Of a stretch of 64,000 nt of DNA, positions 1 through 64,000 are shown one piece after another. Positions within the stretch are counted from its first letter, which is position 1. Each line of letters opens with the position of its first letter. A program made the translations under genes and the position numbers. Below the pieces are notes generated by a model, which saw nothing but the letters and a program-made list of their open reading frames with translations, was not told the DNA's origin and made no database searches. The stretch comes from Clostridia bacterium (lineage in GTDB: Bacteria; Bacillota; Clostridia; Oscillospirales; QAKW01), in the NCBI GenBank assembly GCA_017937065.1, contig JAGBEI010000028.1:62001-126000 (forward strand), written 5' to 3'.

Positions 1-234
1 AACTGGGGCATTGCAACTCAGCGCCCTGAACTTGTAAAAAGACTTAATCCCGATATCGGAAGTGAGCGGCTTGTAAATTTAATGAACGCATGGCGTCATG
101 AAATAAAAGAGCTTATGGGCGGCATGGGCATAAACTCCATAGAGTCCCTTAAAGGAAATAGGCTTATGCTGCGCGGAATAGGACTTACCGAAAAAGAAAT
201 GGATATTCTCGGTATCTCTCACGCAGGTGAATAA
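1..234 (+). CDS. Glutamate synthase FMN/catalytic subunit, C-terminal part (partial)
   Basis: The gene enters from the left edge; only the last 77 residues are visible. The reading frame opens with NWGIATQRPELVKRL and ends ILGISHAGE. This resembles the tail of the archaeal-type glutamate synthase alpha domain, the FMN and 3Fe-4S barrel that makes glutamate from 2-oxoglutarate and ammonia delivered by a glutaminase domain. The ferredoxin, flavin reductase and GXGXG subunit genes that follow fit a glutamate synthase split over several genes. The glutaminase subunit would lie to the left, outside the window. Family assignment rests on the C-terminus and the neighbours. Confidence 0.8.
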   Translation, partial: NWGIATQRPELVKRLNPDIGSERLVNLMNAWRHEIKELMGGMGINSIESLKGNRLMLRGIGLTEKEMDILGISHAGE

Positions 235-247
235 AGGCGGTGACAAA

Positions 248-676
248 ATGAAAAGAGTATATGTTAATGAGGATTGGTGTATCGGCTGCCATCTTTGCGA
301 ATATAACTGTGCGTTTGCAAATTCGGGAGCGAAAGATATGGCAAAAGCTCTGAAGGGAAAACCGATATATCCCAGAATTCATGTTGAAGGTGATGACAGA
401 ATAACTTACGCTGTTTCCTGCCGTCACTGCGTAGATCCTATTTGTGTTAAAAGCTGTATTGCAGGAGCGATTTCCGTAAAAGACGGCATTGTCAAAATTG
501 ACGAAAATAAATGTGTAGGCTGTCTTACCTGTGTATTGGTGTGTCCTTACGGATCATTGGCACCGGGGGAAAACGGAACAATGCAAAAATGTGAATTATG
601 TACGCAGAACTCATTCGGAGAGCCGGCATGCGTCAAGGGATGTCCGAACAGAGCCATTGTTTTTGAAGAAAGGTGA
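248..676 (+). CDS. 4Fe-4S ferredoxin-type electron transfer protein of the glutamate synthase operon
   Basis: A 142-residue iron-sulfur protein of the HycB/DMSO-reductase beta-like type. It has four Cys clusters: CIGCHLCEYNC near residue 14, CRHCVDPICVKSC near 60, CVGCLTCVLVCP near 91, and a last CELC...C set near 116. That is enough for up to four [4Fe-4S] clusters. It probably carries electrons between the flavin reductase encoded next and the glutamate synthase barrel. The ATG at 248 is preferred because AAAGGCGGTG lies just upstream; an in-frame GTG at 227 would overlap the previous gene. Only 5 nt separate it from the next gene. Confidence 0.88.
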   Translation: MKRVYVNEDWCIGCHLCEYNCAFANSGAKDMAKALKGKPIYPRIHVEGDDRITYAVSCRHCVDPICVKSCIAGAISVKDGIVKIDENKCVGCLTCVLVCPYGSLAPGENGTMQKCELCTQNSFGEPACVKGCPNRAIVFEER

Positions 677-681
677 TATGA

Positions 682-1929
682 ATGACCAATTATGTGATAA
701 TAGGAAACGGAGTTGCGGCAGCAGGCTGCATAGAGGGAATCCGAGCTGCTGATACCAAAGGTAAAATCACGGTGATTTCAGAGGAAAACACACCTGTTTA
801 TTGCAGACCGCTTATATCTTATTATCTTGAAGGAAAAACAGATCTTGAACGAATGAAATACAGAGACGATAGTTTTTATCAGGATATGAAATGTGAGGTT
901 TTATACAACGTAAAAGCCGAAAAAATCGATAAGGAAGCCAAAACAGTCATTCTCAGCAACGGCAAAACAGTCAGTTATGATAAGCTTTGTGTTGCAACCG
1001 GCTCTTCACCTTTTATACCACCTTTTAAAGGTTTGGAAACAGTCGAAAAGAAGTTTTCTTTTTTAACGCTTAATGATGCTCTGTCATTGGAAAAAGCGAT
1101 AAACAAAAATTCGCGTGTACTGATAGTAGGTGCAGGCCTTATCGGACTTAAATGTGCCGAAGGCTTGCATGACAGAACGGCTGAAATTATCGTTTGTGAC
1201 CTTGCGGACAGAATACTTTCGAGTATACTTGACAGAGAATGCGCCGCTATTGTTCAGTCTCATTTGGAGGAAAACGGAATTAAATTCAAATTAAACGACA
1301 GTGTAGTTGAGTTTAATAAAAATATTGCCGTTATGAAAAGCGGTGTTAAAATAGAGTTTGATGTTCTTGTCTTGGCAGTGGGAGTAAAACCGAATTCTTA
1401 TTTAATTAAGGATATAGGCGGAAAAGTCAATCGCGGAATTGTAGTTGATAATTCAATGAGAACCGATTTAAAGGATATTTATGCGGTCGGTGACTGTACA
1501 GAAAGCGAAGATATTTCCGGCGGTATAAAACGTGTAATGGCACTCATGCCTAATGCTTATATGCAGGGTAAGTGTGCCGGCATGAACATGGGCGGAAAAC
1601 CGGAAATATTCGATAAAGCAATACCTATGAATTCTATCGGATTTTTCGGACTGCATGTAATGACGGCGGGAAGCTATTTCGATTCGGATAACGGAGGCAC
1701 AGTATATCAGGAAAAAAACAAAGATAAGGTGAAACGGTTTTATACCAAAGACGGACTGCTGACCGGATTTATTCTTGTGCGTGATACCGATCGCGCCGGA
1801 ATATACACCTCGATTATAAGAGAGAAAACTCCTCTTTCATCATTAAATTTTGAAATGTTGCAAAAAGTTTCAAGCACTGCTGCATATTCTAAAGAAAATC
1901 GTAGAAAAAAATTTGGAGGTGTGGTATAA
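682..1929 (+). CDS. FAD-dependent NAD(P)H oxidoreductase (pyridine nucleotide-disulfide type)
   Basis: A 415-residue flavoprotein. An N-terminal FAD-binding GxGxxA motif (IGNGVAAAGC) lies near residue 7. A second Rossmann fold for NAD(P)H (IVGAGLIGLKCAEGL) lies near 150, and the FAD-closing motif IYAVGDC near 268. It resembles NirB-, rubredoxin-reductase- and NADH-oxidase-like proteins without a redox CxxC pair. In this operon it probably supplies electrons to glutamate synthase through the adjacent ferredoxin, taking the place of GltD; that role is inferred from context. AGGTGAT precedes the ATG at 682. Its stop abuts the next gene's start. Confidence 0.88.
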   Translation: MTNYVIIGNGVAAAGCIEGIRAADTKGKITVISEENTPVYCRPLISYYLEGKTDLERMKYRDDSFYQDMKCEVLYNVKAEKIDKEAKTVILSNGKTVSYDKLCVATGSSPFIPPFKGLETVEKKFSFLTLNDALSLEKAINKNSRVLIVGAGLIGLKCAEGLHDRTAEIIVCDLADRILSSILDRECAAIVQSHLEENGIKFKLNDSVVEFNKNIAVMKSGVKIEFDVLVLAVGVKPNSYLIKDIGGKVNRGIVVDNSMRTDLKDIYAVGDCTESEDISGGIKRVMALMPNAYMQGKCAGMNMGGKPEIFDKAIPMNSIGFFGLHVMTAGSYFDSDNGGTVYQEKNKDKVKRFYTKDGLLTGFILVRDTDRAGIYTSIIREKTPLSSLNFEMLQKVSSTAAYSKENRRKKFGGVV

Positions 1930-1930
1930 T

Positions 1931-2653
1931 ATGACGGAGAAAAACATTTTCGGTATAAATTATAAAGAAGTTAACGACATTTTACGGAATTGCTCTGGTG
2001 AGATAAAGCTGACCGGCTGCTGCGGACAGCGTTTCATTGCCGCCGGTATGTCGGATAAAAATATAACCCTAAAGGGTATTCCGGGCAATGCCCTGGGCGC
2101 GTACCTCAACGGGGCGTGCGTAACAGTTAAATCCAATGCACAGGACGCTGTCGGCGATACTATGAACGACGGGAAAATAATCGTTCACGGCGATATCGGA
2201 GATGCCGCAGGATATGCTATGCGCGGCGGCAGGATTTTTGTCAGGGGCAATGCGGGGTACCGCGCGGGAATTCATATGAAGGCGTATGAAAACAAAATCC
2301 CCGTTATGGTGATAGGCGGTACTGCGGGCAGCTTTCTCGGTGAATATCAGGCGGGCGGAGTAATAGTCGTGCTCGGTCTTGAAGCCGAAAACAAAAAAAT
2401 TGTCGGTAATTTTCCCTGTACCGGTATGCACGGGGGAAAAATGTTTCTTCGCTCGGAGTGCGCGGATATAAAATTTCCGAGCCAGGTTACAGCACGTCGG
2501 GCAGGCGCCGGTGATATGGAGGAGCTGAAGGCATATGTATCTGAATACTGCGAGCTGTTCGGATACGATATTGACAGGATTATGTCCGCGCCGTTTACAG
2601 TGGTTACGCCGGACAGCAAAAATCCGTATAAACAGATGTATGTCGCAAACTGA
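1931..2653 (+). CDS. Glutamate synthase GXGXG (GltB3-like) subunit
   Basis: A 240-residue protein with the right-handed beta-helix of the glutamate synthase C-terminal domain. The repeating G-x-x-x-G-x-x-x-x-G pattern is plain (GNALGAYLNGACVTV, GDIGDAAGYAMRGGRIFV, GNAGYRAGIHM, GGTAGSFLGEYQAGG). In large GltB this domain has a structural role next to the catalytic barrel; in split glutamate synthases it is a separate gene, as here. ATG 1931 follows GGAGGTG by about 10 nt; an open extension upstream (from 1850) runs through the previous gene and is not used. GC is visibly higher from here on than in the preceding two genes. Confidence 0.88.
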   Translation: MTEKNIFGINYKEVNDILRNCSGEIKLTGCCGQRFIAAGMSDKNITLKGIPGNALGAYLNGACVTVKSNAQDAVGDTMNDGKIIVHGDIGDAAGYAMRGGRIFVRGNAGYRAGIHMKAYENKIPVMVIGGTAGSFLGEYQAGGVIVVLGLEAENKKIVGNFPCTGMHGGKMFLRSECADIKFPSQVTARRAGAGDMEELKAYVSEYCELFGYDIDRIMSAPFTVVTPDSKNPYKQMYVAN

Positions 2654-2674
2654 AAGAAAGCAGGTAATTGTGTT

Positions 2675-3886
2675 ATGAAGTACTCAAAGGATGAGGTAAT
2701 GCAGTATGTCAGGGAGGAAGATGTAAAATTCATCCGCCTTGCATTTTGCGATGTATTCGGCAGGCAAAAAAATATATCGATAATGCCGCAGGAGCTTCCC
2801 CGCGCCTTTGAATACGGCATTGCTTTCGATGCTTCGGCAATAGCGGGCTTCGGCGATGAAAACCGCTGTGACCTTCTGCTTCATCCCGACGCCGAGACCT
2901 TGGCGCTGCTTCCGTGGAGACCGGAGCACGGTAAGGTCGTGCGTATGTTTACGCATATCACCTACCCCGACGGGACACCGTTTGAGTGTGATACGAGAAG
3001 CCTTCTTAAAAAAGCCGCGGACGATGCGAAGAAAGCCGGTTTTGCTTTTGCATTCGGCGCCGAGCAGGAGTTTTACCTGTTCAACCTTGACGAAAACGGA
3101 AAGCCGACGAAAATCCCCTATGATGAAGCGGGTTATATGGATATTGCTCCGGAGGATAGGGGCGAGAATATACGGCGTGAAATATGCCTGACCTTTGAGC
3201 AGATGGGCATTCGTCCCGAAAGCTCGCACCATGAGGAAGGACCGGGACAGAATGAAATTGATTTCCGTTATTCGGACGCGCTTACCGCCGCCGATAATGC
3301 GATGACTTTTCAGACAACTGTTAAAACCGTTGCCCGCCGCAACGGACTGTATGCGGATTTCAGCGCCAAGCCTCTTGAAAACGCACCGGGAAACGGCTTT
3401 CATATCAACATGTCGGTAAAGGCGGCGGACGGCTCTGAGAATCTCTGCTATATGATTGCAGGTATTTTGGATAAGGCTGAGGAAATGACCGCTTTTCTAA
3501 ATCCTACCGAAAATTCATACAAGCGCTTCGGAAAATGCAAAGCACCGGGCTACGTATCCTGGTCGGATGAAAACCGCTCACAGCTTGTGCGTATTCCGGC
3601 GGCGGTGGGGGAGTACCGCCGTGCGGAGCTGCGCTCACCCGATCCTACTGCAAACCCATATCTTGCGTTTACTCTGATGATTTATGCGGGACTTCACGGT
3701 ATTGGCAACAAGCTTGCATTGCCAAAGCCGGCAAATATTAATTTGTACAAGGCGGACGCACGGACGCTGGCAGGCTTCAGAAAGCTCCCGGCTGATTTGA
3801 AAACGGCATGCAAAATTGCGTCGGAAAGCGAATTTATCAGGGAGCATGTTCCGGCGTCTGTTTTGGATATCTATTGCAATAAATAA
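2675..3886 (+). CDS. glnA: Glutamine synthetase, type I-like, short form
   Basis: A 403-residue glutamate-ammonia ligase (glutamate + NH3 + ATP to glutamine). It has the N-terminal beta-grasp domain (residues 10-100) and the catalytic domain. The metal- and substrate-binding segments are FGAEQEFYLF, GPGQNEIDFRY, NGFHINMSV, ENRSQLVRIP and AELRSPDPTANPY. It is shorter than the usual 440-470 residues, and no clear C-terminal adenylylation Tyr region is visible. Placed between a split glutamate synthase and an ANTAR regulator, it completes a GS-GOGAT operon. AGCAGG precedes the ATG. Confidence 0.93.
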   Translation: MKYSKDEVMQYVREEDVKFIRLAFCDVFGRQKNISIMPQELPRAFEYGIAFDASAIAGFGDENRCDLLLHPDAETLALLPWRPEHGKVVRMFTHITYPDGTPFECDTRSLLKKAADDAKKAGFAFAFGAEQEFYLFNLDENGKPTKIPYDEAGYMDIAPEDRGENIRREICLTFEQMGIRPESSHHEEGPGQNEIDFRYSDALTAADNAMTFQTTVKTVARRNGLYADFSAKPLENAPGNGFHINMSVKAADGSENLCYMIAGILDKAEEMTAFLNPTENSYKRFGKCKAPGYVSWSDENRSQLVRIPAAVGEYRRAELRSPDPTANPYLAFTLMIYAGLHGIGNKLALPKPANINLYKADARTLAGFRKLPADLKTACKIASESEFIREHVPASVLDIYCNK

Positions 3887-3916
3887 GACTGACTTGAAAC
3901 AGGGGAGGGGTGCAGG

Positions 3917-4501
3917 ATGAGTCTTAGGGAACGTGTTTACAGCGTTCTTATAGTTTCTGCTGCAAAAAATTTTAATTCTGCACTTTTTGACCTGCTTCCC
4001 GAATCACGATACGCTCCGGTTACCGTTGTTTCGGACGTCAGCGCTGCCAAAAGGGCTTTTGTCGAGCGGGCTTATGATTATGTAATTATCAATTCTCCGC
4101 TGCCTGACGATATCGGTACGCATTTTGCAATCGATGCATGCAATGCAAGGTCAACGGTAGTCTTGCTTTTGGTACGAAGTGAACTGTACGCGCAGATATA
4201 TGATAAGGTTGCCGAATACGGCGTGTTTACACTGCCTAAGCCTACGTCAAAGCCGATGCTGGCAATCGCTCTCGACTGGATGTCCGGTGCAAGAGAGCGT
4301 TTGCGCAGGACAGAAAGAAAAACGCTGTCCATTGAAGAGAAGATGGAGGAAATCCGTATTGTCAACCGCGCAAAATGGCTGCTTATCAGTGAAATCAAAA
4401 TGGATGAGCCGCAGGCTCACCGGTACATAGAAAAACAGGCGATGGATCGCTGTATTTCAAAGCGCGATGTTGCTGAGGAAATAATAAAAACCTACTCATA
4501 G
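3917..4501 (+). CDS. ANTAR-domain RNA-binding antiterminator with a degenerate receiver domain
   Basis: A 194-residue protein. Residues 8-120 resemble a response-regulator receiver and residues about 125-193 an ANTAR RNA-binding three-helix domain (AKWLLISEIKMDEPQAHRYIEKQAMD). ANTAR proteins bind paired hexaloop hairpins in leader RNA and prevent termination. In clostridia a similar gene (nitR) follows glnA and controls nitrogen genes. The usual phospho-acceptor Asp position reads IINSPLPDD, so Asn replaces Asp, although the late Lys (TLPKP) is kept. Signalling is therefore probably not by phosphorylation. GGGGAGGGG precedes ATG 3917. The gene ends in its own terminator hairpin. Confidence 0.88.
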   Translation: MSLRERVYSVLIVSAAKNFNSALFDLLPESRYAPVTVVSDVSAAKRAFVERAYDYVIINSPLPDDIGTHFAIDACNARSTVVLLLVRSELYAQIYDKVAEYGVFTLPKPTSKPMLAIALDWMSGARERLRRTERKTLSIEEKMEEIRIVNRAKWLLISEIKMDEPQAHRYIEKQAMDRCISKRDVAEEIIKTYS

Positions 4502-4520
4502 CGGAGCAGGTTTTTATTAT
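4481..4520. terminator. Bidirectional terminator between the glnA operon and the feo-side regulator
   Basis: Arms ATAATAAAAACCTACTC and GAGCAGGTTTTTATTAT pair over 17 positions with one mismatch and a 6-nt loop. A-rich and T-rich flanks serve both strands. The left arm overlaps the last codons of the ANTAR gene. The convergent gene ends at 4530. Confidence 0.85.
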
Positions 4521-4529
4521 TTGCGGGAT

Positions 4530-4907
4530 TTATTTGATGTTTTGGGGTTTGTCTGACAGTGCGGAAAAATATTTTTCGGGAAGATTTGCCAGAAATGCGT
4601 ATACAGCCGTGTCTGCGCCGTTATCGTCCGATACGGTGCAAAACAGGCTTTGTTTTATTTTTATACAGTAATTTTCAAAAAGCAGAGCTTTTTCAAGACC
4701 GTGCCTTGTAAGAAAAACACGGCCGCCCGGCTCCTTTTTGATATATCTCATATCTAAGAAAGTGTCCATCATATTGTGTACGCTTGCTTTTGTCAGTGAT
4801 AATTCCCTTGCCACGTCGCAGCTTTTTATTCCGTCCTTTCTGTCAAGCTTTTTTAAAGCTATCAGATACCGTATGTGTGAAGCTGTCAAAAAGGTCTTGT
4901 CATTCAT
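4530..4907 (-). CDS. Small DtxR/MarR-like winged-helix regulator at the end of the feo operon
   Basis: A 125-residue DNA-binding protein. Residues 5-70 form a winged helix of DtxR type (TASHIRYLIALKKL, CDVARELSLTKASVHNMMDTF, GGRVFLTRHGLEKA). The metal-binding and dimerisation half is short and divergent, with no obvious full set of DtxR metal ligands. It is the last gene of a leftward group feoA, feoB, Cys-rich peptide, regulator, which suggests feedback control of iron uptake. Start ATG 4907 follows ACGGAGG; a longer upstream frame runs antisense through the Cys-rich peptide gene and is rejected. A stand-alone MarR relative is the alternative. Confidence 0.75.
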   Translation of the reverse strand: MNDKTFLTASHIRYLIALKKLDRKDGIKSCDVARELSLTKASVHNMMDTFLDMRYIKKEPGGRVFLTRHGLEKALLFENYCIKIKQSLFCTVSDDNGADTAVYAFLANLPEKYFSALSDKPQNIK

Positions 4908-4926
4908 CGTAAACCTCCGTATTATT

Positions 4927-4961
4927 AAGGGGATGCTCGCCGTGCGGCTGAGCATCCCCTT
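4927..4961. terminator. Hairpin between the Cys-rich peptide gene and the downstream regulator
   Basis: Perfect 12-bp arms AAGGGGATGCTC and GAGCATCCCCTT enclose an 11-nt loop. On the + strand the hairpin is followed by five T. On the leftward coding strand the tail is only TTAATAAT, so it may slow rather than stop feo transcription and lower expression of the regulator. Confidence 0.6.
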
Positions 4962-4971
4962 TTTGTGTGCT

Positions 4972-5148
4972 TTATTCTCGGCTGTTTTTATTTTCCGTCT
5001 TAGTGTCGGAGCAGCCGCAGTGACCTTTGCACTGCTTTGAATAAGGACAACCGATACAGACAGCACCGCGTTTTTTTGATCTGTAAAGATACCAAATGAT
5101 ACTGCCCGTGATACACAATAGAACTGCAATAATTATAATGTTTTCCAT
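4972..5148 (-). CDS. FeoB-associated Cys-rich membrane peptide
   Basis: A 58-residue peptide. It starts MENIIIIAVLLC with one N-terminal membrane helix (residues 3-22). A basic stretch and the Cys-rich tail CIGCPYSKQCKGHCGC follow. This matches the short FeoB-associated Cys-rich membrane proteins often found directly after feoB in Firmicutes, thought to play a FeoC-like accessory or metal-handling role. It starts 15 nt after the feoB stop in the same direction. The gene is short and easily missed by length cut-offs. Confidence 0.88.
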   Translation of the reverse strand: MENIIIIAVLLCITGSIIWYLYRSKKRGAVCIGCPYSKQCKGHCGCSDTKTENKNSRE

Positions 5149-5163
5149 AGCTTTATATAGTGA

Positions 5164-7194
5164 TTATTTGCTCATGGCGAAATCCTTCTGCTCGGTCTTG
5201 CCTAAAGAGTATTCCGTTTTGAGCTTTTTGTTGGTGTTTCTTATAAGCAGAATAATAACCAAAACCATTGCCGCAACAGCTGCAAGTCCTCCGAGGGCAG
5301 CGCCTGTATTCAATGCTGCGGGGTTGGTTATAAGCGTACCGACGGTATATACAAGATAACCGATTGTATATCCTACCGACAGCTGCAATCCTATGCCGCC
5401 CCAAAGCCATTTTGCGCTTTTCATCTCGGAATTCATGGCGCCGATTGCCGCAAAGCAGGGCGGTGTGTAAAGGTTAAACATAAGATATGCCAGAGCCGCG
5501 ACCTTTGTTATGGCGATTATTCCCGCAACTTCTGCTCCGGCACCCTCCATAAGTGCAAGCTCCTCGGTGTCAATAAGATTTTCCAGCCCGACAAAGCATA
5601 CGGCAAGTGTGCCGACAACATTTTCCTTTGCTATAAATCCGGTGACTGCCGCAGCCGCCAGCTGCCAGCTGAGCACACCGACAATCGGCACGAGCAGGTA
5701 GGCAAACGGTGTTGCGATTGACGCTAAAATCGAAGCGTCTGCTGTCTGTGCAACCTGAAATTTCCAGGTGAACGTCTGCATAATCTGAACCGCTGTGTTG
5801 CACAGCAGTATAATGGTGGCAGCTTTTACTATGTATGCCTTTCCGCGTGAGCACATTGATTTGAAGGCTCCCCAGAGAGAGGGCGTCTTGTAGTCGGGCA
5901 GCTCGATAATAAAGAATGACTTTCTTGACTTATATCCCGCAATCTTGTTTACAAGCAGCGCGCATAAAAATATGAGAACTATTCCGGTAAAGTACATCAC
6001 GGCGCTCACCCAGCCGGAATTGTCAAAAAACGCACCCGCAAAAAGCGATATTACCGGGATTTTGGCGCCGCAGGGCATAAACGGTGTGAGCATGGCAGTA
6101 GCTCTGCGCTCGCGCTCGTTGCGTATTGTTCGGCTTGCCATAACTCCCGGCACGGCACAGCCTATTCCGATGACAAAAGGTATGACCGATTTGCCCGAGA
6201 GACCAACTTTTTTAAATATGGGGTCAAGAACAACCGCAACACGCGACATGTAGCCGCAGTCCTCAAGCAGGGCTATCAGGAAATACATGACCATGACAAG
6301 CGGCAGAAATCCGACAACCGCGGATACGCCGCCGATTATACCGTCAATCAGCAAAGCCTGGAGCAGCGGGTTGGCGTTTTCCAGCAGTCCGCCGACCCAG
6401 CCCTGAAATGCTTCCAGCCAGCCGACAAGCAGATCGGCTATCGGTGTGCCTACCCAAACCTGAGAAATCTGGAAAACAAGAAACATAACAACGGCAAAAA
6501 TCGGAATTCCCAGCCATTTATTTGTCAAGACGGCGTCGATTTTATCACCGGTATTTCTTTCTTTTGTCATTATCTTGCGGGTTTCGACCTCCCGTACGAT
6601 TGAATTTACAAATTCAAAGCGTCTGCGGTCTGCCGCTTCAACCTCTTTTTTGTCTGTAAGGTCAATTTCTCCCTGCATGTAAGGCGCTGTCTGCACAGTG
6701 CCCTTTAATGCCGCGGCAGCTTCTATAACCGCCGTAAGGCCCTTTGACGATGTGGAAACTGTGGTTATAACGGGACATCCGAGCCTTTCTGACAGATGCT
6801 CGGTATCAATCACCGTTTGCTTTTTCTCGTTTATATCGCTTTTGTTAAGCGCTACGACCACCGGTATCCCCAGCTCTAAAAGCTGCGTTGTGAAGAACAG
6901 GCTGCGGCTGAGATTTGTGGCGTCTACTATATTTATAATGACGTCGGGGTTTTCCTTTTTAACGTATGAGCTTGTAATGCTCTCCTCGCTGGTAAACGGT
7001 GACATCGAATAGGCGCCGGGCAAATCCACGGCAATCAGCTGTTTGTCGCCCTCATAATACGCTTTCTTTATGGGGTGCTCTTTTTTGTCCACGGTAACGC
7101 CTGCCCAGTTGCCGACCTTTTCGTTTCTGCCCGTAAGGGCGTTGTACATGGTGGTCTTACCGGAATTCGGGTTGCCTGTCAGGGCAATTCTCAT
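5164..7194 (-). CDS. feoB: Ferrous iron transporter FeoB
   Basis: A 676-residue membrane GTPase for Fe(II) uptake. The N-terminal G domain shows G1 GNPNSGKT (residues 7-14), G3 DLPGAY and G4 NKSD. After a helical spacer (to about residue 215) come the membrane segments with two related gate halves (GIGCAVPGVMASRTI and the later VGTLAVCF region). Length is near the family's lower range, with no long C-terminal extension; the Cys-rich tail is a separate gene here. AAAGGAGGAAA precedes the ATG. It follows feoA, with an operator-like inverted repeat in the gap. Confidence 0.97.
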   Translation of the reverse strand: MRIALTGNPNSGKTTMYNALTGRNEKVGNWAGVTVDKKEHPIKKAYYEGDKQLIAVDLPGAYSMSPFTSEESITSSYVKKENPDVIINIVDATNLSRSLFFTTQLLELGIPVVVALNKSDINEKKQTVIDTEHLSERLGCPVITTVSTSSKGLTAVIEAAAALKGTVQTAPYMQGEIDLTDKKEVEAADRRRFEFVNSIVREVETRKIMTKERNTGDKIDAVLTNKWLGIPIFAVVMFLVFQISQVWVGTPIADLLVGWLEAFQGWVGGLLENANPLLQALLIDGIIGGVSAVVGFLPLVMVMYFLIALLEDCGYMSRVAVVLDPIFKKVGLSGKSVIPFVIGIGCAVPGVMASRTIRNERERRATAMLTPFMPCGAKIPVISLFAGAFFDNSGWVSAVMYFTGIVLIFLCALLVNKIAGYKSRKSFFIIELPDYKTPSLWGAFKSMCSRGKAYIVKAATIILLCNTAVQIMQTFTWKFQVAQTADASILASIATPFAYLLVPIVGVLSWQLAAAAVTGFIAKENVVGTLAVCFVGLENLIDTEELALMEGAGAEVAGIIAITKVAALAYLMFNLYTPPCFAAIGAMNSEMKSAKWLWGGIGLQLSVGYTIGYLVYTVGTLITNPAALNTGAALGGLAAVAAMVLVIILLIRNTNKKLKTEYSLGKTEQKDFAMSK

Positions 7195-7244
7195 TGATAT
7201 TTCCTCCTTTATATTAATCCTTTCGGATAAATTTACATCGTCAT

Positions 7245-7264
7245 GAGTTAGCCTTTGCTAACTC
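7245..7264. promoter_or_regulatory. Predicted DtxR-type operator 1 (between feoA and feoB)
   Basis: Perfect inverted repeat GAGTTAGC-CTTT-GCTAACTC. It shares the GTTAGC-N4-GCTAAC core with two sites upstream of feoA and resembles the TTAGGTTAGGCTAACCTAA-type boxes of DtxR/IdeR regulators. It lies about 50 bp before feoB, so feoB may have its own iron-controlled start or an RNA hairpin here. Confidence 0.65.
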
Positions 7265-7306
7265 GAATTTACAGATAGCTGCTTGTTTTGCGGATAATCT
7301 GCCGAT

Positions 7307-7519
7307 TTACACAATGATAGCTTCTGCCAGCTGATTGTCTATGTTATATCTGCCGTCTTTGATGGAAACGACACATCCGCCCTGCAAATGCGCAATTACT
7401 GTAATTGTCTCGCCTGAATAACACCCCAGGGAGAACAAAAAGGCATTTAATTCTTCATCTTCGGTTTCGATTTCACGGATTATGTATTCTTTGCCTGCGA
7501 CAGCTTTTTTTAATGTCAT
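7307..7519 (-). CDS. feoA: Ferrous iron transport accessory protein FeoA
   Basis: A 70-residue SH3-like protein. It starts MTLKKAVAGKEYII and contains the typical LFSLGCYSGETITVIAHLQGG segment. FeoA binds FeoB in the cytoplasm and supports Fe(II) transport. A GTG three codons upstream (7528) is the alternative start; the ATG is preferred because GCGGTGAT sits at ribosome-site distance. It is the first gene of the feo operon, with a consensus promoter and two operator-like repeats upstream. Confidence 0.9.
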   Translation of the reverse strand: MTLKKAVAGKEYIIREIETEDEELNAFLFSLGCYSGETITVIAHLQGGCVVSIKDGRYNIDNQLAEAIIV

Positions 7520-7550
7520 GTTAATCACCGCTGTTTTAAATATTCAGATA

Positions 7551-7571
7551 CAGATTAGCGGTTGCTAACTG
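7551..7571. promoter_or_regulatory. Predicted DtxR-type operator 2 upstream of feoA
   Basis: TTAGC-GGTT-GCTAACT, an imperfect member of the GTTAGC-N4-GCTAAC set (left arm ATTAGC). It lies between the feoA start and operator 3, inside the probable 5' leader. Confidence 0.55.
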
Positions 7572-7584
7572 ATATCCGTAAAAA

Positions 7585-7606
7585 TTAGTTAGCAACTGCT
7601 AACTGA
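7585..7606. promoter_or_regulatory. Predicted DtxR-type operator 3 at the feoA promoter
   Basis: TTAGTTAGC-AACT-GCTAACTGA, with perfect inner arms AGTTAGC/GCTAACT. It begins a few nt downstream of the -10 box of the leftward promoter, so a bound regulator would cover the transcription start. This is a classic repressor position. Confidence 0.7.
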
Positions 7607-7611
7607 TGATA

Positions 7612-7640
7612 ATTATAATTGTCGCGGAATGATTTGTCAA
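7612..7640 (-). promoter_or_regulatory. Consensus promoter of the feo operon
   Basis: Read leftward: TTGACA at 7640-7635, a 17-nt spacer, and TATAAT at 7617-7612. Both hexamers match sigma-A consensus exactly. Such a strong promoter would need repression, which fits the overlapping operators. Confidence 0.85.
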
Positions 7641-7752
7641 GGCTTTTTGATAATTTTTTCAATTTTTGCAAATATTGATTTTTTTAATAAAATGTGTTAT
7701 CATATTTAAGAAATGCTTGTACTAAATATATAATCACAGGGAGATTTGAAGG

Positions 7753-8118
7753 ATGTCTATAAATGAATCTGGTGAAATGTATCTTGAAACTATATATATT
7801 TTATGCAAGTCCAAGCCGTCGGTGCGCTCAGTCGATATTGCGGAATATATGAATTATACAAAGCCGAGTATCAGCCGCGGTGTAGGTCTGCTGAAAAAGC
7901 GGGGGCTTATAACCGTTGATAAGGACGGGTTTATTAATTTAACCCGGGAGGGCGCGGCTCTTGCAGGTAAGATTTACGAGCGGCATACGGTGCTGACCGA
8001 TGTGCTCAGGGCACTTGGCGTTGATGAGGCGACAGCCGCGGATGACGCCTGTAAAATAGAACATGTAATCAGCGAAGAATCATTCGATGCAATAAAAAGG
8101 CATACTGAAAGAAAATAA
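7753..8118 (+). CDS. DtxR/MntR-family metal-dependent transcriptional regulator
   Basis: A 121-residue regulator. It has an N-terminal winged helix (SINESGEMYLETIYILCK, RSVDIAEYMNYTKPSISRGV, DGFINLTREG) and a dimerisation half with metal-ligand-like residues (Glu/His around KIYERHTVL and CKIEHVIS). Length fits two-domain MntR-like proteins without an SH3 domain. It is divergent from feoA and is the best candidate to bind the three GTTAGC-N4-GCTAAC sites, sensing Fe(II) or Mn(II). AGGGAG and GAAGG lie just before the ATG. Confidence 0.88.
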   Translation: MSINESGEMYLETIYILCKSKPSVRSVDIAEYMNYTKPSISRGVGLLKKRGLITVDKDGFINLTREGAALAGKIYERHTVLTDVLRALGVDEATAADDACKIEHVISEESFDAIKRHTERK

Positions 8119-8155
8119 AGCCGTGTTCGGTAATTCACGTCCGATTAGTTCGGCG

Positions 8156-8164
8156 TGCTATAAT
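8156..8164 (+). promoter_or_regulatory. Extended -10 promoter element of the CotH/SLH gene
   Basis: TGCTATAAT, a perfect TG-n-TATAAT extended -10 box, 18 nt before the start codon and just upstream of GGAGGG. No clear -35 is visible, as is usual for extended -10 promoters. The untranslated leader would be very short. Confidence 0.6.
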
Positions 8165-8182
8165 AATTAACGGAGGGTAACA

Positions 8183-10483
8183 ATGAAAAGAACGTTTACA
8201 TCTGTAAAACCGATTTCTGCAATGCTCGTTGTTTTAATTCTGCTGTCCTGCTTGTCCGCGTTTCCTGCCGGTGTGCTTGCAAACGGCGCGTCTGAAACCG
8301 GGACGACCGATACACGGTATAATTTTCCGGTGATATCCATTGATACGGACAACGGCGCACCGATTGTCGACAAGACAAACTATGTCGGCTGTAAAGTCAG
8401 TATTGACAATACTTCCTCGCAGTATCTTCTTGACGATACAGTCGGCGGAATACGCTATCGCGGTAATTCGACGCTGCAAAATGCCGAGAAGAAGGCGTAC
8501 AGAATAAAATTTGACAAAAAGCAGAACCTTTTCGGTATGGGCAAGGCAAAAAGCTGGGTTCTGCTTGCAAATGCGTTTGATAAAACGATGGTGCGAAACG
8601 CGCTCGCTTTTGAAATTGCACATGAGCTCGGTCTGGAATACACGTCGGAATACAGGTTTGTAAATGTGTTTTTAAACGGAGAAAACCTTGGCTTGTATCT
8701 TCTGTGCGAACAGACGCAGACGGGTGAAACCCGTGTCGATATCGAGGAGGACGAAACCGGAAAGGTAGATACGGGATATCTCATCGAGTTTGTAGGCAAC
8801 GGTGATACAAATGAGGATGCCTATTTTGACGTTGTTGACGTTGATCCGTCCCTTTTTCCCGAAGGTGTTACGTTAAACTGGCGCAAGAATGTGATGAAGT
8901 TTATAATTAAAACTCCCGAAAAGGAATTTTGCACGCAATCACAGATAGATTTTATTTCACAGTACTGCAACAGCTTTAATAAGGCTATACTCACTCATGA
9001 CTGGGAAACCTTTGACAGTCTTTGCGATATCGATTCGTTTGTTAAGTTCTTTATTGTAAATACTGTCATGAATAACGGCGACGGCGGTTTTCAGATATAT
9101 TTTTATAAAAAGGAAAACGGCGGCAAGGTTTATGCCGGTCCCGTTTGGGATTTTGACCAAAGCTCAGCTGCGTCTACGCAATGTACAAACGGTTATTCAA
9201 AATGGTATTACGGCTCTCAGAATCCCTGGTTTGAGTCTTTTGTCGCATGGGATCGCTTTATGGAGCTTGCGCGCGAATGCTACGGTGAACATATAGATAA
9301 CATAAAAAAGATAATAGATTATTATACCGTGAGCTTTTATCCGGAAAATTCGTTTGATTTCAATGTAAACGATGAGGTTTGGAACAGTCTTGAAAATGAT
9401 TACTGGCGTATAACACCCCAAGTATCTGCGCTGAAAACCTTTGAAGCAAATTTTGCTCACTTGTCGGAATGGTTTGAAAACCGAATTCTGTGGCTTGATG
9501 CGAATTATCATGATTTGGGCGAGTATGTTTTTGACGATAATGCCACTTGTGTGAGCGACGCTACCGAGAGCGCCGAATGCCGCGACTGCGATTATGTAAG
9601 CGTCCGTAAAATCAAGAACACTGCCGATTCGTCAAAGCATTCCTTTACCGACTATGTTTATAACAATGATGCAACGTGTGTGAATGACGGTACCATGACC
9701 CGCACCTGCAGTCTGTGTACAAAGACGGAAACGGTTGCCGACCCGCAGCATAAGGCGCACGGAAGGCACACCTTCGGCGAATACGTTTACAATAACGATG
9801 CAACCGTTCAGTCTGACGGTACAAAGAGCGCTGTCTGCAGTCTGTGCGGCTATGTTGACACTGTTGCTGCAGAAGGTACAAAGCTGCCGTCTGTTGAAAT
9901 TCAGGATACCCTTGAAGTGTTTACCGATATAAAACCCGATGCTTGGTATAAGCCGTATATTGATTATGCGTATTCTTACGGCTTGCTCAGAGGAATGACG
10001 GATACTGAGTTTGAACCGTCAACCACACTGACACGGGCGATGTTTGTTACGGTTATTGCAAGAATGGCAGGCGTTGATACAGATTCATATGCGCAGACTT
10101 CTCCGTTTGTTGATGTTGAAGCAAGGCGTTATTATACTGCCGCTGTTGCCTGGGCGGCACAAAACGGTATTGTAAACGGAATTTCGGAAAATACCTTCGA
10201 GCCTTTGAGCGATATTACCCGCGAACAGCTGTGCGCTGTTCTTGTCCGTTACGCCGGCTTTGCGGGTATTGTGCTGAAAAATGACGGGAAAGCACAGCCC
10301 TTTGACGATGACGGTATGATGCACGACTATGCAAGAGATGCGGTATATGCGTGCCGCGCAGCGGGTATTGTCGGGGGCACCGAGACAAGCGCGGGAACAC
10401 TGTTCAATCCCCGAAACAGCGCGACGCGCGCCGAGGCGTCAAAAATACTCGGCATTTTTCACAGCGACTACATCGGTGAATAA
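8183..10483 (+). CDS. Secreted CotH-kinase-like surface protein with Cys-pair repeats and three SLH domains
   Basis: A 766-residue exported protein. It has a signal peptide (residues 1-33, ending near PAGVLANG), then a CotH spore-coat-kinase-like domain (about 45-440; YRGNSTLQ, KKAYRIKFDKK, WVLLANAFDKTMVRNALAFEI, GPVWDFDQSS). Three repeats of about 30 residues with a Y-V-x-[DN]-[DN]-A-T pattern and CxxC pairs follow (446-560). Three S-layer homology domains (579-766) should bind secondary wall polymer. CotH proteins transfer phosphate from ATP to Ser in spore coats, and similar domains occur in cellulosome-type surface proteins. Substrate unknown. GGAGGG precedes the ATG. It is a single-gene unit with its own terminator. 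Confidence 0.9.
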   Translation: MKRTFTSVKPISAMLVVLILLSCLSAFPAGVLANGASETGTTDTRYNFPVISIDTDNGAPIVDKTNYVGCKVSIDNTSSQYLLDDTVGGIRYRGNSTLQNAEKKAYRIKFDKKQNLFGMGKAKSWVLLANAFDKTMVRNALAFEIAHELGLEYTSEYRFVNVFLNGENLGLYLLCEQTQTGETRVDIEEDETGKVDTGYLIEFVGNGDTNEDAYFDVVDVDPSLFPEGVTLNWRKNVMKFIIKTPEKEFCTQSQIDFISQYCNSFNKAILTHDWETFDSLCDIDSFVKFFIVNTVMNNGDGGFQIYFYKKENGGKVYAGPVWDFDQSSAASTQCTNGYSKWYYGSQNPWFESFVAWDRFMELARECYGEHIDNIKKIIDYYTVSFYPENSFDFNVNDEVWNSLENDYWRITPQVSALKTFEANFAHLSEWFENRILWLDANYHDLGEYVFDDNATCVSDATESAECRDCDYVSVRKIKNTADSSKHSFTDYVYNNDATCVNDGTMTRTCSLCTKTETVADPQHKAHGRHTFGEYVYNNDATVQSDGTKSAVCSLCGYVDTVAAEGTKLPSVEIQDTLEVFTDIKPDAWYKPYIDYAYSYGLLRGMTDTEFEPSTTLTRAMFVTVIARMAGVDTDSYAQTSPFVDVEARRYYTAAVAWAAQNGIVNGISENTFEPLSDITREQLCAVLVRYAGFAGIVLKNDGKAQPFDDDGMMHDYARDAVYACRAAGIVGGTETSAGTLFNPRNSATRAEASKILGIFHSDYIGE

Positions 10484-10495
10484 CAGCTTTTAACC

Positions 10496-10533
10496 GCACT
10501 GCCGTTTTTTGCTTAGAAACGGCAGTGCTTTTT
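10496..10533 (+). terminator. Terminator after the CotH/SLH gene
   Basis: Stem GCACTGCCGTTT/AAACGGCAGTGC followed by TTTTT. Confidence 0.9.
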
Positions 10534-10555
10534 GCAAAATATTAATTTTCGCCAC

Positions 10556-10584
10556 TTGACAAAGCGGTATGTTTATAATATACT
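10556..10584 (+). promoter_or_regulatory. Promoter of the fructokinase gene
   Basis: TTGACA (10556-10561), 17-nt spacer, TATACT (10579-10584). About 100 nt of leader follow before the start codon. Confidence 0.8.
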
Positions 10585-10682
10585 TGAAATAAAGATAGCT
10601 CGTTTCTTGTTGACGGTCGTGCATATGCATGGTCTTTGTTTGGGTACGCAAACTCACAGAACAGGAAAGGAGTTTTTTTATT

Positions 10683-11645
10683 ATGTTTGACGTGGTTTCT
10701 CTCGGAGAGCTTCTGATTGATTTTACACCGCGCGGACTCAGCGAGCAGGGCAGCTATGTTTTTGAGGCAAATTCCGGAGGTGCGCCGTGCAATGTGCTGG
10801 CAGCTGTGACAAAGCTCGGCAAATCCGCCGCGTTTATCGGCAAGGTGGGTGACGATACGTTTGGTCATTTCCTTTGTAGTACGCTTAAACGCCTGAATAT
10901 TAATACGGATTCTCTGTATTTTTCCGGTGACAGCTTTACTACGCTTGCATTTGTAACAATAGATGATACGGGCAACAGGGAATTCTCATTTAACCGTAAT
11001 GGAAGTGCTGACGTTATGCTTGAGCCTGAGGAGATTGACCCGGAGTTAATAAAGAAGTCCAAAATTTTTCATTGCGGCACACTGTCGCTGACGGACAGTC
11101 CTTCAAGGGAGGCGACGCTGCGGGCGCTTGATATTGCCGGGAAAAACGGTGTTTTGATTTCCGTTGACCCGAATCTCAGGGAACCGCTGTGGAAGAGCCT
11201 TGATGATGCAAGGCGGGCGATGAAGCTTGTTCTCGGATATGCAGATATAATAAAGATATCGGATTATGAGCTTGAATTTCTTTACGGTAAAAAGGATATT
11301 AAGCAGGCGGCGCTTACGCTTTGGAATGAGTACAAGCCGAAAATTCTGTTTGTCACCTGCGGCAGGGACGGCGCATATCTTCTGAAGGACGATATTTTTC
11401 TGCATCATCCCTGCTATGATGTTAAAACGATTGATACAACCGGTGCGGGCGACTGCTTCTGCGGCTCGGCTCTCAGCTGCATGCTGGATAAAGGGCTGGA
11501 TTTTGACAGCTTGGGTGCAGATGACTGTAAATATATACTGAAATTTGCAAGCGCTGCGGCAAGCCTTGCAACAACAAAACGCGGAGCGATTGCGTCTATG
11601 CCGGATGTCGGGGAGGTCATAAAGCTTGTCGGCAGTAAGGTGTAA
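10683..11645 (+). CDS. PfkB-family carbohydrate kinase, probable fructokinase
   Basis: A 320-residue ribokinase-fold kinase. The N-terminal signature SLGELLIDF is followed by the sugar-binding NSGGAPCNVLAAVTKLG segment. The C-terminal anion-hole motif DTTGAGDCFCG carries the catalytic Asp. The closest type is bacterial fructokinase (fructose + ATP to fructose 6-phosphate), which fits the GH32-like hydrolase and sugar importer downstream. ATG 10683 follows GGAAAGGAG; an upstream in-frame ATG at 10629 has no ribosome site. The regulator gene follows 56 nt later. Confidence 0.9.
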   Translation: MFDVVSLGELLIDFTPRGLSEQGSYVFEANSGGAPCNVLAAVTKLGKSAAFIGKVGDDTFGHFLCSTLKRLNINTDSLYFSGDSFTTLAFVTIDDTGNREFSFNRNGSADVMLEPEEIDPELIKKSKIFHCGTLSLTDSPSREATLRALDIAGKNGVLISVDPNLREPLWKSLDDARRAMKLVLGYADIIKISDYELEFLYGKKDIKQAALTLWNEYKPKILFVTCGRDGAYLLKDDIFLHHPCYDVKTIDTTGAGDCFCGSALSCMLDKGLDFDSLGADDCKYILKFASAAASLATTKRGAIASMPDVGEVIKLVGSKV

Positions 11646-11701
11646 TGAACAATCGAGGCGGCATACATTAATACGATTACTGTCTTTTTGGAGGTTTTTA
11701 C

Positions 11702-13714
11702 GTGCCGGTAACTATAAATGATATTGCAAGACTGGCGGGTACGTCAGGGGCTACCGTTTCTCATGTTATAAATAAAACGAGGTATGTGAGTCCGGAACTG
11801 GAAAAACGAGTGCTTGATGCTATGGAGCAGACGGGCTATAATAAAAAGGTGGCTGAAAAACAGAATAAAATGATGATGGGCAACAGCTCGGTTGTTGCAT
11901 TTGTTGTTCCGAATGTCAGCTCATCGGTTTATGCGTTTTTGGCGGCGCATCTTAACGATTATCTTGCGGCAAGAGGCTATATGCTCGCTACGTATATTAC
12001 GGGTGAGGATAAAACTCTTGAACAGCATATACTTTCAAGCCTTATGTCAAACAAGCGTATCGGAGGAATAATACTTGCTCCGTCTGCCGAGCAGGCATCA
12101 AATTACTCAAAGCTTATGCGCTCACGGATACCATTTGTCTGTCTCGGCAGAACCTTTGTGGGCGCACAGACGGACAGCGTAACTGCTGAAAACAGGCAGG
12201 CGGCATACAGGGGTACCATGCATCTTTTAAAACAGGGACACACCGATATTGCACTGCTTGTGGAGGACGGCTCGCAGTCGGGAATGGAAGAGCGGCTTGA
12301 GGGCTACAAGGAGGCGCTTGCAGAGCGCGGTGTGCGTTCAGACCCCAAGCTGATTATACGTATTGACAATAAGGATATCGGAAATGCAGGCAAGCGTATT
12401 ATCTACCGTGCCTATGAGGAGCGCCGTCCGAGCGCATTTATTGCGGCGGGCAATAAGCTGACGCACCTTTTGCTTCAGACGCTGGGTGACAGCGGCATAG
12501 ACTACCCCGAAGATGTGTCTATCGTCGGTTTCGGCGATGAGGGCTGGTGCGAAATTGTTTCGCCTCCGCTTACGTCTCTTGAACAGGATACCGAGAAAAT
12601 GGCGCATCTGGCAGCGCAGCGCCTTTTGGAGATAATGAAGGGAGACGGCGGTGAAAAACAGCATATCCGCGTGCCTGTGGAGCTTGTTGTAAGGAAATCC
12701 ACTCAGATGATAGGCTTGGGACCGTTCGGTGAACGTGCGACAGACCCGCATGAAATAACTCTTACAAACGATGAGCGTCAAAAACTCAGAAAGGGTAATT
12801 TCAAGGTCGGTATCTCTTTTCATTACGGCGGCACCGCGTGGACACGCCTTCATGAAAAGGCTATTCGCGACACCCTGGAAAATTTTGGCATTTCCGTCAT
12901 ATCGGTTATGGACGCGGGCTTCGACCCGGCGCTGCAGGTTACTCAGCTGGAGGCTATCAGTATGCAGCAGCCCGATCTGATTGTTGCCATACCTACAAAT
13001 GACAATGCTACCGCACAAAAATTCAGAGAGCTTTCAAAAAAAACCAAGCTTGTTTTTATGAGCAACATTCCTTTCGGATTTTCACGTGATGATTATGTTG
13101 CTTGCATTTCGGTAAACGAGCGGGAAAACGGTTACAATGCAGGCTTTATGATGGGTGAGTATTTTAAAGGCAGTGAGCGTATACATGCCGGCTTCATTCA
13201 GCACGGAATTGCGTTTTACGGCACTCATCTTCGCGATATGGTGGCGGAGCAGACTGTACGGGAGCAGTATCCTGAGATTGAGGTGACGGATATTGCAAAA
13301 TTTAACGATATTGCCGATGCGTATTTTATATGCAAGGATATGCTCAGGGCACATCCCGAGATAAATGCACTGTATGTTTCATGGGAGCGGCCGGCGCTGG
13401 AGGTTATCCGAGCACTAAATGAGATGGGCAGAAAAGATATTTCCATATTTACCTGCGACCTTGATTATAATGTAGCACTGTACATGGCAAAAGGGGAATA
13501 TGTACGGGGTATAAGCTCACAGCAGCCGTATAAGCAGGGTGAGGCGGTTGCGGTCGCTGTTGCAAAGGCACTTGCAAGCGGCAGTATAGGCGAGCAGCAC
13601 AAATATATCGGAGTTGCGCCGTACAGAATCACAGCATCGCTTTTGCCGCGCGCGTGGAAGGAAATTATGTCGGAGCCGCTGCCTTCGGAAATTGAGCGCT
13701 GCCTTGCCGAATAG
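11702..13714 (+). CDS. LacI-family regulator fused to a second periplasmic-binding-protein domain
   Basis: A 670-residue protein starting with GTG after GGAGG. Residues 1-50 are a LacI helix-turn-helix (TINDIARLAGTSGATVSHVINKTRYVS). Residues 60-335 are the usual sugar-sensing domain. Residues about 355-655 are a second, RbsB-like substrate-binding domain (FKVGISFHYGGTAWTRLHEKAI, QQPDLIVAIPTND, ALYVSWERPA). Ordinary LacI proteins end near residue 335, so the protein is about twice the normal length, with no frame break. It probably controls the adjacent sugar operon and may sense two ligands or one ligand through either domain. Confidence 0.9.
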   Translation: MPVTINDIARLAGTSGATVSHVINKTRYVSPELEKRVLDAMEQTGYNKKVAEKQNKMMMGNSSVVAFVVPNVSSSVYAFLAAHLNDYLAARGYMLATYITGEDKTLEQHILSSLMSNKRIGGIILAPSAEQASNYSKLMRSRIPFVCLGRTFVGAQTDSVTAENRQAAYRGTMHLLKQGHTDIALLVEDGSQSGMEERLEGYKEALAERGVRSDPKLIIRIDNKDIGNAGKRIIYRAYEERRPSAFIAAGNKLTHLLLQTLGDSGIDYPEDVSIVGFGDEGWCEIVSPPLTSLEQDTEKMAHLAAQRLLEIMKGDGGEKQHIRVPVELVVRKSTQMIGLGPFGERATDPHEITLTNDERQKLRKGNFKVGISFHYGGTAWTRLHEKAIRDTLENFGISVISVMDAGFDPALQVTQLEAISMQQPDLIVAIPTNDNATAQKFRELSKKTKLVFMSNIPFGFSRDDYVACISVNERENGYNAGFMMGEYFKGSERIHAGFIQHGIAFYGTHLRDMVAEQTVREQYPEIEVTDIAKFNDIADAYFICKDMLRAHPEINALYVSWERPALEVIRALNEMGRKDISIFTCDLDYNVALYMAKGEYVRGISSQQPYKQGEAVAVAVAKALASGSIGEQHKYIGVAPYRITASLLPRAWKEIMSEPLPSEIERCLAE

Positions 13715-13743
13715 CACTTATTATATAATACCGGGTTTGCGTA

Positions 13744-13787
13744 AACAACAGCCGAACATTCAGTTCGGCTGTTGTTTTGTTGTTTTT
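13744..13787 (+). terminator. Terminator after the LacI-type regulator
   Basis: Perfect 14-bp stem AACAACAGCCGAAC/GTTCGGCTGTTGTT with a 5-nt loop, followed by a T-rich tract. Confidence 0.9.
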
Positions 13788-13795
13788 ACGTAAAA
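13784..13795. promoter_or_regulatory. Candidate LacI-type operator palindrome
   Basis: TTTTACGTAAAA, a 12-bp palindrome with a central CG, as in LacI-family operators. Related half-sites (TTTGCGTAAAC near 13735, TTGCGTAAC near 13904, TTGCGTAAAT near 13956) recur in the same gap. Binding is inferred, and part of the site overlaps the terminator tail. Confidence 0.4.
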
Positions 13796-13872
13796 TCGTG
13801 CTTTAATAATGTATGATTGCAATAAAAATAACGCTTTGATTTAAGCAAAAAGTAGAATATGGAAATGTTATA

Positions 13873-13901
13873 TTGACATTCGACATATTTCGATATATAA
13901 T
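13873..13901 (+). promoter_or_regulatory. Promoter of the sugar ABC transporter operon
   Basis: TTGACA (13873-13878), 17-nt spacer, TATAAT (13896-13901). A TTGCGTAAC half-site overlaps the region just after the -10 box, and a 130-nt leader with a large inverted repeat follows. Confidence 0.85.
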
Positions 13902-13948
13902 TTGCGTAACGAAGCGAGAAACGAGCTAAGCTTCATAATCTTTACGGC

Positions 13949-13999
13949 TTAAATATTGCGTAAATCAAATATAAAAAATTATATTTACGCAATATTTAA
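13949..13999. promoter_or_regulatory. 17-bp inverted repeat in the leader of the sugar operon
   Basis: TTAAATATTGCGTAAAT and ATTTACGCAATATTTAA are perfect complements 17 nt apart. The arms carry the GCGTAAA half-site seen elsewhere in this gap. The repeat could be a double operator for the LacI-type regulator or an RNA hairpin in the leader. Confidence 0.6.
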
Positions 14000-14031
14000 G
14001 AAAACAAAATTTATAAACGGAGGAAAAAAAC

Positions 14032-15003
14032 ATGAAGTTCAGAAGAATTATCGCACTTTCACTTTCGCTTATTCTCGGAGTAGTTTTACTTTCGGGGTGC
14101 AGCAGCCAGCCGGCTGAGAACAATGGAAACGATAACGGCGAAACCTACAAATTTGCTTTTCTGCCCAACACGCAGAACAACACTTTTCAGATTGCGATGA
14201 ACGATACGCTTAAAAAGCTGTGTGATGAAAAAGGTTACAGCTACACATGTCTTGACCCTGATTACGACCTTAATAAACAGCTCGGTCAGATGTCCGACGC
14301 GGCAAACAAGGACTATGATGCGGTTTTTGTAATTCCCGTTGATTCACAGGGTATTCGTCAGGGACTTCAGGCTTTCAAGGACGCCGGCATTCCTGTGTTT
14401 AATGTTGATACGGCTGTCAGCGATGAGGATCGTGACCTTGTTGAGACGCTTGTTGCGACGGACTGCGTAATGGCAGGAGAGCTTGTCGGAAAACAGATGG
14501 CTGAGGATTATCCCGACGGCGCTAAGATTGCAATTCTCGATTTTCCGTCAAACGAGAGCTGCCTTGACCGTGTAGAGGGCTTTCTTAAGGGACTCGGCGA
14601 AAACAAGGATAAGTTTGAGATAGTTGCACAACAGGACGGTAAGGCTGCACTTGAGGATTCACTTTCTATCGCAGAGGATATCCTTCAGAAGAACCCCGAG
14701 CTTGACGCATTCTTCTGCATTAATGACCCGTCCTCACTCGGTGCCGCAGCTGCTATAAAGGGCGCAGGCAAAACAGGTGAAATCGGCGTTTACAGTATTG
14801 ACGCTTCTCCCGACGGAAAGCAGGCGCTTATCGACGGCGAGTTTACGGCGGTTGCCGCTCAGGTGCCCGTGCAGATTGCCGAAAAGGCGTTTGAGCTTGC
14901 CGAGACTTACCTGTCCGGCGGTACAATAGAAGATGAATATTACCTTGCTTCCATGCTCATAACGCTTGAAATGGCGAAAGAGACAAAGGACAGCTGGCAG
15001 TAA
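14032..15003 (+). CDS. Sugar ABC transporter substrate-binding lipoprotein (RbsB-like)
   Basis: A 323-residue exported lipoprotein. The lipobox LLSGC places the lipidated Cys at residue 23. After a short Asn-rich linker comes a type I periplasmic-binding fold (YKFAFLPNTQNNTFQIAMNDT, DAVFVIPVDSQGI, GVYSIDASPDGKQAL). It should capture a pentose, hexose or small oligosaccharide outside the membrane and hand it to the adjacent permease. GGAGG precedes the ATG. A hairpin between this gene and the ATPase gene probably raises expression of the binding protein over the rest. Confidence 0.92.
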   Translation: MKFRRIIALSLSLILGVVLLSGCSSQPAENNGNDNGETYKFAFLPNTQNNTFQIAMNDTLKKLCDEKGYSYTCLDPDYDLNKQLGQMSDAANKDYDAVFVIPVDSQGIRQGLQAFKDAGIPVFNVDTAVSDEDRDLVETLVATDCVMAGELVGKQMAEDYPDGAKIAILDFPSNESCLDRVEGFLKGLGENKDKFEIVAQQDGKAALEDSLSIAEDILQKNPELDAFFCINDPSSLGAAAAIKGAGKTGEIGVYSIDASPDGKQALIDGEFTAVAAQVPVQIAEKAFELAETYLSGGTIEDEYYLASMLITLEMAKETKDSWQ

Positions 15004-15034
15004 AATGTTAGACGGCTGTTAAAGCCGATAAAGG

Positions 15035-15075
15035 TCCGGGGACTTAAGGAAAACACCGTAAGTTCCCGGAAATTT
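15035..15075 (+). terminator. Intra-operon attenuator hairpin after the binding-protein gene
   Basis: Stem TCCGGGGACTTA/TAAGTTCCCGGA (one G-U pair) with a 12-nt loop, followed by AATTTTTAAAAT. The weak tract suggests partial read-through into the ATPase gene. Confidence 0.65.
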
Positions 15076-15098
15076 TTAAAATAAGGGAGCGGATCGCT

Positions 15099-16592
15099 TT
15101 GAGTCATACAGTATTACGTATGGAGGGCATTGATAAGTCGTTTTCCGGCACTCACGCACTGAAAAATATTAATTTTGAGCTGAAGCTCGGTGAGGTGCAC
15201 GCGCTTCTCGGAGAGAACGGCGCGGGGAAGTCGACGCTTATCAAAGTTCTCGGAGGAATCCATCAGCCCGATTCGGGCAGCATATTCATAAACGATGAAA
15301 AGGTAAATATACGCGGTATTAATGAAGCGCGTAAATACGGTATCGGTATTATACATCAGGAAATTGTGCTTGTTCCGTTTCTGACCGTTGCACAGAATAT
15401 ATTTTTAGGTCATGAACCGGTGCGCGCGGGCGTTGTTGACAGCAAGACGATTAATGCCGACGCACAGGAAATGGTGGCAAGGCTCGGACTTGATATTGAC
15501 GTTACAACGCCCCTTGAAAGACTGACGATAGCACAGCAGCAGATGGTTGAAATTGTAAAGGCAAGCTCATTCAATGTAAAAATACTCGTTATGGACGAGC
15601 CGACTTCCTCGTTATCCGACGAGGAGGTTGAAAAGCTGTTTGAAACTATCGAAAAACTGAAAAAACAAAACGTCAGTATAATTTATATATCTCACAGAAT
15701 GGAGGAGCTGTTTCGCATTTCGGACAGGATAACCGTTATTCGCGACGGTACCTATGTAGGTACTAAAAATACAAGTGAAACAAATGCCTCCGAGCTTGTG
15801 TCGATGATGGTCGGCAGAACGCTAAAGAGCTTTTATGTCAGAACTTATAATGAAATTTCCGAAACGGTTCTTTCGGTTCGGAATTTGAGCCGTAAGGGTG
15901 AGTTTGAGGATGTGAGCTTTGATGTCCATAAGGGCGAAATTCTCGGCTTTTCCGGACTTGTCGGTGCAGGGCGCAGCGAGATAATGCAGTCGGTTTTCGG
16001 CGCATTGCCGTCGGATCGCGGTGAGATTGTTCTCAACGGAAACACCGTTAAGTTTAAAAACCCCAAGCAGGCGATAAAAGCGGGAATATCCCTTGTACCC
16101 GAAGACCGAAAAAACGAGGGTCTTGTATTAATGAACAGTGTCAGCTACAATATAAAGCTTGCATCTCTTCATTTTGTTATGAACGGAATTGCGGAAAGCC
16201 GCAAAAAAATATCTGCGCTGGTAAGCGACTATATGCAGAGACTTCGCATAAAGGCGGCGTCGCCCGAAATTGAGGTCTCCTCGCTCAGCGGCGGAAATCA
16301 GCAAAAGGTTGTGCTGGCAAAATGGCTTGCGGCACGTCCTGACGTTCTCATTCTGGATGAGCCGACCCGCGGCGTTGATGTCGGTGCAAAGCAGGAGATT
16401 TACTCGATTATAAACGACCTTGCGGCAAACGGCATGGCTATTATAATGGTGTCGTCCGACCTGCCTGAGATTATCAATATGTGTGACAGCGTGTGCGTTG
16501 TACGCAGCGGCAGAATTGTCGCAAAGCTCCCGCGCGAGGAACTGACGCAGGAGCGGATTATGAATTATGCAACCGGAGGTAACGAACAATGA
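15099..16592 (+). CDS. Sugar ABC transporter ATP-binding protein with two ABC domains (RbsA/MglA type)
   Basis: A 497-residue double ATPase. The first domain has Walker A GENGAGKST and Walker B LVMDEPTSSL. The second has a degenerate Walker A (GLVGAGRSE) but keeps the signature LSGGNQQKV and LILDEPTRGVDVG. This is the standard layout of the carbohydrate importer 2 family. The start is TTG, with AAGGGAG about 9 nt upstream; the first internal ATG is 7 codons later. It overlaps the permease gene by 4 nt. Confidence 0.95.
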   Translation: MSHTVLRMEGIDKSFSGTHALKNINFELKLGEVHALLGENGAGKSTLIKVLGGIHQPDSGSIFINDEKVNIRGINEARKYGIGIIHQEIVLVPFLTVAQNIFLGHEPVRAGVVDSKTINADAQEMVARLGLDIDVTTPLERLTIAQQQMVEIVKASSFNVKILVMDEPTSSLSDEEVEKLFETIEKLKKQNVSIIYISHRMEELFRISDRITVIRDGTYVGTKNTSETNASELVSMMVGRTLKSFYVRTYNEISETVLSVRNLSRKGEFEDVSFDVHKGEILGFSGLVGAGRSEIMQSVFGALPSDRGEIVLNGNTVKFKNPKQAIKAGISLVPEDRKNEGLVLMNSVSYNIKLASLHFVMNGIAESRKKISALVSDYMQRLRIKAASPEIEVSSLSGGNQQKVVLAKWLAARPDVLILDEPTRGVDVGAKQEIYSIINDLAANGMAIIMVSSDLPEIINMCDSVCVVRSGRIVAKLPREELTQERIMNYATGGNEQ

Positions 16593-17623
16593 GTAAGAAA
16601 AATACTTTTGCAAAGCTGAAAGAGCTGCCCGTTATCGGTATGCTTTTCAGCAATATAGGCATACTTTCAGTTCTTTTGATTATATGCGCGGCACTTGCCA
16701 TTGCCGAGCCCAAAAGCTTTCTGTCGTCAAGTAACATTTTATCGGTACTCAGACAGATATCCAACAATATGTACATAGCCTTGGGCATGACGCTTGTAAT
16801 TATAATCAGCGGTATTGACCTGTCGGTCGGCTCGGTCGTATGCCTTTCCGGAACAATTACGGTAGGGCTTATCACTCTCAGCGGTTATCCTATCTGGCTT
16901 GCAATTATAATAGGCATACTGCTGGGCGCACTCTGCGGCTTTTGCAGCGGTACGATTATAGCGCAGTTTAAGGTTCCGGCGTTTATCGTAACAATGGCGA
17001 TGATGAATATAGCCAGGGGCGCTGCAAATGTATACAGCGGAGCCCGCAGCATGCGTATTACCGATAAGGTCTTTGAGACAATAGGCATGGGCAAGCTTTT
17101 CGGCATTCCGCTTCCGATTATTTACATGGTGATTTTAATTGCGGTTATGTCGTTTGTGCTTAATAAAACAAAATTTGGAACTTATATTTACGCTATCGGC
17201 GGCAACCGCGAGTCTGCCAGACTTTCCGGTGTTCCGATTAAAAAGGTTGAAATTGCCGTTTATACAATAGCAGGTCTGCTTGCGGCGTTTGCAGGTGTTG
17301 TTCTTGCATCACGCATGTATTCTGCTCAGCCGTCTGTCGGTGAGGGCTTTGAGCTGGACGCTATCGCGGCGTGCGTGCTCGGCGGCGTTTCGATGTCCGG
17401 CGGCAAGGGCCGTATTTCAGGAACGGTGCTGGGTGCCATGGTAATCGGAATTATTTCAAACTGGCTTAATCTCTTGGACGTCAACTCATTCTGGCAGCTT
17501 ATCGTAAAGGGAATTATCATACTTATAGCCGTTCTTATCGATACTCAGAAGAGCAGCGACAGCGCGCTTAAAAAACTTCTCGGTTCTGTAAAAAGACTGT
17601 GCGGCAAAAAGAACGCCGCGTAA
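16589..17623 (+). CDS. Sugar ABC transporter permease (RbsC type)
   Basis: A 344-residue membrane protein with 8-10 helices. It has the family segment TLVIIISGIDLSVGSVVCLSG and the GxRxSARLSG-like coupling region (AIGGNRESARLSGVPI). It forms the import channel together with the ATPase and lipoprotein. Its ATG overlaps the ATPase stop (ATGA), so translation is likely coupled. GGAGG lies 9 nt upstream. Confidence 0.95.
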   Translation: MSKKNTFAKLKELPVIGMLFSNIGILSVLLIICAALAIAEPKSFLSSSNILSVLRQISNNMYIALGMTLVIIISGIDLSVGSVVCLSGTITVGLITLSGYPIWLAIIIGILLGALCGFCSGTIIAQFKVPAFIVTMAMMNIARGAANVYSGARSMRITDKVFETIGMGKLFGIPLPIIYMVILIAVMSFVLNKTKFGTYIYAIGGNRESARLSGVPIKKVEIAVYTIAGLLAAFAGVVLASRMYSAQPSVGEGFELDAIAACVLGGVSMSGGKGRISGTVLGAMVIGIISNWLNLLDVNSFWQLIVKGIIILIAVLIDTQKSSDSALKKLLGSVKRLCGKKNAA

Positions 17624-17648
17624 TTACCTGTTGTAGGAGGACTGTAAA

Positions 17649-19124
17649 ATGAAAATTTATCGCAAACCGGATTTTGCAGATTCGACGGGAGACGCTGTTC
17701 CGTTTTATCATGACGGACAATATCACCTGTTCACGCTTACTCCGCCCAAGGGTACAACGGTTTATCCCGCAAGGCTTCGCACCACGTGGGAGCATGCGGT
17801 GTCTGACGACCTGATTAACTGGAAGCAGCTCCCCACCGCTCTGTACCCGTCCGATGACGAAAGCGCACCCGACGCTTCGGGAATATGGACAGGCTCTGTC
17901 ATTTACGGTGAAGGCGGATATCATGCCTTTTATACCGGTTACAGCTTAAAGGTCAAGTATCAGCAAACAATCTGCCATGCATACAGCGACGACGGCGTCA
18001 AGTGGCAAAAAGACATAAATAACCCCGTTATTATTCCCAAAACAGATGAGTATGAGCCGCTTGACTGGCGTGACCCGTACGTATTCTATAATGAGGATGA
18101 TAAATGCTACTGGATATTGATTTCCGCGCGAAAGACGCAGGGTGCGCCCAACAGACGCGGCAGTGTAGTGCTTTACCGCTCGCATGACCTTAAAAATTGG
18201 GAGTATTACGGCCCGATTTATTCACCCGGACACACCAACTGTCCGGAGTGCCCCGAAATGTATAAAATAGGGGATACGTGGTATCTGTCCTATTCGCGTT
18301 TTTCGGAATATGTAAATACCATATACCGCGTTTCAAAATCCCCCTTCGGTCCGTGGCGGACGCCCAAAAACGACGGCATCGGAGGCAGGCGCTTTTATGC
18401 CGCCAAATCAATGGTCAATAATGACGGCAGACGCTTTTATTTCGGCTGGGCTCATGACAGGGCGGACAGGAGCGATTACGGTCAGTGGTACTGGGGCGGT
18501 GCATTCTGCGTTCCGCATGAGGTTGTCGCTGTCGCAGACGGCGAGCTTGCCGTAAAGCTGCCGCTGGAGTACGAGCAGGCGGCAAACGCGCCTGTCGCAT
18601 GGAGGTTTGAGCCTGTAAGCGGAGACATTTCTGAGAAAGACGGGAAAATTACGGTAAACTCGGTTGCAACAAATGCCTACGGCTTTTTTGATATTAATGA
18701 ACCGTCGTTTATATTCAGCTGTAATATTACGCCCGATGACTGCCGAGACTATTTCGGACTGTTGATAAAGTCGGATAAAGACGCCGAAACCTGCTGTGTT
18801 TTGCAGTTTGATACGGCGGCGCAGCGCGTCTCGCTCAGCAGCCTGCCGATGGCGGTAGATCCGTTTTGGCAGCAATCGTGCCAGGCAATACCGAAGCCGA
18901 CCGATCCCGGCCCCGACGGCGTGCGGGTTGCAGAACACCCGATGACATTCAAAAGCGGTGATACAATCGGCGTTAAAATTCTGATTGACCGTGATATGAT
19001 AGAGGTATTTGTCGATGAAAAAATTGCATTTACCTATCGCATTTACAGAGAATGCGACTATCAGCTCGGTGTTATCGTTCAGGACGGCAATGCGCACTTT
19101 ACCGATATAAAGATTACAAAATAA
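17649..19124 (+). CDS. GH32-like glycoside hydrolase (beta-fructosidase type), cytoplasmic
   Basis: A 491-residue protein without signal peptide, so it acts inside the cell. The N-terminal five-bladed propeller shows the clan GH-J motifs WRDP (transition-state Asp) and ECPEMY (acid/base Glu). A C-terminal beta-sandwich (from about residue 320) ends with IEVFVDEKIAFTYR. The usual WMNDPNG nucleophile block is absent; the segment before FYHDGQYHLF reads DSTGDAVP, so Asp15 or a neighbour may serve. Substrate is probably a fructose-containing oligosaccharide imported by the ABC system, with fructose passed to the fructokinase. GTAGGAGG precedes the ATG. Last gene of the operon. Confidence 0.85.
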   Translation: MKIYRKPDFADSTGDAVPFYHDGQYHLFTLTPPKGTTVYPARLRTTWEHAVSDDLINWKQLPTALYPSDDESAPDASGIWTGSVIYGEGGYHAFYTGYSLKVKYQQTICHAYSDDGVKWQKDINNPVIIPKTDEYEPLDWRDPYVFYNEDDKCYWILISARKTQGAPNRRGSVVLYRSHDLKNWEYYGPIYSPGHTNCPECPEMYKIGDTWYLSYSRFSEYVNTIYRVSKSPFGPWRTPKNDGIGGRRFYAAKSMVNNDGRRFYFGWAHDRADRSDYGQWYWGGAFCVPHEVVAVADGELAVKLPLEYEQAANAPVAWRFEPVSGDISEKDGKITVNSVATNAYGFFDINEPSFIFSCNITPDDCRDYFGLLIKSDKDAETCCVLQFDTAAQRVSLSSLPMAVDPFWQQSCQAIPKPTDPGPDGVRVAEHPMTFKSGDTIGVKILIDRDMIEVFVDEKIAFTYRIYRECDYQLGVIVQDGNAHFTDIKITK

Positions 19125-19130
19125 AAATAT

Positions 19131-19169
19131 CCCCCGTTTCCGAAAATTCGGAAACGGGGGACTTGTTTT
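19131..19169. terminator. Terminator after the GH32-like gene
   Basis: CCCCCGTTTCCGAA/TTCGGAAACGGGGG, 14-bp perfect arms and a 2-nt centre, followed by ACTTGTTTT. It lies between convergent genes and can serve both. Confidence 0.85.
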
Positions 19170-19173
19170 AAAA

Positions 19174-19422
19174 TCAGCTGTCAAGATAGAATTTGACTAT
19201 TATTCTGAGCAGCTCATCGCGGTCTAATTTACGGATAAGCGCCCTTGCATTATTGTGATTTGTAATATAGGTCGGGTCTTCAGACAAAATATAACCCACA
19301 ATCTGATTCAGCGGATTGTAGCCTTTTTCTTTCAGTGCGTCATAGACGGCTGTAAGAATTTCTTTTGTCTGAAGCTCGTTTTCTCTTCTGACGCTGTATT
19401 GAATGGTGTTATTCTTATCCAT
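19174..19422 (-). CDS. IreB-family regulatory phosphoprotein (DUF965)
   Basis: An 82-residue cytoplasmic protein with the family core [47 protein letters not shown]. IreB is a target of the PASTA Ser/Thr kinase IreK in enterococci, where it affects cell-wall stress and cephalosporin resistance. The Thr region at the N-terminus is present (NNTIQYSV). A GTG three codons upstream (19431) is an alternative start; ATG fits the family better. In many Firmicutes it is followed by ruvX and a DUF1292 gene; here it stands alone. Confidence 0.9.
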
Positions 19423-19456
19423 CTTTACCACTTCCGCCTTTCAAATTGATACCTAT

Positions 19457-19485
19457 ATTTTAAATCAAATTTATAATAATATCAA
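19457..19485 (-). promoter_or_regulatory. Promoter of the ireB-like gene
   Basis: Read leftward: TTGATA (19485-19480), 17-nt spacer, TAAAAT (19462-19457), about 35 nt before the start codon. Confidence 0.6.
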
Positions 19486-19538
19486 TAGCCTGTTTGTAAA
19501 TATTTTAATAACTTAGATAAAATCGCGTTATTTTGTTC

Positions 19539-21923
19539 TCAGCTTCTTATCGACGCGCCTATTTTCGTGAGGGCTTTTATTATTTTTTTCATTTTGGCGT
19601 CTATCTCTTCATCGCTGAGCGTTCTGTCGTCGGCGCGATAAGCCAGTGCAAAAGCAAGGCTTACACAGTCGCTCGGAATTTGTTCGCCGCTGTAAACATC
19701 AAACAGCTTTACGCTCTCAAGTATATTGCCCGAATTTTCGGTTATTATATCTTCGATTTGCGCAACGCTTATATCTTTTTTGCAGACAACGGCAATGTCG
19801 CGCGTTGTAGCGGGAAACTTAGGCAGCGGCTTGTAGCTTTTTTCCGTTACCGAGTTTGCACAAATTACATTGAAATCGAGCACAGCGACATATGTCTTTT
19901 CCCCGATTCCGAACTCGGAGCAGACATTCGGGTGTATTTCGCCGACAATGCCTATTACGCTGTCATCTTTTACAATGTCCGCGGTACGTCCGGGGTGGAA
20001 GGTCGGGTTGTCGGTCTGCGGAATATACTTGCAGCCGTAAACCCCTGCAAGCTCCAGTGTCTGCTGAACTATACCCTTTATTGTGAAAAAGTCCTGTCCG
20101 CCGCCGTAAGCGCCGATGCAGAATTCCACCTTTTCTTCCGGCAGAACATCAGTGCCCTCTCTCTTAATATATACGGTTGCGGGCTCAAACATACATACCG
20201 CTTCGTTTCTGTTGTTGTAATTCAGTGCAAGCGCCGACAGCATAGACGCCATGGAGGTTGTGCGCATAATGCTTGTGTCCTCTCCGAGAGGATTGGAGAT
20301 TACAACGCTGTCGCGGCGTATGTCGTTTTCGGGATAGTGTAGCTTATCGTATATTTTCGGACTTACAAACGAGTAGGTGCATATCTCAGATGCACCCTGG
20401 GCAATAAGCGACTGACTTATGTTTTTCATAAGCGACTGTTCTTTGGTCAGCATGCCCTGTGTTGTCTCCATGTTGACAAGCGTGGAGGGGATTTCATTGT
20501 AGCCGTACAGACGCACGATTTCTTCTGCAAGGTCTGCCTTTTCCGAGGCGTCGTCTCTGAAGCTCGGTACTGTGACATTAAGCTCATTGTCCACCTCAAA
20601 TTGCAGACTGCGCAGCGCGCTGACCATAAATTCAGCCGATATGTCGGTGCCTAAAAATTTATTTACCCAGTCAGGCTCCAGCTTTATTGTGCGGCGGGTG
20701 CGGTTATCCATGTTTATATCGATAACTCCGTCGGCAATCTCGCCGGCACCCAAAAGCTCAACAAGCTCGCACGCTCTGTCAAGCGCCGACATTGTCATGC
20801 ACGGATCGAGTCCCTTCTCGAATTTTGAGGAGGCATCTGTTCTCATTCCCAGTTTCTTTGAAGTGCGGCGCACGTTAGCGCCGTTGAAGTTTGCCGATTC
20901 AAATACTACCGTTTCGGTATTCTCGGTAATTTCGCTGTTTGCGCCGCCCATGACGCCCGCTATACCGACGCTTTTGTGTGCGTCCGCAATCACGAGCATA
21001 GAGCTGTCCAGCTTTCTTTGCTGATTATCCAGCGTCATGAAAATTTCATTGTCGTCGGCGTTGCGCACGACAATGGCTTTGCCGTCAAGGCAGGTATAAT
21101 CAAATGCGTGCATCGGCTGACCGTATTCCAGCATCACGTAGTTTGTGATATCGACTATATTGTTAATCGGACGCACTCCGCACGCGTGCAGTCTGTTTCT
21201 GAGCCACAGCGGAGAGGCCTCTATTTTGATGTTTTTGGCGACGCGCGCCGTGTAGCGCGGGCAGAGCTCGGCGTTTTTTATTTCCACGCTGAGATAGTTT
21301 TCAATGCTGTCGCCTTTGTCGCTGCTGAATTTCGGAGTGCGGTTTTTAAACGGCAGACGATATGTCGCGGCAACCTCTCTTGCAAGTCCGATAACGGACA
21401 GACAGTCGGGGCGGTTGGGTGTTATTTCAAACTCAAAAACATCATCGTTAAGCTGAAGAGCGTCTGTAATATTCTGCCCGATTTCAACGGGAAAATCAAT
21501 GATGAATATTCCGTCTTCAACGGCATTGGGAAAGTTGTGCGCGGTAAGTCCCAGCTCACCCAGCGAGCAGAGCATCCCCTCGGACAGCTCTCCGCGCAAC
21601 TTGCCCTTTTTGATAGTCTTTCCGTCGGGCAGCACCGCTCCGTCAAGGCACACGGGAACAACGGCGCCTTCAAATACGTTGTCCGCTCCCGTTATAATTT
21701 GCTTGCTTTCGCTGCCGACATCAACCTGACATATCACAAGCTTTTCCGCATTCGGATGACGTTCTATTTTTGTGATTTTTCCGACGACTACGCCCGAAAT
21801 GTGGTTTTTGATATTGTCAAACATCTCCACCTTAGACCCGGACATTGTCATTCTGTCTGCAAAATCCTTGGGGTCTGTTTTTATGTCGACAAAGTCGTTA
21901 AGCCAGTTTACAGATAAGTTCAT
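19539..21923 (-). CDS. pheT: Phenylalanyl-tRNA synthetase beta subunit
   Basis: A 794-residue subunit of the alpha2-beta2 PheRS that charges tRNA-Phe. It has an N-terminal EMAP/OB-type tRNA-binding domain (residues 40-150), B3/B4 editing domain, B5 domains (central), a catalytic-like core, and a C-terminal ferredoxin-fold anticodon-binding domain (KPLPKFPATTRDIAVV to the end). Length is normal. ATG 21923 follows AAGGAGG; the open frame upstream overlaps pheS. It lies 13 nt after pheS in the same transcript, under the T-box. Confidence 0.97.
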   Translation of the reverse strand: MNLSVNWLNDFVDIKTDPKDFADRMTMSGSKVEMFDNIKNHISGVVVGKITKIERHPNAEKLVICQVDVGSESKQIITGADNVFEGAVVPVCLDGAVLPDGKTIKKGKLRGELSEGMLCSLGELGLTAHNFPNAVEDGIFIIDFPVEIGQNITDALQLNDDVFEFEITPNRPDCLSVIGLAREVAATYRLPFKNRTPKFSSDKGDSIENYLSVEIKNAELCPRYTARVAKNIKIEASPLWLRNRLHACGVRPINNIVDITNYVMLEYGQPMHAFDYTCLDGKAIVVRNADDNEIFMTLDNQQRKLDSSMLVIADAHKSVGIAGVMGGANSEITENTETVVFESANFNGANVRRTSKKLGMRTDASSKFEKGLDPCMTMSALDRACELVELLGAGEIADGVIDINMDNRTRRTIKLEPDWVNKFLGTDISAEFMVSALRSLQFEVDNELNVTVPSFRDDASEKADLAEEIVRLYGYNEIPSTLVNMETTQGMLTKEQSLMKNISQSLIAQGASEICTYSFVSPKIYDKLHYPENDIRRDSVVISNPLGEDTSIMRTTSMASMLSALALNYNNRNEAVCMFEPATVYIKREGTDVLPEEKVEFCIGAYGGGQDFFTIKGIVQQTLELAGVYGCKYIPQTDNPTFHPGRTADIVKDDSVIGIVGEIHPNVCSEFGIGEKTYVAVLDFNVICANSVTEKSYKPLPKFPATTRDIAVVCKKDISVAQIEDIITENSGNILESVKLFDVYSGEQIPSDCVSLAFALAYRADDRTLSDEEIDAKMKKIIKALTKIGASIRS

Positions 21924-21936
21924 TATTTTTTCCTCC

Positions 21937-22956
21937 TTAGAACTGGTTGAGAAAACGCTGGTCGTTTTCAAAAAGAAGACGCAGGTCGTTTATGTTGTAG
22001 CGTCTCATGACAATGCGCTCCAGACCCATGCCGAAGGCAAAGCCGCTGTAAACGTCAGGGTCTATATTGCAGTTTCGCAGCACCTTGGGGTGAACCATGC
22101 CCGCGCCCAGAATTTCAATCCATCCCTCGCCCTTGCAGAGACGGCAGCCTTTGCCGCCGCAGGAGAAACAGCAGATATCCATTTCGGCGGACGGCTCGGT
22201 AAACGAGAAGTGATGTGGGCGAAAGCGCGTGACGGTATCCTTTCCGTAGAGACGTTTTGCAAACAGGTCAAGAGTACCCTTAAGGTCACTCATACGTATG
22301 TTCCTGTCAATTACAAGTCCCTCAATCTGATGAAAGAGCGGGGAGTGGGTCGCGTCTACCTCATCTGAACGGTAAACGCGCCCCGGCGCTATGATTTTTA
22401 TAGGCAGCGTGCTGTTTTCCATAACGCGCACCTGAACGGGTGAGGTCTGCGTTCTCAGCAGAATGTTTTCCGTGATATAAAATGTGTCCTGCGTGTCGCG
22501 CGCGGGATGGTCCTTTGGCATATTGAGCTTTTCGAAGTTATAGCTGTCATATTCCACCTCAGGCCCTGACGCGATTTGAAAGCCCATGCCGATGAAAATG
22601 TCCTTTATTTCATCGAGCACCTGTGTCAGCGGATGCTTTTTACCGAGCTTTTTGGCTTTTCCCGGCATTGTGACGTCGATTTTCTCTGCCTTGAGCTTAA
22701 TCTGCGCCGCAGCGTCGCTCAGCATTTTCTTTTTAGTGCTGATAGCGTTTTCGATATCTGCCCGCACCTCGTTTGCAAGCGCGCCGATTATCGGTCTTTC
22801 GTCGGCGGACAGTGCTCCCATGCCGCGCAAAACGGATGTGAGCTCACCCTTCTTGCCTAAAAACCTTACGCGTATATCATCAAGCGTTTTAAGCTCTGAA
22901 CAGCTGTCGGCAAGTTCTTTTGCACAAGTACGTATGCGTTCAAGCGTGTCTTTCAT
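21937..22956 (-). CDS. pheS: Phenylalanyl-tRNA synthetase alpha subunit
   Basis: A 339-residue class II synthetase subunit. It has an N-terminal coiled coil (residues 1-85), motif 2 ([22 protein letters not shown]), the catalytic [12 protein letters not shown] segment and motif 3 ([15 protein letters not shown]). Length is typical. AAAGGAGAGG precedes ATG 22956. Immediately upstream is a T-box leader, so expression follows the level of uncharged tRNA-Phe. Confidence 0.97.
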
Positions 22957-22973
22957 ATTAACCTCTCCTTTAA

Positions 22974-23195
22974 AATAAAAATCCGTCCCCAAATCAAGGG
23001 ACGGAGAAAAAATAAACCGTGTTACCACCCAAGTTCCCGTATAAACGGGCGCTCATTATCCGCTTAACGCGCGGCACGGCGCATGGCTGCTCCGGTGCGA
23101 AGATAACACGACCCGCTTACGGTCGCGCCTTTCAGCCGATGGGCGCGGCTCTCTGCTGCGGCAAAGCCGTGCTTTAAACACTTTCTTTGCATTTA
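22974..23195 (-). ncRNA. T-box leader (tRNA-Phe responsive) of pheST
   Basis: On the leftward strand the leader shows a stem I region with AGAGAGCC and GCTGAAAGGC elements and a specifier UUC (Phe) at 23101-23099 in the context TTATCTTCGCACCGGAG. The T-box sequence TGGGTGGTAACACGG is at 23032-23018. The terminator TCCGTCCC...GGGACGGA followed by TTTTTATTTT is at about 23005-22974. Uncharged tRNA-Phe should stabilise the antiterminator and allow pheST transcription. The specifier agrees with the downstream genes. Confidence 0.93.
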
Positions 23196-23199
23196 ATAT

Positions 23200-23228
23200 A
23201 TGTTAGCATATTTGTTTTTTAAATGCAA
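23200..23228 (-). promoter_or_regulatory. Promoter of the pheST T-box transcript
   Basis: Read leftward: TTGCAT (23228-23223), 17-nt spacer, TAACAT (23205-23200), with the T-box starting a few nt downstream. Confidence 0.6.
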
Positions 23229-23237
23229 GAGTTTTTC

Positions 23238-23266
23238 TTGAAAATAATTGACCGCTGTGATATCAT
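23238..23266 (+). promoter_or_regulatory. Promoter of the small membrane protein gene
   Basis: TTGAAA (23238-23243), 17-nt spacer, TATCAT (23261-23266). It faces away from the T-box promoter. Confidence 0.6.
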
Positions 23267-23295
23267 ATCTTTATTATTTGTTAGGAGTGTTGATT

Positions 23296-23820
23296 GTGGA
23301 AAAACATATCGAGATGTCGCTTGCAAAAAAAATGACTTTTGCCGACCGTTTGCTAAGCCTTGCAGCGTCGCTGCTGCCGATGCTGATAAGCTGTTATATA
23401 CTCGTGCTTGTAGTGTCGCTTAAATTTTCGTCTTTCATTGCGCTTGCCGTGATTATCTGTGCTGTTGCACTTTTTGCGTCCTATAAAATTTTTTGCAGCT
23501 TTAATATTGATTGGGAGTATATTTTTGTAGACGACGAGATACGTTTTTCAAAAATAATCAATAAAAGCCGCAGGAAGGAGCTTGTAACCGTAAATCTGTC
23601 CAAGGCTGAGGCGGTAGCGAGGGTTAATGACGGCGCGCATAACAGGCTTTTAACGCACCGTGATTATAAACACTATAATTTCAAATCCAATACCACAGAT
23701 GACTGCTGGTTTGTTGCAGGACTCAGCTCCAAGGGCGAGCGTATCTGCGTTGTATTTGAGCCTGACGAGCGTATGCTGGAAGCGCTGAAGCTGACTGTCC
23801 GCAGTCGGTTTTTCGGTTGA
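23296..23820 (+). CDS. Membrane protein of unknown function
   Basis: A 174-residue protein not recognised beyond overall architecture. After a short charged N-terminus come two hydrophobic segments (about residues 17-42 and 45-66; LLSLAASLLPMLISCYILVLVVSL and FIALAVIICAVALFASYKIF). A soluble C-terminal half follows (WEYIFVDDEIRFSKIINK... ending RSRFFG), resembling small PH-like membrane proteins of Firmicutes. GTG 23296 follows AGGAG by 8 nt; the open frame upstream lacks a site. It precedes the NAD(P)HX repair gene and is probably co-transcribed with it and alr. Confidence 0.75.
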   Translation: MEKHIEMSLAKKMTFADRLLSLAASLLPMLISCYILVLVVSLKFSSFIALAVIICAVALFASYKIFCSFNIDWEYIFVDDEIRFSKIINKSRRKELVTVNLSKAEAVARVNDGAHNRLLTHRDYKHYNFKSNTTDDCWFVAGLSSKGERICVVFEPDERMLEALKLTVRSRFFG

Positions 23821-23846
23821 TATTCTGCTGAAGGGAAACTTACTGT

Positions 23847-25346
23847 ATGATACTTACATCTGTTCAGATAAAGGCGGCGGACGGCTTGTACATGAATGAG
23901 AACGGCATCTCGGAGCGCGAGCTTGTTCTGAAAGCGGCAGTCGCCGCGTACTCGGCTTATGAAAAGCATGAGGGTTCACCGTCCGGCAAGCGTGTGCTTG
24001 TTTTGTGCGGACGTGGTCTTAACGGTGCGGACGGCTATGCGCTTTCGCTGCTTTTTAAGCAAAACGGCGCGAGTGTTTTTACATGTGCTTTGTATAATGA
24101 TAATATCAGCCCGACAACGCGCAGTTTTGCCGATGAGTGTAACGCGGCGGGTATCGCAGATATTGGAGCTTTGGTAGCAGTTTCGGAAAACGAGTTAAAG
24201 TACGATGTGATTATCGACGCAGTGTTCGGCATAGGCTTTCGCGGAGAGCTGGACAGTGCGGCAAAGCTTGCATTTGCCGCCGTCGCAAAAATCTCCGCTC
24301 AAAAGGTGTCGCTTGATGTGCCCAGCGGGGTTTTCGCGGACAGTGCCGCAGTTGCAGACGGAGCGTTTAAGGCGGACATTACAATAGCTCTTTGCGCCAA
24401 AAAGCCCTGTCATCTGATTTATCCCGCAAGACAGAACTGCGGTGTTACATATACTGCGGATATGGGCTTTGGCGGCGATATATTAAACCGTATCAATCCG
24501 TATCTTTTTGAGCTGAAAAGTCATGATTTTAAAACTCTTCTTCAAAAGCGGAATGATTTTTGTCATAAAGGTGATTTCGGCTGTGCGGGGCTTGTCGTAG
24601 GCTCTTTGTCCTACCGGGGCGCGGCAGTTTTGGCGGTTAAAGCGGCGCTCAGATGCGGCGCGGGTATTGTCCGCGCATATATACCCGATACAATCTATGG
24701 TGCGTTTGAGTCCGACTGCTTGAGCGCCGTTGTATACCCTTTAAAAAGTAAGGGCGGTGGAATTGACGACAAAACGCTGTTATCGCGTCTTGACGGCTGC
24801 ACCGCGCTGCTCTGCGGCAGCGGACTGGGACTTTCCGACGGCGCCGCGTCGGCGGTGCGCGACGCGGCGAAAACTCAGCTGCCTGCGGTGTTTGACGGAG
24901 ACGCTCTGACGGTTATTTCACGTGACCTTAATCTGCTCAGGCGTGAGGGAGAGACAGTTTTGACGCCGCATATGGGTGAGTTTGCACGTCTTTGCGGCAA
25001 AAGCATTGATGAAATCCGTAAGCATCGGATAACGCTTTCGCTGCAGTTTGCAGCAGAGTATAAATGTGTTCTTATTCTTAAGGACAGTGTAACCGTTGTC
25101 GCCATGCCCGACAACCGCGCTTTTATCCTGTCCAATCCTACAAGCGCGCTGTCAAAGGGAGGTAGCGGCGACGTGCTGGCAGGTATGGTGTGCTCGTTTC
25201 TTGCGCAGGGATATAATCCCGCGGCGGCAGCGGTAATCGCGGTTTCGCTTCATAATGCCTGTGCCCATGCCGCGTGCGATAAGCTGGGCGGCTACTGCAC
25301 GCTGCCGGAGGATGTTATAAAAATGCTTCCGATGCTTTTAAGATAG
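23847..25346 (+). CDS. nnr: Bifunctional NAD(P)HX epimerase/dehydratase
   Basis: A 499-residue metabolite-repair enzyme with two domains. The N-terminal YjeF epimerase domain (residues 1-210; CGRGLNGADGYALSLL, DAVFGIGFRGEL, SLDVPSGVFAD) interconverts R- and S-NAD(P)HX. The C-terminal ribokinase-like dehydratase (225-499; HKGDFGCAGLVVGS, LTPHMGEFARL, KGGSGDVLAGM) dehydrates NAD(P)HX using ADP or ATP. Both active sites look intact. ATG 23847 is spaced 26 nt from the previous gene, and alr follows after 8 nt. Confidence 0.95.
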   Translation: MILTSVQIKAADGLYMNENGISERELVLKAAVAAYSAYEKHEGSPSGKRVLVLCGRGLNGADGYALSLLFKQNGASVFTCALYNDNISPTTRSFADECNAAGIADIGALVAVSENELKYDVIIDAVFGIGFRGELDSAAKLAFAAVAKISAQKVSLDVPSGVFADSAAVADGAFKADITIALCAKKPCHLIYPARQNCGVTYTADMGFGGDILNRINPYLFELKSHDFKTLLQKRNDFCHKGDFGCAGLVVGSLSYRGAAVLAVKAALRCGAGIVRAYIPDTIYGAFESDCLSAVVYPLKSKGGGIDDKTLLSRLDGCTALLCGSGLGLSDGAASAVRDAAKTQLPAVFDGDALTVISRDLNLLRREGETVLTPHMGEFARLCGKSIDEIRKHRITLSLQFAAEYKCVLILKDSVTVVAMPDNRAFILSNPTSALSKGGSGDVLAGMVCSFLAQGYNPAAAAVIAVSLHNACAHAACDKLGGYCTLPEDVIKMLPMLLR

Positions 25347-25354
25347 GTGATAAT

Positions 25355-26527
25355 ATGAATTTTATAAAACGCTGCTGGGCGGAAATATCGCTTGATAATC
25401 TGCTGTTCAATCTTGAAGAAATTAAGAATACGGTCGGCACTGATACCGAGATTATGTGCGTTGTAAAGGCAAACGCATACGGACACGGTGATAAAATAGT
25501 TGTACGTGAGGCTGAAAAGGCGGGTGTACGCTATTTTGCGGTCGCGTCGGCTGATGAGGCGGCTCACCTTCGTGCGCTCGGCTCAAAGGCGGAAATTATT
25601 ATACTCGGCGCATGCCTGGATGACTGTTTTCAGTATGCGGTGGAGTATGATATAACGCTTTCTGTCTGCGATATTGATTTTGCACGCCGCCTGTCGGCGT
25701 ATGCCGTATCGGTCGGCAAACACGCCAAGGTGCATATAAAGCTTAATACCGGTATGTCCCGCGTCGGATTTGACTGCCTGAACGAAGGACAGGCGGCAGC
25801 TGCTGCGGACATGATAGAAGAAATAGTTAAAATGAACGGGCTTTCGGTGTGCGGCGTGTTTACGCACTTTTCGGTCAGCGATGAGTGTGACGGTGCGGAA
25901 TATACAAAGTTTCAGCTTGATAATCTCAGTTTAGTGCGCCGGATACTTGACAGTCGCGGAGTATATGCCGGCTTGTGGCATTGCGCAAATTCGGGTGCCA
26001 TCGTAAATAATCCGGAGGCGTATATGGATATGGTGAGGGCAGGCATTTTGCTTTACGGTCTGTATAACGGCGCAGGCTCAGATGTAAAAGGCGTATACAA
26101 GCCGGTGCTGGAGCTTAAAACCGTTATAACGCAGATAAGGGATATTGACGCGGGTACGTCTGTAAGCTACGGCAGGACATACACGGCAAAATGCCCCCGC
26201 AGGACGGCGGTTATCAGCATCGGCTACGGCGACGGATATCCGCGTTCTCTCTCAGGGCAGGGCAGGGTGCTTGTAAACGGGCGGTACGCGCCGATTATAG
26301 GCCGCGTGTGCATGGATCAGACTATGATAGACATAACCGGAATAGACTGCTCTGTCGGAGACACTGTTACCGTTATAGGCAGAGAGGGTGAAAATGCCGT
26401 TACGGCGGATGAAATTGCGGATATCGACAAAACGATAAATTATGAAATAGTCTGCGGACTTGCGCTGCGGGTGCCGCGTATTTATTTTAAAAACGGCAGG
26501 CAGACGGATATCGTTAAATACATTTAA
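25355..26527 (+). CDS. alr: Alanine racemase
   Basis: A 390-residue PLP enzyme that makes D-alanine for peptidoglycan. The PLP Lys lies in VVKANAYGHGD (Lys38). The second catalytic Tyr lies in SIGYGDGYPR (near residue 288), and the barrel and C-terminal beta domain are complete. TAGGTGATAAT overlaps the previous stop as ribosome site. D-Ala could also feed surface-polymer esters, but no dlt genes are present in the window. Confidence 0.96.
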   Translation: MNFIKRCWAEISLDNLLFNLEEIKNTVGTDTEIMCVVKANAYGHGDKIVVREAEKAGVRYFAVASADEAAHLRALGSKAEIIILGACLDDCFQYAVEYDITLSVCDIDFARRLSAYAVSVGKHAKVHIKLNTGMSRVGFDCLNEGQAAAAADMIEEIVKMNGLSVCGVFTHFSVSDECDGAEYTKFQLDNLSLVRRILDSRGVYAGLWHCANSGAIVNNPEAYMDMVRAGILLYGLYNGAGSDVKGVYKPVLELKTVITQIRDIDAGTSVSYGRTYTAKCPRRTAVISIGYGDGYPRSLSGQGRVLVNGRYAPIIGRVCMDQTMIDITGIDCSVGDTVTVIGREGENAVTADEIADIDKTINYEIVCGLALRVPRIYFKNGRQTDIVKYI

Positions 26528-26555
26528 AAAAACGGCTGATTATCAGCCGTTTTTT
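26526..26555. terminator. Bidirectional terminator between alr and the OPA transporter gene
   Basis: AAAACGGCTGA-TTA-TCAGCCGTTTT with A-rich and T-rich flanks, between convergent genes. Confidence 0.9.
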
Positions 26556-26557
26556 AT

Positions 26558-27784
26558 TTAACTCAGCAGATGTGCCTTGTCCGTTTTCATTGCAATCAGA
26601 GAAAAAACCGTACCGGCGGCGGTAACCGCCGTCCACACTGCGACCACCGCGCTCCAGCCTCCCGTGTTCAGTATTACGGGGAACAAAAAGTTAGCTCCCG
26701 AGGCTGATATGTAGGAGGCAAAATCAAAAAATCCCGTTATGCCCGAAATAAGTCCCGTGCTTGCGAAATGTAAAACATAAATACTGAATATCATGTTGCA
26801 TGCACCTGTCATTGCGGCGCTTGCCAGAAACAGTGCCGAAACGGAAACAGGTGCAAAGCTGCTTTTGCACACGAAAACGACAGTAAACATCAGTACCGAA
26901 AATGAAAACAATATCATGCACATCAGCTTTTCCCTGTATTTCAGCAGCTTTGCAATGAACATTGTAACAAACGTACCGATTATGTTTGTCAGCGGCAGTA
27001 TGGTGGATATTGCCGCCGCCGTTTTACTGCTTATAGAAAAGTTCTGTGCAATAAACGTCGGTATCCAGAATGATACGGCGTTTCTGATAACGCCGTAAAG
27101 CAGCGTCACTATGACCATTGATATAAAGCCGGTATTTAAAAACAGCTTTTTAAAGTCCGTCTGTGATTTTTGTGTGTTTTCCGTTGCGTATGTCCGGATT
27201 ATGCCGTGTCTTTCCATGTGAATGCTGCAAACGTAATATGCCGCCGCGATAATTAACAGAACAATGCCCGAAATGATAAACGGCGCTCTGTAGCTGCCGC
27301 TTGCAGAGCCGTATATTGCGAGTATGTAGGTTAATAGCGTGCCTGTCACAGACGCCGCGGTCATCAGCGTTATAATTATTCTTCCCGCAGTCCGTTGGGT
27401 ATTTTCGCCTATTATTTTAGACATCGGTCCCCAAAGCATCGAGCAGAAAAATCCGCATGCACCCCACATTAAAATACCAGCGGCTTGAGAGGTACAGAAC
27501 GGGAACATAATTATCATGAGTCCCGTGACGGCAAGCCCGACGGATACCATGTATTTTGCGTCTATTCTGTTGCCGAGAAATCCGTTGATAAGCTGACCGA
27601 CACCGTAGCACAGCAGCAGTGCGCTGCCCATTAGCCCCAGCGCGCTTTCACTAAAAATTTCAAGCTCGGTCATCTGCGGCATTACGGCGCTTAATATGTT
27701 TCTCCCCGCATAGCATCCGGCATATGCGACGCAGCATGCCGTTCCTATCCATACGGCGTTTTTGTTTTTTGCCGCAATATTCAT
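26558..27784 (-). CDS. MFS transporter of the organophosphate:phosphate antiporter (OPA) type
   Basis: A 408-residue protein with 12 predicted membrane helices. The opening CVAYAGCYAGRNILSAVMPQM, with its conserved Y/R pair, and the loop GFLGNRIDAKYMVSVG resemble GlpT/UhpT-family sugar-phosphate or glycerol-phosphate transporters. The exact substrate cannot be read from sequence. The start codon overlaps the stop of the DeoR regulator (ATGA), so the two are translationally coupled. DeoR regulators typically sense sugar phosphates, which agrees with an organophosphate substrate. Confidence 0.85.
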   Translation of the reverse strand: MNIAAKNKNAVWIGTACCVAYAGCYAGRNILSAVMPQMTELEIFSESALGLMGSALLLCYGVGQLINGFLGNRIDAKYMVSVGLAVTGLMIIMFPFCTSQAAGILMWGACGFFCSMLWGPMSKIIGENTQRTAGRIIITLMTAASVTGTLLTYILAIYGSASGSYRAPFIISGIVLLIIAAAYYVCSIHMERHGIIRTYATENTQKSQTDFKKLFLNTGFISMVIVTLLYGVIRNAVSFWIPTFIAQNFSISSKTAAAISTILPLTNIIGTFVTMFIAKLLKYREKLMCMILFSFSVLMFTVVFVCKSSFAPVSVSALFLASAAMTGACNMIFSIYVLHFASTGLISGITGFFDFASYISASGANFLFPVILNTGGWSAVVAVWTAVTAAGTVFSLIAMKTDKAHLLS

Positions 27785-28584
27785 TTACATATCTCTCCGT
27801 TAATATTTACAATTTTCAGTTTACAGCCGTTTGCTTTGCAGGTTTCCTTGAAGCTGTCTGATATCGTGTTTTTATCGTCTGTAATTATCGTGTCGATTTC
27901 ATTTATCGAGCAGCTTCTGTAAAAGCTGTGCTTTTCAAATTTGCAGCTGTCGGCAAGCAGAAAGCACCTTTCAGCCATTCGGCACAGCTCACCGGTAAAA
28001 ATTCCGTGGCTTGTTTCCCATGTCATAGCTCCGTCCGTGTTTACTGCGGTTGCACCGATAAATGCCTTATCCGCTACAAAATGCGACAGCATTTCATTTG
28101 TCAGCGGACTGTACGCACATCCCGTTTCGGAATCAATGTCTCCGCCCAGCATTATTATATTTCCCGCAAAGTCACCTCTTTGCCGCTTATCCGTTAAAAT
28201 CTGCGCTATTTTAAGTGAATTTGTAATTACCTTCAGACCCTGCACGCCGTTTATCTCATTTACAAAGCACTCCGTAACGGTGCCGGTATCCACGGCGATT
28301 ATATCGTTGTTTTGCACAAGACGTGCGGCAAATTTGGCGATGGCGAGCTTCTGTTCGGGATTTTTGAGTCTGCGCACCTCATAGCTGTCTTCGCGCAGCG
28401 GCTTTTTTACGCATATTGCGCCGCCGTAAACCTTTTTGATGTTTTCGTTTTTTGAAATTTCGTTTAAATCTCTTCGTATGGTCTCTCCCGATACATCAAA
28501 TCTCAGCGCAAGCTCTGAAATGTATGCTCTGCCTTCTCTGTATATTATTCTGGTGATTTCGTTTCGTCTTTGGTCTGTCAGCAT
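27781..28584 (-). CDS. DeoR-family transcriptional regulator
   Basis: A 267-residue repressor. It has an N-terminal HTH (LTDQRRNEITRIIYREGRAYISELALRFDVSGETIRRDLNE) and the C-terminal sugar-phosphate-sensing DeoRC domain with GGAICVKK, AVDTGTVTE, MLGGDID and FIGATAV segments. ATG 28584 follows GGAGGGAAAG; an in-frame ATG at 28605 is weaker. Divergent from the PHP phosphoesterase gene, it probably controls both sides from the 134-bp gap. Confidence 0.92.
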   Translation of the reverse strand: MLTDQRRNEITRIIYREGRAYISELALRFDVSGETIRRDLNEISKNENIKKVYGGAICVKKPLREDSYEVRRLKNPEQKLAIAKFAARLVQNNDIIAVDTGTVTECFVNEINGVQGLKVITNSLKIAQILTDKRQRGDFAGNIIMLGGDIDSETGCAYSPLTNEMLSHFVADKAFIGATAVNTDGAMTWETSHGIFTGELCRMAERCFLLADSCKFEKHSFYRSCSINEIDTIITDDKNTISDSFKETCKANGCKLKIVNINGEICK

Positions 28585-28620
28585 TTCTTTCCCTCCGTAC
28601 GGCAAAGATTATATCATATA

Positions 28621-28672
28621 ACTCCAAATAAATCAATAAAAAATATTGAATTTATGTTGACTTGTGTGGAGT
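28621..28672. promoter_or_regulatory. Candidate DeoR operator region in the divergent gap
   Basis: ACTCCA (28621-28626) and TGGAGT (28667-28672) are inverted copies about 40 bp apart flanking an AT-rich stretch. The second overlaps the spacer of the rightward promoter. Binding is inferred. Confidence 0.35.
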
Positions 28673-28685
28673 TTTGAGGTATGAT
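28657..28685 (+). promoter_or_regulatory. Promoter of the PHP-domain gene
   Basis: TTGACT (28657-28662), 17-nt spacer, TATGAT (28680-28685), then AGGAGGT before the ATG. Confidence 0.75.
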
Positions 28686-28718
28686 TTAGAAAATCATCTT
28701 TGCAGGAGGTATACGGCA

Positions 28719-30026
28719 ATGAAAATAGGAGCTTCTAATTATGATGTTTTTCCCTGTGTTGTAAGGAGCGGGGAAAAGACAAAAGTCACCGTCAGTCCGT
28801 GCGGTGAGTGCGCCGCCTTTGAAGACGGAGTGCGGTATACGGTATCGGTGCTGCCGGCGGAGCACTCGGAAATTACATATATTCCAAACGGCAATATTTC
28901 CGATTCGCGCGGCTGCTATGACAAAATTACCGCAGTGCCGAAACACGGAGTTATTTCCTTTGAATATATATTTGAAGATGAACAGCAGTGGGCGCTTGAC
29001 ATTTATCCTGGCGCAGATGAGGGCAGTGCTGTGCGCTTTTTTGTATATTCCGTTTTTGATGATTTGTATGAACGGCATCCGTTTATGGGGGATCTGCATG
29101 CACATTCCTGCCGTTCGGACGGCAGGGAGGAGCCTGCTGTCGTTGCCGCCAACTATCGCAGGGCGGGCTTTGATTTTATGGGGCTGACCGACCACGGAAA
29201 ATGGCGCCCGTCGGCGGAGGCTATTGAAAAGTTCGCGGATGTCCCCATCGACCTGCTGCTGTGCCACGGTGAGGAGGTGCATTTAAAAGGCGGATATATG
29301 CACCTTGTTAATTTTGCAAGCGATTACAGTGTCAACGAGCTGTTTTATGAAAATGAGGATAAAATACACGCCATGCTTGAGAAGGAGGCAGGGACGGAAA
29401 AGACACCGCGCGGCGTCAATGCTCTGGAGTATGTATACCGCAGATGGGCGTGTATGCAGATACGAAAAAGCGGCGGACTTTGTATTGTTCCGCATCCGTT
29501 TTGGATTCACGGACCGTATCAGTTCAATATGCGCTCGAAAATGCTTGACTATGTTTTTGAAACGGGTATTTACGATGCATTTGAGCTTATAGGCGGACAG
29601 ACGGTGCATGAAAACAATCTTCAGATTGCTTATTATATGGATCAGCTTCAAAAAGGCCGGAAAATCCCCGTTGTCGGCTCGTCTGACTCGCACGGCACCG
29701 ACCCTGCCCGATATTTCGGACAAAGTAAAACGATAGTGTTTGCAAAAGCTCTTGACAGTGCTTCTGTTTGCAATGCCGTAAGGGAATCGTACAGCGTTGC
29801 CGTTGATAACATGCCTAATGAAAGCGCGCGGGTGTACGGTCAGTTCAGACTTGTAAAATATGCAAGGTTTTTGCTCGAAAACTATTTTCCGTTTCATGAC
29901 AGCCTGTGCTTTGAGGAGGGAAGACTGATGCGCGATTATATCTGCGGTGAAAACGGTGCGGCGCAGGCGCTCTCGGCTCTTCACGGCAGAACCGAGCGTT
30001 ACAGGATTAAAAAACTGGGCAGATAG
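28719..30026 (+). CDS. PHP-domain metal-dependent phosphoesterase with an N-terminal beta domain
   Basis: A 435-residue protein without signal peptide. Residues 1-120 look like a beta-rich accessory domain. From about 122 a PHP domain carries the metal ligands GDLHAHS, MGLTDHG, GEEVHLKG, IVPHPFW and GSSDSHG. PHP enzymes hydrolyse phosphate mono- or diesters; the natural substrate here is unknown. The divergent DeoR regulator and OPA transporter suggest a glycerophospho- or sugar-phosphodiester that is imported and cleaved; this is inference. AGGAGGT precedes ATG 28719; an open frame from 28662 is not used. Confidence 0.88.
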   Translation: MKIGASNYDVFPCVVRSGEKTKVTVSPCGECAAFEDGVRYTVSVLPAEHSEITYIPNGNISDSRGCYDKITAVPKHGVISFEYIFEDEQQWALDIYPGADEGSAVRFFVYSVFDDLYERHPFMGDLHAHSCRSDGREEPAVVAANYRRAGFDFMGLTDHGKWRPSAEAIEKFADVPIDLLLCHGEEVHLKGGYMHLVNFASDYSVNELFYENEDKIHAMLEKEAGTEKTPRGVNALEYVYRRWACMQIRKSGGLCIVPHPFWIHGPYQFNMRSKMLDYVFETGIYDAFELIGGQTVHENNLQIAYYMDQLQKGRKIPVVGSSDSHGTDPARYFGQSKTIVFAKALDSASVCNAVRESYSVAVDNMPNESARVYGQFRLVKYARFLLENYFPFHDSLCFEEGRLMRDYICGENGAAQALSALHGRTERYRIKKLGR

Positions 30027-30058
30027 AAAAACCGTCCCGATGCTTCGGGACGGTTTTT
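30027..30058. terminator. Bidirectional terminator between PHP and EamA genes
   Basis: AAAAACCGTCCCGA-TGCT-TCGGGACGGTTTTT, 14-bp perfect stem with a 4-nt loop, between convergent genes. Confidence 0.93.
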
Positions 30059-30059
30059 A

Positions 30060-30968
30060 TTATGTATTCTTTTGTTTTTTAAAATTCAGCTGCGAGATTA
30101 TAACGGCGCAGAAAATAATACCGCACCCCAGATAGTTTAAAGGCGACAGCGGGGTATAATCCCAGCCGGGCAGTATCAGCCCCAGCATTATTGCTTCGCC
30201 CAGCGCGCTGAAAATCGACTCGGTGGAAAGAATTATCGATGCCGCAGTCGGGTCGGCGTGCTTTTGCCCGATTATCTGGCAGGTATAAGCCACGCCGACA
30301 GACATAATTCCCGCGTAAAGTATAGGAAGCTTTGCCTCCATTACAGCGGCAAGGGATATATCTTCAAACATCAGGGCGCATATTGTGCTTAACATCGCGC
30401 AGGTAATAAACTGTATTGCGGCAAAGCGCAGCGAATATATTCTGTTTGAGAATGTGTCTATTACGATTATGTGCAGCGCCCACATAAACGCGCCGATAAT
30501 CAAAACAATGTCACCTGCTCCGACAGAGGAAAAGCCGTCGCAAAAGCTGACAAAATACAGTCCGATGACGGTGAGAACGGCGCCTATCCATGTGTTGATG
30601 CTTGTTTTGCGCTTTAAAAATATACCTATTATCGGAACAATGACGGTATAAATTCCCGTCAGAAATCCCGCTTTTCCCGCACTGCCGGTATATGTGATGC
30701 CCAGCTGCTGAAGAGTAGATGCCCCGAACAAAATAACGCCTGCCGCAACTGCCGCAAATATCGTTGTACGCAGTCTGCTTTTTTCGGTTTTCTGTCTTTC
30801 GAAAATCAAAATTACCGGGATAAGCGACACACCTCCCAGCATAAAGCGCACTGCGTTGAAGGTAAAAGTTCCCACAGAATTTGCGCCTACAAGCTGGGCG
30901 ACAAAAGCAAATCCCCATATCATGGCGGTAAGCAATAAAATCAAAAGCGACTTGTGCTGTTTTTTCAT
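30060..30968 (-). CDS. EamA/DMT-superfamily transporter
   Basis: A 302-residue protein of ten predicted helices in two EamA repeats. It starts MKKQHKSLLILLLTAMIWGFAFVA, and the second repeat begins around DIVLIIGAFMWALHIIVID. Members export amino acids, nucleosides or other metabolites, or act as permeases; substrate cannot be assigned. It stands alone, with GGGAAA just before the ATG. Confidence 0.9.
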   Translation of the reverse strand: MKKQHKSLLILLLTAMIWGFAFVAQLVGANSVGTFTFNAVRFMLGGVSLIPVILIFERQKTEKSRLRTTIFAAVAAGVILFGASTLQQLGITYTGSAGKAGFLTGIYTVIVPIIGIFLKRKTSINTWIGAVLTVIGLYFVSFCDGFSSVGAGDIVLIIGAFMWALHIIVIDTFSNRIYSLRFAAIQFITCAMLSTICALMFEDISLAAVMEAKLPILYAGIMSVGVAYTCQIIGQKHADPTAASIILSTESIFSALGEAIMLGLILPGWDYTPLSPLNYLGCGIIFCAVIISQLNFKKQKNT

Positions 30969-31046
30969 GTTTTCCCTCTTTTTACAAATTCCATGCTATT
31001 ATAGCAAAAAAATCCGAGTTTAGTCAATATGCATATAACAAAACCC

Positions 31047-31074
31047 TTGAAATATCCCGCCGTTAATATATAAT
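31047..31074 (+). promoter_or_regulatory. Promoter of the nucleosidase operon
   Basis: TTGAAA (31047-31052), 16-nt spacer, TATAAT (31069-31074). Confidence 0.7.
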
Positions 31075-31115
31075 ATATAGGATATTCAAATTCAATCAAA
31101 ACGAAAGGCAGTAGT

Positions 31116-31829
31116 ATGACAGGAATAATATGTGCGATGGATTTGGAGGCGCGTATGCTTCTGAATGAAATGCGTGATACAACAAGCGAGCGGATTTCCG
31201 GCATTGATTTTGTATGCGGCACGCTTTACGGCTGTGAAGCGGTCGTTGCGGTCTGCGGCGTGGGAAAGGTGTTTGCCGCAGTCTGTACTCAAACAATGAT
31301 TTTGCGCTTTGCTCCGGACGTGATTATAAATACGGGCGTTGCCGGTTCGCTTACAGGCTCGCTCAACTGCTGTGACATAGCGGTCGCAACAAGCGTTGTA
31401 CAGCATGATGTCGATACAACGGCGCTCGGTGACCCGCGCGCTCTCGTGTCGGGAATTAACAAGATAAATTTTGAATGTGATAAAAAAATGCTGTCCGAGC
31501 TTGAAAGCCTGCGCGATACGGCTGAAAAAGCGCTCGGTATAAAATGCGTCGGGGGAGTCATCGTCAGCGGCGACAGATTTATAAGCAGCGCGTCCGAAAA
31601 GGAGTTTCTGCACCGCTGGTTCGGCGGCATAGCTTGCGATATGGAGTCCGGCGCGGTCGGACATACCTGCTATATAAACGGCGTTCCTTTTATTGCAGTG
31701 CGTTCTGTTTCCGACAGCGCAGACGGCAGCTCTCCGATGGACTACGCACGGTTTTCGCAGGCGGCTGCCGATAATACGGCAAAACTTTTAAAGATTTATT
31801 TTGAATATGAAAGGGGAAAACAAAAATGA
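31116..31829 (+). CDS. mtnN: 5'-Methylthioadenosine/S-adenosylhomocysteine nucleosidase-like protein
   Basis: A 237-residue PNP/UDP-family enzyme. It opens TGIICAMDLEARMLL (general-base Glu/Asp region), then NTGVAGSL, GDRFIS, ACDMESGAVGHTCY (ribose-binding Met-Glu) and VRSVSDSADG (catalytic Asp). It releases adenine from MTA, SAH or 5'-deoxyadenosine, recycling products of SAM enzymes. GAAAGGCAG precedes the ATG. It overlaps the next gene by 4 nt (ATGA). Confidence 0.9.
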   Translation: MTGIICAMDLEARMLLNEMRDTTSERISGIDFVCGTLYGCEAVVAVCGVGKVFAAVCTQTMILRFAPDVIINTGVAGSLTGSLNCCDIAVATSVVQHDVDTTALGDPRALVSGINKINFECDKKMLSELESLRDTAEKALGIKCVGGVIVSGDRFISSASEKEFLHRWFGGIACDMESGAVGHTCYINGVPFIAVRSVSDSADGSSPMDYARFSQAAADNTAKLLKIYFEYERGKQK

Positions 31830-32635
31830 GAGCAGTCGGAGTAAACACTCTGCATGATAAATTCGGTATTTCAATAGAAGAAAATCTGCGGCTGATAAAA
31901 GCAGCCGGTTTTGACTGCGTATTCTCCTCGTTTACACGCAGCTTTCCGCTGAAAAGCGCGGTTAGTGCCGCAAAAAAGCTTAATCTTGAATACGAAACGC
32001 TGCACGCTCCGTTTACCGCGTGCGGACTTGAGGAAAACCTGAACTCAATGTGGCGGGAAAACGGCTGCGGTGAGCAATATCTCAAGCTGCTGCTCGAATG
32101 TGTTGACGCCTGTGCGCAAAACGGTATTGAAAAATGCGTTATACATAATGCCGTGACGGAAAACCCGCCGCCCGTAAGTGAAATCGGGCTTGAGCGTTTT
32201 AGCCGTCTTTTTTCCTATGCCAAAAAATGCGGCGTGCGCATGGCAGTGGAAAATCTGGAATCGGAGGAGCACCTGAGCCGTCTTATGGAGCTTACAGGTG
32301 ACTTCCACGGCTTTTGCTGGGACTGCGGGCATAATCTTTGCTATACTCCTATGACGGATATTATGTCACTTTACGGGAAAAAACTTATCTGTACCCATGT
32401 TGATGACAATAAAGGCGTGACACGTCCCGGAATAATTCACTATACCGATGACCTTCATCTTATGCCGTTTGACGGAGCTTTGAATTGGGAGTGGTATGCA
32501 GGCAAAATCAAATCGTGCGGTTATACGGGGCCGCTGACCCTTGAGCTTAAGGACGACTATTTGGGTGTCGGCGCCGCAAAATTTTATGAGCTGGCGTGTA
32601 AAAGAGCTTTAAAACTGTGTGAAATGTGCATGTAG
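31826..32635 (+). CDS. Sugar phosphate isomerase/epimerase-like TIM barrel protein
   Basis: A 269-residue AP-endonuclease-2-like barrel. Putative metal ligands occur in YETLHAPF (His), VENLESEE (Glu), FCWDCGHN (Asp, His), CTHVDDNKG (His, Asp) and TLELKDD (Glu). The family contains xylose isomerases, inositol dehydratases and epimerases, so the substrate is open. It is translationally coupled to the nucleosidase gene. One idea is that it handles the ribose-derived half of a SAM by-product, but nothing in the sequence proves it. Confidence 0.82.
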   Translation: MRAVGVNTLHDKFGISIEENLRLIKAAGFDCVFSSFTRSFPLKSAVSAAKKLNLEYETLHAPFTACGLEENLNSMWRENGCGEQYLKLLLECVDACAQNGIEKCVIHNAVTENPPPVSEIGLERFSRLFSYAKKCGVRMAVENLESEEHLSRLMELTGDFHGFCWDCGHNLCYTPMTDIMSLYGKKLICTHVDDNKGVTRPGIIHYTDDLHLMPFDGALNWEWYAGKIKSCGYTGPLTLELKDDYLGVGAAKFYELACKRALKLCEMCM

Positions 32636-32779
32636 ATATTGACCGAGCACACTTATTGTGTTAAAATACTGCTGATACATGTTGAATTTTTACAGAATTT
32701 ACAGTTTGTTAATTTACGATTTATACAATGTATCACATTTTATAATATAATAACAAAAACGCAACGGAGGTACTTCCCG

Positions 32780-34387
32780 ATGGGAAAAGGACAACGCGCA
32801 CGCAATGAGCGTGCTGGCAAAAGAGAAGAAATGAAAATCAGAGCGGCAAAGCTCAAACGCCGCAAAAAAATAAATAAGATTATCGGTATCTGCGTAGGGA
32901 TTGTTGCGGTGCTTGCCATTGCTTTCGGTATAGCATACAACGCTGTTGCGGCTACCGGGTATTTTCTCAGAAATACTGTCGCGATGTCGTCTGATAACTA
33001 TACGGTAGACAACGCAATGATGACTTATTACCTTAAAAACGAGTACTATACATTCACAAATCAGTATTCCAATTATCTTTCGATGTACGGGCTTGATACT
33101 TCAAAAAGTCTGAAAAACCAGAGCTACGGTGACTCAACATGGTTTGACTATTTTATGGGTCAGGCAAAAACACAGGTAAATGATATTCTGCTCTGTGCCG
33201 AAAAGGCACGTGCCGAAGGCTATGAGCTGAATGAGGACGACAAAAAGGAAATAGATGATTCCATTGAGTCGATGAAGTCGTATGCAGAGGAAAACGAAAT
33301 TACCTATGAAAACTATCTCAGTACGGTTTTTGACAAGGGTATTAAAGAAGATGATGTCCGCCGAGCTTTGGAGCTTTCCGCACTCGCGTCCAAATACTAT
33401 AATACTTATAGCGATTCTCTTGAGTACAGCGATGAGGATCTGCAGAAATATTTTGATGAAAATAAGCCTGACTATGTCAAGGCGGACTATATGAAGTACA
33501 CCTTTACCGCAGACGTTGCGTCCGATGCGGATGATACCGCAAAGCAGCAGGCAAAGGATGATGCAAAGGCAAAGGCTGTCAGTCTGTCGGAAAGTGCTTC
33601 GGTAGAGGCTTTTACGGAAACTATAACAGGATACCTTACCGAGCAGGAGGAAAAATCCAGGGCGGAAAGCGAGGCTGCGGAGACTGAGCAAGAGGAAAGC
33701 AGTGACAGCGAGGACAGTACGCCTACTGTCGAGGAGGCGGTTGCCGATGCCGTTGAGAGTGCAAAGAGTACGATGAGCTATCCTGCGCAGGACAGCGAGG
33801 ATGAAGTTGCAAAATGGCTGTTTGAGGACGGCAGAAAGGTTGGCGACACCTATATTACAGAGCCTGATGCGGATGCCACAACCTTTAATTATGTGGTATA
33901 TATCGTTACCAAAACGGCTTATTCCGATGATTATAATACGGTAAACGCACGTCATATTCTGTTTACGACCGAAACTTATGAGACAGTGGAGAAAGCTACC
34001 GAAAAAGCCAAAGAGGTTGTTGCGGAGTATAACAGCGGCGAGAAAACTGAGGATGCTTTTGCCGAGCTTGCAAAGAAATACAGCGAGGACTCAACCGTTG
34101 ATGAAAACGGCGGTCTTTATGAGAACATTACAAATGATACTCAGTCCTACCCTGAGAGCTTTGTCAACTGGTGTTATGACGACGCAAGAAAAGCGGGAGA
34201 CGTCGATATTGTTTCCACCGATACAAGCGTGCATATAATCTATTACTGCGGTGAGGGCGAGACCGCTTGGAAGAGCATAGCGAGAGTTAATAAAAACTCA
34301 GAGGACTGTGAGGCGCATGTGGACAGTCTTGCGGAAAGCTATACCGTGGTTGCAAAAGACGGAGTAATTAAGAAAATAAAGGCGTAA
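32780..34387 (+). CDS. Membrane-anchored peptidyl-prolyl isomerase, PrsA/SurA type
   Basis: A 535-residue extracytoplasmic foldase. A very basic cytoplasmic N-terminus (residues 1-33) is followed by one membrane helix (about 34-56), so it is anchored by a helix and not by lipid. A SurA_N-like helical domain follows (57-250). An acidic Ser/Glu-rich linker lies near 287-333. A parvulin PpiC domain starts at VNARHILF (near 388) and contains FAELAKKYSED. ATG 32780 follows ACGGAGG; an open frame from 32639 has no site. Its natural terminator appears to be interrupted by the island that follows. Confidence 0.9.
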   Translation: MGKGQRARNERAGKREEMKIRAAKLKRRKKINKIIGICVGIVAVLAIAFGIAYNAVAATGYFLRNTVAMSSDNYTVDNAMMTYYLKNEYYTFTNQYSNYLSMYGLDTSKSLKNQSYGDSTWFDYFMGQAKTQVNDILLCAEKARAEGYELNEDDKKEIDDSIESMKSYAEENEITYENYLSTVFDKGIKEDDVRRALELSALASKYYNTYSDSLEYSDEDLQKYFDENKPDYVKADYMKYTFTADVASDADDTAKQQAKDDAKAKAVSLSESASVEAFTETITGYLTEQEEKSRAESEAAETEQEESSDSEDSTPTVEEAVADAVESAKSTMSYPAQDSEDEVAKWLFEDGRKVGDTYITEPDADATTFNYVVYIVTKTAYSDDYNTVNARHILFTTETYETVEKATEKAKEVVAEYNSGEKTEDAFAELAKKYSEDSTVDENGGLYENITNDTQSYPESFVNWCYDDARKAGDVDIVSTDTSVHIIYYCGEGETAWKSIARVNKNSEDCEAHVDSLAESYTVVAKDGVIKKIKA

Positions 34388-34402
34388 ATTTTAAAATCAT
34401 AT

Positions 34403-34445
34403 AAAAACACACCGACGTGGCAGTCCTCAATAAAGCAGTATAGAT
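34403..34445. other. Left junction of the integrated element (attL-like)
   Basis: AAAAACACACCG (34403-34414) is the left arm of a terminator whose right arm, CGGTGTGTTTTTT, sits at 45294-45306. Just inside is AGTCCTCAATAAAGCAGTATAGAT. This matches the reverse complement of the sequence just inside the right junction at 18 of 23 positions, as expected for the two arms of a serine-recombinase attP. The exact crossover bases cannot be fixed; TG or CG fit best. Confidence 0.6.
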
Positions 34446-34477
34446 ATTGACGGTCTGTCAAAGAGTTGCAGAGAGTT

Positions 34478-34511
34478 AAGCATATCACATTTAAGTGTGG
34501 TATGCTTTTTC
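34478..34511 (+). terminator. Terminator-like hairpin just inside the left junction
   Basis: AAGCATATCACA and TGTGGTATGCTT pair (one G-U) around a short loop, followed by TTTTCTC. It may stop read-through from the foldase gene into the element. Confidence 0.65.
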
Positions 34512-34528
34512 TCATTTACGAGTAAATG

Positions 34529-34753
34529 GTGGAATGATAGGCATATAAAATTGTTGTATTTTCAAGGCTTTTTACAGACAAAACAAAGTAATGGTAAAAT
34601 ATTAAAACTCCTCAAAATTGCGTTCTATCGTTCCACTTTTCGTTAGCATTTTATGGTGTGAAAAGCTTGCAAATTCAAGCCTTGATTTTTGAAAATTCAT
34701 TGTAGGAATATGTTTATATTAAATTCCTCTAAAACAACATTAAAAATGCTAAC
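34529..34753. repeat. Two overlapping long-range inverted repeats in the left non-coding part of the island
   Basis: GTGGAATGATAG (34529-34540) pairs with CTATCGTTCCAC (34625-34636) with one G-U pair. GTTAGCATTTT (34642-34652) pairs perfectly with AAAATGCTAAC (34743-34753). No convincing coding frame is present between 34388 and 35248. Confidence 0.6.
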
Positions 34754-34767
34754 AGAAAAATCGTGTC

Positions 34768-34970
34768 TTTTGTCACGCAATAGGGCATTAAAAAGTCCCT
34801 CTTTTCAAGGGGTTCAAAGTGCAAAATCGACAACGCAATGGTTTTCAATAAGGAGCTTTGCTCCGTCATTCAGCGTTTACGCAAGCAAAACTTGCGTAAA
34901 AATCAAAATGTCATATTTTGATTTAGCTATATTCAAGCCCTCAAAAATAAGCTTCTATTGCGTGACAAAA
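34768..34970. repeat. Closed multibranch fold (203 nt) with 16-bp closing stem
   Basis: TTTTGTCACGCAATAG (34768-34783) and CTATTGCGTGACAAAA (34955-34970) are perfect complements. Inside are GGAGC-TTT-GCTCC (34852-34864), TTTACGCAAG-CAAAA-CTTGCGTAAA (34876-34900) and, directly adjoining, AATCAAAAT-GTCAT-ATTTTGATT (34901-34923). This could be a structured RNA or a MITE-like DNA element. A 125-residue open frame across it (34689-35066) looks like chance. Confidence 0.6.
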
Positions 34971-34995
34971 TTTGAAAATCGTCACTTTTTGAAAC

Positions 34996-35027
34996 AGGGC
35001 AGCAAGCCATTTTTCGGCTTACTGCCC
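34996..35027. repeat. Hairpin AGGGCAGCAAGCC / GGCTTACTGCCCT
   Basis: 13-nt arms with one mismatch and a short T-rich loop, between the multibranch fold and the next long hairpin. Confidence 0.55.
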
Positions 35028-35041
35028 TTAACTGATATTGT

Positions 35042-35115
35042 GCATAAAAGAACAGACTTGTCATAGGGCGAGCGTAGCTCGTGTATTTACCCTTGACAAG
35101 TCTGTTTCTTTATGC
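35042..35115. repeat. Long 74-nt hairpin upstream of the XRE-hsdM promoter
   Basis: GCATAAAAGAACAGACTTGT and the rest of the left arm (35042-35063) match the complement of 35094-35115 at 20 of 22 positions. A nested CGAGC-GTA-GCTCG hairpin lies in the loop. It ends 64 nt before the -35 box of the hsd promoter. Function unknown; it may act as a terminator or a protein-binding hairpin. Confidence 0.65.
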
Positions 35116-35178
35116 TATAAAAACAACTGCTTGCTTTTGTGCAAAAGTCAGAAAATGTTGTAAAAACGATAGAAATTC

Positions 35179-35207
35179 TTGAAAAAAACACATTTCCGTG
35201 ATATAAT
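35179..35207 (+). promoter_or_regulatory. Promoter of the XRE regulator and hsd operon
   Basis: TTGAAA (35179-35184), 17-nt spacer, TATAAT (35202-35207). Confidence 0.75.
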
Positions 35208-35248
35208 TATTGTGTATAATTGTATTTTAATGACTTGGAGGAATTACA

Positions 35249-35452
35249 ATGTCAATATCATATAAAAAATTATGGGTTATGCTTGCCGAAAAAGGTATGT
35301 CAAAGGCAGAACTGCGAAAGACCGTAGGTATTACACCGGGCATACTAACCAAAATGAACAAGAACGAGGTTATTTCTTTTTCTATCCTCTTGAAGATATG
35401 CGACGCTTTCAAGTGTGATATAGGCGACATAGTTGAGGTTATACACGAATAG
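35249..35452 (+). CDS. Small XRE-family helix-turn-helix regulator
   Basis: A 67-residue Cro/C1-type protein consisting of little more than the HTH (LAEKGMSKAELRKTVGITPGILTKMNKNEVISFSILLKICDAF). TTGGAGG precedes the ATG. It is the first gene of the restriction-modification operon and probably acts as its controller, limiting early expression of the restriction subunit after entry into a new host. The role is inferred from position. The hsdM start lies 67 nt downstream. Confidence 0.88.
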   Translation: MSISYKKLWVMLAEKGMSKAELRKTVGITPGILTKMNKNEVISFSILLKICDAFKCDIGDIVEVIHE

Positions 35453-35519
35453 TCCGTTTTTAGGGACAGTCAAAATGTTAAAATTAGAGAAAGAATATAC
35501 AGATAAGGAGTTTTCTATA

Positions 35520-37085
35520 ATGATTGATAACAGAAAAGAACAGGAGCGTGCGGAGCTTCACCGCACGATATGGAATATTGCAAACGATTTAAGGGGCAGT
35601 GTTGACGGCTGGGACTTCAAACAATATGTGCTTGGCTTCCTCTTTTATCGCTATATATCCGAGAATTTGACCGCATACATAAACAAGGGCGAAATTGAAG
35701 CCGGTACGCCCGATTTTGATTATTCAAAGCTCACCGATGAAGAAGCCGAGTGCGTAAGAGCTGATATGGTAACTACAAAAGGCTTTTTCATATTACCGAG
35801 CGAATTGTTTTGCAATGTCAGAGCAAATGCGGCAAAGGACGAAAACCTTAACGAAACGCTTTCAAAGGTTTTCAAAAATATTGAAAGCTCCGCACAGGGT
35901 ACAGTCAGTGAGGACGATTTCAAAGGTCTGTTTGACGATATAGATGTAAATAGCAATAAATTAGGTGGTAGCGTTGCAAAGAGAAACGAAAGACTTGTAA
36001 AGCTCCTTGACGGAATCGGTGAAATGAAGCTCGGAGATTTGCAGAACAACACCATTGACGCATTTGGTGACGCATACGAATACTTAATGAGTATGTATGC
36101 CTCCAACGCAGGTAAATCCGGCGGCGAATATTACACACCGCAGGAGGTTTCCGAACTGCTCACAAAATTAACCATTATCGGCAAGACAGAGGTAAACAAG
36201 GTTTACGATCCGGCGTGCGGCTCCGGCTCTCTGCTTCTTAAATTTGCAAAGGTGCTTGGCAAGGATAAGGTAAGACAGGGCTTTTTCGGACAGGAAATCA
36301 ATATTACTACATACAACCTTTGCAGAATCAATATGTTTCTGCACGATATTGATTATAACAAATTCAATATCGCACACGAAGATACATTGACAGAGCCGCA
36401 GCATTGGGACGACGAGCCTTTTGAAGCAATTGTTTCAAATCCACCTTATGCTATTAGATGGCAAGGTGACGATAACCCTGTTTTAATTAACGATCCCCGT
36501 TTCTCGCCGGCAGGCGTGCTTGCTCCGAAATCAAAAGCCGATTTTGCTTTTATTATGCACTCTTTATCTTGGCTTGCAACAAACGGTACGGCGGCAATAG
36601 TTTGTTTTCCCGGCATTATGTATCGCGGCGGTGCAGAACAGAAGATAAGAAAATATTTAATTGACAATAACTTTATAGACTGCATTATTCAGCTTCCCAG
36701 CAATCTTTTCTATGGTACAAGCATTGCAACCTGTATTATGGTTTTGAAGAAATCGAAAACAGATAATTCCGTTCTTTTCATTGACGCAAGCAAGGAATGT
36801 GTTAAGGTTACAAACAATAACAAAATGACGGCTGAAAACATTGACAACATTATAAACACCTACACCGAAAGAACAGATAAGGAATATGTTTCAAAATGTG
36901 TGGCAAATGACGAAATCGAAGCACAGGACTATAACCTCTCTGTATCAAGCTATGTTGAGCAGGAGGACACAAGAGAAAAGATAGATATTACAGAGCTTAA
37001 CAAACGCATTGATGAAATCGTGGCAAGGGAAAGCCTTTTGCGTGATGAAATTAGCAAAATAATTGCAGAAATCGAGGTGCAGTAA
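35520..37085 (+). CDS. hsdM: Type I restriction-modification methyltransferase subunit HsdM
   Basis: A 521-residue N6-adenine methyltransferase. It has an N-terminal HsdM helical domain (RTIWNIANDLRGSVDGWDFKQYVLGFLFYRYISE), SAM-binding motif I DPACGSGSLLLKF near residue 229 and catalytic motif IV NPPY near 306. ATG 35520 is preferred because AAGGAG lies 9 nt upstream; the open frame continues to 35433 and overlaps the regulator gene. With HsdS it forms the methylase and with HsdR the restriction complex. Codon use is AT-rich like the rest of the island. Confidence 0.95.
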   Translation: MIDNRKEQERAELHRTIWNIANDLRGSVDGWDFKQYVLGFLFYRYISENLTAYINKGEIEAGTPDFDYSKLTDEEAECVRADMVTTKGFFILPSELFCNVRANAAKDENLNETLSKVFKNIESSAQGTVSEDDFKGLFDDIDVNSNKLGGSVAKRNERLVKLLDGIGEMKLGDLQNNTIDAFGDAYEYLMSMYASNAGKSGGEYYTPQEVSELLTKLTIIGKTEVNKVYDPACGSGSLLLKFAKVLGKDKVRQGFFGQEINITTYNLCRINMFLHDIDYNKFNIAHEDTLTEPQHWDDEPFEAIVSNPPYAIRWQGDDNPVLINDPRFSPAGVLAPKSKADFAFIMHSLSWLATNGTAAIVCFPGIMYRGGAEQKIRKYLIDNNFIDCIIQLPSNLFYGTSIATCIMVLKKSKTDNSVLFIDASKECVKVTNNNKMTAENIDNIINTYTERTDKEYVSKCVANDEIEAQDYNLSVSSYVEQEDTREKIDITELNKRIDEIVARESLLRDEISKIIAEIEVQ

Positions 37086-37089
37086 AGTG

Positions 37090-37276
37090 GTTGTTTCCAT
37101 TTTGGAAACAACTGAACTATTTAGAAATTCAACTTGTGCAAAATTTGCACAAGTTGAGAATGCTTGTAAATTAAGGAAACACCGTTTCCCCAATTTAATA
37201 TAAGAGCAGTTATCCCAAAAATTCGGATAACTGCCGATGATAATAAAACTGAACTATTCGGAATTTCCGAATAGTT
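37090..37276. repeat. Cluster of short perfect hairpins between hsdM and the RAYT gene
   Basis: Four palindromes stand in 190 bp: GTTGTTTCC-ATTTT-GGAAACAAC (37090-37112), AACTTGTGCAAA-A-TTTGCACAAGTT (37131-37155), GCAGTTATCC...GGATAACTGC (37206-37234) and AACTATTCGGAA-T-TTCCGAATAGTT (37252-37276). A smaller GGAAAC-ACC-GTTTCC lies at 37175-37189. The motif CTGAACTATT appears twice. The first hairpin recurs in longer form after the transposase gene. Confidence 0.75.
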
Positions 37277-37292
37277 GCCTGCGAGGAAATAT

Positions 37293-37790
37293 ATGAACGA
37301 ATTACCCAAACGGAAACAAATTCGGTTAAAAGAATACGATTATACCCAAAACGGATATTATTTTATAACGGTATGTACGCATAACAGACAAAATTTATTC
37401 GGCGAAATCGTAGGGGCGACCCTGCGTGGTCGCCCGAATAATCCCGACAAAATGATTGAAAAATGGTTGTTGAAATTAGAAAATAAATTTGATGATGTGA
37501 AAATTTGTGAATACATTATAATGCCCGATCATTTACATTTTATAATATCAAAAACGGGCGACCACACAGGGTCGCCCCTACGGGATATTGTGGGTTGGTT
37601 TAAAACAATGACAACAAACGAATATATTGCAAATGTAAAAAATAATATATTTCCACAATTTGATAAAAAGATATGGCAACGCAATTGTTACGAACATATT
37701 ATCCGTGATGAAAATGATTATATAACAAAGACAGAATATATTTTGAACAATCCGTTGAAATGGGAATTGGAACATATATACGAAGAATAA
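37293..37790 (+). CDS. REP-associated tyrosine transposase (RAYT, IS200-like Y1 family)
   Basis: A 165-residue HUH-type transposase. It has YYFITVCTHNRQNLFGEI at the N-terminus, the HUH motif MPDHLHFII near residue 77, and the Tyr region around NCYEHIIRDENDYITKTEYILNNP. ATG 37293 follows GCGAGG. RAYTs mobilise or maintain short REP hairpins. Two REP-like hairpins lie inside this coding sequence and encode VGATLRGRPNN and KTGDHTGSPLR. It interrupts the usual hsdM-hsdS order without breaking either gene. Confidence 0.9.
   Translation: MNELPKRKQIRLKEYDYTQNGYYFITVCTHNRQNLFGEIVGATLRGRPNNPDKMIEKWLLKLENKFDDVKICEYIIMPDHLHFIISKTGDHTGSPLRDIVGWFKTMTTNEYIANVKNNIFPQFDKKIWQRNCYEHIIRDENDYITKTEYILNNPLKWELEHIYEE
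37411..37436 (+). repeat. REP hairpin 1 (inside the RAYT gene)
   Basis: TAGGGGCGACC-CTGCGT-GGTCGCCCG; 8-bp stem GGGCGACC/GGTCGCCC with a 6-nt loop. Same sequence family as REP 2 and REP 3. Confidence 0.85.
37555..37582 (-). repeat. REP hairpin 2 (inside the RAYT gene, inverted)
   Basis: Reverse complement reads CGTAGGGGCGACC-CTGTGT-GGTCGCCCG. It is inverted relative to REP 1, with which it forms a BIME-like pair 120 bp apart. Confidence 0.85.
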
Positions 37791-37815
37791 GTTTAGCAAT
37801 GGCGAATCGGTTGAA

Positions 37816-37850
37816 AACGTGGTTGTTTCCAAAATGGAAATAACCACGTT
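37816..37850. repeat. Long hairpin downstream of the RAYT gene
   Basis: AACGTGGTTGTTTCC-AAAAT-GGAAATAACCACGTT, 15-bp arms with one G-U pair. It contains the GGTTGTTTCC core of the hairpin at 37090, so related hairpins flank the transposase gene. Confidence 0.75.
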
Positions 37851-37875
37851 TGTAGGGGCGGATATTATCCGCCAG
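37851..37875. repeat. REP-like hairpin, variant stem
   Basis: TGTAGGGGCGGATATTATCCGCCAG shares the GTAGGGGCG head of the REP family but has a GGCGGAT/ATCCGCC stem. Confidence 0.65.
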
Positions 37876-37895
37876 AAGAAAAAATACGGCGAAAT

Positions 37896-37923
37896 CGTAG
37901 GGGCGACCCTGTGTGGTCGCCCG
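37896..37923 (+). repeat. REP hairpin 3 just upstream of hsdS
   Basis: CGTAGGGGCGACC-CTGTGT-GGTCGCCCG ends 24 nt before the hsdS ATG, so the hairpin sits next to the ribosome entry region and could influence hsdS translation. Confidence 0.85.
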
Positions 37924-37947
37924 AAGAAAAGAAAGATGGTGAAAAAT

Positions 37948-39096
37948 ATGAGCAAATTAAATGATTTAATAGAAAAGCTCTGCCCTGACGGTGTGGAATA
38001 TGTAAAAACGGAAGAAATTTTGACTATCAAAAATGGTAGTGATTATAAAAGCTTTTCAGAGGGAAATGTCCCTGTTTATGGTTCGGGCGGAATTATGACT
38101 TATATAGATACCTATGTTTATGATAAGCCTTCTGTCTTGATACCTAGAAAGGGGTCTATTGATAAATTATATTATGTCGATACACCGTTTTGGACTGTTG
38201 ATACAATTTTCTATACGATAATAGATACGGAGAGAATTATACCTAAATTTTTGTTTTATGTGTTAGAGGGTAAACATTTAGAAAAATTAAACACCGCCGG
38301 AGGTGTTCCAAGTTTAACGCAAAAGGTCTTAAATGTGGTTACAATCCCTGTACCTCCGATAGAGGTACAGAGTGAAATTGTCAGAATACTTGACAATTTC
38401 ACGGAGCTTACAGCAGAGCTTACAGCAGAGCTTACAGCAGAGCTTACAGCAAGGAAACAGCAGTATGAGTATTATAGAAAAAAATTACTTTCATTTGATG
38501 AAACTATACCCGTAGTATCAATAAATGATGTGTGCAAAAATGTTTCGTCCGGCGGAACACCTTTAACATCTCATTCAGAGTATTATAGTGGCAACATTCC
38601 TTGGTTAAGGACGCAGGAAGTTGATTGGATAGATATTTATGACACAGATGTTAAAATCACAGAAGAAGGCATTGTAAACTCGTCTGCAAAATGGATTCCA
38701 ACAAATTGCGTTATTGTTGCTATGTACGGAGCAACAGCAGCTAAAGTTGCAATAAATAAAATTCCGCTAACGACAAATCAAGCGTGTTGTAATCTTGAAA
38801 TTGACAATACAAAGGCAAATTACAGATATGTTTTTCATTGGCTTTGTAGTGAGTATGAAAATCTAAAAGCATTAGGACAAGGCTCACAATCAAATATAAA
38901 TGCTGGAATTGTTAAGTCCTATCCAATACCATTGCCGCCCATAGAGAAACAAAATCAAATTGTGGAAATACTTGATAAATTTGATGCATTGTGTGCAAAT
39001 ATTTCAGAGGGACTACCGGCAGAAATCGAAGCAAGACAAAAGCAATATGCGTACTATCGGGATAAACTACTGACTTTTAAGGAGATTAAAGCCTAA
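37948..39096 (+). CDS. hsdS: Type I restriction-modification specificity subunit HsdS
   Basis: A 382-residue subunit with two target-recognition domains (about residues 15-150 and 190-335). Each is followed by a conserved helix (EVQSEIVRILDNF...RKQQYEYYRKKLLSF and EKQNQIVEILDKF...RQKQYAYYRDKLLTF). The first spacer helix contains four exact Thr-Ala-Glu-Leu repeats (12-bp DNA repeats). In EcoR124-type systems the copy number of such repeats sets the distance between the two half-sites recognised. Start ATG 37948 has only a weak site; ATG 37936 is the alternative. Confidence 0.92.
   Translation: MSKLNDLIEKLCPDGVEYVKTEEILTIKNGSDYKSFSEGNVPVYGSGGIMTYIDTYVYDKPSVLIPRKGSIDKLYYVDTPFWTVDTIFYTIIDTERIIPKFLFYVLEGKHLEKLNTAGGVPSLTQKVLNVVTIPVPPIEVQSEIVRILDNFTELTAELTAELTAELTARKQQYEYYRKKLLSFDETIPVVSINDVCKNVSSGGTPLTSHSEYYSGNIPWLRTQEVDWIDIYDTDVKITEEGIVNSSAKWIPTNCVIVAMYGATAAKVAINKIPLTTNQACCNLEIDNTKANYRYVFHWLCSEYENLKALGQGSQSNINAGIVKSYPIPLPPIEKQNQIVEILDKFDALCANISEGLPAEIEARQKQYAYYRDKLLTFKEIKA
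38404..38451 (+). repeat. Four tandem 12-bp repeats in hsdS (ELTA x4)
   Basis: GAGCTTACAGCA occurs four times in a row without a mismatch. Gain or loss of one unit keeps the frame and adds or removes four residues (TAEL) in the spacer helix. Confidence 0.97.
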
Positions 39097-39728
39097 TGGC
39101 AAAAAAGAGCAAGAAAAACAAAAATACTGCAAACAATGTGAATATAGTTCTGCCCGAATCACTCTCTGCCGAGGAAATGAAAAATATTCTTGTAGAAGCA
39201 ATGCTTGAAGTAGAACAGCGTAAAGCAGAGTTGGCTAATACGGAAAATGAAAATGATTTGAAAGAGTGGAGAAAAAGTCTTGGAATAAAGGACTATTCTG
39301 CCGATAAGAAAATCCGTTTTCGCAAAATCAAGCAAATGTGCAATACCATTTATGCCTTTTTCAAATTATCTTTTTTACCCAAAAGTCAAATTAAGGGTGA
39401 CAGGGCAACCATAGGATTATTAAAATTCTTTTTATGTGCTATTTTCGATATGGCAAAGATTATCCTAACACTTTGCTCTATCTGCCTGATTGCTTTTATA
39501 CCGTTGCAGTATTTTATCCAAAGCCTAACTCCATTAAGTATTTCCAAAAATATATTTGTGTTTTGTTTTGCGTTTATGTTATTTATGCTATCAAGATTTT
39601 TCCGTATAGCAAGTATTGAAATTGACCGAATAGACGATAAAAACTTTTTATTCGGTGTATTTGCATCCATAACATCAATCGTTTCAATAATTATTGCTGT
39701 TGTATCTATTTTTTATAAGGGGGTATAA
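39096..39728 (+). CDS. Membrane protein of unknown function inside the hsd operon
   Basis: A 210-residue protein, not recognised. It has a Lys/Asn-rich N-terminus, a predicted coiled coil with many Glu (about residues 24-60; AEEMKNILVEAMLEVEQRKAEL), then three or four membrane helices from about residue 108 (FFLCAIFDMAKIILTLCSICLIAFI, IFVFCFAFMLFMLSRFF, FGVFASITSIVSIIIAVVSIFY). Its ATG shares a base with the hsdS stop (TAATG) and hsdR begins 2 nt after its stop, so it is translated as part of the operon. It is not a standard type I subunit. Confidence 0.8.
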   Translation: MAKKSKKNKNTANNVNIVLPESLSAEEMKNILVEAMLEVEQRKAELANTENENDLKEWRKSLGIKDYSADKKIRFRKIKQMCNTIYAFFKLSFLPKSQIKGDRATIGLLKFFLCAIFDMAKIILTLCSICLIAFIPLQYFIQSLTPLSISKNIFVFCFAFMLFMLSRFFRIASIEIDRIDDKNFLFGVFASITSIVSIIIAVVSIFYKGV

Positions 39729-39730
39729 AA

Positions 39731-42700
39731 TTGGCTGAATATAATATCATTATGGCGGCGAATGAAAGCACGGTTGTCGCTGAATATACTCCCGAACAGA
39801 AGAAATCGGACGCATATCAAAGCGAGGCGGCTCTTGAAAAAGAGTTTATCCGTATGCTTGCTGAACAGGGGTACGAATATATCACTATTCACAGCGAGGA
39901 AGCGCTTATTTCAAATCTGCGTAAACAGCTTGAAAAATTAAACAATTACACCTTTTCTGATAGCGAATGGGATCGTTTTTTCAGTACCTTTATTGCCGCC
40001 GATAACGACGGTATTGTGGAAAAGACGCGCAGAATACAGGAAGACCATATCGGTGTGCTGACCTGCGATGACGGCACGCTGAAAAACATTTATTTGCTTG
40101 ATAAAAAGAAAATACATAACAACTTTTTGCAGGTTATCAATCAGTACGAAAATCAATGCGGAATGCGAAATGCAGAATGCGGAATGGATAAAAACGATAA
40201 TTCCGAATTACGCATTACAAATTCCAAATTAAAAAATCGTTACGATGTAACGATTTTGATTAACGGTCTGCCCCTTGTTCATATTGAGCTTAAACGCCGT
40301 GGCGTTGCAATCCGTGAAGCGTTCAATCAAATTAAGCGGTATCAACGGGACAGCTTTTGGGCAAAATCGGGTCTTTATGAGTATGTGCAGATCTTCGTCA
40401 TCTCCAACGGAACGAATACGAAGTATTATTCCAACACCACACGAAACAGCCATATCAAAGAAGCAAACGGTAACACCAAGAGCAAAAAGACAAGCAACAG
40501 CTTTGAGTTTACTTCCTATTGGGCGGATGGCAATAACAAGGTTATTGCCGATCTTATTGACTTTACAAAAACATTCTTTTCAAAGCATACGATACTCAAT
40601 ATCCTAACCAAGTATTGCGTATTCACCTCGGAGGAGCTTTTGCTCGTAATGCGTCCTTATCAGATAGCTGCTACCGAACGGATATTAAACCGTATTGAAA
40701 TATCCTCTAACTACAAAAAGACGGGAACGGTAGATGCAGGCGGCTATATCTGGCACACCACAGGCAGCGGTAAAACGCTGACCTCGTTCAAAACCGCCCA
40801 GCTTGCCACTAAAATTGACGGTGTTGACAAGGTTTTATTTGTTGTTGACAGAAAAGACCTTGATTACCAGACAATGAAGGAATATGACCGCTTTGAAAAG
40901 GGAGCGGCAGACGGCAATTCCTCCACGGCTGTTCTGCAAAGACAGCTTGAGGACAGGGACGCAAAGGGCAATCCCCACAAATACAACATCATTATAACTA
41001 CCATTCAGAAATTGGATGTGTTTGTCACCAAGAACAAAAGCCACGATATTTATAACAAACACATTGTCATTATTTTTGACGAATGCCACCGTTCACAGTT
41101 CGGGGATATGCACCTTAAAATCACAAGGCAGTTCAGGAATTATCATATCTTTGGGTTTACAGGCACACCGATTTTTGCCGTAAATGCTTCAAGCGGCGGT
41201 AATCCCCGTCTTAAAACAACACCGCAGGCGTTTGGCGATAGGCTGCACACCTACACGATTGTTGACGCCATCAATGACGGGAATGTTCTGCCGTTCAGAA
41301 TTGATTATCTTGATACAATCAAAAAGAAAGATAATATCAGCGATAAAGATGTATCGGCAATCGACATTGAAAGGGCGATGAACGCACCCGAAAGAATTTC
41401 GGATATTGTCAGCTACATTATCGAGCATTTCGATCAAAAGACAAAGCGAAACAGCTTTTATTCACTGAAAGGTCAACGGGTATCGGGCTTTAATTCTATC
41501 TTTGCGGTAAGCTCTATTCCGGCGGCTATGAAATACTATGCCGAATTTAACAGACAGCTTGCCGAGAAGAAGAAAAAACTGACGGTTGCCACCATATACA
41601 GCTTCGGGGCAAACGAAGCCGATCCGGAGGATGTTCTTGCAGACGAGAATTTTGATACGGATAATCTTGACAAAACCTCAAGAGAGTTTCTTGAATGTGC
41701 CATACAGGATTACAACAAAACCTTTAATGTGAATTTCGACACCTCAAGCGACAAGTTTCAAAACTACTATAAAGATTTGTCACAGAGAATGAAAAGCCGT
41801 GAAATTGATATTTTAATCGTTGTCAATATGTTTCTGACAGGCTTTGACGCAACTACCCTCAACACTCTTTGGGTTGATAAGAATTTGAAAATGCACGGTC
41901 TTATTCAGGCATTTTCAAGGACAAACCGTATCCTTAATTCCGTAAAGACCTTCGGTAACATTGTCTGCTTCCGTGATTTACAGCAGGAGGTTGAGGACGC
42001 TATCGCCCTTTTCGGAGATAAGGAGGCAAGCGGAATAGTAACGCTTAAAAGCTATGACGATTACTATAACGGATATGAGGAAAACGGAAAGCATATTGAC
42101 GGTTATACTGATCTTATTGACAGGCTCTTAAACGAATTTCCACTGTCCGAACAGATTATAGGCGAACAGGCGCAAAAGGAGTTTATAAAGCTGTTCGGAG
42201 CGATTTTAAGGCTGAAAAATATTCTTTCCTCTTTCGATCATTTCGAGGGGCAGGAGATTTTACCGCCGAGAGTGTGGCAAGATTATCAGAGCATTTATAT
42301 TGACCTCTGGCACGAAATAGCGCCGCCGAATAAGGCTGATAAGGAAAATATCAACGAGGACATTGTTTTTGAAATTGAGCTTATAAAGCAGGTTGAAATC
42401 AATATTGATTATATCCTTATGCTTGTAGAGAAATATCACGAATCGAATTGTACGGATAAGGAAATACTTGTAACGATAGATAAGGCAATAGGCTCGTCAA
42501 TCCAATTACGCAGTAAAAAACAGCTTATTGAGCAGTTTATCAAAACTGTCAATGCCTCCGGCAATGTCAGTGATGAATGGCGGAAATTTATACATAAGCA
42601 AAAGGATAACGACCTTGACGAGATTATTACTGCCGAGCGATTAAAGGCTGATGAAACAAAGACCTTTATTGATAATTCTTTCCGTGACGGCGAGCTGAAA

Positions 42701-42835
42701 ACAATCGGTACGGATATTGACGGCATACTGCCGCCTATGTCCCGTTTCGGAGGAAGCAACCGAGAGGAAAAGAAACAGACGGTAATTGAAAAGCTGAAAG
42801 CATTTTTTGAAAAGTATTTCGGACTGATAAATTAA
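39731..42835 (+). CDS. hsdR: Type I restriction endonuclease/translocase subunit HsdR
   Basis: A 1034-residue subunit. The N-terminal nuclease core has the ExK pair in HIELKRRG near residue 185. It is followed by a superfamily 2 motor with Walker A TTGSGKT near 342, DECHRSQFGD near 449 and FTGTPIF, and a C-terminal helical region. The start is TTG, with AAGGGGG upstream; the first ATG is 7 codons later. A repeat-derived segment (QCGMRNAECGM...) is inserted in frame near residues 142-168, shortly before the nuclease motif. Length is within the family's range, and no stop or frameshift is seen. Confidence 0.95.
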   Translation: MAEYNIIMAANESTVVAEYTPEQKKSDAYQSEAALEKEFIRMLAEQGYEYITIHSEEALISNLRKQLEKLNNYTFSDSEWDRFFSTFIAADNDGIVEKTRRIQEDHIGVLTCDDGTLKNIYLLDKKKIHNNFLQVINQYENQCGMRNAECGMDKNDNSELRITNSKLKNRYDVTILINGLPLVHIELKRRGVAIREAFNQIKRYQRDSFWAKSGLYEYVQIFVISNGTNTKYYSNTTRNSHIKEANGNTKSKKTSNSFEFTSYWADGNNKVIADLIDFTKTFFSKHTILNILTKYCVFTSEELLLVMRPYQIAATERILNRIEISSNYKKTGTVDAGGYIWHTTGSGKTLTSFKTAQLATKIDGVDKVLFVVDRKDLDYQTMKEYDRFEKGAADGNSSTAVLQRQLEDRDAKGNPHKYNIIITTIQKLDVFVTKNKSHDIYNKHIVIIFDECHRSQFGDMHLKITRQFRNYHIFGFTGTPIFAVNASSGGNPRLKTTPQAFGDRLHTYTIVDAINDGNVLPFRIDYLDTIKKKDNISDKDVSAIDIERAMNAPERISDIVSYIIEHFDQKTKRNSFYSLKGQRVSGFNSIFAVSSIPAAMKYYAEFNRQLAEKKKKLTVATIYSFGANEADPEDVLADENFDTDNLDKTSREFLECAIQDYNKTFNVNFDTSSDKFQNYYKDLSQRMKSREIDILIVVNMFLTGFDATTLNTLWVDKNLKMHGLIQAFSRTNRILNSVKTFGNIVCFRDLQQEVEDAIALFGDKEASGIVTLKSYDDYYNGYEENGKHIDGYTDLIDRLLNEFPLSEQIIGEQAQKEFIKLFGAILRLKNILSSFDHFEGQEILPPRVWQDYQSIYIDLWHEIAPPNKADKENINEDIVFEIELIKQVEINIDYILMLVEKYHESNCTDKEILVTIDKAIGSSIQLRSKKQLIEQFIKTVNASGNVSDEWRKFIHKQKDNDLDEIITAERLKADETKTFIDNSFRDGELKTIGTDIDGILPPMSRFGGSNREEKKQTVIEKLKAFFEKYFGLIN
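40155..40236. repeat. Dispersed AATGCGGAAT/ATTCCGAATT-type repeat embedded in hsdR
   Basis: The left part repeats AATGCGGAATGC, AATGCAGAATGCGGAAT; the right part is ATTCCGAATTACGCATT, its imperfect complement, followed by ACAAATTCCAAATT. It encodes NQCGMRNAECGM and NSELRITNSKLK, a pattern that recurs in many unrelated bacterial proteins where such repeats have landed. Confidence 0.75.
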
Positions 42836-42845
42836 AAACTCATAA

Positions 42846-42882
42846 ATGACAGATTGTTAAAATGACAGTCTGTTATTTTTTT
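42846..42882 (+). terminator. Terminator after hsdR
   Basis: ATGACAGA/TCTGTTAT stem (one G-U) with a 15-nt loop, followed by seven T. Imperfect direct repeats ATGACAG...TGTT lie in the loop. Confidence 0.6.
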
Positions 42883-43035
42883 GTTTCAATATGTGTAAAA
42901 ATTCAATTTTAAGTATTACCTATATAGAGGAAAAAATTTTTTGAAATTTTTTCAATATTTGGTTGTAAATTTGACTATTTTTTTGTTTATTATATGAACG
43001 CAAAAATATTTCAAAAAGGGGTTGGGAAATCCCAA

Positions 43036-43293
43036 AAAACAAAATCAAATTTTGGGCGTGTGGCTACACAGGCTATGCTTGCTATTAACTAAAATAGCGA
43101 GCATTACAAAATTTGAAATTTCGTAAGTGGGTACTCACTTACTGTGCTTGCTCTTTTGAAAAAGTGAGCGAGCACCGAAATTGATATTTTGCAGTCAATG
43201 GGTACTCATTGGCTATGCTTGCTACAACTTTATTTCAGCAAGTATGCAAAATTTGATTTTCCGTAAGTGTGGCTACACTTACTGTGCTTGCTA
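43036..43293. repeat. Four-unit tandem hairpin array upstream of the recombinase genes
   Basis: Each unit of about 65-72 bp has an A/T spacer like AAAATTTGATTTT. Next comes hairpin A with loop GGCT or GGTACT (GTGTGGCTACAC 43058; GTAAGTGGGTACTCACTTAC 43123; CAATGGGTACTCATTG 43196; GTAAGTGTGGCTACACTTAC 43263). Then comes hairpin B beginning RTGCTTGCT (43075, 43144, 43217, 43284). Hairpin B closes with complementary AGCGAGCAT, GAGCGAGCAC or AGCAAGTATGC in units 1-3 and is truncated in unit 4. The 160 bp before it (42883-43035) are AT-rich with nothing recognised. Confidence 0.75.
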
Positions 43294-43334
43294 CCAAAGT
43301 TTTTAATGAATTTCAAGGAAAGGATTGGATAGGA

Positions 43335-45234
<1,900 letters not shown>

Positions 45235-45260
45235 AAAACCTATGCCGTTTCAACGAAAAC

Positions 45261-45306
45261 ATTATTACTGTTTTATTAAGGACACCATTATGCCGGTGTG
45301 TTTTTT
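45261..45306. other. Right junction of the integrated element (attR-like)
   Basis: ATTATTACTGTTTTATTAAGG (45261 onward) is the inverted counterpart of the element arm at 34423-34445. CGGTGTGTTTTTT (45294-45306) is the right half of the split terminator and now ends on the stop codon of the convergent SGNH gene. A small local stem ACACC/GGTGT with T-tail still exists here. Confidence 0.6.
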
Positions 45307-46295
45307 CAGTATTCGTATTGACTGCGGTATTCCTTCAGCTGACTGTCCCAAAAGCTGTATTTATCATCTCCGCGTCTGTCGGGAATGCTGTAATTTGCTT
45401 TTATAAAATATCCGAGAAATGCTGTGACCTTCAGCGCCCCTTTTGCGTTACAGTGCCATGGGTCTCTGTAATCGGTGGCAGGGTCGAAATTTATTTCACG
45501 GTACCGCATGTTCAAATCGATATAATTAATTGAGTATTCTTGTGCAATGTCGTTTACCGCGTTGCACCGCGGCAGGCTTTCATGCTCCTCCACCGCAGGC
45601 GCGTTGAACAGCATTACTTCTATTCCTTTTTCCCTGCAAAGCTCAATCATCATGCGAAGATACTTTTCGGCAGTCGGATACATTGCGGTTTTATCGTCTG
45701 TTGAAATTTCCCTGTTGGGAGAGCAGGGCGTGCAGTCCGTACTGACATATGAGCCTTTGGTTATTGATTTTATCGGTAAAAAGTCATTCTTGCCAAGCTC
45801 TTTCCAGCGAGAGTGAAATCTGACAATATTGAATATATACTCCGTTCGCGAACCGCTGTCAAATAAATCCCAAATCGCCTGGTACTTTACGGGTGAGAAT
45901 GACATGTTGTCAATTTGAACGTGTGCGTACTCGGCAGTAGAAATTTTTGTGTCGTATATAACGCCCGATACATCGAGCACTATCATTTTCGGGGTCTGGT
46001 AGCGCAGCGCTTCCTTAAGCTGATAGTAGGATTGCGGCAGAAGCTGCGCGGAGCTTGCAAATACGTACGAGGCAATACCGTATCGGTCGTACAGCTCCAT
46101 CGGATAGACGGAGCACATAACGTGGCTGGAGCCGATAAAAATGACGTCAAGTGTATTTTTCGGCTCGTCATAAAACGGCAGGACAATGTTTGCTTCGTTT
46201 TTGTTCCGAAGTATATACGTTGCCCCTGAGAACAGAAGGCAGAATATGAGCATAAAGGCGGCTGCCTTTATAATTCTTTGCAATTTTATATTCAT
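45306..46295 (-). CDS. SGNH-hydrolase-like (DltD/AlgX-type) membrane-anchored protein
   Basis: A 329-residue protein with one N-terminal membrane helix (residues 8-28). Its extracytoplasmic domain carries a Gly-Ser-Ser-His block (DVIFIGSSHVMCSVYP, near residue 55) and a C-terminal DYRDPWHCNAKGA block, the expected Ser and Asp/His of the SGNH fold. Such proteins partner MBOAT acyltransferases and move or remove acyl groups on surface polymers. AAGGAGG precedes ATG 46295; a longer frame upstream overlaps the MBOAT gene. Last gene of a four-gene leftward operon. Confidence 0.82.
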   Translation of the reverse strand: MNIKLQRIIKAAAFMLIFCLLFSGATYILRNKNEANIVLPFYDEPKNTLDVIFIGSSHVMCSVYPMELYDRYGIASYVFASSAQLLPQSYYQLKEALRYQTPKMIVLDVSGVIYDTKISTAEYAHVQIDNMSFSPVKYQAIWDLFDSGSRTEYIFNIVRFHSRWKELGKNDFLPIKSITKGSYVSTDCTPCSPNREISTDDKTAMYPTAEKYLRMMIELCREKGIEVMLFNAPAVEEHESLPRCNAVNDIAQEYSINYIDLNMRYREINFDPATDYRDPWHCNAKGALKVTAFLGYFIKANYSIPDRRGDDKYSFWDSQLKEYRSQYEY

Positions 46296-46306
46296 GATTG
46301 TCCTCC

Positions 46307-47875
46307 TTAAAACTGAAAGTAAATAAATGATGAGGAGGAATATCCGGGACCGTATACTCCGAATATTATAACCGAAAACAACAATATAAAATATACCGCC
46401 CATCGCAGTACGAGCGGCTTTGCCGCAACAGCTTCACGTATGTCAACCTCTTTTGCACGGTATATGTCCGTAATAATAAGCACTGCGACAGCTATCAGCG
46501 CAACAAGCAGATCCGCTTTGTCAAGCCCAATGCCTGCCGGAGAGTTAAGAGGCGCCGAGACTGAAAAAATCCGCCCTATTATGCCAAAAGCCTGCGTCAT
46601 GCCGGTGCTTCTGAAGAATATATATCCGAGACACACAAGCGCAAAGGTTTTGAGTATCTGCACCGACTTGTAAAGCGGCTTGCTTCTGTCTATTGAATGC
46701 TTCTGCACAAATCCGTCAAAAACAGGCGCAAGCAGCGTAGACAGAATTATCAGTATACCGTAATATACGCCCCAGATAATGTAGTGCCAGCTTGCTCCGT
46801 GCCACATGCCCGTAAAAAACCATACACACATAAGCGCAATAACCGTTGTTACTTTGCCGGACAGCTTTTTGCCGAACTTCTCCTTAATAAATTTTCCGAG
46901 CTTTGAACACCAGCCGGAGCGCATGACAGGGTAGAAGAGATAATCCCGAAACCACGACCCGAGGGTAATGTGCCACCTCCGCCAAAACTCCGGAACGGAC
47001 GCGGAGAAATACGGCGCTTTGAAGTTTTCCGATAAGCGGATACCCATAATTTCCGAAGCTCCGAGTGCTATATCCATATAACCGGCAAAGTCGGCATAAA
47101 TCTGTATCGCGTAAAAAATACAGGCGAGTATCAGCTCTATTCTGCCGTATGACGAGTATTGCGCCCATACGGTATCGACCGCAATGGCGAGCCTGTCCGC
47201 AATTACGAGCTTTTCAAAAAAGCCGAACATCATTCTTTGAATACCGCGCGTCATTCTTTCGTATTCAAATGCGTGTCCGTAATACAGCGTTTCCGAAAGC
47301 TGAGAAAACCTTCCGATAGGTCCCTGCATAATCTGAGGGAAATAGCTTACAAACAGCGCGTATTTGAAAAAGTTGCGCTCCGCGCCGCTGATACCGCGGT
47401 ATACGTCGATAACGTATCCCGTAACCTGAAAGGTATAAAATGAAATTCCTACGGGCAGCAGCAGACTTGACAGGACAGGCGAAAACTCAATTCCGAACAC
47501 GCCTGCAAGCGCAGAGATATTAAGCACCGTAAAATTATAATACTTAATTAAAAACAGAACCGCAAAATTCAGAATGACCGCAAAGGCGACAATCAGCTTT
47601 TTTCTCTTTTGCAGCCGTTTTTTTGCTTGCTTGCGTTCTTCCTTTGAAAGCGATGAAATGTCGGCTTTTTCTGTTAATTTTTCCATCAAAACCGCGGCTG
47701 AAAATGTAACTGCGGTTGAAAATACAAGAAAAACACCGTACTTTATGCTCGCCGAAAGATAGAAAAAATAGCTTGAAAGCAAAAGCCAAACCCAACGGTA
47801 CTTTTTGGGAAAAAGAAAATATATAATAACCGTTGCGGTGATAAACAATATAAATTTCAGTGAAGTAAAAACCAT
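46307..47875 (-). CDS. MBOAT-family membrane O-acyltransferase (AlgI/DltB-like)
   Basis: A 522-residue multi-pass membrane protein. Family segments include LLPVGISFYTFQVTGYVIDVYRG, FKAPYFSASVPEFWRRWHITLGSWFRDYLFYP and the catalytic His in FFTGMWHGASWHYIIWG (near residue 360). MBOAT proteins take an acyl group on the cytoplasmic side, often from a carrier protein, and pass it to a surface sugar or polymer. The start directly follows the stop of the acyl carrier gene (TAAATG), so the pair is coupled. Confidence 0.93.
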   Translation of the reverse strand: MVFTSLKFILFITATVIIYFLFPKKYRWVWLLLSSYFFYLSASIKYGVFLVFSTAVTFSAAVLMEKLTEKADISSLSKEERKQAKKRLQKRKKLIVAFAVILNFAVLFLIKYYNFTVLNISALAGVFGIEFSPVLSSLLLPVGISFYTFQVTGYVIDVYRGISGAERNFFKYALFVSYFPQIMQGPIGRFSQLSETLYYGHAFEYERMTRGIQRMMFGFFEKLVIADRLAIAVDTVWAQYSSYGRIELILACIFYAIQIYADFAGYMDIALGASEIMGIRLSENFKAPYFSASVPEFWRRWHITLGSWFRDYLFYPVMRSGWCSKLGKFIKEKFGKKLSGKVTTVIALMCVWFFTGMWHGASWHYIIWGVYYGILIILSTLLAPVFDGFVQKHSIDRSKPLYKSVQILKTFALVCLGYIFFRSTGMTQAFGIIGRIFSVSAPLNSPAGIGLDKADLLVALIAVAVLIITDIYRAKEVDIREAVAAKPLVLRWAVYFILLFSVIIFGVYGPGYSSSSFIYFQF

Positions 47876-48115
47876 TTAGGCTTCCTGCTCGATAACGTCT
47901 GCCATATCTCCGACGTTTTTCATTGCCACAACGCTTTTCATATCGAATTTTATATCAAATTCATCCTCTACCGCGGAAATGAGGGTTATATGCATGAGTG
48001 AATCCCAGCCGTCAATGTCGGCTGCCGTTGTGTCCTCTGATACGGTTATTGTATCGTCATCGAATACGTCCGCGAAAACATCGTTAAGTCTTTCAAAAAT
48101 TTCGTTTCTGTCCAT
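47876..48115 (-). CDS. Acyl carrier protein
   Basis: A 79-residue acidic carrier protein. The phosphopantetheine Ser is in DGWDSLMHI (Ser39). It is a specialised carrier between an FkbH-like loading enzyme and an MBOAT acyltransferase, much as DltC serves DltA and DltB. Its start overlaps the FkbH stop by one base (TAATG). Confidence 0.93.
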   Translation of the reverse strand: MDRNEIFERLNDVFADVFDDDTITVSEDTTAADIDGWDSLMHITLISAVEDEFDIKFDMKSVVAMKNVGDMADVIEQEA

Positions 48116-49896
48116 TAGTTTTCCACCTCAATTACTTTATTTTTATTTTGATAGCCGCTTATATCAAGCTCCCATTCGCTGCTGCTTTCTGTTTCGGACA
48201 GCTTTTTAAATCCGAGCGTGCCGTAAAAATCCTTTACCATCGCATTTTTCGCTGTTTTGTAATAGTAGCCGTACAGCTTTTTTATACCCTGTGCCTTTGC
48301 CGCGCCAACAAGACTGTCGAGCATGGCAAGCTCCATATCGCGTTTAAGCACTCGGCAGCTCATCAGCCACAGCCTTATATGGAGCTTATCGTTTTCTTTT
48401 TCGCCTATGACAACGGTTATAACTCCGTTGTCACCGTATTTGTCCGAAAGCTTGCCGTAAAGACGAATGTATTTATCGTCTTTTGAGATATTCTCCATCT
48501 CGCTTTCGGATATACGCAGGGTTGTCAGATTGAACTGGTTCGATTTATTCGTGAGCTGGGCTATGCGGGGAATATATACCGGCTCAAAATCCCGTATTAC
48601 CGCTTTCATATCAAGTGAGAGCAGGTATTCCCCGTAGTCGGCAAACTGAGTCTGCTCGGCTGCTCTTGCGGCGTTTTGACGGTACATTTCGTTTCTCTTG
48701 ACGTCGTCGCCCGTCAGCTCGGTTACCTCAAAAAAGCGTGAGCGGTCGAGTATTCCGATATAATCTTCCGGAGAGCCGATATCGGGTGCCTCCGTCTCGG
48801 GGTGACTTGCCGTTACCATAGCCCGCTCGGCGGGATTATCGTCCACGAATACAATGCTGTCCGTGCCGATGTTCAGCTCCCCGGCGATTGCAGACAGATT
48901 TCTGTCCTTTGACTCCCAGTTTGCTTTTATTACAATAAAATCCTCCGGCTTCAGTGTGCCCTCCGGGTGGTTAAGACCTGCTATTGCATTTTCATGCTCG
49001 TTTTTGGAATTTACATTGAGCGTTATTCCTATGGAGGAAATATCCTTCAGGTATTTCTGAAATTCGCTGTAAACCTGTCCCATGGAGGTCTCGTGTCCTA
49101 TCTCGATTCCCTCTACGCCGTCGTCGCCGACAACGCCGCCCCAGAGCGTATTGTCCAGATCAAGCGCAAGCGCTTTTTTGTTTTTCCCGTAAACCGATTT
49201 TATAATAGACGCAAGATTGAATGAAAATTCGGGTATCGCGTCAAGCGCAAGGCAGTATTTGTACATATGCCAGTAAAACGGCGCTGACCAACGCGAAAGC
49301 CCGTAATCCGCTGACAGATAGTTTATGTCGTTTATATAAAAACCGCTGTTTGCCGCCGCATAATCGGCAAATTTCATGTTCAGTCTGTTTATAAAATTCG
49401 TGTGCCCGCGCCTGTTTGAGGCGTCGCTGTTGCCGAGCAGACGAAAGTAGGGCAGCTCAAAATTATTTTGTATTATTATGACCGAGCCGAATTTGTTTTT
49501 CAGCGCCTGCCATGCGCTTTCAAACCGTACAAATTCCTCATTAAGCAGCTTGTCCGTTTGCTCATCACTGTCTGATATCGCAGGAAATTTCGTGATGTTG
49601 CGGCTGCTTGTATGAATGAATATTACATCGGGCGAAAACTCGTAAAGCTCCTGCGGGCAGAACATCGCGTCCTGCCACCACTGCCCGAATTCCGATTCAT
49701 AGAATGTCGGACGTATGCCGCAGTTTAAAAGAAACAGCTCGGCAATCGAAATTATATCATGCGTGGTAGAGCCGCCCAAAACCGCAATTTTCTTATCAAT
49801 AAAGTTATTTGTCCCGGCAAGGAGCTCTTTTTTAATTGACCTGCGTTTTTTCAGTATCATCTGCGGGTCAAACGGGTATTGTAAAGCCTTGTACAT
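48115..49896 (-). CDS. FkbH-like HAD-IIIC protein with N-terminal SGNH-like and C-terminal GNAT-like domains
   Basis: A 593-residue protein. Residues about 35-225 look SGNH-like (KIAVLGGSTTHDI, VIFIHTSSRN). Residues 240-400 hold the HAD phosphatase-type core ALDLDNTLWGGVVGDDG with FVDDNPAERAMV. Residues about 435-580 look like an acetyltransferase fold. FkbH-type enzymes take a phosphoglyceryl unit from 1,3-bisphosphoglycerate, dephosphorylate it and load it on an acyl carrier protein. The adjacent carrier gene makes that role likely here; the actual acyl group is unproven. First gene of the operon. Confidence 0.88.
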   Translation of the reverse strand: MYKALQYPFDPQMILKKRRSIKKELLAGTNNFIDKKIAVLGGSTTHDIISIAELFLLNCGIRPTFYESEFGQWWQDAMFCPQELYEFSPDVIFIHTSSRNITKFPAISDSDEQTDKLLNEEFVRFESAWQALKNKFGSVIIIQNNFELPYFRLLGNSDASNRRGHTNFINRLNMKFADYAAANSGFYINDINYLSADYGLSRWSAPFYWHMYKYCLALDAIPEFSFNLASIIKSVYGKNKKALALDLDNTLWGGVVGDDGVEGIEIGHETSMGQVYSEFQKYLKDISSIGITLNVNSKNEHENAIAGLNHPEGTLKPEDFIVIKANWESKDRNLSAIAGELNIGTDSIVFVDDNPAERAMVTASHPETEAPDIGSPEDYIGILDRSRFFEVTELTGDDVKRNEMYRQNAARAAEQTQFADYGEYLLSLDMKAVIRDFEPVYIPRIAQLTNKSNQFNLTTLRISESEMENISKDDKYIRLYGKLSDKYGDNGVITVVIGEKENDKLHIRLWLMSCRVLKRDMELAMLDSLVGAAKAQGIKKLYGYYYKTAKNAMVKDFYGTLGFKKLSETESSSEWELDISGYQNKNKVIEVEN

Positions 49897-49971
49897 ATGT
49901 CACCTCCGAATATAACGGATAAATTATATATTTAATAAATTTGTAAGTCAAGTATAATCGCTCTTTTGCTT

Positions 49972-50874
49972 TTACGCTGCAGACTTTTTTTGCCGGATAA
50001 AGTTCATTAATATATAAACGGAAATCAGAACGGCACATGAGCCTGCCAGAACGGTATACATTGCGGGTATGCTTACCCTGTCATTAAAAAAGTACAGATT
50101 GCAGTCAATGGAATCGCGTATCTGCGTTGTAAATTCGGCGGGCAGCCCCAGCTTTGACAGCTCATTTAGCGCACCGCTCATGGCGTGGTTGCGAATCAAT
50201 GCCGTACCGTATGTTCCCGGCAGGAGTGACAGAAGGTTTCTGAGCCCTTCGCCAAACTGCGATATGGGCATATATGCACCGCATATAAAACCGTAGCCTG
50301 CACTTACTATTGTGCCGACAGCCGACATCTGACCCTGCGTGGAGAGAAATGAATTGATTATTGATGAAAGAGCCGTGCCGAACATTACAAGCAAAAAGAT
50401 ATCCGCCAGCATCAGCAGCACATCTGTAAAGCCCATTACCCAGCCTGTTGCCGCTGTGTATATAAGACATACAGCGAATGCGCTGAGGCATACTGTCAGC
50501 GTGTTGGCGGCGGTTGCAAGATAATAGCTCAGAGACAGCGTTGAGCTCTTTACGGGCGAAACGGTAAAATCCCTGCGCGTTCCCAAATGCTTATCCTGTA
50601 CCATGATAAGATTGGAGCAGAAAGCCACCGTTATACAGCAGACCGCAAGCAGCGACGAGACAAGCTGACCGTTTGCAAGCGCGTTGATGATTTTGTCAGA
50701 AACATTAAGGGATTGCGGGATTATGGATATAAAAATATCCTTGTATACCTTGGAGAGAAACGTCGAGTATAAAACAAGCAGTATAATCGGCGTAATCATT
50801 GAAGAAAAGAACATGCCCTTGTCCTTGAAAAACAGTTTTATATTCCGTCGCGTCAGTGCGCTGATTGTGTTCAT
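49972..50874 (-). CDS. ABC-2 type transporter permease
   Basis: A 300-residue membrane protein with about six helices. It opens MNTISALTRRNIKLFFKDKGMFFSSMITPIILLVLY, and the central GYGFICGAYMPISQFGEGLRNLLSLLPGTYG loop is typical of ABC-2 exporters. It partners the ATPase encoded upstream, whose stop overlaps its start by 4 nt. Substrate unknown; drug, bacteriocin or polymer export are all possible. Confidence 0.9.
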   Translation of the reverse strand: MNTISALTRRNIKLFFKDKGMFFSSMITPIILLVLYSTFLSKVYKDIFISIIPQSLNVSDKIINALANGQLVSSLLAVCCITVAFCSNLIMVQDKHLGTRRDFTVSPVKSSTLSLSYYLATAANTLTVCLSAFAVCLIYTAATGWVMGFTDVLLMLADIFLLVMFGTALSSIINSFLSTQGQMSAVGTIVSAGYGFICGAYMPISQFGEGLRNLLSLLPGTYGTALIRNHAMSGALNELSKLGLPAEFTTQIRDSIDCNLYFFNDRVSIPAMYTVLAGSCAVLISVYILMNFIRQKKSAA

Positions 50875-51782
50875 CTGTTGTCCTCCGTCAGCTGCTTGCC
50901 CGTTACAGCCAAAAATACATCGTCCATTTTGCCCTTTGTTATTTCATAGTCGGTAAATAAATCGGGATATTTTATTATAAGCTCGGTGGCGCTTTTAGTG
51001 TCGGGTACAGACAGGCGGTAAGCTCCGCGCAGCCGCGTGAAGGGCAGCCCCAGCTCCTTTATGCGGTATTCCTCGGCGCCGTACAGCGTTATAAAGTCTC
51101 CCGTGTATTGGCTTTTGAGCATATGCGGCGTTCCTTCCGCCGCCACCCTTCCGCTGTCGATTATGACCACATAGTCGGCGTCCGCTGCCTCCTCCATGTA
51201 GTGGGTTGTGAGAAATACGGTCATCTTTTCATCGCGGCGAAGCGCAGATATAGTATCCCACAGCATTTTGCGTGTCTGCGGGTCAAGCCCGGTCGTGGGT
51301 TCGTCTAAAATTAAAATCTGCGGGCGGTGAATGAGCGCGCGTGCAATATCTATGCGGCGGCGCTGACCGCCCGACAGCTTTGACACGCTCCTGCCCAACA
51401 GCTCCTTGAAATCAAGAAGCCGTGAAAGCTCCGCCTCCCGTTTACTGTATTCTTTTCCGGTAATACCGTAAAGCGCGGCGCGGCTTTTCAGGTTGTCCGA
51501 AACCGTCAGCGGTCCGTCCAGCACCGAATTTTGAAATACGACGCCCAGCCTTTCTGCAATTTTTGAAGCGTTTCCGTCTGTCGGCTTTCCGCAGATTTCA
51601 ATATATCCGCTGTCTTTTTTGAGCTGTGAGCACATAATGGATATTGTTGTGCTTTTTCCCGCGCCGTTTACTCCCAAAAAAGCAAAAAGCTCGCCTTCGT
51701 TTACACGCAGGCTCAGATTATCCACAGCCTTTATGTCCCCGAAGGATTTGTACAGAGAGTCTATTTTTATAATATGGTTCAT
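50871..51782 (-). CDS. ABC transporter ATP-binding protein (ABC-2/DrrA-like exporter)
   Basis: A 303-residue ATPase with Walker A GVNGAGKST, signature LSGGQRRRIDIARAL, Walker B LILDEPTTGLD and the H-loop TTHYMEEA. A C-terminal domain follows (from about 215). AAGGATGACCTT precedes ATG 51782; the long frame upstream is antisense to the LysR gene and is rejected. It is divergent from lysR, so the pair may be under its control. Confidence 0.94.
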   Translation of the reverse strand: MNHIIKIDSLYKSFGDIKAVDNLSLRVNEGELFAFLGVNGAGKSTTISIMCSQLKKDSGYIEICGKPTDGNASKIAERLGVVFQNSVLDGPLTVSDNLKSRAALYGITGKEYSKREAELSRLLDFKELLGRSVSKLSGGQRRRIDIARALIHRPQILILDEPTTGLDPQTRKMLWDTISALRRDEKMTVFLTTHYMEEAADADYVVIIDSGRVAAEGTPHMLKSQYTGDFITLYGAEEYRIKELGLPFTRLRGAYRLSVPDTKSATELIIKYPDLFTDYEITKGKMDDVFLAVTGKQLTEDNR

Positions 51783-51912
51783 AAGGTCATCCTTTTTACC
51801 TGTATTTATTTTTAAATTATACCATATAGCTTTTTTAAAAGCAATATATGTCTCATTATAGTCACGGTGCAAAAATCCAAACTTATTTTTATGCAAATTA
51901 TATAAAATAATA

Positions 51913-51941
51913 TTGATAAATGTCGCAAATTGTATTATTAT
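51913..51941 (+). promoter_or_regulatory. Promoter of the LysR-type gene
   Basis: TTGATA (51913-51918), 17-nt spacer, TATTAT (51936-51941). The 196-bp divergent gap is AT-rich. Confidence 0.6.
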
Positions 51942-51978
51942 ATTATATATGAATACCCGATGAGAAAAGGAGGCTGCC

Positions 51979-52902
51979 GTGAATTTAACGCATTTGAGGT
52001 ACGCTGTCGAGATTGCCAAAGCGGGGTCTATCAATAAGGCGGCTGAAAAACTGTATATCGGGCAGCCTAACCTCAGCCGTGCTGTCAAGGAGCTTGAGGC
52101 GTCGGTTGGGGTCAGCGTGTTTGAACGCTCCGCCAAAGGAATGGAGCTTACTCCCGACGGTGAGGTTTTTATAAAGTACGCCGAAAATATACTGAACCAG
52201 ATAGATATGCTGTCAGATATTTTCAAAGGGGAAAAACAGGATGAAAAGCGTTTTTCCCTTGCCGCTCCCGACTCCGGATATATAACGTGCGCATTTTCGT
52301 CGCTGTCAGCCGAGCTTGAAGCGCAAACGGGCGCGCAGCTTTATTTTTTCAGGGAAGGCGACCCGTCAGGCGTTATAAAAAGCGTTATGCGCGGGGACTG
52401 TTCACTCGGAATTGTAAGATATAATCAAAAGCACGATAAGTATTACAAATCCATGATGGATGAAAAGGGCATAGATTACGAGCTGCTCGGTGAGTTTGAA
52501 AAATGTGTCCTGATTTGCAGCGGGCATCCGCTTGCGTCAAATGAACGTGTTTTTTACCGTGACCTTTGCAAATATACCGAGATATGTGATTTCAACCCGT
52601 ATCCGGCGCCTCTTTTTTCGCATGAGATTAAGGGCGCGCAGGACGGTCAGCCGCAGCACCGCGCTTTTTCGGACAGCCGCTTCTGCCGCTTTTGGGTTTT
52701 AAGCGAAAATACGCGCTCGTATATGATAGACGAGCCGTGTCCGCGCCCTGTTTTAAAGCGTTTCGGGCTTGTGCAAAAGGAGCTTGCGGACGGTGAGGGT
52801 ATGTATAAGGACTTGCTTATTCACCGTAAAGATTATCGCCTGAGCGAGCTTGAGGGCGACTTTATTTCACGGCTTTGCGAGTTTAAAAGAGAGACCTTTT
52901 GA
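51979..52902 (+). CDS. LysR-family transcriptional regulator
   Basis: A 307-residue regulator starting with GTG after AAAAGGAGG. The N-terminal HTH reads LTHLRYAVEIAKAGSINKAAEKLYIGQPNLSRAVKELE. The C-terminal two-lobed effector domain spans about residues 90-300. Divergent from the ABC exporter genes, it is a probable activator or autoregulator of them. Confidence 0.93.
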   Translation: MNLTHLRYAVEIAKAGSINKAAEKLYIGQPNLSRAVKELEASVGVSVFERSAKGMELTPDGEVFIKYAENILNQIDMLSDIFKGEKQDEKRFSLAAPDSGYITCAFSSLSAELEAQTGAQLYFFREGDPSGVIKSVMRGDCSLGIVRYNQKHDKYYKSMMDEKGIDYELLGEFEKCVLICSGHPLASNERVFYRDLCKYTEICDFNPYPAPLFSHEIKGAQDGQPQHRAFSDSRFCRFWVLSENTRSYMIDEPCPRPVLKRFGLVQKELADGEGMYKDLLIHRKDYRLSELEGDFISRLCEFKRETF

Positions 52903-53031
52903 GGTTATGCCGAAAAAGACAATACCGATATGTAAAAAATGTAATTGTCCGTTTATATATAATATGATAATATTATAGTAGACAGTTTACGTATATTTTA
53001 AATGAAAATAATAATTTCGGGAGGTTAGAGC

Positions 53032-53778
53032 ATGAAACTGGACAGAATTATCGCAGTCCGTAACAGGAAAACGATTTATCGTGACGGCGACAGATGCCTG
53101 AAGGTCTTTGACGAGGGCTTTTCCAAGGCGGACGTGCTTAACGAGGCGTTAAATCAGGCGCGCGTTGAAGAAACGGGGCTTAATATTCCCAGAGTTTCGG
53201 AGGTCACAAAGACAGACGGGAAATGGACGATAGTTTCGGACTATATTAAGGGTAAAACGCTTGCGGAGCTTATGCGGGAAAATCCCGAAAAAAAAGATGA
53301 GTATATGAACTTTTTTGTTGAGCTTCAGCTTGAAATGCACTCAAAAACCTGCCCGCTTTTGGGAAAACTGCGCGATAAAATGGACAGAAAAATTGCACAG
53401 ACCGACCTTACTGCAACGGTGCGCTATGACCTGCATACGCGCCTTGAGGCGATGCCTAAGCACAACAAGCTGTGCCACGGCGATTTCAACCCGTCAAATA
53501 TAATTGTTTCGGACGACGGTGCGTATATTATTGACTGGTCTCATGCAACGCAGGGCAATGCCTCTGCCGACGCGGCAAGGACGTACCTTCTTTTTTGGCT
53601 TGAGGGCGATATTTCTTCAGCGGAGAAATATCTTGACCTGTTCTGCGAAAAGAGCGGTACGGAAAAACAGTATGTGCAGAAATGGATGCCGATTGTCGCG
53701 GCGTCCCAAACCGTCAAGGGCAATGAGAAAGAACGTGAATTTTTAAATTCATGGATAAATGTAGTAGATTACGAATAA
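53032..53778 (+). CDS. Aminoglycoside-phosphotransferase-like small-molecule kinase
   Basis: A 248-residue APH/choline-kinase-fold protein. It has a Lys region in the N-lobe (RCLKVFDEGFSKADVLNEALNQ), the catalytic loop LCHGDFNPSNII (near residue 147) and the metal-binding IIDWSHA (near 165). Substrates of this family vary (aminoglycosides, homoserine, choline, sugars); none can be assigned. GGGAGG precedes the ATG. It lies 13 nt before the hydrogenase-associated ferredoxin gene and may be the first gene of that operon. Confidence 0.85.
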   Translation: MKLDRIIAVRNRKTIYRDGDRCLKVFDEGFSKADVLNEALNQARVEETGLNIPRVSEVTKTDGKWTIVSDYIKGKTLAELMRENPEKKDEYMNFFVELQLEMHSKTCPLLGKLRDKMDRKIAQTDLTATVRYDLHTRLEAMPKHNKLCHGDFNPSNIIVSDDGAYIIDWSHATQGNASADAARTYLLFWLEGDISSAEKYLDLFCEKSGTEKQYVQKWMPIVAASQTVKGNEKEREFLNSWINVVDYE

Positions 53779-53791
53779 GGAGATTAAACAC

Positions 53792-54031
53792 ATGAAAATT
53801 ACAGTTTGTATCGGTTCATCATGCCACATCAAGGGCTCGCGCCAGGTCGTCGAGCAGCTTCAGTACCTTATCCGCGAAAATAACCTCGGTGATAAAGTAG
53901 AGCTTGCGGGTACTTTCTGTATGGGAAAGTGTCAGCAGGGCGTCTGCGTTACAATAGGGGATAAATTCTTTTCGGTGTCGCCCGACACTGTCGATGAATT
54001 CTTTAACGAAAACGTGCTTAAAAAGGTGTAA
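53792..54031 (+). CDS. Thioredoxin-like [2Fe-2S] ferredoxin (NuoE-like), copy 1
   Basis: A 79-residue protein with the four Cys of a thioredoxin-like 2Fe-2S ferredoxin at positions 6, 11, 43 and 47 (CIGSSC and CMGKC). It resembles the C-terminal domain of NuoE/HydC. It is probably an electron carrier to or from the sensory hydrogenase encoded two genes on. It is paralogous to the next gene, with identical Cys spacing. Confidence 0.88.
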   Translation: MKITVCIGSSCHIKGSRQVVEQLQYLIRENNLGDKVELAGTFCMGKCQQGVCVTIGDKFFSVSPDTVDEFFNENVLKKV

Positions 54032-54037
54032 GTACAT

Positions 54038-54301
54038 ATGATTATTCAGATTTGTGTCGGCAGCTCGTGCCATCTGAAGGGCTCTCAGCGTATTGTAGAG
54101 CTGTTTCAGGAAATGATTGAAAAATATAAATTGAGTGACAGTATAACGCTGGCAGGCAGCTTTTGTGCCGGTAAGTGCAACAGAGAAGGAGTCACCGTCA
54201 CGGTGGACGATGAAATTTTCACCGGGCTTACCGAGGAAAAATTTCCGGCGTTTTTTGAAGAGAATATACTGGGACGTCTGAAAGCGGAAGGGGAGCTGTA
54301 A
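54038..54301 (+). CDS. Thioredoxin-like [2Fe-2S] ferredoxin (NuoE-like), copy 2
   Basis: An 87-residue paralogue of the preceding protein with Cys 6, 11, 43 and 47 (CVGSSC and CAGKC). It lies 6 nt after copy 1 and directly abuts the sensory hydrogenase gene. Two diverged copies in tandem suggest distinct partners, or a heterodimeric carrier. Confidence 0.88.
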   Translation: MIIQICVGSSCHLKGSQRIVELFQEMIEKYKLSDSITLAGSFCAGKCNREGVTVTVDDEIFTGLTEEKFPAFFEENILGRLKAEGEL

Positions 54302-55975
54302 ATGGATTGTCTTACTCTGAAAAAATCAAACTGCAAAAACTGTTATAAATGTATCCGCCACTGCCCCGTAAAATCAATCCGTTTTTCGGGAAATCAGGCG
54401 TACATTATAGGAAATGAATGCATTCTCTGCGGTCAGTGCTTTGTCGTTTGTCCGCAGGACGCAAAGCAGATAGTGGACGAGACGGAAAAAGCAAAGGTTC
54501 TGCTCCAGAGCGGCGACCCTGTTTATGTCAGTCTTGCGCCTTCGTTTGCGGCAAACTATGAGGGCGTCGGTATCGGTGCCATGCGTGACGCAATAAAGCA
54601 GCTGGGCTTTGCGGATGCGGAGGAAACCGCTGTCGGAGCGACGATTGTAAAGCGCGAATATGACCGTATGGTCAACGAGGACAACATGGATATAATTATT
54701 TCTTCATGCTGTCACAGTATAAATCTGCTTATACAGAAATATTTTCCAAAGGAGCTGCCGTATCTTGCAAACGTGCTGTCTCCCATGCAGGCGCACTGTA
54801 CGGATATAAAAAAGCGTCATCCGAATGCCAAAACCGTGTTTATCGGTCCCTGCGTTGCCAAAAAGGACGAGGCGGCACACTATGAGGGAATCGTGGACGC
54901 GGTGCTTACATTTGATGAATTAACCCGCTGGCTTAAATCAGAAAATATCGAGCTTAAACAGGAAATGGACAGCGACGATAATTCAAAGGCGCGCTTTTTC
55001 CCGACAACGGGAGGAATACTCAAAACCATGGTGAAAGATAACCCGTCCTATACATATATGGCGCTTGACGGAGTTCAGAACTGTATCGAGGCGCTGCGCG
55101 ACATTGAAAACGGAAAAATACATAACTGTTTTATCGAAATGTCCGCATGTGTGGGAAGCTGTGTCGGCGGTCCCGTCATGGAAAAGTTTCACCGCTCTCC
55201 TGTCAGAGACTATATGTCTGTGGCAAACTTTGCGGGCAAAAACGACTTTGATGTGGCTCAGCCGGACTCGCTTTCAGTCAAAAAGACCTTTACGGTAATC
55301 GAGCGCAAGCTTCAGCCGCCGTCCGAAACGGAAATAACAGAGATTTTGCGCCAGATGGGCAAAACCAAACCGTCCGACGAGCTGAACTGCGGCTCCTGCG
55401 GCTATGATACCTGCCGCGAAAAGGCTGTTGCTATTTACCAGGGCAAGGCTGAAATATCAATGTGTCTGCCATATCTTAAGGATAAGGCGGAAAGCTTTTC
55501 AGATACAATAGTCAGAAATACGCCCAACGGTCTTATCGTTCTCAATGAAAAGCTGGAGGTTCAGCAGATAAATAAGGCGGCGCTGAAAATAATGAATCTG
55601 CGTTCCGCCTCCGATATTTTGGGTGACCAGGTTGTGCGCGTGCTGGAGCCCAAGTATTTCATGCAGGTGCTCAGCAGCGGCAGAAATATACATAATAAGC
55701 GTATGTATCTTGCCGAGTATGAAAAGTATGTGGAACAGACAATAGTCTATGATAAGGATTACAGACTGCTTGTATGTATCATGCGCGATGTCACCGATGA
55801 GGAGACGGTTCGTGAACAAAAGGAGAGCATAAGCCGTCAGACTGTGGAGATTGCCGATAAGGTAGTCGATAAGCAGATGCGGATTGTGCAGGAGATTGCC
55901 TCGCTTTTAGGCGAGACTGCCGCAGAAACAAAAATCGCGCTCTCAAAGCTGAAGGAGTCTATTTCCGATGAATAA
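54302..55975 (+). CDS. hydS: Sensory [FeFe] hydrogenase with PAS domain (HydS-type, group C)
   Basis: A 557-residue protein. Two [4Fe-4S] ferredoxin motifs lie at residues 11-52 (CKNCYKCIRHCP, CILCGQCFVVCP). The H-cluster domain follows, with L1 SSCCHS near 136, L2 GPCVAKKDE near 182 and L3 EMSACVGSCVGG near 279. A further CGSCGYDTC cluster motif lies near 362. A PAS domain spans about 395-505, followed by a C-terminal coiled coil. L1 departs from the catalytic TSCCPxW form, as is known for putative H2-sensing group C enzymes. It overlaps the phosphatase gene by 8 nt. It probably senses H2 or redox state and signals through the phosphatase. Confidence 0.9.
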   Translation: MDCLTLKKSNCKNCYKCIRHCPVKSIRFSGNQAYIIGNECILCGQCFVVCPQDAKQIVDETEKAKVLLQSGDPVYVSLAPSFAANYEGVGIGAMRDAIKQLGFADAEETAVGATIVKREYDRMVNEDNMDIIISSCCHSINLLIQKYFPKELPYLANVLSPMQAHCTDIKKRHPNAKTVFIGPCVAKKDEAAHYEGIVDAVLTFDELTRWLKSENIELKQEMDSDDNSKARFFPTTGGILKTMVKDNPSYTYMALDGVQNCIEALRDIENGKIHNCFIEMSACVGSCVGGPVMEKFHRSPVRDYMSVANFAGKNDFDVAQPDSLSVKKTFTVIERKLQPPSETEITEILRQMGKTKPSDELNCGSCGYDTCREKAVAIYQGKAEISMCLPYLKDKAESFSDTIVRNTPNGLIVLNEKLEVQQINKAALKIMNLRSASDILGDQVVRVLEPKYFMQVLSSGRNIHNKRMYLAEYEKYVEQTIVYDKDYRLLVCIMRDVTDEETVREQKESISRQTVEIADKVVDKQMRIVQEIASLLGETAAETKIALSKLKESISDE

Positions 55976-57140
55976 TCTGTGCGCCGATATCGGCTATAAA
56001 AGTATAAACCATGTCGGCGAACAGCTTTGCGGCGACCATGTCGATATTGTCGAGCAGAGCGAAACGTCGTCCGTTGTTGTACTCGCTGACGGGCTGGGCA
56101 GCGGGGTCAAGGCAAGTATTCTGTCCACTCTGACATCTAAGATAATATCGACAATGATGGCACAGGGGCTGTCGCTTGAGGAATGTGTTTCGACCATTGC
56201 CGCAACTTTGCCTATCTGTTCGGTAAGGGGCGTTGCGTATTCAACCTTTACCATTGTGCATATTATCGAAAATGAGACTGTCGAGCTTATTCAGTATGAT
56301 AATCCGCACGTCATAATGATTCGTGACTGTGAAAATTTTGAGTATCCGAAAAGCGAGCTTAATATAGACGGCAAAAAGATTTACAAGTCGGTAATCAAGC
56401 TCAGGGAAAACGATATATTTATTGCAATGAGCGACGGCTGCCCGCACGCGGGAATCGGCACGGCGTTTAACTTTGGGTGGAAGCGCGAAGATATTGCAGA
56501 TTTTATGACCACCGTCGCGCATGTCGGCTACACTGCAAAAACACTTTCGACAATGCTGGTCGATGAGTGTAACAGACTTTACGGCAACCGTCCGGGCGAT
56601 GACGCCACGGCATGCGTTATAAGAATACGTAAGCGCGAGCCTATGAATTTGCTGTTCGGACCTCCGTCAAACCGCGACGACTGCGACCGCATGATGTCAC
56701 TGTTCTTTTCCAAGGAGGGAAAGCATATTATCTGCGGCGGTACAACGTCGTCGATTGCTTCCAAGTACCTGGGAAAACCGATAAAGGCAACTCTTAACTT
56801 TGAAATGAGCGACGTGCCGCCGATTGCCGAGATAGAGGGCGTTGACCTTGTCACGGAAGGCGTTATCACAATTAACAAGGTTTTGGAATTTGCAAAGGAC
56901 GCGCTTGCGGAAAACAAGCAGTATGAGCACTGGAGCGTTAAGCATGACGGAGCTTCGATGATATGCCGGCTTCTTTTTGAGGAGGCGACAGATATTAATT
57001 TTTATGTCGGCAGGGCTGTAAATCCGGCGCATCAGAACCCTGACCTTCCTATAAACTTCAACATAAAGATGAATTTGGTTGAGGAGCTGTCAGACTGTCT
57101 GAAAAAAATGGGTAAACGTATAAAGGTGAGCTACTTTTAA
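55968..57140 (+). CDS. SpoIIE/PP2C-type serine/threonine phosphatase
   Basis: A 390-residue protein. The phosphatase core carries the metal ligands in VVLADGLGSGVKAS (near residue 38), AMSDGCPHAG and GDDATACVI (near 208). A C-terminal part of about 150 residues (from SNRDDCDRMMSLFF) is not recognised; its GGTTSSIASKYLGK segment suggests a separate domain. It overlaps the HydS gene and is followed by a hydrogenase gene. The clear inference is that the sensory hydrogenase controls dephosphorylation of a partner. No anti-sigma or kinase gene is adjacent. Confidence 0.88.
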   Translation: MNNLCADIGYKSINHVGEQLCGDHVDIVEQSETSSVVVLADGLGSGVKASILSTLTSKIISTMMAQGLSLEECVSTIAATLPICSVRGVAYSTFTIVHIIENETVELIQYDNPHVIMIRDCENFEYPKSELNIDGKKIYKSVIKLRENDIFIAMSDGCPHAGIGTAFNFGWKREDIADFMTTVAHVGYTAKTLSTMLVDECNRLYGNRPGDDATACVIRIRKREPMNLLFGPPSNRDDCDRMMSLFFSKEGKHIICGGTTSSIASKYLGKPIKATLNFEMSDVPPIAEIEGVDLVTEGVITINKVLEFAKDALAENKQYEHWSVKHDGASMICRLLFEEATDINFYVGRAVNPAHQNPDLPINFNIKMNLVEELSDCLKKMGKRIKVSYF

Positions 57141-57164
57141 GTATTAGTATCTCGGAGGTAATAA

Positions 57165-58589
57165 ATGAGAAAATTCGATACAAAGGTTCAGCATTTAAAA
57201 TATAAGGTTCTGCGTGAGGTGGCGCGCCAGGCATGGCGGGATACGCTGCTTGACAATGTTTTGGATATCCCCAAAACAATAATTCCGGGCAATACTCCGA
57301 CTATGCGCTGCTGTGTATATAAGGAACGTGCAATTCTTGCCGATCGTGTAAAGCTGGCAATGGGCGGCGACAAGGATAACCACAACGTAATAGAGGTTAT
57401 CGAGACCGCATGCGATGAGTGCCCGATGGGCGGATATGAGGTCACAAATGCCTGCCGCGGCTGTCTTGCTCACCGATGTGAGGACGTATGCAAACGCGGA
57501 GCAATTACTTTTGACAGCAACCACGTGGCGCATATAGATAAAGCTAAGTGCGTAGACTGCGGCGCATGTGCAAAGGTTTGCCCCTTTACAGCGATTGTGA
57601 ATCGTAAGCGTCCGTGCCAGAATGCGTGCAAGGTCAAGGCTATATCAATGAATGAGAATAAGGCGGCTAAAATCGACAATGATAAATGTATCGCCTGCGG
57701 TGCCTGCGTTTATCAGTGTCCGTTCGGAGCTATTATGGATGAGTCATATATCCTTGACGTTATAGATGTAATCAAAAAGAGCAACAGGAACGAAAAATTC
57801 AAGGTCTATGCGCTTGTGGCACCGTCCGTTTCCAGTCAGTTTACATATGCCAAGCTCGGTCAGGTTATATCGGGGCTTAAAGAGCTGGGCTTTTTTACGG
57901 TAATCGAGGCGGCACTGGGCGCGGATATGGTTGCACACGCCGAGTCAAAGGAGCTGGCGGAAAAAGGCTTTCTCACAAGCTCCTGCTGCCCTGCTTTTGT
58001 GGATTTTGTACATAAGAATTTTCCGGAGCTTGTGCCTTTTGTCTCTCATAATCTTTCGCCTATGGCAACTATCGCAAAATATATCAAGGAAACCGATGAA
58101 ACGTCAAAGATAGTGTTTATAGGTCCGTGCACGGCTAAAAAGGCAGAGATACAAAAGGAATCGGTAAAGCCGTATGTTGATGTTGTAATGACTTTTGAGG
58201 AGCTTCAGGCTCTGTTTGACAGCAAGGATATCGACATAACCACTCTTCCTGAAGACGTTTTGGATAATGCGTCTTATTTCGGTCGTATTTTTGCCCGCAG
58301 CGGCGGTCTGTCGGATGCGGTTGCGCAGGGACTTAAAGAGCATGGCATTTCCGATTTTGAGCTGAAGGCAGTTCCGTGCGACGGAATTGAGGCGTGCAAA
58401 ATTGCGCTTCTTAAAAAGAGTAAGGGTGTACTGGACGGCAACTTTATCGAGGGTATGGCATGCATAGGCGGTTGTATCGGCGGTGCAGGCTGCCTGACTC
58501 ACGGTGCAAAGGATAAGTCGGAGGTTGATAAGTACGGTATGGAGGCTTACGAAAAGACTATTTCCGACGCAATTTCAATGTATATATAA
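57165..58589 (+). CDS. [FeFe] hydrogenase, monomeric group B type
   Basis: A 474-residue enzyme. A Cys-rich N-terminus precedes ferredoxin-type motifs CRGCLAHRCEDVC (near 95), CVDCGACAKVCP (near 127) and CIACGACVYQCP (near 170). The H-cluster domain follows with L1 TSSCCPAF (near 270), L2 GPCTAKKAE (near 319) and L3 EGMACIGGCIGG (near 428). All H-cluster Cys are present, so it is probably a working H2-evolving or uptake enzyme using ferredoxin. GGAGG precedes the ATG. No hydE, hydF or hydG maturase gene is in the window. Confidence 0.93.
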   Translation: MRKFDTKVQHLKYKVLREVARQAWRDTLLDNVLDIPKTIIPGNTPTMRCCVYKERAILADRVKLAMGGDKDNHNVIEVIETACDECPMGGYEVTNACRGCLAHRCEDVCKRGAITFDSNHVAHIDKAKCVDCGACAKVCPFTAIVNRKRPCQNACKVKAISMNENKAAKIDNDKCIACGACVYQCPFGAIMDESYILDVIDVIKKSNRNEKFKVYALVAPSVSSQFTYAKLGQVISGLKELGFFTVIEAALGADMVAHAESKELAEKGFLTSSCCPAFVDFVHKNFPELVPFVSHNLSPMATIAKYIKETDETSKIVFIGPCTAKKAEIQKESVKPYVDVVMTFEELQALFDSKDIDITTLPEDVLDNASYFGRIFARSGGLSDAVAQGLKEHGISDFELKAVPCDGIEACKIALLKKSKGVLDGNFIEGMACIGGCIGGAGCLTHGAKDKSEVDKYGMEAYEKTISDAISMYI

Positions 58590-58628
58590 ATCCGATGCTC
58601 ACTATTTAAAATTTGAAAGAGAAAAAAT

Positions 58629-59066
58629 ATGGGAATATTTGATAAATTCAGAAAATCAGAAAAAAATACCGATGTTATAGTAAATAATGCTCTGAAAAAC
58701 AGTAATACCGCTTTAAATTATGCCAAGAGCTTTAAAAAGAATTTCGACTATTCAAAAACAAGTATAATTGATTTGGAGGAAATTCTAAATTATTATTCAA
58801 ATGATATTTCCAAAAGCAAACCAACCGAAAATCAGATTTGGAGTATGTCGGTCATTTTCGGCTCTTATTTGGGGGAAGTAATGCTTAAAAACGGTCTTGC
58901 CGAAAAAGGCTATAAATGGGGTACGGACAATTTTTCAAATATACCTTTATTAGTCAATGCAGACGGTAGCTTTGTTACTCCAAATGATAAGGTATATAAA
59001 AGACTGGTAAACGGTAAAGAAGATAGTGTAATATCATTTTATGATGTTATTATGAGCATGGATTAA
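58629..59066 (+). CDS. Small cytoplasmic protein of unknown function
   Basis: A 145-residue protein with no signal peptide or membrane helix. It starts MGIFDKFRKSEKN and contains YSNDISKSKPTENQIWSMSVIFGSYLGEVMLKNG, a pattern resembling small immunity- or DUF3806-like proteins. AT-rich codons distinguish it from its neighbours, suggesting later acquisition. GAAAGAGAAAA precedes the ATG. A strong terminator follows. Confidence 0.75.
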   Translation: MGIFDKFRKSEKNTDVIVNNALKNSNTALNYAKSFKKNFDYSKTSIIDLEEILNYYSNDISKSKPTENQIWSMSVIFGSYLGEVMLKNGLAEKGYKWGTDNFSNIPLLVNADGSFVTPNDKVYKRLVNGKEDSVISFYDVIMSMD

Positions 59067-59090
59067 ATACAGTTTTATATTATTTAAAAA

Positions 59091-59122
59091 CAGCCGGCAG
59101 CTAATTAGCTGCCGGCTGCTTT
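59091..59122. terminator. Terminator after the small unknown gene
   Basis: CAGCCGGCAGCTAA/TTAGCTGCCGGCTG, a 28-bp perfect palindrome followed by CTTTT. Confidence 0.88.
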
Positions 59123-59180
59123 TATGCCGTTTACTGAAAACGGATAATTTTAATAAGTATGTAAATATATTTTCATGGTT

Positions 59181-60101
59181 TTACGGCTTGCAGACAGAGC
59201 AGGGCTCATAATTTTCGTTTATAAGCTGTTGTCTGTCTCCCGTAAATTCTTTTTTGTTTTCTGACTTTGTCTGTGAGACTGAACTGCATTCGGGCAAATG
59301 AAACTTTTTGGTGTTTGTGTTGAGAATATATGTTTTGCCGCTGCCGTCTGTATTATCGGGGGTTGCAGCCGTTTCCGACAGGTGACTTTTACCTGTGGCA
59401 TAGTCAATGTCTATTTGCGGCTGACAGTTGTAAACGTAAACATTAAAGCTTATGCCGCTTCCGCCGTCTTCTACCGACAGGGCTTGTATATGTACGCCGC
59501 TTGCCACTAAATTGTCATCTTTGAAAATCGGTGTTACACGATACATAACATGATTTTCCGTTTCTTTTATGTAGTCTGCAACCATATTCTCAAACGGCAG
59601 CATACCTTCCGTGTTCATGTATCTTGTGCCCGTAATCAGATTTTTCTCATTTGCGTTTTCTCCGCTGAGCTGATACCCTATAAGATGGCACCTGTTGTAA
59701 AGATATTTTCCGTCCACAATGTCATATTTTACCGTCTGCCAGCCGCTCGGTTTTATCTGTCCTATGCCGCCGCGTTCCTGCGTCGGCATAAGCTCCGTGC
59801 CTATACATGCCTGTGCCGTCCCGCACCTGCCCAGAGCGTCCAAATCGCTGTATTGCTCATAGGCTTTGTCGGTTATTTCGTTTTCGGAAAATTCAGGCAC
59901 GTTATTGTTAATTAATACATACGGTTCACCTGAAAAATCAGGTATATCAAATAGGCTTGCGGATGTTGCCTGCGGCTGCTGTTCACGATACTTTTCACCG
60001 AGCGGTAAAAATCTGTAAATTGCTGCAAGAACAATGACTGCAAAAAGTATAATGCTAATTAACTTTACAGCTGATTTGCTGTTTTTTACTGCTTTATTCA
60101 C
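59181..60101 (-). CDS. Membrane-anchored or secreted DNA/RNA non-specific endonuclease with a Cys-rich tail
   Basis: A 306-residue protein. One N-terminal hydrophobic segment (residues 14-30) serves as signal or anchor. A NUC1/EndA-like domain follows, with the catalytic His in YNRCHLIGYQL (near 138) and NLITGTRYMN (metal-binding Asn region). The C-terminus has a small Cys domain (FHLPECSSVSQ...PCSVCKP) like that of Ada-type metal-binding modules found on secreted nucleases. It could serve DNA uptake or nucleotide scavenging. No competence genes are nearby. Confidence 0.88.
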   Translation of the reverse strand: MNKAVKNSKSAVKLISIILFAVIVLAAIYRFLPLGEKYREQQPQATSASLFDIPDFSGEPYVLINNNVPEFSENEITDKAYEQYSDLDALGRCGTAQACIGTELMPTQERGGIGQIKPSGWQTVKYDIVDGKYLYNRCHLIGYQLSGENANEKNLITGTRYMNTEGMLPFENMVADYIKETENHVMYRVTPIFKDDNLVASGVHIQALSVEDGGSGISFNVYVYNCQPQIDIDYATGKSHLSETAATPDNTDGSGKTYILNTNTKKFHLPECSSVSQTKSENKKEFTGDRQQLINENYEPCSVCKP

Positions 60102-60207
60102 GTACCCACTCCTCTTTATTATAAGCTCATGTGAAAGATCCTTGAAATTGTACTTGATTTTAAGCTGAATTTATCGTTCTCTCTGCAAAAAGCGTTTCTC
60201 CGTTTTA

Positions 60208-60747
60208 TCAGCTTTCGGATAAACTGTCATAGTATTCACTGTCATTTATGGAATAGACAGTATGCGGCATATGCATGTTATAGTAGAATTTATCGAGCCT
60301 GCCGACGGCGGTCATGCCGTTTCGCTTTGCAACCATTTGTGACGGGATGTTGTTGTCCCGTATTATAGAGTATACCCTGCGGACTTTAAGCGTCTCAAAG
60401 GCGTACTTTTTGCATGCGGCTGCCGCCTCTGTTGCATAACCGTTATGCCAGTATGCTTTTTTAAACAGATATCCTATTTCGACAACGTCAGTACCGTTGA
60501 AGTCCTGTACGGTGAGCCCGCACTGACCGATAAATGCGCCGCTGTCCTTTAAAATGACCGCCCACAGTCCGAAACCGTGCTCGTCATAGCGCCTAAGCTG
60601 TTTTTCCAGCCATTCCTGCACTTCCTTGTCGTCAAAGGCGTGCTCGTATGCGTACATCACGTCCTTATCCTGCAATATTTCGCACAGCTCGTTAAAGTCG
60701 TCCCGGCACAGCTCTCTCATGTACAGTCGTTTTGTTTCTGTTATCAT
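60208..60747 (-). CDS. GNAT-family N-acetyltransferase (RimJ/RimL-like)
   Basis: A 179-residue acetyltransferase. It starts MITETKRLYMRELCRDDFNELCEIL; the acetyl-CoA loop region reads YWHNGYATEAAAACKKYAFE, and the late IIRDNNIPSQMVAKRNGM motif is typical of the RimJ/RimL group. Substrate unknown (ribosomal proteins, antibiotics or metabolites are possible). GAAGGAG lies 9 nt upstream of ATG 60747; an in-frame ATG at 60780 lacks a site. Confidence 0.9.
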   Translation of the reverse strand: MITETKRLYMRELCRDDFNELCEILQDKDVMYAYEHAFDDKEVQEWLEKQLRRYDEHGFGLWAVILKDSGAFIGQCGLTVQDFNGTDVVEIGYLFKKAYWHNGYATEAAAACKKYAFETLKVRRVYSIIRDNNIPSQMVAKRNGMTAVGRLDKFYYNMHMPHTVYSINDSEYYDSLSES

Positions 60748-60786
60748 ATGTATATACTCCTTCTCATTAAACGGGCGCATTTTATA

Positions 60787-61479
60787 CTACATAAGAAGCT
60801 TACGCTCAAGATAATTTCTCAGTTTAGGGCAGGCGGCGACCGTTAAAAGCGCTGCTCCTATCAATGCAAATACCGTGAGCGGGTAAACGGACCAGACCAA
60901 TCTTTGGGCAAGTCCGAATGTGTGAATTAACAAAAATTCCGTGAAAACGATAAATCCGCCGAACATTATAAATGCTCCGCCCAGTATATACAGTATTTTT
61001 TGCCTGAAATACCTGCACAGAAATACAGACAAGCAGGTAAGTGCCGCCAAGGATACCACGACGGGCAGGGCAAAGGGGGTAAACCATTTTGCTTGGATGC
61101 TTTGATTGATATAATAAAGATACAGAAGAACCGATGCAAAATCAACAGCAAGGAACAGTACGGGCTCTCGCTTTTTAAACCACATCGGCAGAATTATAAT
61201 GATATAACCCAGTGCGATTCCGCCTGCGGCATACCCTGACCAGACGACGGTTCCGCTGCGTGACAGGTCGCATATAAGCGTCAGTGCCGCGGCGGTAAAG
61301 AATAAAAATGAAAGAATGGATAAAAAACCGTTTCGGTTCAGCTCCCTGTATACCGTTTTATTTTCCGGAAACGGAGCGGGGGCGTTTTTTATAAATTCGG
61401 GATAGATTATTTCGGTGCCGCACAGCGGGCATTTTTTTTCGTGCTCTGCCAGCTCGACGCCGCATTTTATGCAGTACAT
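60787..61479 (-). CDS. Zinc-ribbon multi-pass membrane protein (DUF6320-like)
   Basis: A 230-residue protein. An N-terminal zinc ribbon has Cys at residues 3, 6, 17 and 20. Six predicted membrane helices follow (from about 50). It is encoded 12 nt downstream of the hydrolase-acyltransferase fusion gene in the same direction, so the two probably work together. Function unknown. Confidence 0.82.
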   Translation of the reverse strand: MYCIKCGVELAEHEKKCPLCGTEIIYPEFIKNAPAPFPENKTVYRELNRNGFLSILSFLFFTAAALTLICDLSRSGTVVWSGYAAGGIALGYIIIILPMWFKKREPVLFLAVDFASVLLYLYYINQSIQAKWFTPFALPVVVSLAALTCLSVFLCRYFRQKILYILGGAFIMFGGFIVFTEFLLIHTFGLAQRLVWSVYPLTVFALIGAALLTVAACPKLRNYLERKLLM

Positions 61480-61491
61480 AGCGTTGCCTCC

Positions 61492-63711
61492 TTACTCTTT
61501 TTTGCCTGTATCGTTTCTCTGGTTGCTTTCAACTTTGGCGTGTATGCCTATTTCGCGCATAACCTCCCAAAATCGGTATTCCAGTATCGGCTCTTTTATA
61601 TTACGTATAAAATTCATATAAAGCGTTTTGTTATAGCTTACCGCGCCGACGTTATAGGGTGAGTGCAGCTGTACGCCGAGAACAAAATCCATTCGTGAAA
61701 TATACCGTGTCATCGGCTCAGGCAATGATACAACGCCGAGATTTGAAAAGCTGAAGCTGGACGTGCGCTCGCCTATAAGATTAAAGGCGGTTTTCATGGC
61801 AATGTTTTTTATGAACAGCGGCATCACCCTGACAAGAGCATTTCTTTCAATACTGATATTTGCGCTGATATGCCGCCGAAGCTGTTTTTCCGTTATCGTC
61901 AGCTTCATTTGGTGATATATGGTTGTGCACAGCTCGTCAAAGGAGTACTCGCCCAGCCTTACGTCTACTCCCGCTATTGTGTAAAGTGCAAAATTGCGCA
62001 GTGTTCGGCTCGGAAATATATTTCTCAGATTTACCGGAAGCAGCACCTTGACGTCTTTTCGGCGTCTCGGATTTTTAACGGTATGCTCCTGTGCCGATAT
62101 TGTAGCCTTTACAAGCGCAGCAGTGAGCAGTGCGGTGACCGTAACACCGCGTTTTTTTGCTTCGCTTACAATGCGGTCGGCGTCCATAATAAAGGCTGTG
62201 TCGGTGCAGAACCCGTCCGGCTCCGGTGTGCCCGAAAAGTGAAAGGCATTTTTATCCCACAGGCTTTTGCCGACATCTCCGCCGTATTTTAAAAAGCTGT
62301 CCTCCAGCTCGCCGCCGTGCGGTGCTTCAAGTCGGTCTAATACGCCGTCTTCAGTCGGAATCTGCACGCTGTATTTTCTTGAGATATATTCGGCAAGCAG
62401 GGTTTTCAGAAACACAAGACCTCCGTTGCCGTCGGTAATTGCGTGAAAAAATTCGGCGGATATGCGGTTCTTGTAATGGATTACACGAAACGCGCATTTG
62501 CGAACGTCGTCAAACGGAGTGTGTATAAGCGGGTAAGAGTATTCCTCCGAAATTTCAGGTGCGTTGGGAACCTCTTCAAGATAGTACCAGAAAACACCGC
62601 GCTTTAACCGTACCGCTATTGAAGGAAAGCGGTGAACGGTCACGTCAAGCGCCGCCTGAAGTACTTCTCTGTCTACCGGCTCGTTCAGCGTGGCGGACAG
62701 CCTGAAATAGTTATTCCAGCGCTTTGTTTTGATTGCGGGATATATCTTTGCTGCATTGTCAAGCCTGATGTAGCGTAGTCTTTTTGTCTGCGACATATGC
62801 TCAGATAAGAATTGCGCCATTTCGTCAAAGTCGCCGCTGTTTTGCTTGAGTGAATACAGGACATAGCCGTGCCACATTCCTTCACGGACTATAAGCCGAC
62901 ATGAGCGGCCGGCGTCGAGCAGAGCCTTTTGCATCAAACGGGCGTCGTCAAGCATAATTTCATCACCGCCTGCAAATATGAGAGACGGCGGCATACAATC
63001 AAGAATGCCGAACAGCGGGGAAATAAGCGGCTGCGCCTTCATTTCTCTATCGGCTTTTTCATCTTTGATTCCGTCTGTTGTTCCGTGTACATAGCAGTCG
63101 GCATAAAACTTAAGCCGCTGCTTTGTCATAGACGGATCTGCGTTTTCGTTGGTCTCAAATGTTTTTCCCGAAAGAGTGAGATCTGTCCACGGTGAAATGG
63201 CAATTATTCCCGCAGGCATTTCGTAATTATTTTCCTTCAGCTTAAAGCATAATGAAAATATAAGACCTCCGCCGGCGCTTTCGCCGCACAGTATTATTTC
63301 ATCTGCACGATAACCGCTTGACAGCAGGTACTTATATGCTGCAAATGCATCCTCCAATGCCGCAGGAAACGGGAATTCCGGTGCAAGGCGGTAAGCGGGG
63401 CAGAGAACCTTAACTTTAAGATTTGCGGCAAGCGTTGTGCCGAACCCCTTGGCATATGTCAGATTTCCACAGGTGTATCCGCCTCCGTGAAGATAGAGAA
63501 TCACGCCTCCCGATTGCTCTTGCTTCGGTGAAATCATCGCACCGTCAAAGCTGCAAAGGCTTATATCCTTAATTGTTACCTGCTTTTTTTGCATAGAGGT
63601 CATAAGCAGTCCGAGCTTATCCTGACCGTCCCGAGCTGTTTTAAGTGAGCAATTTGAAACAAAGGGCTTGAACAGACTCAGCTGTAAACGAATGAAGCTT
63701 TCCTGAAGCAT
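61492..63711 (-). CDS. Fusion of an HSL-type alpha/beta hydrolase and a condensation-like acyltransferase
   Basis: A 739-residue protein. Residues 1-310 form a hormone-sensitive-lipase-type esterase with oxyanion motif HGGG (75-78), nucleophile elbow GESAGG (Ser145) and catalytic His in GMWHGY (near 284). Residues about 315-720 resemble condensation/alcohol-acyltransferase domains, with the active-site-like FFHAITDGNGG (near 425) and RTSSFSFSNLG near 660. No signal peptide. The two halves suggest release and transfer of an acyl group on one chain, possibly for a lipid or wax-like ester. AAGGAG precedes the ATG. Confidence 0.88.
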   Translation of the reverse strand: MLQESFIRLQLSLFKPFVSNCSLKTARDGQDKLGLLMTSMQKKQVTIKDISLCSFDGAMISPKQEQSGGVILYLHGGGYTCGNLTYAKGFGTTLAANLKVKVLCPAYRLAPEFPFPAALEDAFAAYKYLLSSGYRADEIILCGESAGGGLIFSLCFKLKENNYEMPAGIIAISPWTDLTLSGKTFETNENADPSMTKQRLKFYADCYVHGTTDGIKDEKADREMKAQPLISPLFGILDCMPPSLIFAGGDEIMLDDARLMQKALLDAGRSCRLIVREGMWHGYVLYSLKQNSGDFDEMAQFLSEHMSQTKRLRYIRLDNAAKIYPAIKTKRWNNYFRLSATLNEPVDREVLQAALDVTVHRFPSIAVRLKRGVFWYYLEEVPNAPEISEEYSYPLIHTPFDDVRKCAFRVIHYKNRISAEFFHAITDGNGGLVFLKTLLAEYISRKYSVQIPTEDGVLDRLEAPHGGELEDSFLKYGGDVGKSLWDKNAFHFSGTPEPDGFCTDTAFIMDADRIVSEAKKRGVTVTALLTAALVKATISAQEHTVKNPRRRKDVKVLLPVNLRNIFPSRTLRNFALYTIAGVDVRLGEYSFDELCTTIYHQMKLTITEKQLRRHISANISIERNALVRVMPLFIKNIAMKTAFNLIGERTSSFSFSNLGVVSLPEPMTRYISRMDFVLGVQLHSPYNVGAVSYNKTLYMNFIRNIKEPILEYRFWEVMREIGIHAKVESNQRNDTGKKE

Positions 63712-63744
63712 TTTTTCTCCTTAGTACACGGTAATACAAAAACA

Positions 63745-63774
63745 GCCATCTCAAAAATGGATTTTTGAAATGGC
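63745..63774. repeat. Hairpin upstream of the fusion gene
   Basis: GCCATCTCAAAAAT and ATTTTTGAAATGGC pair with one mismatch around GG. It lies in the probable leader of the fusion gene. Between 63775 and 63915 nothing else is recognised. Confidence 0.5.
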
Positions 63775-63915
63775 ATAAATCACTTACGTTTAATATTATA
63801 CCGTATTGTGCGTTGAAAATCAAGAAATTATATTTTTGTCTTTCCTGATAAAAATAATGCCGTCCGGTTATTATTCTTTCCTACCGACAGATGTAAGAGG
63901 ATTTTAATGGGCACC

Positions 63916-64000
63916 TCAGCATTCAAGCGCACAGAATTGCGCGCTCTCGCCTGTATAAAAACCTTCGTCCTTCCAAAGACGCGATAAAACAGAACGTAAT
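63916..64000 (-). CDS. Possible C-terminal tail of a gene continuing beyond the right edge
   Basis: On the leftward strand an open frame entering from the right edge ends LWKDEGFYTGESAQFCALEC before a stop at 63918-63916. An AT-rich stem-loop follows. The composition looks protein-like, but another frame is also open across the edge, so the assignment is weak and the product unknown. Confidence 0.25.
   Translation of the reverse strand, partial: LRSVLSRLWKDEGFYTGESAQFCALEC

Follow-up and report, generated by a model that had tools for sequence, protein, structure and literature searches.

Can an FkbH-type loader and its carrier protein feed an MBOAT/SGNH pair, and if so, which group would reach the bacterial surface? 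The question is raised by a locus at positions 45306-49896 of the window (the whole stretch of clostridial DNA analysed, 64,000 nucleotides), where four co-directional, almost gapless genes for FkbH, ACP, MBOAT and SGNH lie on the minus strand. A sequence-only reading had proposed these four as loader, carrier, MBOAT and SGNH, and the open reading frames together with family and fold matches bore out both the assignments and the positions. The FkbH stop and ACP start codons overlap in the sequence TAATG, and no nucleotide separates the ACP stop codon from the MBOAT ATG. The SGNH reading frame spans 46403-45306; its most likely start is the ATG at 46295, 11 bases beyond the MBOAT stop and preceded by AAGGAGG. 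The features of the locus are as follows.

49923..49951, minus strand: promoter-like site TTGACT-17-TATAAT, 5' of fkbH (11/12 consensus matches, top-scoring in the region; assigned on consensus match alone)
48115..49896, minus strand: FkbH-type loader, 593 aa (TIGR01686, 259 bits; TIGR01681, 56 bits; PF21211 or FkbH_N, 45 bits)
Residues about 36-232 of FkbH, minus strand: N-terminal extension (PF21211; Foldseek)
49161-49159 and 49155-49153, minus strand: codons of D246 and D248 in the HAD-IIIC phosphatase domain of FkbH
48357-48355, minus strand: codon of Cys514, within an MSCR motif, in the GNAT-like C-terminal domain of FkbH
47876..48115, minus strand: acyl carrier protein, 79 aa, with phosphopantetheine Ser39, codon 48001-47999 (PF00550, 30 bits; GWDSL motif)
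46307..47875, minus strand: MBOAT transferase, 522 aa, with RRWH (H302) and WHG (H359) (PF03062, 46.8 bits; invariant residues)
46310..46327, minus strand: FIYFQF, an FxYxxF acyl-shuttle hexapeptide at the MBOAT C-terminus (sequence)
45306..46295, minus strand: membrane-anchored SGNH protein of DltD-like fold, 329 aa, with GxS Ser57 and D275/D278-x-x-H281 (AF2, Foldseek, alignment, RBS)
About 45223..45251, minus strand: terminator-like hairpin with a 12-bp stem, 3' of the SGNH gene (sequence and fold, -21.6 kcal/mol for a 55-nt stretch)

Upstream, the minus strand also carries a pair of ABC transporter genes. The presence of the promoter-like site directly upstream of fkbH suggests that the four genes form their own transcription unit. 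The segment directly downstream of the operon (35433-45234) contains type I restriction-modification-like genes and a large serine recombinase in lower-GC DNA. Congeners carry other genes in its place and the block is probably an inserted element. Within it, a transposase-like ORF (37275-37900; TnpA_REP type, by eye) sits beside two copies of a repeat coding for GEIVGATLxGRP, which could be a short repeat associated with it.

The score of the window FkbH lies above the curated TIGR01686 cut-off of 146.65 bits. When its AF2 model was submitted to Foldseek, the N-terminal and phosphatase parts matched PDB entry 3SLR (E 7.7e-27) and the C-terminal part matched GNAT acyltransferase structures (E about 1e-5). 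Entry 3SLR, Bacteroides fragilis BF1531, comes nearest among solved structures, sharing about 31% of residues across the N-terminal and phosphatase domains; the protein is itself uncharacterised. The sequence-only reading had seen "added" SGNH-like and GNAT-like domains in FkbH. An unusual domain fusion was discarded: the succession of NEX, phosphatase and acyltransferase is the published, standard three-part layout of FkbH-like proteins (PMC12304814). Conservation at the presumptive active sites is high. Among 119 FkbH homologues, the HAD motif DLDNTLWGG is exact in 111 and the MSCR cysteine is kept in 118. Alignments showed both HAD aspartates (DxDxT) and the SCR cysteine to be common to the window protein and to the FkbH proteins of a tetronate-type operon (L156) and a methoxymalonate-type cluster (L157).

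Formation of glyceryl-ACP is attributed to FkbH in such pathways (PMC7489565), and some NRPSs have FkbH where the A domain would stand (PMC8949500). The glycerate-utilisation genes of tetronate and methoxymalonyl-ACP pathways, which pair FkbH with a standalone ACP, share the HAD and Cys motifs of the window FkbH. They differ in what follows: there, glyceryl-ACP passes to a FabH-like enzyme or a polyketide synthase, whereas in the window it would face the MBOAT/SGNH pair. Because the catalytic motifs match those of FkbH from tetronate and methoxymalonate clusters, a glyceryl group made from 1,3-bisphosphoglycerate is our best guess for the cargo, on the premise that the window enzyme uses the same substrate as its published relatives. 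For the glycerate-derived cargo put forward in the sequence-only reading, the evidence thus consists of family membership and conserved catalytic residues. FkbH would take an acyl-phosphate, most likely D-1,3-bisphosphoglycerate; its HAD domain would strip the remaining phosphate, and the glyceryl group would pass to the phosphopantetheine thiol of the ACP, probably by way of Cys514 in the GNAT-like domain, which would carry it as an acyl intermediate.

The window ACP could bear other acyl groups, and the same membrane relay might deliver another glyceryl-derived or related group, such as lactyl, L-glyceryl formed by epimerisation, or glycerate that keeps a phosphate. FkbH products are converted further in some polyketide pathways (PMC7489565), and a VOC gene of the methylmalonyl-CoA-epimerase type is inserted in several loci related to that of the window. 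The window operon contains no reductase, dehydratase, methyltransferase or VOC gene, which makes unmodified glyceryl the simplest reading, and we consider a different cargo rather unlikely. The VOC protein itself (PF13669) has invariant H5, E54, H77 and E127 and was found inside operons at L129:9032-9430 and L102:9033-9437, in L140, L154, L039 and L067, and in Sinorhizobium meliloti (L155:4871-5338). It could act as an epimerase at C2 of the acyl group on the carrier.

The MBOAT scored 171 bits against the DltB model, under the 375-bit cut-off, and aligned with the solved DltB structure 6BUG (E 5e-31). The motif FxYxxF was found at the C-terminus of 78 of the 87 complete MBOATs surveyed; among the remaining nine, seven end in FIYARI or FIYSRI, with the tyrosine kept, and one in LYAQF. 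In the Dlt system this acyl shuttle is a peptide of its own, DltX, whereas PatA-like MBOATs carry it fused at the C-terminus (PMC12148441). No separate DltX peptide was found at the locus, where the MBOAT begins right at the ACP stop and bears the motif itself. The SGNH protein fell below every family cut-off, including that of PF04914 (DltD), and a PDB sequence search with its alignment returned weak matches only. Its identity was resolved by fold: the AF2 model (pLDDT 92.9) gave DltD of E. faecium as the top PDB match in Foldseek (E 4e-5), with PatB matched lower. In its alignment the GxS motif and the C-terminal histidine are conserved. Thus, the locus combines the hallmarks of MBOAT-SGNH surface acyltransferases, namely an MBOAT with the conserved histidine and FxYxxF and an SGNH partner with GxS and a histidine. 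In another locus (L054, G011:C80), several SGNH reading frames follow one MBOAT in series, hinting at more than one acceptor.

Setting these genes, motifs and folds against what is published for their families, we propose that the MBOAT, working at the inner face of the membrane, would transfer the ACP-bound acyl group to the tyrosine of its own C-terminal FxYxxF, that Ser57 of the SGNH protein with the DltD-like fold would receive it next, and that this protein would esterify a hydroxyl of a surface polymer. A relay from carrier to tyrosine to serine is published for relatives (PMC12148441). Each chemical step is proposed here from family membership, as is the acceptance by this MBOAT of the acyl group on this ACP.

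The window module shares with the Dlt pathway of teichoic acid D-alanylation (DltA, DltB, DltC, DltD, DltX) a carrier-bound acyl donor, an MBOAT, a DltD-like SGNH protein and a tyrosine shuttle motif. It differs in that FkbH stands where Dlt has the adenylating DltA, in the fusion of the shuttle to the MBOAT, in an SGNH protein and an MBOAT that score under the PF04914 and DltB cut-offs, respectively, and in a predicted cargo that is an uncharged hydroxy acid. With PatA/PatB, the pathway of peptidoglycan O-acetylation, and with PatA1/PatB1 of B. cereus, it shares an MBOAT and a partner of the SGNH superfamily, and PatA likewise bears a fused FxYxxF. PatA takes acetyl-CoA, however, and Pat pathways lack a carrier protein or loader; indeed, MBOAT/SGNH pathways other than Dlt are described as working without a carrier in a 2025 account of the MBOAT-SGNH mechanism (PMC12148441). 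Carrier and fused motif occur together in the window and its relatives. The most fitting description of the module is a hybrid of Dlt and Pat: the carrier is Dlt-like, the shuttle is fused in the manner of Pat, and FkbH takes the loader's place. Its genes do not stand in exactly the order of a dlt operon. Of the resemblance to Dlt suggested by the sequence-only reading, the underlying logic is well supported by the conservation, the fused FxYxxF and the DltD-like fold; the mirrored gene order does not hold, and a hybrid fits better than the exchange of a single part. A canonical Dlt operon was rejected, the locus being devoid of DltA, DltD and DltX.

The genomic survey that the sequence-only reading had called for showed the gene set to recur. 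Of 396 genomes from the order, 69 contain FkbH homologues. Two locus surveys, with at least three records common to both and counted in each, yielded 86 well-flanked loci: an ACP lies near FkbH in 81 of them, a co-directional MBOAT lies within 6.5 kb of FkbH in 64, and in 48 the MBOAT is accompanied by a recognised partner, SGNH or DHHW. Chance clustering was rejected, as the expectation for an MBOAT near FkbH is about 1-2.5%, assuming 2-4 MBOAT genes per 2.1-Mb genome. There are two main layouts, FkbH-ACP-(VOC)-MBOAT-SGNH and MBOAT-DHHW-FkbH-ACP. Named records with the gene set belong mainly to Lachnospiraceae, Oscillospiraceae and other Clostridia. The pSymB replicon of the plant symbiont S. 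meliloti also carries VOC, MBOAT (ending in FLYQGF), SGNH, ACP and FkbH genes. In strain R14 (L155/L160, record 300033-305955) the reading frame of fkbH seems to be broken into two ORFs. The module is thus real, conserved and widely distributed. In two congeners (L035:4150-5801 and L055) two ORFs lie after the operon and, judged by eye, look like the regulators BlaI and BlaR1, a pairing that would point to control by wall stress.

In 17 of the 86 loci, no recognised MBOAT or DHHW partner lies near FkbH, so FkbH-ACP may have other roles as well. Another use in Clostridia is seen in L053 and L065, where a MaoC-like dehydratase gene comes after FkbH-ACP and there is no MBOAT. Loci of the former kind would be expected if the MBOAT were a plain O-acetylation enzyme working on acetyl-CoA like PatA, with FkbH-ACP serving another pathway and merely co-located. 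A fused FxYxxF is indeed typical of MBOATs using acyl-CoA (PMC12148441), and the DHHW family includes PatB1, the B. cereus O-acetyltransferase of the secondary wall polysaccharide (PMC9487903). The gapless order, the use of the same parts in two layouts and the recurrence in an alphaproteobacterium make coincidence unlikely, and we regard plain O-acetylation as improbable.

In the window genome, which is 1.9 Mb in size and 99.7% complete, MBOAT and FkbH are each encoded once. No match to DltD (PF04914) was found in it; its two full-length AMP ligases best match acyl-CoA ligase models rather than DltA, all below cut-off, and a third AMP-ligase match fits no model. Across the order, MBOAT genes occur in 350 of the 396 genomes and canonical DltD in 13. 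None of the latter is among the 69 with FkbH, a distribution that is not significant (probability 0.08), so that mutual exclusion of Dlt and FkbH across genomes is suggestive only.

As to the acceptor, the window genome encodes two LCP ligases and, among proteins with a sulfatase fold, four comparable to LtaS in size, of which one matches LtaS weakly; this makes a wall glycopolymer plausible. The acceptor and the glyceryl identity are the least certain parts of our proposal; candidates for the former are teichoic-like polymers, secondary wall polysaccharides and capsules. Glyceric acid derivatives are known on bacterial surface glycans in another setting, the flagellin of C. jejuni (PMC3068675). 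Alternatively, the group might go to a secreted small molecule, a glycolipid or a protein. No polymer-synthesis genes lie beside the window operon, and for one natural product made by an NRPS with an FkbH-like domain, acylation by an MBOAT has been proposed (PMC13122637). The SGNH or DHHW partner is, however, membrane-anchored and extracytoplasmic, and the S. meliloti set lies about 10 kb from a capsule region with polysaccharide export and polysialyltransferase-like genes. An acceptor of this other kind seems to us very improbable.

Together, these findings point, with reasonable though far from complete confidence, to a carrier-fed surface acylation module that is loaded by FkbH, has glyceryl as its most likely cargo and forms an ester on a surface polymer. 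No earlier description of FkbH, HAD-IIIC or glyceric acid together with an MBOAT, and none linking FkbH to gellan acylation, was found in the open-licence literature; nor did that literature yield biochemistry on any member of the gene set. The first 20 of 9,353 papers matched on FkbH and wall polymers contain no mention of FkbH, which is weak evidence. Whether the module represents a third surface-acylation architecture is, in our estimate, an evenly balanced proposition: it would be loaded by FkbH without ATP from a glycolytic acyl-phosphate, combine a Dlt-like carrier with a Pat-like fused shuttle, place glycerate (sometimes epimerised) on wall or capsule, and be commoner than Dlt in this order. 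If our proposal is correct, carrier-fed MBOATs can do without a separate DltX, whereas the 2025 account (PMC12148441) treats non-Dlt pathways as carrier-free. Gut Clostridia would then couple surface decoration directly to glycolytic flux, and their surfaces would bear esters that routine assays for acetate or D-alanine would miss. S. meliloti offers a tractable organism in which to test the module.
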